From Bacteroidota bacterium (lineage in GTDB: Bacteria > Bacteroidota > Bacteroidia > NS11-12g > UBA9320): a stretch of 10,838 bases of DNA. The notes beneath the pieces are model-generated. The model was not told where the DNA came from and ran no database searches. It saw only the letters and a program-made list of their open reading frames with translations. Position 1 is the first letter of the stretch; every line of letters starts with the position of its first letter. A program made the position numbers and the translations under genes. The stretch covers positions 1 through 10,838 of the forward strand of contig DNBZ01000120.1 of the NCBI GenBank assembly GCA_003484585.1, written 5' to 3'. Of this stretch, positions 1-10,838 are shown one piece after another.

Positions 1-2409
1 GCTAGCAGGATATCCCGCTGCAGGGCGAATACCTTGGTACTTTTCTAGTATTAAGTCTCGACTGCTTAACTCCTCATTTACAGCATATCCCCAAATATCC
101 TTTCTCATTTTTTGGTGCATACGCTCTGCCATAGCCTCTGCTAGCCTATCGGCTAGTGCTTTTACCATTATAGAGTTATAGTCATCGTGATCTGCTTCAA
201 AAGCGGCTATGAGAGGCTCTATACCTATGCCCGCAGTTACTGCAAAGGTTCCTATGTAATCTTGCTTACCCGTTGATTTGGGAGCTACATAGTCGGCTAG
301 TGATATGTTGGGGATGTTGGTTCCCATTTTTCGTTGTTGTCTTAAGAAACTAAAACGTGTTCCATTCTCTAGCACCACGTCTCCATTCACCTCGTTAGCA
401 GGGAATACGCCTAGCACTGCTTTGGCTTTTAGCTTCCCGTGCAAGATTATATCGTCTAGCATAGCATTTGCATCAGCAAATAGTTTTTTAGCTTCTTCAC
501 CTACATATTCATCTTCGAAAATGTTAGGGTACTTACCTCGAAGCTCCCAAGTTTGAAAGAATGGAGTCCAATCTATGTATTCTTTTAAGTCTTTTAAATC
601 GATATCTTGATATACGTGAATTCCTTCTTGCAATGGAGTAGGAGGAGTATAGGCTTGCCAGTCCAATACCAGTTTATTTTCTAGAGCTTCGCTCCAAGGG
701 AGTATTATCTTGTCTGCTTGTCTAGCTGCATGTTGTATTGCTAGCTCCTTGTACTCAGCCTTGGTATCAGACTCAAATTTAGCTCTTGAGTTTTCTCCTA
801 TTAATTTACCTGCCACAGGTACAGATCTTGACGCATCTAGCACGTGTACTATAGGGCCGCTGTAATGTGGAGCTACTTTTACGGCTGTGTGTACTCTACT
901 AGTAGTAGCACCGCCTATCAGAAGTGGTATTTTCATGCCGCGACGTTCCATCTCTGCAGCTACATCTACCATCTCGTCTAAACTAGGGGTAATAAGACCA
1001 CTGAGGCCTATTACATCTACATTTTGTTTTATGGCTTCGTCTAGGATCACATTGGCAGGCACCATTACTCCTAAATCTATTATTTCATAGTTGTTGCAGG
1101 CTAATACTACACTTACTATGTTTTTTCCAATATCGTGTACGTCTCCTTTTACCGTAGCTAGTAAGATTTTGCCTTGGGTATTTCCTTCGGACTTATCGGC
1201 TTCTAAATAAGGCTGCAGGTAGGCTACAGATTTTTTCATTACTCGAGCACTTTTCACTACTTGGGGTAAGAACATCTTACCAGAACCAAACAAGTCTCCT
1301 ACTACACTCATTCCTGCCATTAGTGGTCCTTCTATTACGTGCAGTGGTTTGGTGTAGTTTTGGCGAGACTCCTCGGTATCCTCCACTATGAAGTCTGTTA
1401 TTCCTTTTATAAGGGAATGTTTAAGTCTCTCTTCTACCGATTGATCTCTCCAGCTTAGGTCTACGACTAGTTGTTTACCATCACCTTTCACAGTTTCGGC
1501 AAAGTCTACCAGACGTTCTGTGGAATCACTTCGTCGATTGAATAAGACATCTTCTACTCGTACTAAAAGTTCCTTTGGAATCTCTGCATAGACTTCTATC
1601 ATACCTGCATTTACTATTCCCATGTCTAGTCCTGCTTGTATGGCGTGGTATAAGAAAGCAGAGTGCATAGCTTCTCGTACTATATTATTCCCTCTAAAAC
1701 TAAAGGAGATATTACTTACGCCACCACTTACTTTAGCATAGGGTAAGTTTTCTTTTATCCATCGCGTAGCATTTATGAAATCTACGGCATAGTTATTATG
1801 TTCTTCTATACCTGTAGCTACGGTAAGTATATTGGGATCAAAGATGATATCAGATGCTGGGAAGTTTACTTTGTTTACGAGAATATCGTAACATCTCTGG
1901 CAAATAGCAATTCGTTTTTCATAGCTATCTGCTTGACCTTTTTCATCAAAAGCCATGACTACTGTAGCAGCACCATAGCGTTTTATCTTTTTAGCACGAG
2001 CTATAAAAGCTTCTTCTCCATCCTTTAGACTTATAGAGTTTACTATCCCTTTGCCTTGTATTGCTTTTAGTCCTGCTTCTATGATTTCCCACTTGCTAGA
2101 GTCTATCATTACAGGTACTCGGCTTATGTCTGGCTCTGCGGCTATGAGATTTAGGAATTTTACCATGGCTGCCTTGCCATCGAGCATTCCTTCATCCATA
2201 TTTACGTCTATTATCTGTGCACCATTTTCTACTTGCGAGCGAGCTACAGAAAGTGCTTCGTCATATTTATTATTCAGTATGAGTTTTGCAAAGGCTTTAG
2301 AACCGGTTATGTTAGTTCTCTCGCCTATATTGATGAAGTTAATATTGGGAGTTTGAACCATTGGTTCTAAACCGCTAAGTCGTAAATAGTTTTCTATTGT
2401 TTTTGGCAT
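1..2409 (-). CDS. metH: Methionine synthase, split form: pterin, cobalamin and reactivation domains (3' end cut by window edge)
   Basis: Cobalamin-dependent methionine synthase moves the methyl group of 5-methyltetrahydrofolate through cobalamin to homocysteine, in the cytoplasm. I translated 803 codons from the ATG at 2409 ([16 protein letters not shown]) without a stop. The pterin-binding domain covers about residues 20-280 ([40 protein letters not shown]). The helical cap is about 281-403 ([22 protein letters not shown]). The B12 domain is about 410-540, with GDVHDIGKN whose His425 should be the lower cobalt ligand, plus [13 protein letters not shown] and GGATTSR. The reactivation domain begins near 555 ([22 protein letters not shown]) and reaches the SAM-binding RPAAGYPA motif at 795-802. 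By comparison with E. coli MetH about 80-90 residues are missing. The N-terminal zinc/homocysteine module is absent and a TAG lies in frame upstream, so this is the larger half of a split MetH, as known in Bacteroidota. A SAM-I riboswitch precedes it. Identification is firm. Confidence 0.96.
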
Positions 2410-2410
2410 A

Positions 2411-2442
2411 TATGCAAATTGCAAAGAGATGTTAGGTGCATA
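2411..2442 (-). promoter_or_regulatory. Possible hairpin next to the metH start codon
   Basis: TATGCA at 2411-2416 and TGCATA at 2437-2442 form a 6-bp inverted repeat with a 20-base loop. The inner arm lies one base upstream of the metH ATG, between the riboswitch and the start. It could close the initiation region and so act as the expression platform. The stem is short and AT-rich, and I could not compare it with relatives, so this is weak. Confidence 0.3.
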
Positions 2443-2446
2443 GAAA

Positions 2447-2554
2447 CTTATCTGGTCCGTCAGCTGACGGATAGGATGTAGCACCTTGAGTATGAAATGT
2501 CTTTCAGGTTGCTAAGACTTCTATGGGCCTAATCCCTCAGTCTTTCTTTATAAG
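2447..2554 (-). promoter_or_regulatory. SAM-I (S-box) riboswitch upstream of metH
   Basis: Read on the minus strand from 2554 to 2447, this 108-nt segment has all the parts of the SAM-I aptamer. P1 pairs the initial CUUAU with the terminal AUAAG. P2 pairs AAGACU with AGUCUU and carries the kink-turn core GAGGGA. The GGCCC, GAAG and GCAACC blocks match the family consensus order. P3 pairs ACCU with AGGU, and the invariant GGUGCUA follows. P4 is a perfect hairpin, UCCGUC/GACGGA, at 2456-2471. The P2 loop UAGG can pair with CCUA in J3/4 to form the expected pseudoknot. The family binds S-adenosylmethionine and turns off methionine-pathway genes, which fits metH directly downstream. The aptamer ends 37 bases before the metH ATG, and no U-tract terminator follows, so control of translation is more likely than attenuation (inference). 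Confidence 0.95.
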
Positions 2555-2559
2555 TGATG

Positions 2560-2567
2560 CAAATGTA
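2560..2567 (-). promoter_or_regulatory. Bacteroidota -7 box (TAnnTTTG) for the metH riboswitch transcript
   Basis: On the minus strand these bases read TACATTTG, an exact match to the TAnnTTTG -7 element of the primary sigma factor in Bacteroidota. It ends 5 bases before the first base of riboswitch helix P1, so transcription would start almost at the aptamer, as expected. No clear TTG -33 element is present at normal spacing; that position is occupied by the T-tract after the terminator of the preceding gene. The position is the strongest support. Confidence 0.65.
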
Positions 2568-2582
2568 TTAATTCTGTTACAT

Positions 2583-2618
2583 AAAAAAACCCTTCTGTCG
2601 CTCGACAGAAGGGTTTTT
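2583..2618 (-). terminator. Intrinsic terminator of the sigma/anti-sigma/PKD-protein operon
   Basis: CCCTTCTGTCG at 2590-2600 and CGACAGAAGGG at 2603-2613 are perfectly complementary, giving a stem of about 10 bp with a tight loop. It is flanked by seven A on the left and five T on the right, so on the minus strand the hairpin is followed by seven T. It starts about 30 bases after the stop codon of the giant PKD gene and is well placed to end that transcript before the metH promoter. The A/T flanks would let it work in both directions, but no plus-strand gene converges here. Confidence 0.92.
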
Positions 2619-2646
2619 AATAACCTGATTTATATAGGTTATATTT

Positions 2647-5600
2647 CTATTGGTTTCTGATTAATTCAATCTGACCCTCTACTGGACCAAGACCTTCATT
2701 CTCTTCACCAAATAGGAATTTATAGTTTACAATATAGAAGTAAGTGCCTTCTGGGCAAGATATTCCTGTGTTGTTTACTTTTCCATTCCAAGTTGTATTT
2801 ACGTCCGTAGTTTCAAATACTCGCTCACCCCATCTGTTGAAAATCTTCATTTCGAATTCTTCTATCGACGTACCGTCTATAATAAATTCATCATTCTGTC
2901 CGTCACCGTTTGGTGTAAATACGTTGTAGAATGTGATTTTTCTAGAGAAAGTATTGGTAATCAATTGACAAGTGTCATCAGGACATTCAGCTTCTGAAGT
3001 ACTGACAACATAGAGACATACTTCAAATGTGCCTACCTGGTCATTCCAATTGAAACAAGGATTAACTTCAAGCTTCTCTTCTAAAGTAGGTTCAAAGGTC
3101 CATCTGTATTTATCAGGATTAGCTCCTGTAGATGTGTTAGTGAAACAGAAGATTGGCTTAGCAGAAGAATCTATAGTAAAGTTAGCTTTAACATCGTCTA
3201 CCGTGATTAGTATAGTATCTCTGTCCCAGCATCTTGGTATTATATCATACTCAGGTGCTACAACTACTTCGTAAACTCCACCTTGAGACCAAGAGTAAGT
3301 AATACTATTGTCTGGTATAGTTTTACTGATACTGTCGTTAGGTTCTAAGTACCACTTCATTCTAGTATATCTAGGGTCCAAAGTATCTGCTGTAAATGTG
3401 ATCACCTCACCTACACAAACGAATGTGTCTGAAGCCAATATCTCTACTGGAGGAAGTGGATTCACTATTACAATAATCTTACGTTGGTTTGCTATGTCCG
3501 GATTAGTATCTGGGAATATTCTACTACATCTCTGAGATGTGCCAGGTATTAAATCCTCCTGCGTTAGGTATAGCTCATATGTGCCAGGAGTATAATAAGT
3601 ATGACTATATTTATCTCCAATAGCAGACGGTGCAGTAAATGTGCCATCTCCCCAATCCATTTGGAAAGTAGGTGTGCTTATATCTCCTTTACCCGTATTG
3701 ATAAGCAATACACTATCTCCTGCACAGATTATAGCAGAATCATTTAGATTCCAAACATTTAGATCAAACTCAAACTGTGGCTGAGGCCCTGGTATAAAGA
3801 TAGTTTGGGTTATCTCTTCTATACAACCTAGCTCAGACCATACTTTTAGCGTCACGTCAAAGGATCCGCCAGATGTATAGTTGTGTGAAGGGTTTTGTAA
3901 TATACTCTTACGTGTACTATCACCGAAATCCCATTCCCATCGGATTATACTTTCGCAAGAAAGGTCTACACCATTGCTACAAGTATCCTTGTCTGCACAT
4001 GGATCATCTACAAAACTAGTATCGAAGAAGTTTACGATAGACGCACAATTGATAATAGTGTCATCTAGCGTAAAGCCAGGATGTAGTTTAGATACATATA
4101 CTGTAAGGAACGTAGTGTCTCTACAGTCTACACTGTCTTTAGATACTATCGTAATAGTATATGTTCCAGGATCTGTATATATATTGTTAGGTTCTATTGA
4201 TCTGTAGTCGTCCCATACACCGTCTGTACTATCCCAATCTAGAGTATAGGTCTCTTTATTGTTAGTATATCTATCGAAATCTTGCCAGAATGGGAAGACT
4301 TTGATAGGGTATGTAAACGGATCTTCTTCGCCATATTGGTAATAGCGTTGGTAGTAGTCTACGTCGAGCCTCAGACCCTGACAGATATTCTCATTTTTAA
4401 GAGAATAGTCATTCAAGAATCCTACGTTCAATAGGCGTGCAGATCTAGCTTCGCAACCTACTGTACTATTAAGGAAAAGAGAAGGTACCATTGGGCCGTT
4501 TCCAGCTCTATAAATAGTGTCTTTTATAGTTGGGTCACATTCATTTGGTGTTATTATTTCTGGATATCTGTAGGTATATTTCCATACCCCAGTTATAGTA
4601 TCTAGTTGTCCGTTTCCAGAGGTATCTTGTAGTAAGGTATCATACCCTTGTAGAGATGAATCTCTAAAGTGAAGCACTTCTGCTACTTCTATGAAATCTA
4701 CTACATCAGCTCTATTCGTATTAGGCATAGAGTCTACGCGAGATATAGAGTCTTGTGCAGGGTTCACTTGAGATTTAATAACCGCACCTGAACCATCTCG
4801 AGCGTAGGTAGTATCTTTAATAAACTGAGGGTTGTATAATGTACCTCTGTATCTCTTATTACCAGTCTGCCATACGGACGAGTCTATTTTTTGATGCCAA
4901 GGTCTTACCCCGAAAGTAAAGAATTGACTAAGTCCAGTAGTGTCTAAACAACCAACTGTACCGTCTCCTAAGTAGTAAGGAACATCTTCTGGTGGTATGT
5001 CAGCATATCTTAAACCAAGTAATTGGTCAAATGCGTCAACAACTAGAGTATTAGCATTACGTGTATTAGCTATTATTTGCCAATCTTTAATAATTAGCGT
5101 AACAATAGTATCCAATACTTGGTTACCTGTAATATCACTCAATTCTCTTCTTACTACATAGTTGTATAGCCAGTCTTCCCCATTGTAGGTATAGTTTTCG
5201 TCATTTCTTCCGGCTACTGGGCCAGTGTACGGTTGGTAGTATTCAAACTCTTCTACGTATACTGCTAGGCCTGGTCCTTTACCTATACCTTGGTAACCCC
5301 AAGCCCATCTTAGTGTTTTGATACTATCTTGTATTTCTTGGTCCATTTTGAAGTACGCAGTACCCCCAGCACACATAAAATGTCTACCAAGTCCGTCTGC
5401 AACAGGTAGTAATATTTCAAACTCTGGTGCTAAAGGAAGTATTCTGAATAAATCTGGGTAGTATGAAGTGTCCATACACTCTGGCGGTCCACCCAATGGA
5501 TTAGGAGGTCCGTTACCTACTATTAGTCCTAGGGTAAATGAGCCAAACGGAGTACGCTGATATGGATCACCAATGTCAAACTTACTATACTCTTTCACAA

Positions 5601-8600
5601 ATGTAGTACCAGTATTACCTACAAGGTCATATGGTAATCCAAACGGTATAGGAGTACCCAAAGCACCATCGGGAGCCTTAACTCCACCCCCATTGTATAC
5701 ATTCCAAGAAGAGGAAAGTGCTGGTGGAAAAGCTAGTGTATCATAATTCACTTCAAACCATTGTTGTGTACAACCGGGTTTAGTATCAGCAATATCAAAT
5801 TCTAGAACATATTGAAAAAATCCATTAGTATAAGGACAAGGGAAACCTGAAGTCCATTCTAGTCCATCTGCACTAGGAGGAGTAAGAGCAAGTGATTTAG
5901 TGCCTGTTGCTTTACAATTAAGCGGGTGTATAGTGTCTTCTTGGTATAATGTAACGCTGAAACAGCCAGCGTTATCCAAGAACCACTTAGATCTGTGTGC
6001 CGCAGAGTCTACGAAAACTTGAGATCTAGTTTCTGTAACTAATAAGCCAAACTTAACCACCTGTACAGGATAGCTAGAAGGAGCGGCGTATGTAGTATCT
6101 GGAGTAGTCTCTTCTACAGTTATATTAACAGTAATACAATCGTTTGGAGATAACTTAAACTGCTCGTTAGGATCTAGAGTTACTGTAGCCGGACCTGTAA
6201 TAGTACGTCCTGGGCCACCGCCACCTCCACCAGCACCTCCTGGAGGTGGTGGGAGCATCACGGTAGTCATAGTAACCCCTGCTGGAATATCAAATTCCAT
6301 TTCGTGGTACGTCACAGTCCATTTTGTGCTTCCGTTGCCTGCAAGCGGGTTATTTCTACCTAGCCAATCTTCATTATGGTATGTAGTATCAGTTACTATA
6401 TTAGCTGCTACAAAAGTATCTAGTGCAGCATCCCAATAAAAGTCAGTTCCACAGAATTTACTTGGTGGTCTTTTTACTACCCAATTTCCTAATTTGCCAT
6501 ATGGATAATTTACGTATGCGGGGATTGTAACGCCCATATAGGTATATGCTGAATCTATAGGAACTGTAAGAATGGTATCGGCTGGCACAATCATAGGATT
6601 GGCAGGATACACATTTACAGGGTAACAGAATGTATCTGGTTTGAACAATCTAGTTTCTACTATAGGCGTGGTATAGTTTCTGCCATCTTGCATAGTTCTA
6701 TACACTTCATCCCAAGGAGTATACCAATGTATTGGAATACTATCTACTCTGAAATTACAGTTGATCCCAACATTTTTACTTACCCAGGGTCTACTGTCTG
6801 TAGTACACTGAGGAGCAAATTGATCTCCCATATCCCATATTCTAAAAATATTTGGTCTATAATCTCTAATGTTTATTGAGGGATCTACAGCTGTTTGGTC
6901 ACCAGTACCAACACCGCCTTTTCCTACGGGTGGAATATAGTTGAACACAAAGCGTTTACGTGGATTAACACCAAATCTATAACTAGTGCCACTAGCTGTA
7001 GGAGACGTAAGATAGGATATCTTATGGTAAGTAGTAACACCACCAAATATAACCTTCAATGAGTCCTTAGTTGCATCCCAAGACACAGTATATCCTTGTC
7101 TTGTTACTGTAGCTCCATCAGCAAATACTTCTTCATTGATTTTGAAATTACCACGCGGTTTTTCTTGCCAAGTTCTAAAATAGAACTTGTAAGTACCATT
7201 TGAGTTATCAAACTCTCGGTCAAATGTGAAATCATAATAGTAAGTTGAAGAATCTTCATCTAATCTATTCCAATCGTTTTGATAGAAGGTTGAATTATTT
7301 ACAAACTGTACAGAGTCTCTAATCTCGCACTGGTAAGCTTCATCTTGAGCTACACGATTAAACGGCACCTCTATAGTGGACCCAGGACCAATTACTTGAA
7401 CAGTGTCGTATATGGTAACATCACATGGACCAGCTATTAGTCTTAGACTTATCATCCACGGTCCAGGACCGTATGATTTGTCTGGTGTAAGTGTCTTGTC
7501 ATTCACGTTGGCAGGGCCAGCCGGCGGATCACCAAAGTTCCATAAAAATGCATCTACACCAGGAGTAGCAGGTAAGTTAGCTACAGAAAACTTAATAGGA
7601 TTATCAGGGGTACAAGCTGGGTTGGGAGTAGATAGTATATTGGGATTCATCACAATATTAGCTACTGCTGCTTTGAAAGTAAATGTATCTGTACATCCAT
7701 AAGCTGTGGCTACCAATGAACCGTCAAAGGTGCCGTGGGTTCTATACATGTGTTCTATGATTCCGTCATTAGCCACTCCTGTCCACCATTGAGTATTAAC
7801 AGTAGAGTTGCCATCTATCCTGAGACCATCTCCAAATATCCAAGTGAATGAATCTACCTGAGCTAAGCTAACTAAAGATATGTTTTGATAAACACCTAAA
7901 GTAGAATCACAACCTGGATTAGGTGGTGGAGTAAGGTTGATAAACTCTATTCCTAATTTAGGGCGTACCAAAAGGTAATCTGTGAAAGTTACTTTTGAAA
8001 CACAACCACTAGAATCTTCTGACTCTATCACAAGGTCAAAAAAGCCACCTGTAGGGTCAGTAATACTAACACAAAATTCAATAGGGAATACTGGGTTAAT
8101 AGAATCTATACGCAAACCATTACTAAACACGTAGGTTTGGCGAACTATTAAACCACTTGGAGCTTTAGACGTGTCTTTAAAACAAAAGCTATTGTTTTCA
8201 AAGCACTGTATCGAGTCGTTTTCTCTAAAAAGATGTATATCTGGTGAAGGACTTACATTTACCGTTAAGGTCTTGGTACATGTACCTGCAGGACCTGTAC
8301 CTGTGAAAGTTACTGTATAGGTTCCAGATGTAACATAACTATACGTAGGTTTTGGTACGTTACTAGTAGCGGATCCTGCTGGAGTAAGACCGAAATCCCA
8401 TAAAATGGTGGTAGTAAATCCAGGAGAGTTTGCATCAAAGGAAATAAGCTGACCTTCGCAAAAAGTACCTATAGTACCTTTTGTCCCATCGGTGAGTGTC
8501 ATCTGAGGAAAGCAATTTTGTGCAAATGCAGAAAATCCAGCAAACACTAGTACTAGTGTTACGACATACTTAGACAGTACATCTTGAATAAATGATTTTT

Positions 8601-8673
8601 TCATACGTAATTTGTTTTTATAGATGTTGTATTGTGAATCCAAAAAGTCTGTAAATTTAATGCGGTTGTTCAT
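2647..8673 (-). CDS. Giant PKD-domain surface protein with C-terminal CHU_C (T9SS type B) sorting domain
   Basis: A secreted protein of about 2008 residues, probably a cell-surface adhesin or matrix protein exported by the type IX secretion system. A signal peptide with a hydrophobic core ends at FSAFAQ near residue 52. PKD or PKD-like domains follow; clear cores are WDFG (about 92), WIFGDG (277), WNFGDP (377), WEWDFGDS (about 1576) and MDWGDG (1672), with more divergent units between about 1478 and 1905. Roughly residues 440-1460 match no domain I recognise and are rich in Asp, Thr, Tyr and Trp. A Pro/Gly tract lies at about 808-822. The last 96 residues are a CHU_C domain (VFTPNGDGQND, KIFNRWGERVF, WNGK, CPEGTYFY, closing IELIRNQ), which in this family directs T9SS export. 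I chose ATG 8673, 11 bases after the preceding stop; ATG 8604 would give a shorter standard signal peptide, and an in-frame TTG lies at 8682. The ligand is unknown. Confidence 0.9.
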   Translation of the reverse strand: MNNRIKFTDFLDSQYNIYKNKLRMKKSFIQDVLSKYVVTLVLVFAGFSAFAQNCFPQMTLTDGTKGTIGTFCEGQLISFDANSPGFTTTILWDFGLTPAGSATSNVPKPTYSYVTSGTYTVTFTGTGPAGTCTKTLTVNVSPSPDIHLFRENDSIQCFENNSFCFKDTSKAPSGLIVRQTYVFSNGLRIDSINPVFPIEFCVSITDPTGGFFDLVIESEDSSGCVSKVTFTDYLLVRPKLGIEFINLTPPPNPGCDSTLGVYQNISLVSLAQVDSFTWIFGDGLRIDGNSTVNTQWWTGVANDGIIEHMYRTHGTFDGSLVATAYGCTDTFTFKAAVANIVMNPNILSTPNPACTPDNPIKFSVANLPATPGVDAFLWNFGDPPAGPANVNDKTLTPDKSYGPGPWMISLRLIAGPCDVTIYDTVQVIGPGSTIEVPFNRVAQDEAYQCEIRDSVQFVNNSTFYQNDWNRLDEDSSTYYYDFTFDREFDNSNGTYKFYFRTWQEKPRGNFKINEEVFADGATVTRQGYTVSWDATKDSLKVIFGGVTTYHKISYLTSPTASGTSYRFGVNPRKRFVFNYIPPVGKGGVGTGDQTAVDPSINIRDYRPNIFRIWDMGDQFAPQCTTDSRPWVSKNVGINCNFRVDSIPIHWYTPWDEVYRTMQDGRNYTTPIVETRLFKPDTFCYPVNVYPANPMIVPADTILTVPIDSAYTYMGVTIPAYVNYPYGKLGNWVVKRPPSKFCGTDFYWDAALDTFVAANIVTDTTYHNEDWLGRNNPLAGNGSTKWTVTYHEMEFDIPAGVTMTTVMLPPPPGGAGGGGGGPGRTITGPATVTLDPNEQFKLSPNDCITVNITVEETTPDTTYAAPSSYPVQVVKFGLLVTETRSQVFVDSAAHRSKWFLDNAGCFSVTLYQEDTIHPLNCKATGTKSLALTPPSADGLEWTSGFPCPYTNGFFQYVLEFDIADTKPGCTQQWFEVNYDTLAFPPALSSSWNVYNGGGVKAPDGALGTPIPFGLPYDLVGNTGTTFVKEYSKFDIGDPYQRTPFGSFTLGLIVGNGPPNPLGGPPECMDTSYYPDLFRILPLAPEFEILLPVADGLGRHFMCAGGTAYFKMDQEIQDSIKTLRWAWGYQGIGKGPGLAVYVEEFEYYQPYTGPVAGRNDENYTYNGEDWLYNYVVRRELSDITGNQVLDTIVTLIIKDWQIIANTRNANTLVVDAFDQLLGLRYADIPPEDVPYYLGDGTVGCLDTTGLSQFFTFGVRPWHQKIDSSVWQTGNKRYRGTLYNPQFIKDTTYARDGSGAVIKSQVNPAQDSISRVDSMPNTNRADVVDFIEVAEVLHFRDSSLQGYDTLLQDTSGNGQLDTITGVWKYTYRYPEIITPNECDPTIKDTIYRAGNGPMVPSLFLNSTVGCEARSARLLNVGFLNDYSLKNENICQGLRLDVDYYQRYYQYGEEDPFTYPIKVFPFWQDFDRYTNNKETYTLDWDSTDGVWDDYRSIEPNNIYTDPGTYTITIVSKDSVDCRDTTFLTVYVSKLHPGFTLDDTIINCASIVNFFDTSFVDDPCADKDTCSNGVDLSCESIIRWEWDFGDSTRKSILQNPSHNYTSGGSFDVTLKVWSELGCIEEITQTIFIPGPQPQFEFDLNVWNLNDSAIICAGDSVLLINTGKGDISTPTFQMDWGDGTFTAPSAIGDKYSHTYYTPGTYELYLTQEDLIPGTSQRCSRIFPDTNPDIANQRKIIVIVNPLPPVEILASDTFVCVGEVITFTADTLDPRYTRMKWYLEPNDSISKTIPDNSITYSWSQGGVYEVVVAPEYDIIPRCWDRDTILITVDDVKANFTIDSSAKPIFCFTNTSTGANPDKYRWTFEPTLEEKLEVNPCFNWNDQVGTFEVCLYVVSTSEAECPDDTCQLITNTFSRKITFYNVFTPNGDGQNDEFIIDGTSIEEFEMKIFNRWGERVFETTDVNTTWNGKVNNTGISCPEGTYFYIVNYKFLFGEENEGLGPVEGQIELIRNQ
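6208..6252 (-). repeat. Pro/Gly low-complexity tract inside the giant PKD protein
   Basis: On the minus strand this stretch encodes PPPP, then GGA, then six consecutive glycines and PG. It is the only strongly low-complexity, GC-rich patch in an otherwise complex AT-rich gene. It probably forms a flexible linker between folded parts of the unassigned central region, and such tracts may vary in length between strains (inference). Confidence 0.75.
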
Positions 8674-8684
8674 ATTTTTCAAGT

Positions 8685-9941
8685 TTAAGGACGTTTTAGC
8701 GTGATTTTAATATTTTTAGTCTCAGGAATCTCTCCATTTAGGGTGTAACTTATCTTAGCAGCATACACTCCGTTAATGCACTCGTTGCCCATATTAAATA
8801 GGTCCCCATTCCATCCTTCTTCAGGATTTTGCGATGCATAAACCATCTTTCCTGCAGAATTAAAAATTTGAATACTGAAATTCTCATAGCCTGATATTTC
8901 TACTTTATATGTGTCGTTGCTGCCATCAGCTCCAGGAGTGAAAACATCAAATATTTCTATGCTTCCTTTTCTTTCGATGGTAGTCTTAGTTTCTATAGGT
9001 ACTGCACAGGAGTTGTTTACGGGTACAGCCTTTATGCTATGCTCGCCTACCTGGTGTATTTGTGTAGTAAATACTTTGGAGTTAGTTTCTTGGAGTACAT
9101 TATCTAAATACCAATTTGCAATTATTCTCTTGTTATCTAAGGAGTATGAAAATTCAGAATCATTGATCTTATTGCTAAGAATAGATGCTGTAAATTTTTG
9201 AATGTAGATTGTTGTAATCGTTGAGTTTTGCTCTTTTTTAAGTTTAAATATGACTGGTCCTTCTTTAGAGCATTTGTATTTTATAAGGTTGCAATTAGTG
9301 GCTATGGGTTTGTCATTCACAAACCAATTTCCTTTTTCAGTTGACTTGAGCACTACAGTCTCTCCTATACAAGGTTTTAGATTAGAAGCTAATATGGATA
9401 GTTTAGTTGCAGCGACCTTAGTCGGCAGCTCTTCTTGCTTGTCTGTCTTACTGTTCTCATCGCCAGTGTAGTTATTAGTGTCTTCTAGCGTAGAGCTAAC
9501 CTGTTCCGTTAGATCAGTAGATTGTTCCTCTTTTGGAGAAGTCGTTTGTGTCTTTTGAGATTTAAAGTTAGGTGTGTTTACCTTAGCTGTAGACTCGTTA
9601 GCAATAGGATATTCCGTATTTTCTATTTCGCTTCCTTCTGCACTGGATATAGTATCCGTTTGCTGCTCGGTATTTTGAGTTTCTTGTACGGGATTTATTT
9701 CAGGAGTATTCTCGGTGTAAATAACGATTCCTACAGCCGCTATACCGCCTGCAAATAGGGCAACTTTTAATATGTTGGTAGCGGAGCCGAAATATGTGGT
9801 GACTTGAGAAAGAAGACCAGCAGATTGCGAAGTACTAGCTGCTACACTACTCCACACATCTGGCGGAGCAGGTGTACTATGCCCTTGCAAAGTATCCTTT
9901 AGTAAATTTTCAAATTCCGATATGTCTTTGATTTTTTTCAT
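8685..9941 (-). CDS. Probable anti-sigma factor: single-pass membrane protein with Ig-like domains and a CHU_C-like C-terminal domain
   Basis: This 418-residue protein probably holds the adjacent ECF sigma factor inactive at the inner membrane. The N-terminal 55 residues (FENLLKDTL, then PAPPDVWSSV at 25-34) resemble the short cytoplasmic segment with the PPxVW motif found in Bacteroidota membrane proteins encoded after ECF sigma genes. One membrane helix covers about 57-76 (ILKVALFAGGIAAVGIVIYT). Residues 77-178 are a Ser/Thr/Glu/Asn/Gln-rich linker, likely disordered. Two Ig/PKD-like units follow at about 179-250 and 251-325. Residues 328-418 are a CHU_C-like domain (FDVFTPGADGSND, IQIFNSAGKMVY, WNGD, CINGVYAAKI, closing ITLKRP). 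It aligns with the end of the giant protein encoded next, but the RWG of that domain is SAG here. The start is 3 bases after the sigma stop, so the two are coupled. The anti-sigma role is inferred from context and the N-terminal motif; it has no classical zinc anti-sigma motif. Confidence 0.8.
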   Translation of the reverse strand: MKKIKDISEFENLLKDTLQGHSTPAPPDVWSSVAASTSQSAGLLSQVTTYFGSATNILKVALFAGGIAAVGIVIYTENTPEINPVQETQNTEQQTDTISSAEGSEIENTEYPIANESTAKVNTPNFKSQKTQTTSPKEEQSTDLTEQVSSTLEDTNNYTGDENSKTDKQEELPTKVAATKLSILASNLKPCIGETVVLKSTEKGNWFVNDKPIATNCNLIKYKCSKEGPVIFKLKKEQNSTITTIYIQKFTASILSNKINDSEFSYSLDNKRIIANWYLDNVLQETNSKVFTTQIHQVGEHSIKAVPVNNSCAVPIETKTTIERKGSIEIFDVFTPGADGSNDTYKVEISGYENFSIQIFNSAGKMVYASQNPEEGWNGDLFNMGNECINGVYAAKISYTLNGEIPETKNIKITLKRP

Positions 9942-9944
9942 AGG

Positions 9945-10487
9945 TTAAAACCAATCTTTAAGCCACTCTTGTAATTGTTTGCGGGCCTTGAAAAGTTGAG
10001 TCTTGGATGTGCTTTCGCTTATTTCTAAATAATCGCTTATCTCTTTGTGTGAGTATCCGTCTACTATAAACAAGTTGAACACTGTGCGGTAGCCTTCTGG
10101 CAATTGTTGCACTAGGGTCATCATTTTTTCTGCATCCATGCTTCCTGTTTCTATTTTAGCAGTGAGTGGAAGCTCATTGCTATTAAGCTCTGATACGTCT
10201 AGGTGCATTTTGCGTTTGCGAATAAGTTCTATGCTAGAGTTCACAAATATGCGTTTCATCCATCCCTCAAAACTCCCAGTAAATTTGAATTTGCTTATGT
10301 TTTTGAACACCTTAATAAAGCCTTCTTGCAAAGCATCTTTGGCTTCGTCTTCGTTGTTCATATATCTTAAGCAGATGCTGTACATTGTTCCTGAGTGTAT
10401 TTCGTATATTTTTCTAAATGCTTTACTATCTCCATTACTGCAAGCCTTAATCAATGATATTTCATCGTGTGATTCACTAGTGCTCAT
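9945..10487 (-). CDS. ECF (extracytoplasmic function) RNA polymerase sigma factor, sigma-70 family
   Basis: A 180-residue sigma factor of the usual ECF length, with only regions 2 and 4. Region 2 covers about residues 22-92, including the core-binding and -10 melting segments DEAKDALQEGFIKVFKNI and FEGWMKRIFVN, ending in the basic IRKRK. The linker 95-118 is variable. Region 4 covers about 121-176 (LPEGYRTVFNLFIVDGYS), with the helix-turn-helix HKEISDYLEISESTSKTQL that reads the -35 element. It should direct RNA polymerase to a small set of promoters when released from the membrane protein encoded 3 bases downstream. The ATG at 10487 is the first after an in-frame TAA 15 bases upstream. I see no clear TAnnTTTG box in the 51-base gap before it, so its promoter may be further upstream or of its own type. 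Subgroup not assigned. Confidence 0.95.
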   Translation of the reverse strand: MSTSESHDEISLIKACSNGDSKAFRKIYEIHSGTMYSICLRYMNNEDEAKDALQEGFIKVFKNISKFKFTGSFEGWMKRIFVNSSIELIRKRKMHLDVSELNSNELPLTAKIETGSMDAEKMMTLVQQLPEGYRTVFNLFIVDGYSHKEISDYLEISESTSKTQLFKARKQLQEWLKDWF

Positions 10488-10538
10488 TGCTCTGGATGTT
10501 ATTTAGATGTACTCAGTGGGTTATTGGTTGCCTAAGAT

Positions 10539-10838
10539 TTATATTTTTTTTACGTGGTATTTTTCTGCTAGGTATTCTTTGAGGTTTTCAGCATAATATC
10601 CTACCGCTTCTAGGGGCTCTATTATTTCTGTTTCATTGAGACCTTCTAGCACTCTTTTAAACTGTATGCTTATGATACGCTGTTCAGAATTGGCTATGAA
10701 TGAAGCACTGAATAGGTGAAAATTGAGATGTGCCAACTCTTCCATAAATGTAGCTAAATGCTCATCTGCGGGATACTCGCAGATAGGTGATACTATCTGA
10801 AAAATACTGGCTATATTTTGTCTATCGAAGTATTGCCA
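10539..10838 (-). CDS. YbjN-like small protein, C-terminal part (5' end outside the window)
   Basis: The frame is open from the right edge to the TAA at 10539-10541, giving 99 visible residues, so the gene starts outside the window; the internal ATG at 10745 is just residue 32 of this part. The visible protein has the layout of YbjN/type III chaperone-like folds: an alternating strand pattern around LNFHLFSASFIANSEQRIIS, an IQFKRVLEGLN segment, and a final long helix (AVGYYAENLKEYLAEKYHV). It has no signal peptide or membrane segment in this part and is probably cytoplasmic. YbjN-family proteins are small and their function is poorly defined. It ends 51 bases before the sigma factor on the same strand, with no terminator between, so read-through into the sigma operon is possible. 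The family call is tentative. Confidence 0.55.
   Translation of the reverse strand, partial: WQYFDRQNIASIFQIVSPICEYPADEHLATFMEELAHLNFHLFSASFIANSEQRIISIQFKRVLEGLNETEIIEPLEAVGYYAENLKEYLAEKYHVKKI

Follow-up and report, generated by a model that had tools for sequence, protein, structure and literature searches.

A conserved ECF sigma factor operon of the Bacteroidia encodes a candidate membrane-anchored anti-sigma factor with a C-terminal T9SS type B domain

Introduction

How Bacteroidota relay the state of the T9SS or of the outer membrane to transcription is largely an open question. The authors of work on PorA in Porphyromonas gingivalis proposed that other factors should mediate between PorA at the cell surface and the inner-membrane kinase PorY (PMC7712824). 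The locus described here raises a related question: what does a T9SS type B signal domain do on a protein that is anchored in the inner membrane and encoded next to an ECF sigma factor gene? The window, by which we mean the whole 10,838-nucleotide stretch of Bacteroidota DNA that was analyzed, brings together in one conserved operon a sigma factor, a membrane protein with a T9SS signal domain, a T9SS-type cargo protein and a promoter-like site of its own. If the signal domain docks on the T9SS or on a PorP-like barrel, the operon would link the site of secretion at the outer membrane to a sigma factor through a short physical connection. The parts are known; their combination, the link to a giant cargo protein and the spread over the class are, to our knowledge, apparently new. 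In a search mostly of literature outside subscription, no description turned up of an anti-sigma factor with a T9SS signal domain at its end.

Organization of the operon

Three minus-strand genes lie head to tail: a sigma factor gene (10487-9945), the gene for a 418-residue protein (9941-8685) and a frame of 2011 codons (8682-2647), referred to below as the giant. Gaps of 3 nt and 2 nt follow the first and the second gene, the latter counted to the earliest start that the giant could use. The features are as follows.

10505..10532, minus strand: ECF-like promoter GGCAACC-N16-CATCT ahead of the sigma start; found again before sigma in related loci
9945..10487, minus strand: gene for an ECF sigma factor of 180 aa, at the head of the operon; PF04542 (51.5 bits) and PF08281 (60.2 bits), regions 2 and 4, both above cut-off
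8685..9941, minus strand: candidate anti-sigma factor, a membrane-anchored CHU_C protein of 418 aa (domain matches, hydropathy, AlphaFold2, homologues)
9834..9941, minus strand: N-terminal anti-sigma-like segment, residues 1-36; 36 sequences share a mean pairwise identity of 0.61; its profile matches other ECF-adjacent membrane proteins
9711..9776, minus strand: single transmembrane segment, about residues 56-77, from hydropathy; no helix is resolved in the AlphaFold2 model
9402..9710, minus strand: disordered hydrophilic tether, residues 78-180; pLDDT stays below 50 as far as residue 177, and residues 80-178 have a pairwise identity of 0.13
8970..9395, minus strand: two Ig-like domains, about residues 183-250 and 254-324; pLDDT above 90, generic Ig/Fn3 matches in the PDB
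8688..8963, minus strand: CHU_C / T9SS type B domain, residues 327-418 (PF13585, TIGR04131)
2647..8682, minus strand: giant secreted PKD/CHU_C protein, 2011 aa from its first possible start; PKD_4 108.6, CHU_C 73.9 and TIGR04131 48.8 bits

The initial annotation had placed a sigma factor gene beside the membrane protein, as the two Pfam matches to 9945-10487 confirm; the third member of the operon was missing from it. The TIGR04131 match of the giant exceeds the cut-off. Translation of the giant may in fact begin further in, for example at the ATG that lies near 8604, at the signal peptide. In giants of the window's genus (here about 8604-8682, minus strand, and in loci L003, L012 and L016) an extension of ∼26 residues seems to stand ahead of the signal peptide; judged by eye, it carries a recurring KFTxFL-like motif and seems to resemble an extended signal peptide region. 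The giants form a tight orthologous family rather than a generic, fast-changing adhesin, and 12 of them, from two family codes, share a stretch of ∼540 aa with a mean column identity of 42%.

Domain layout and membrane anchor of the 418-residue protein

The protein had been described as anti-sigma-like, membrane-bound and ending in a CHU_C domain, and this layout was recovered. PF13585 (CHU_C) matched residues 328-402 with E=1.4e-14 and 54.4 bits against a cut-off of 27. TIGR04131, the second model proposed for the same region, scored 34.6 bits (E=1.6e-8), slightly below its cut-off of 35. Other weak Pfam and NCBIfam rows, apart from those to CHU_C and T9SS tails, look like chance.

The sole strong hydrophobic segment of the protein peaks at residue 57 (2.20, 19-residue Kyte-Doolittle mean). 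Residues 56-77 were read as a membrane anchor and not as a signal peptide because 55 residues come before them, in agreement with the single helix and absence of a cleavable signal peptide noted initially. The protein thus lacks the cleavable N-terminal signal peptide of T9SS type B cargo, and has the single transmembrane segment and long disordered tether found in Dma proteins (see below).

An alignment of 36 sequences served as input to AlphaFold2. The model has no confident structure between residues 29 and 177, a stretch that takes in the membrane segment, and its N-terminal segment contained low-confidence helices at residues 7-18 and 28-34. From residue 181 onward nearly all blocks had pLDDT above 90 and were modeled as two Ig-like domains followed by CHU_C. 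Pairwise identity among the same sequences averaged 0.61 in the N-terminal segment with the transmembrane segment, 0.52 in CHU_C, 0.30 and 0.33 in the two Ig-like domains, and 0.13 in the tether. In the alignment the Ig domains are missing from three relatives (frames of 290-306 aa), which retain the N-terminus, transmembrane segment, tether and CHU_C; CHU_C is therefore the constant part of the ectodomain. When the CHU_C model was used in a fold search, Ig-like domains of streptococcal proteases were returned first and T9SS CTDs lower, indicating a CTD-like fold. The same search with the whole model returned generic Ig/Fn3 chains, and a PDB sequence search with the family profile gave a chance match in the tether and nothing else.

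The N-terminal segment and its relatives

The PPxVW motif reported for the cytoplasmic segment is present as PPDVW at residues 26-30, and P26 and W30 are invariant in all 36 aligned sequences. The expected match of residues 1-55 to an anti-sigma model did not materialize: neither Pfam nor NCBIfam listed one, with E values of up to 1 considered. Twenty-four relatives were searched (E up to 0.05) with a profile built from roughly the first 85 residues. It found the trio protein in 22 of them and, in seven genomes, a second and weaker match (E from 3e-7 to 0.01) to a protein of 414-516 aa. All seven of these second proteins have an ECF sigma factor gene directly upstream and a TM-like segment near residues 41-75; none has a CHU_C match, and for five of them Pfam gives beta-barrel matches that are weak and stay below cut-off (E 0.0007 to 0.07).

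Proteins of this general build are known. Dma1 and Dma2 of Bacteroides thetaiotaomicron are described in PMC13088901 as an anti-sigma domain, a transmembrane helix, a disordered tether and a beta-barrel, with sigma dependence demonstrated genetically. The window protein has a candidate for the N-terminal anti-sigma domain of these proteins and shares with them one transmembrane helix, a long disordered tether, a C-terminal beta domain and an adjacent sigma factor gene, and the Dma2 operon, like the one in the window, has a third gene (PMC13088901). The two differ in the outer part, which is a fused C-terminal beta-barrel in Dma and a T9SS type B signal domain with Ig-like domains here (PMC13088901). 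Dma has an adjacent ECF21 sigma factor, and the adjacent sigma factor in the window is assigned to the ECF type by its Pfam matches. Since the N-terminal profile finds seven ECF-adjacent membrane proteins, five with weak barrel matches, the build resembles Dma with the barrel exchanged for a type B T9SS signal. As the barrel is absent, the protein is not a Dma by definition. It is best seen as a putative anti-sigma factor of the kind described for Dma, with an outer part of T9SS type B.

In four distant members from one family code (L048, L049, L050 and L052) the N-terminal P..GVW/F-type segment occurs twice in tandem, as if there were two sigma-binding segments.

Conservation of the gene order

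Homologues were sought among proteins of 0.55-1.75 times the query length, and 47 were found among the matches listed, with query coverage of 95-100% and CHU_C in all. No cultured species was among the full-length matches listed, most rows being without an organism name. In the first set of 40 loci (L001-L040, of which L040 is the same place as L009) the trio was present in 36, the membrane gene being flanked directly by sigma on its upstream side and by the giant on its downstream side; in one locus (L024) the sigma frame is in two pieces. As for the four misfits, L018 ends before sigma, and L028, L037 and L039 are ordinary-looking CHU_C proteins without a sigma factor that had been picked as short CHU_C frames (L037 and L039 are cut by contig ends). 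Note that L021-L036 and L038 were chosen mostly for a nearby giant-like frame and are therefore a biased test.

An unbiased one was obtained by searching genome contigs with part of the giant only and keeping the best 79 of 116 confirmed matches, nearly all from assemblies titled MAG. Eight of the 79 loci could not be scored (the membrane gene was cut in five and the giant lay at a contig end in three). Sigma, a transmembrane CHU_C protein and the giant followed one another directly in 68 of the remaining 71. The sigma or membrane gene was absent from the other three (L152, L181 and L191); the assemblies of L152 and L191 have the trio elsewhere (L122 and L174). By rough rules, the giants of the 68 trio loci all have a signal-peptide-like N-terminus, and the transmembrane segment of the membrane protein begins at least 38 residues past the first Met in 66. 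The distance from membrane helix to cargo domain is 100-302 residues (median 210; 68 loci).

A class-wide search covered 396 genomes, with recall limited by the scoring of four candidates in nearly all of them. Thirty of the matches listed span most of the profile, and 27 loci were read (all but those in G181, G170 and G380), 19 of them from outside the two nearest families. An ECF sigma factor gene stands directly upstream in all 27 and a giant downstream in 22. The loci with a giant represent seven family codes and the five without it four, so that the pair of sigma factor and membrane protein occurs in 11 family codes of the class. No giant was detected in the 1.5 kb of downstream sequence covered at L061 and L063-L066, where sigma is present, and a gap of a few hundred bases precedes the giant in L048-L050. 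The combination of sigma gene, transmembrane segment and CHU_C proposed for survey is thus a recurrent one, and the layout is beyond chance, given the shared coverage and CHU_C domain of the 47 listed homologues and the conserved order of the three genes.

These counts bear on one alternative, namely that there is no anti-sigma factor at all and that a cargo-like protein is held by an uncleaved signal anchor next to a sigma gene by accident of operon structure. The lack of an anti-sigma model match in Pfam and NCBIfam fits this account. Against it, the pairing is conserved over many family codes, the N-terminus is homologous to that of other ECF-adjacent membrane proteins, and 55 residues precede the transmembrane segment; we consider it highly improbable.

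CHU_C proteins and T9SS parts in the same genome

The assembly from which the window comes comprises 2.16 Mb in 376 contigs and is about 70% complete. It contains 15 TIGR04131 matches, two of them within the window; the contigs of the other 13, mostly short, were inspected. Nine of these 13 CHU_C proteins are cut by contig ends, and the four with complete N-termini (L069, L075, L077 and L079) look signal-peptide-like by eye. No ECF sigma factor gene was found at any of the 13 loci on these mostly short contigs. T9SS parts are represented by PorV (407 bits), PorU (1194 bits) and a partial GldK below cut-off. A second pair of ECF sigma factor and anti-sigma-like membrane protein, the latter with a weak barrel match, lies elsewhere in this genome (L242:2456-4293, contig G000:C80) and is likely a Dma-like paralogue; its membrane protein is one of the seven weaker matches to the N-terminal profile.

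A proposed captive cargo domain

Type B CTD proteins bind PorP-like barrels, as described for PG1035 with PorP and SprB with SprF (PMC9143113). The window protein shares a C-terminal CHU_C domain with such cargo and differs from SprB and PG1035 in its inner-membrane anchor, the lack of a cleavable signal peptide and the adjacent sigma gene (PMC9143113). Gene order, domain layout, conservation and the promoter-like site are established directly, and on them we build the following reading. The operon would be of the kind that encodes an ECF sigma factor, a transmembrane anti-sigma factor and a surface protein. The short N-terminal segment (residues 1-55) would keep sigma at the inner membrane, as homology and pairing suggest; one helix would cross that membrane, and the disordered tether would take the Ig-like domains and CHU_C toward the outer membrane. 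CHU_C would then be a captive type B T9SS signal, unable to leave because the protein is anchored, and would dock on the T9SS translocon or on a PorP/SprF-like barrel in the manner of the published type B CTD proteins. Where Dma carries a barrel within its own chain, the window protein would borrow one through a binding domain. A change in docking (a barrel or translocon that is lost, overloaded or filled by giant cargo) would alter the anti-sigma factor and free sigma, and the giant from the same operon would perhaps compete for the docking site. Freed sigma would transcribe its own operon, hence the giant, as the promoter-like site suggests. Either direction of signaling is compatible with docking. 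That the protein is an envelope-spanning anti-sigma factor, with sigma release set by a captive cargo domain docked on the T9SS or a PorP-like barrel, seems to us an even call. The interpretation given initially, a pseudo-cargo sensor, is thus supported in part.

The end of the CHU_C domain bears on a competing account. A terminal GxVxLxR-type pattern, defined after the giants had been inspected, is present in 60 of 62 complete giants and in 8 of the 13 other CHU_C proteins of the same genome, versus only one of the 68 membrane proteins of the trio loci; it is absent from the window protein. The terminal cargo motif is thus missing in 67/68 trio membrane proteins; it is found in 10 of 19 more distant members of the membrane-protein family. 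A FastTree phylogeny grouped 69 membrane proteins with 14 of the 19 distant ones, on a side that contained no giants and no cargo (0.905). In a mixture-model tree (67 rows, quick search) all 37 fell to the same side of a branch, whose support of 57 is not significant; the trio members alone needed 2 changes. The CHU_C domains of the membrane proteins tend to group apart from those of giants and cargo.

On the competing account, CHU_C has been turned to a new use by co-option: it no longer engages the T9SS and acts in the periplasm as a common Ig-like binding domain, whose recognition of a ligand, most simply the giant in transit, would control sigma. The loss of the motif in 67/68 trio membrane proteins while 60/62 giants keep it, the tendency to cluster away, and the near-constant company of the giant (68/71 loci) all favor co-option. 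Pulling the other way are the cargo tail retained in 10/19 distant members, the CHU_C score retained in 27/27 membrane proteins examined, and the core residues D, W, G and Y, invariant in 24 aligned CHU_C domains. The missing tail fits a binding domain that is not processed as cargo, and fits equally a lost T9SS contact with a new ligand. We regard co-option as possible and on the whole doubtful, and retain docking of a captive cargo domain as the preferred reading.

Promoter-like site and candidate targets of the sigma factor

The promoter-like sequence GGCAACC-N16-CATCT (10532-10505, minus strand) stands 17 nt before the sigma ATG. The −35 box [GA]G[GA]CAAC[CT] was found in 62 of 68 sigma upstream regions (shuffled sequences gave a mean of 0.85 and a maximum of 4), and the two-box pattern in 30 of 68 at one constant spacing, with 12-20 allowed (37 of 68 with looser boxes); these counts are not independent since the loci are related. 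Transcription of the operon by its own sigma factor (autoregulation) is probable from this pattern. In L061, L063, L064 and L065, four loci in which no giant was detected, the site as read by eye has a spacer of 14 and CGTCA in place of 16 and C[AG]TCT.

In 20 genomes the strict pattern occurred 78 times versus 44 times for a reversed control, and most of these sites should therefore be considered chance occurrences; in the window's own genome the counts were 3 and 0. Of 30 loci read around promoter-like sites, many have the site within a gene and some have an intergenic site ahead of a secreted protein, which is no more than suggestive of a regulon. The two further exact sites in the own genome stand ahead of a secreted DUF1573/HYDIN-Ig protein and ahead of a secreted protein cut by a contig end; the former gene may be a further target of this sigma factor. 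The DUF1573/HYDIN-Ig site (G000:C350:792-819, L101; also L103) recurs in near-identical form across 8 genomes of the genus, in two of which the downstream gene was read.

Sigma factors that act on the T9SS itself are known: SigP controls T9SS genes in P. gingivalis (PMC7712824), and in Flavobacterium psychrophilum T9SS component genes are under the ECF-type promoter class SM6 (PMC9723704). Comparable to the ECF-like site of the window, SM6 is an ECF promoter with a CGT-type −10, and its regulon includes an ECF/anti-sigma pair, THC0290_1774/1773 (PMC9723704). The upstream regions of T9SS genes were scanned at 25 loci (gldK 12, porU 12, porV 1; the gldK start of the own genome was left out, and the porU locus L215 has no upstream DNA). 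In the 24 of the 25 that have upstream DNA, no promoter site was found ahead of gldK, porU or porV in the sequence covered, at most 1.5 kb. The relaxed pattern gave six matches in these loci, never ahead of the gene in its own direction. Because the site was not found before gldK, porU and porV, there is no sign that this sigma factor controls the T9SS machinery, in contrast to SigP (PMC7712824) and the SM6 promoters (PMC9723704).

A reading in which sigma drives T9SS component genes, with the membrane protein as a PorA-like accessory, draws on the precedents of SigP (PMC7712824) and of the F. psychrophilum promoters (PMC9723704), and on PorA, a CTD protein that acts on the SigP pathway (PMC7712824). 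Like the window protein as read here, PorA of the PorXY-SigP system is a CTD protein tied to the activity of an ECF sigma factor; it is at the cell surface and thought to act via PorY and PorX, and an anti-sigma role is not described for it (PMC7712824). PorA does not have the build of the window protein, and the scan of the 25 loci (L215 being without upstream DNA) speaks against T9SS genes as targets. This reading is, in our estimate, very unlikely.

Possible coupling to secretion

FlgM is an example of secretion-coupled control, tied to the flagellum. In a switch of that type the T9SS would capture and pull CHU_C, the strained protein would be proteolysed, and sigma would be let out once the channel works. 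The anchored cargo domain 100-302 residues (median 210) past the membrane helix in 68 loci, the CTD-like fold and the T9SS parts in the genome are consistent with such a switch; the cargo tail motif gone in 67/68 and candidate sigma targets other than T9SS machinery are not, and we hold it to be distinctly unlikely. A broader form, in which the T9SS machine gates sigma by catching an anchored cargo domain at the translocon or at its PorP-like receptor, strain or occupancy then freeing sigma, is unlikely as well, if less so. If true, it would mean that a giant surface protein is made only when the outer-membrane route is ready (or failing), a T9SS counterpart of the secretion-coupled control by FlgM and a split version of the Dma plan.

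Flanking genes

Beyond the giant, the window encodes at 1-2484 (minus strand) a cobalamin-dependent methionine synthase with pterin, B12 and activation domains; for its N-terminus Pfam lists no homocysteine-binding domain, and the other end of the frame leaves the window. At 10539-10838 (minus strand) lies a small gene that is truncated by the window end and has no Pfam match. The tail of this gene also stands ahead of sigma in relatives (e.g. L003, L012 and L017).
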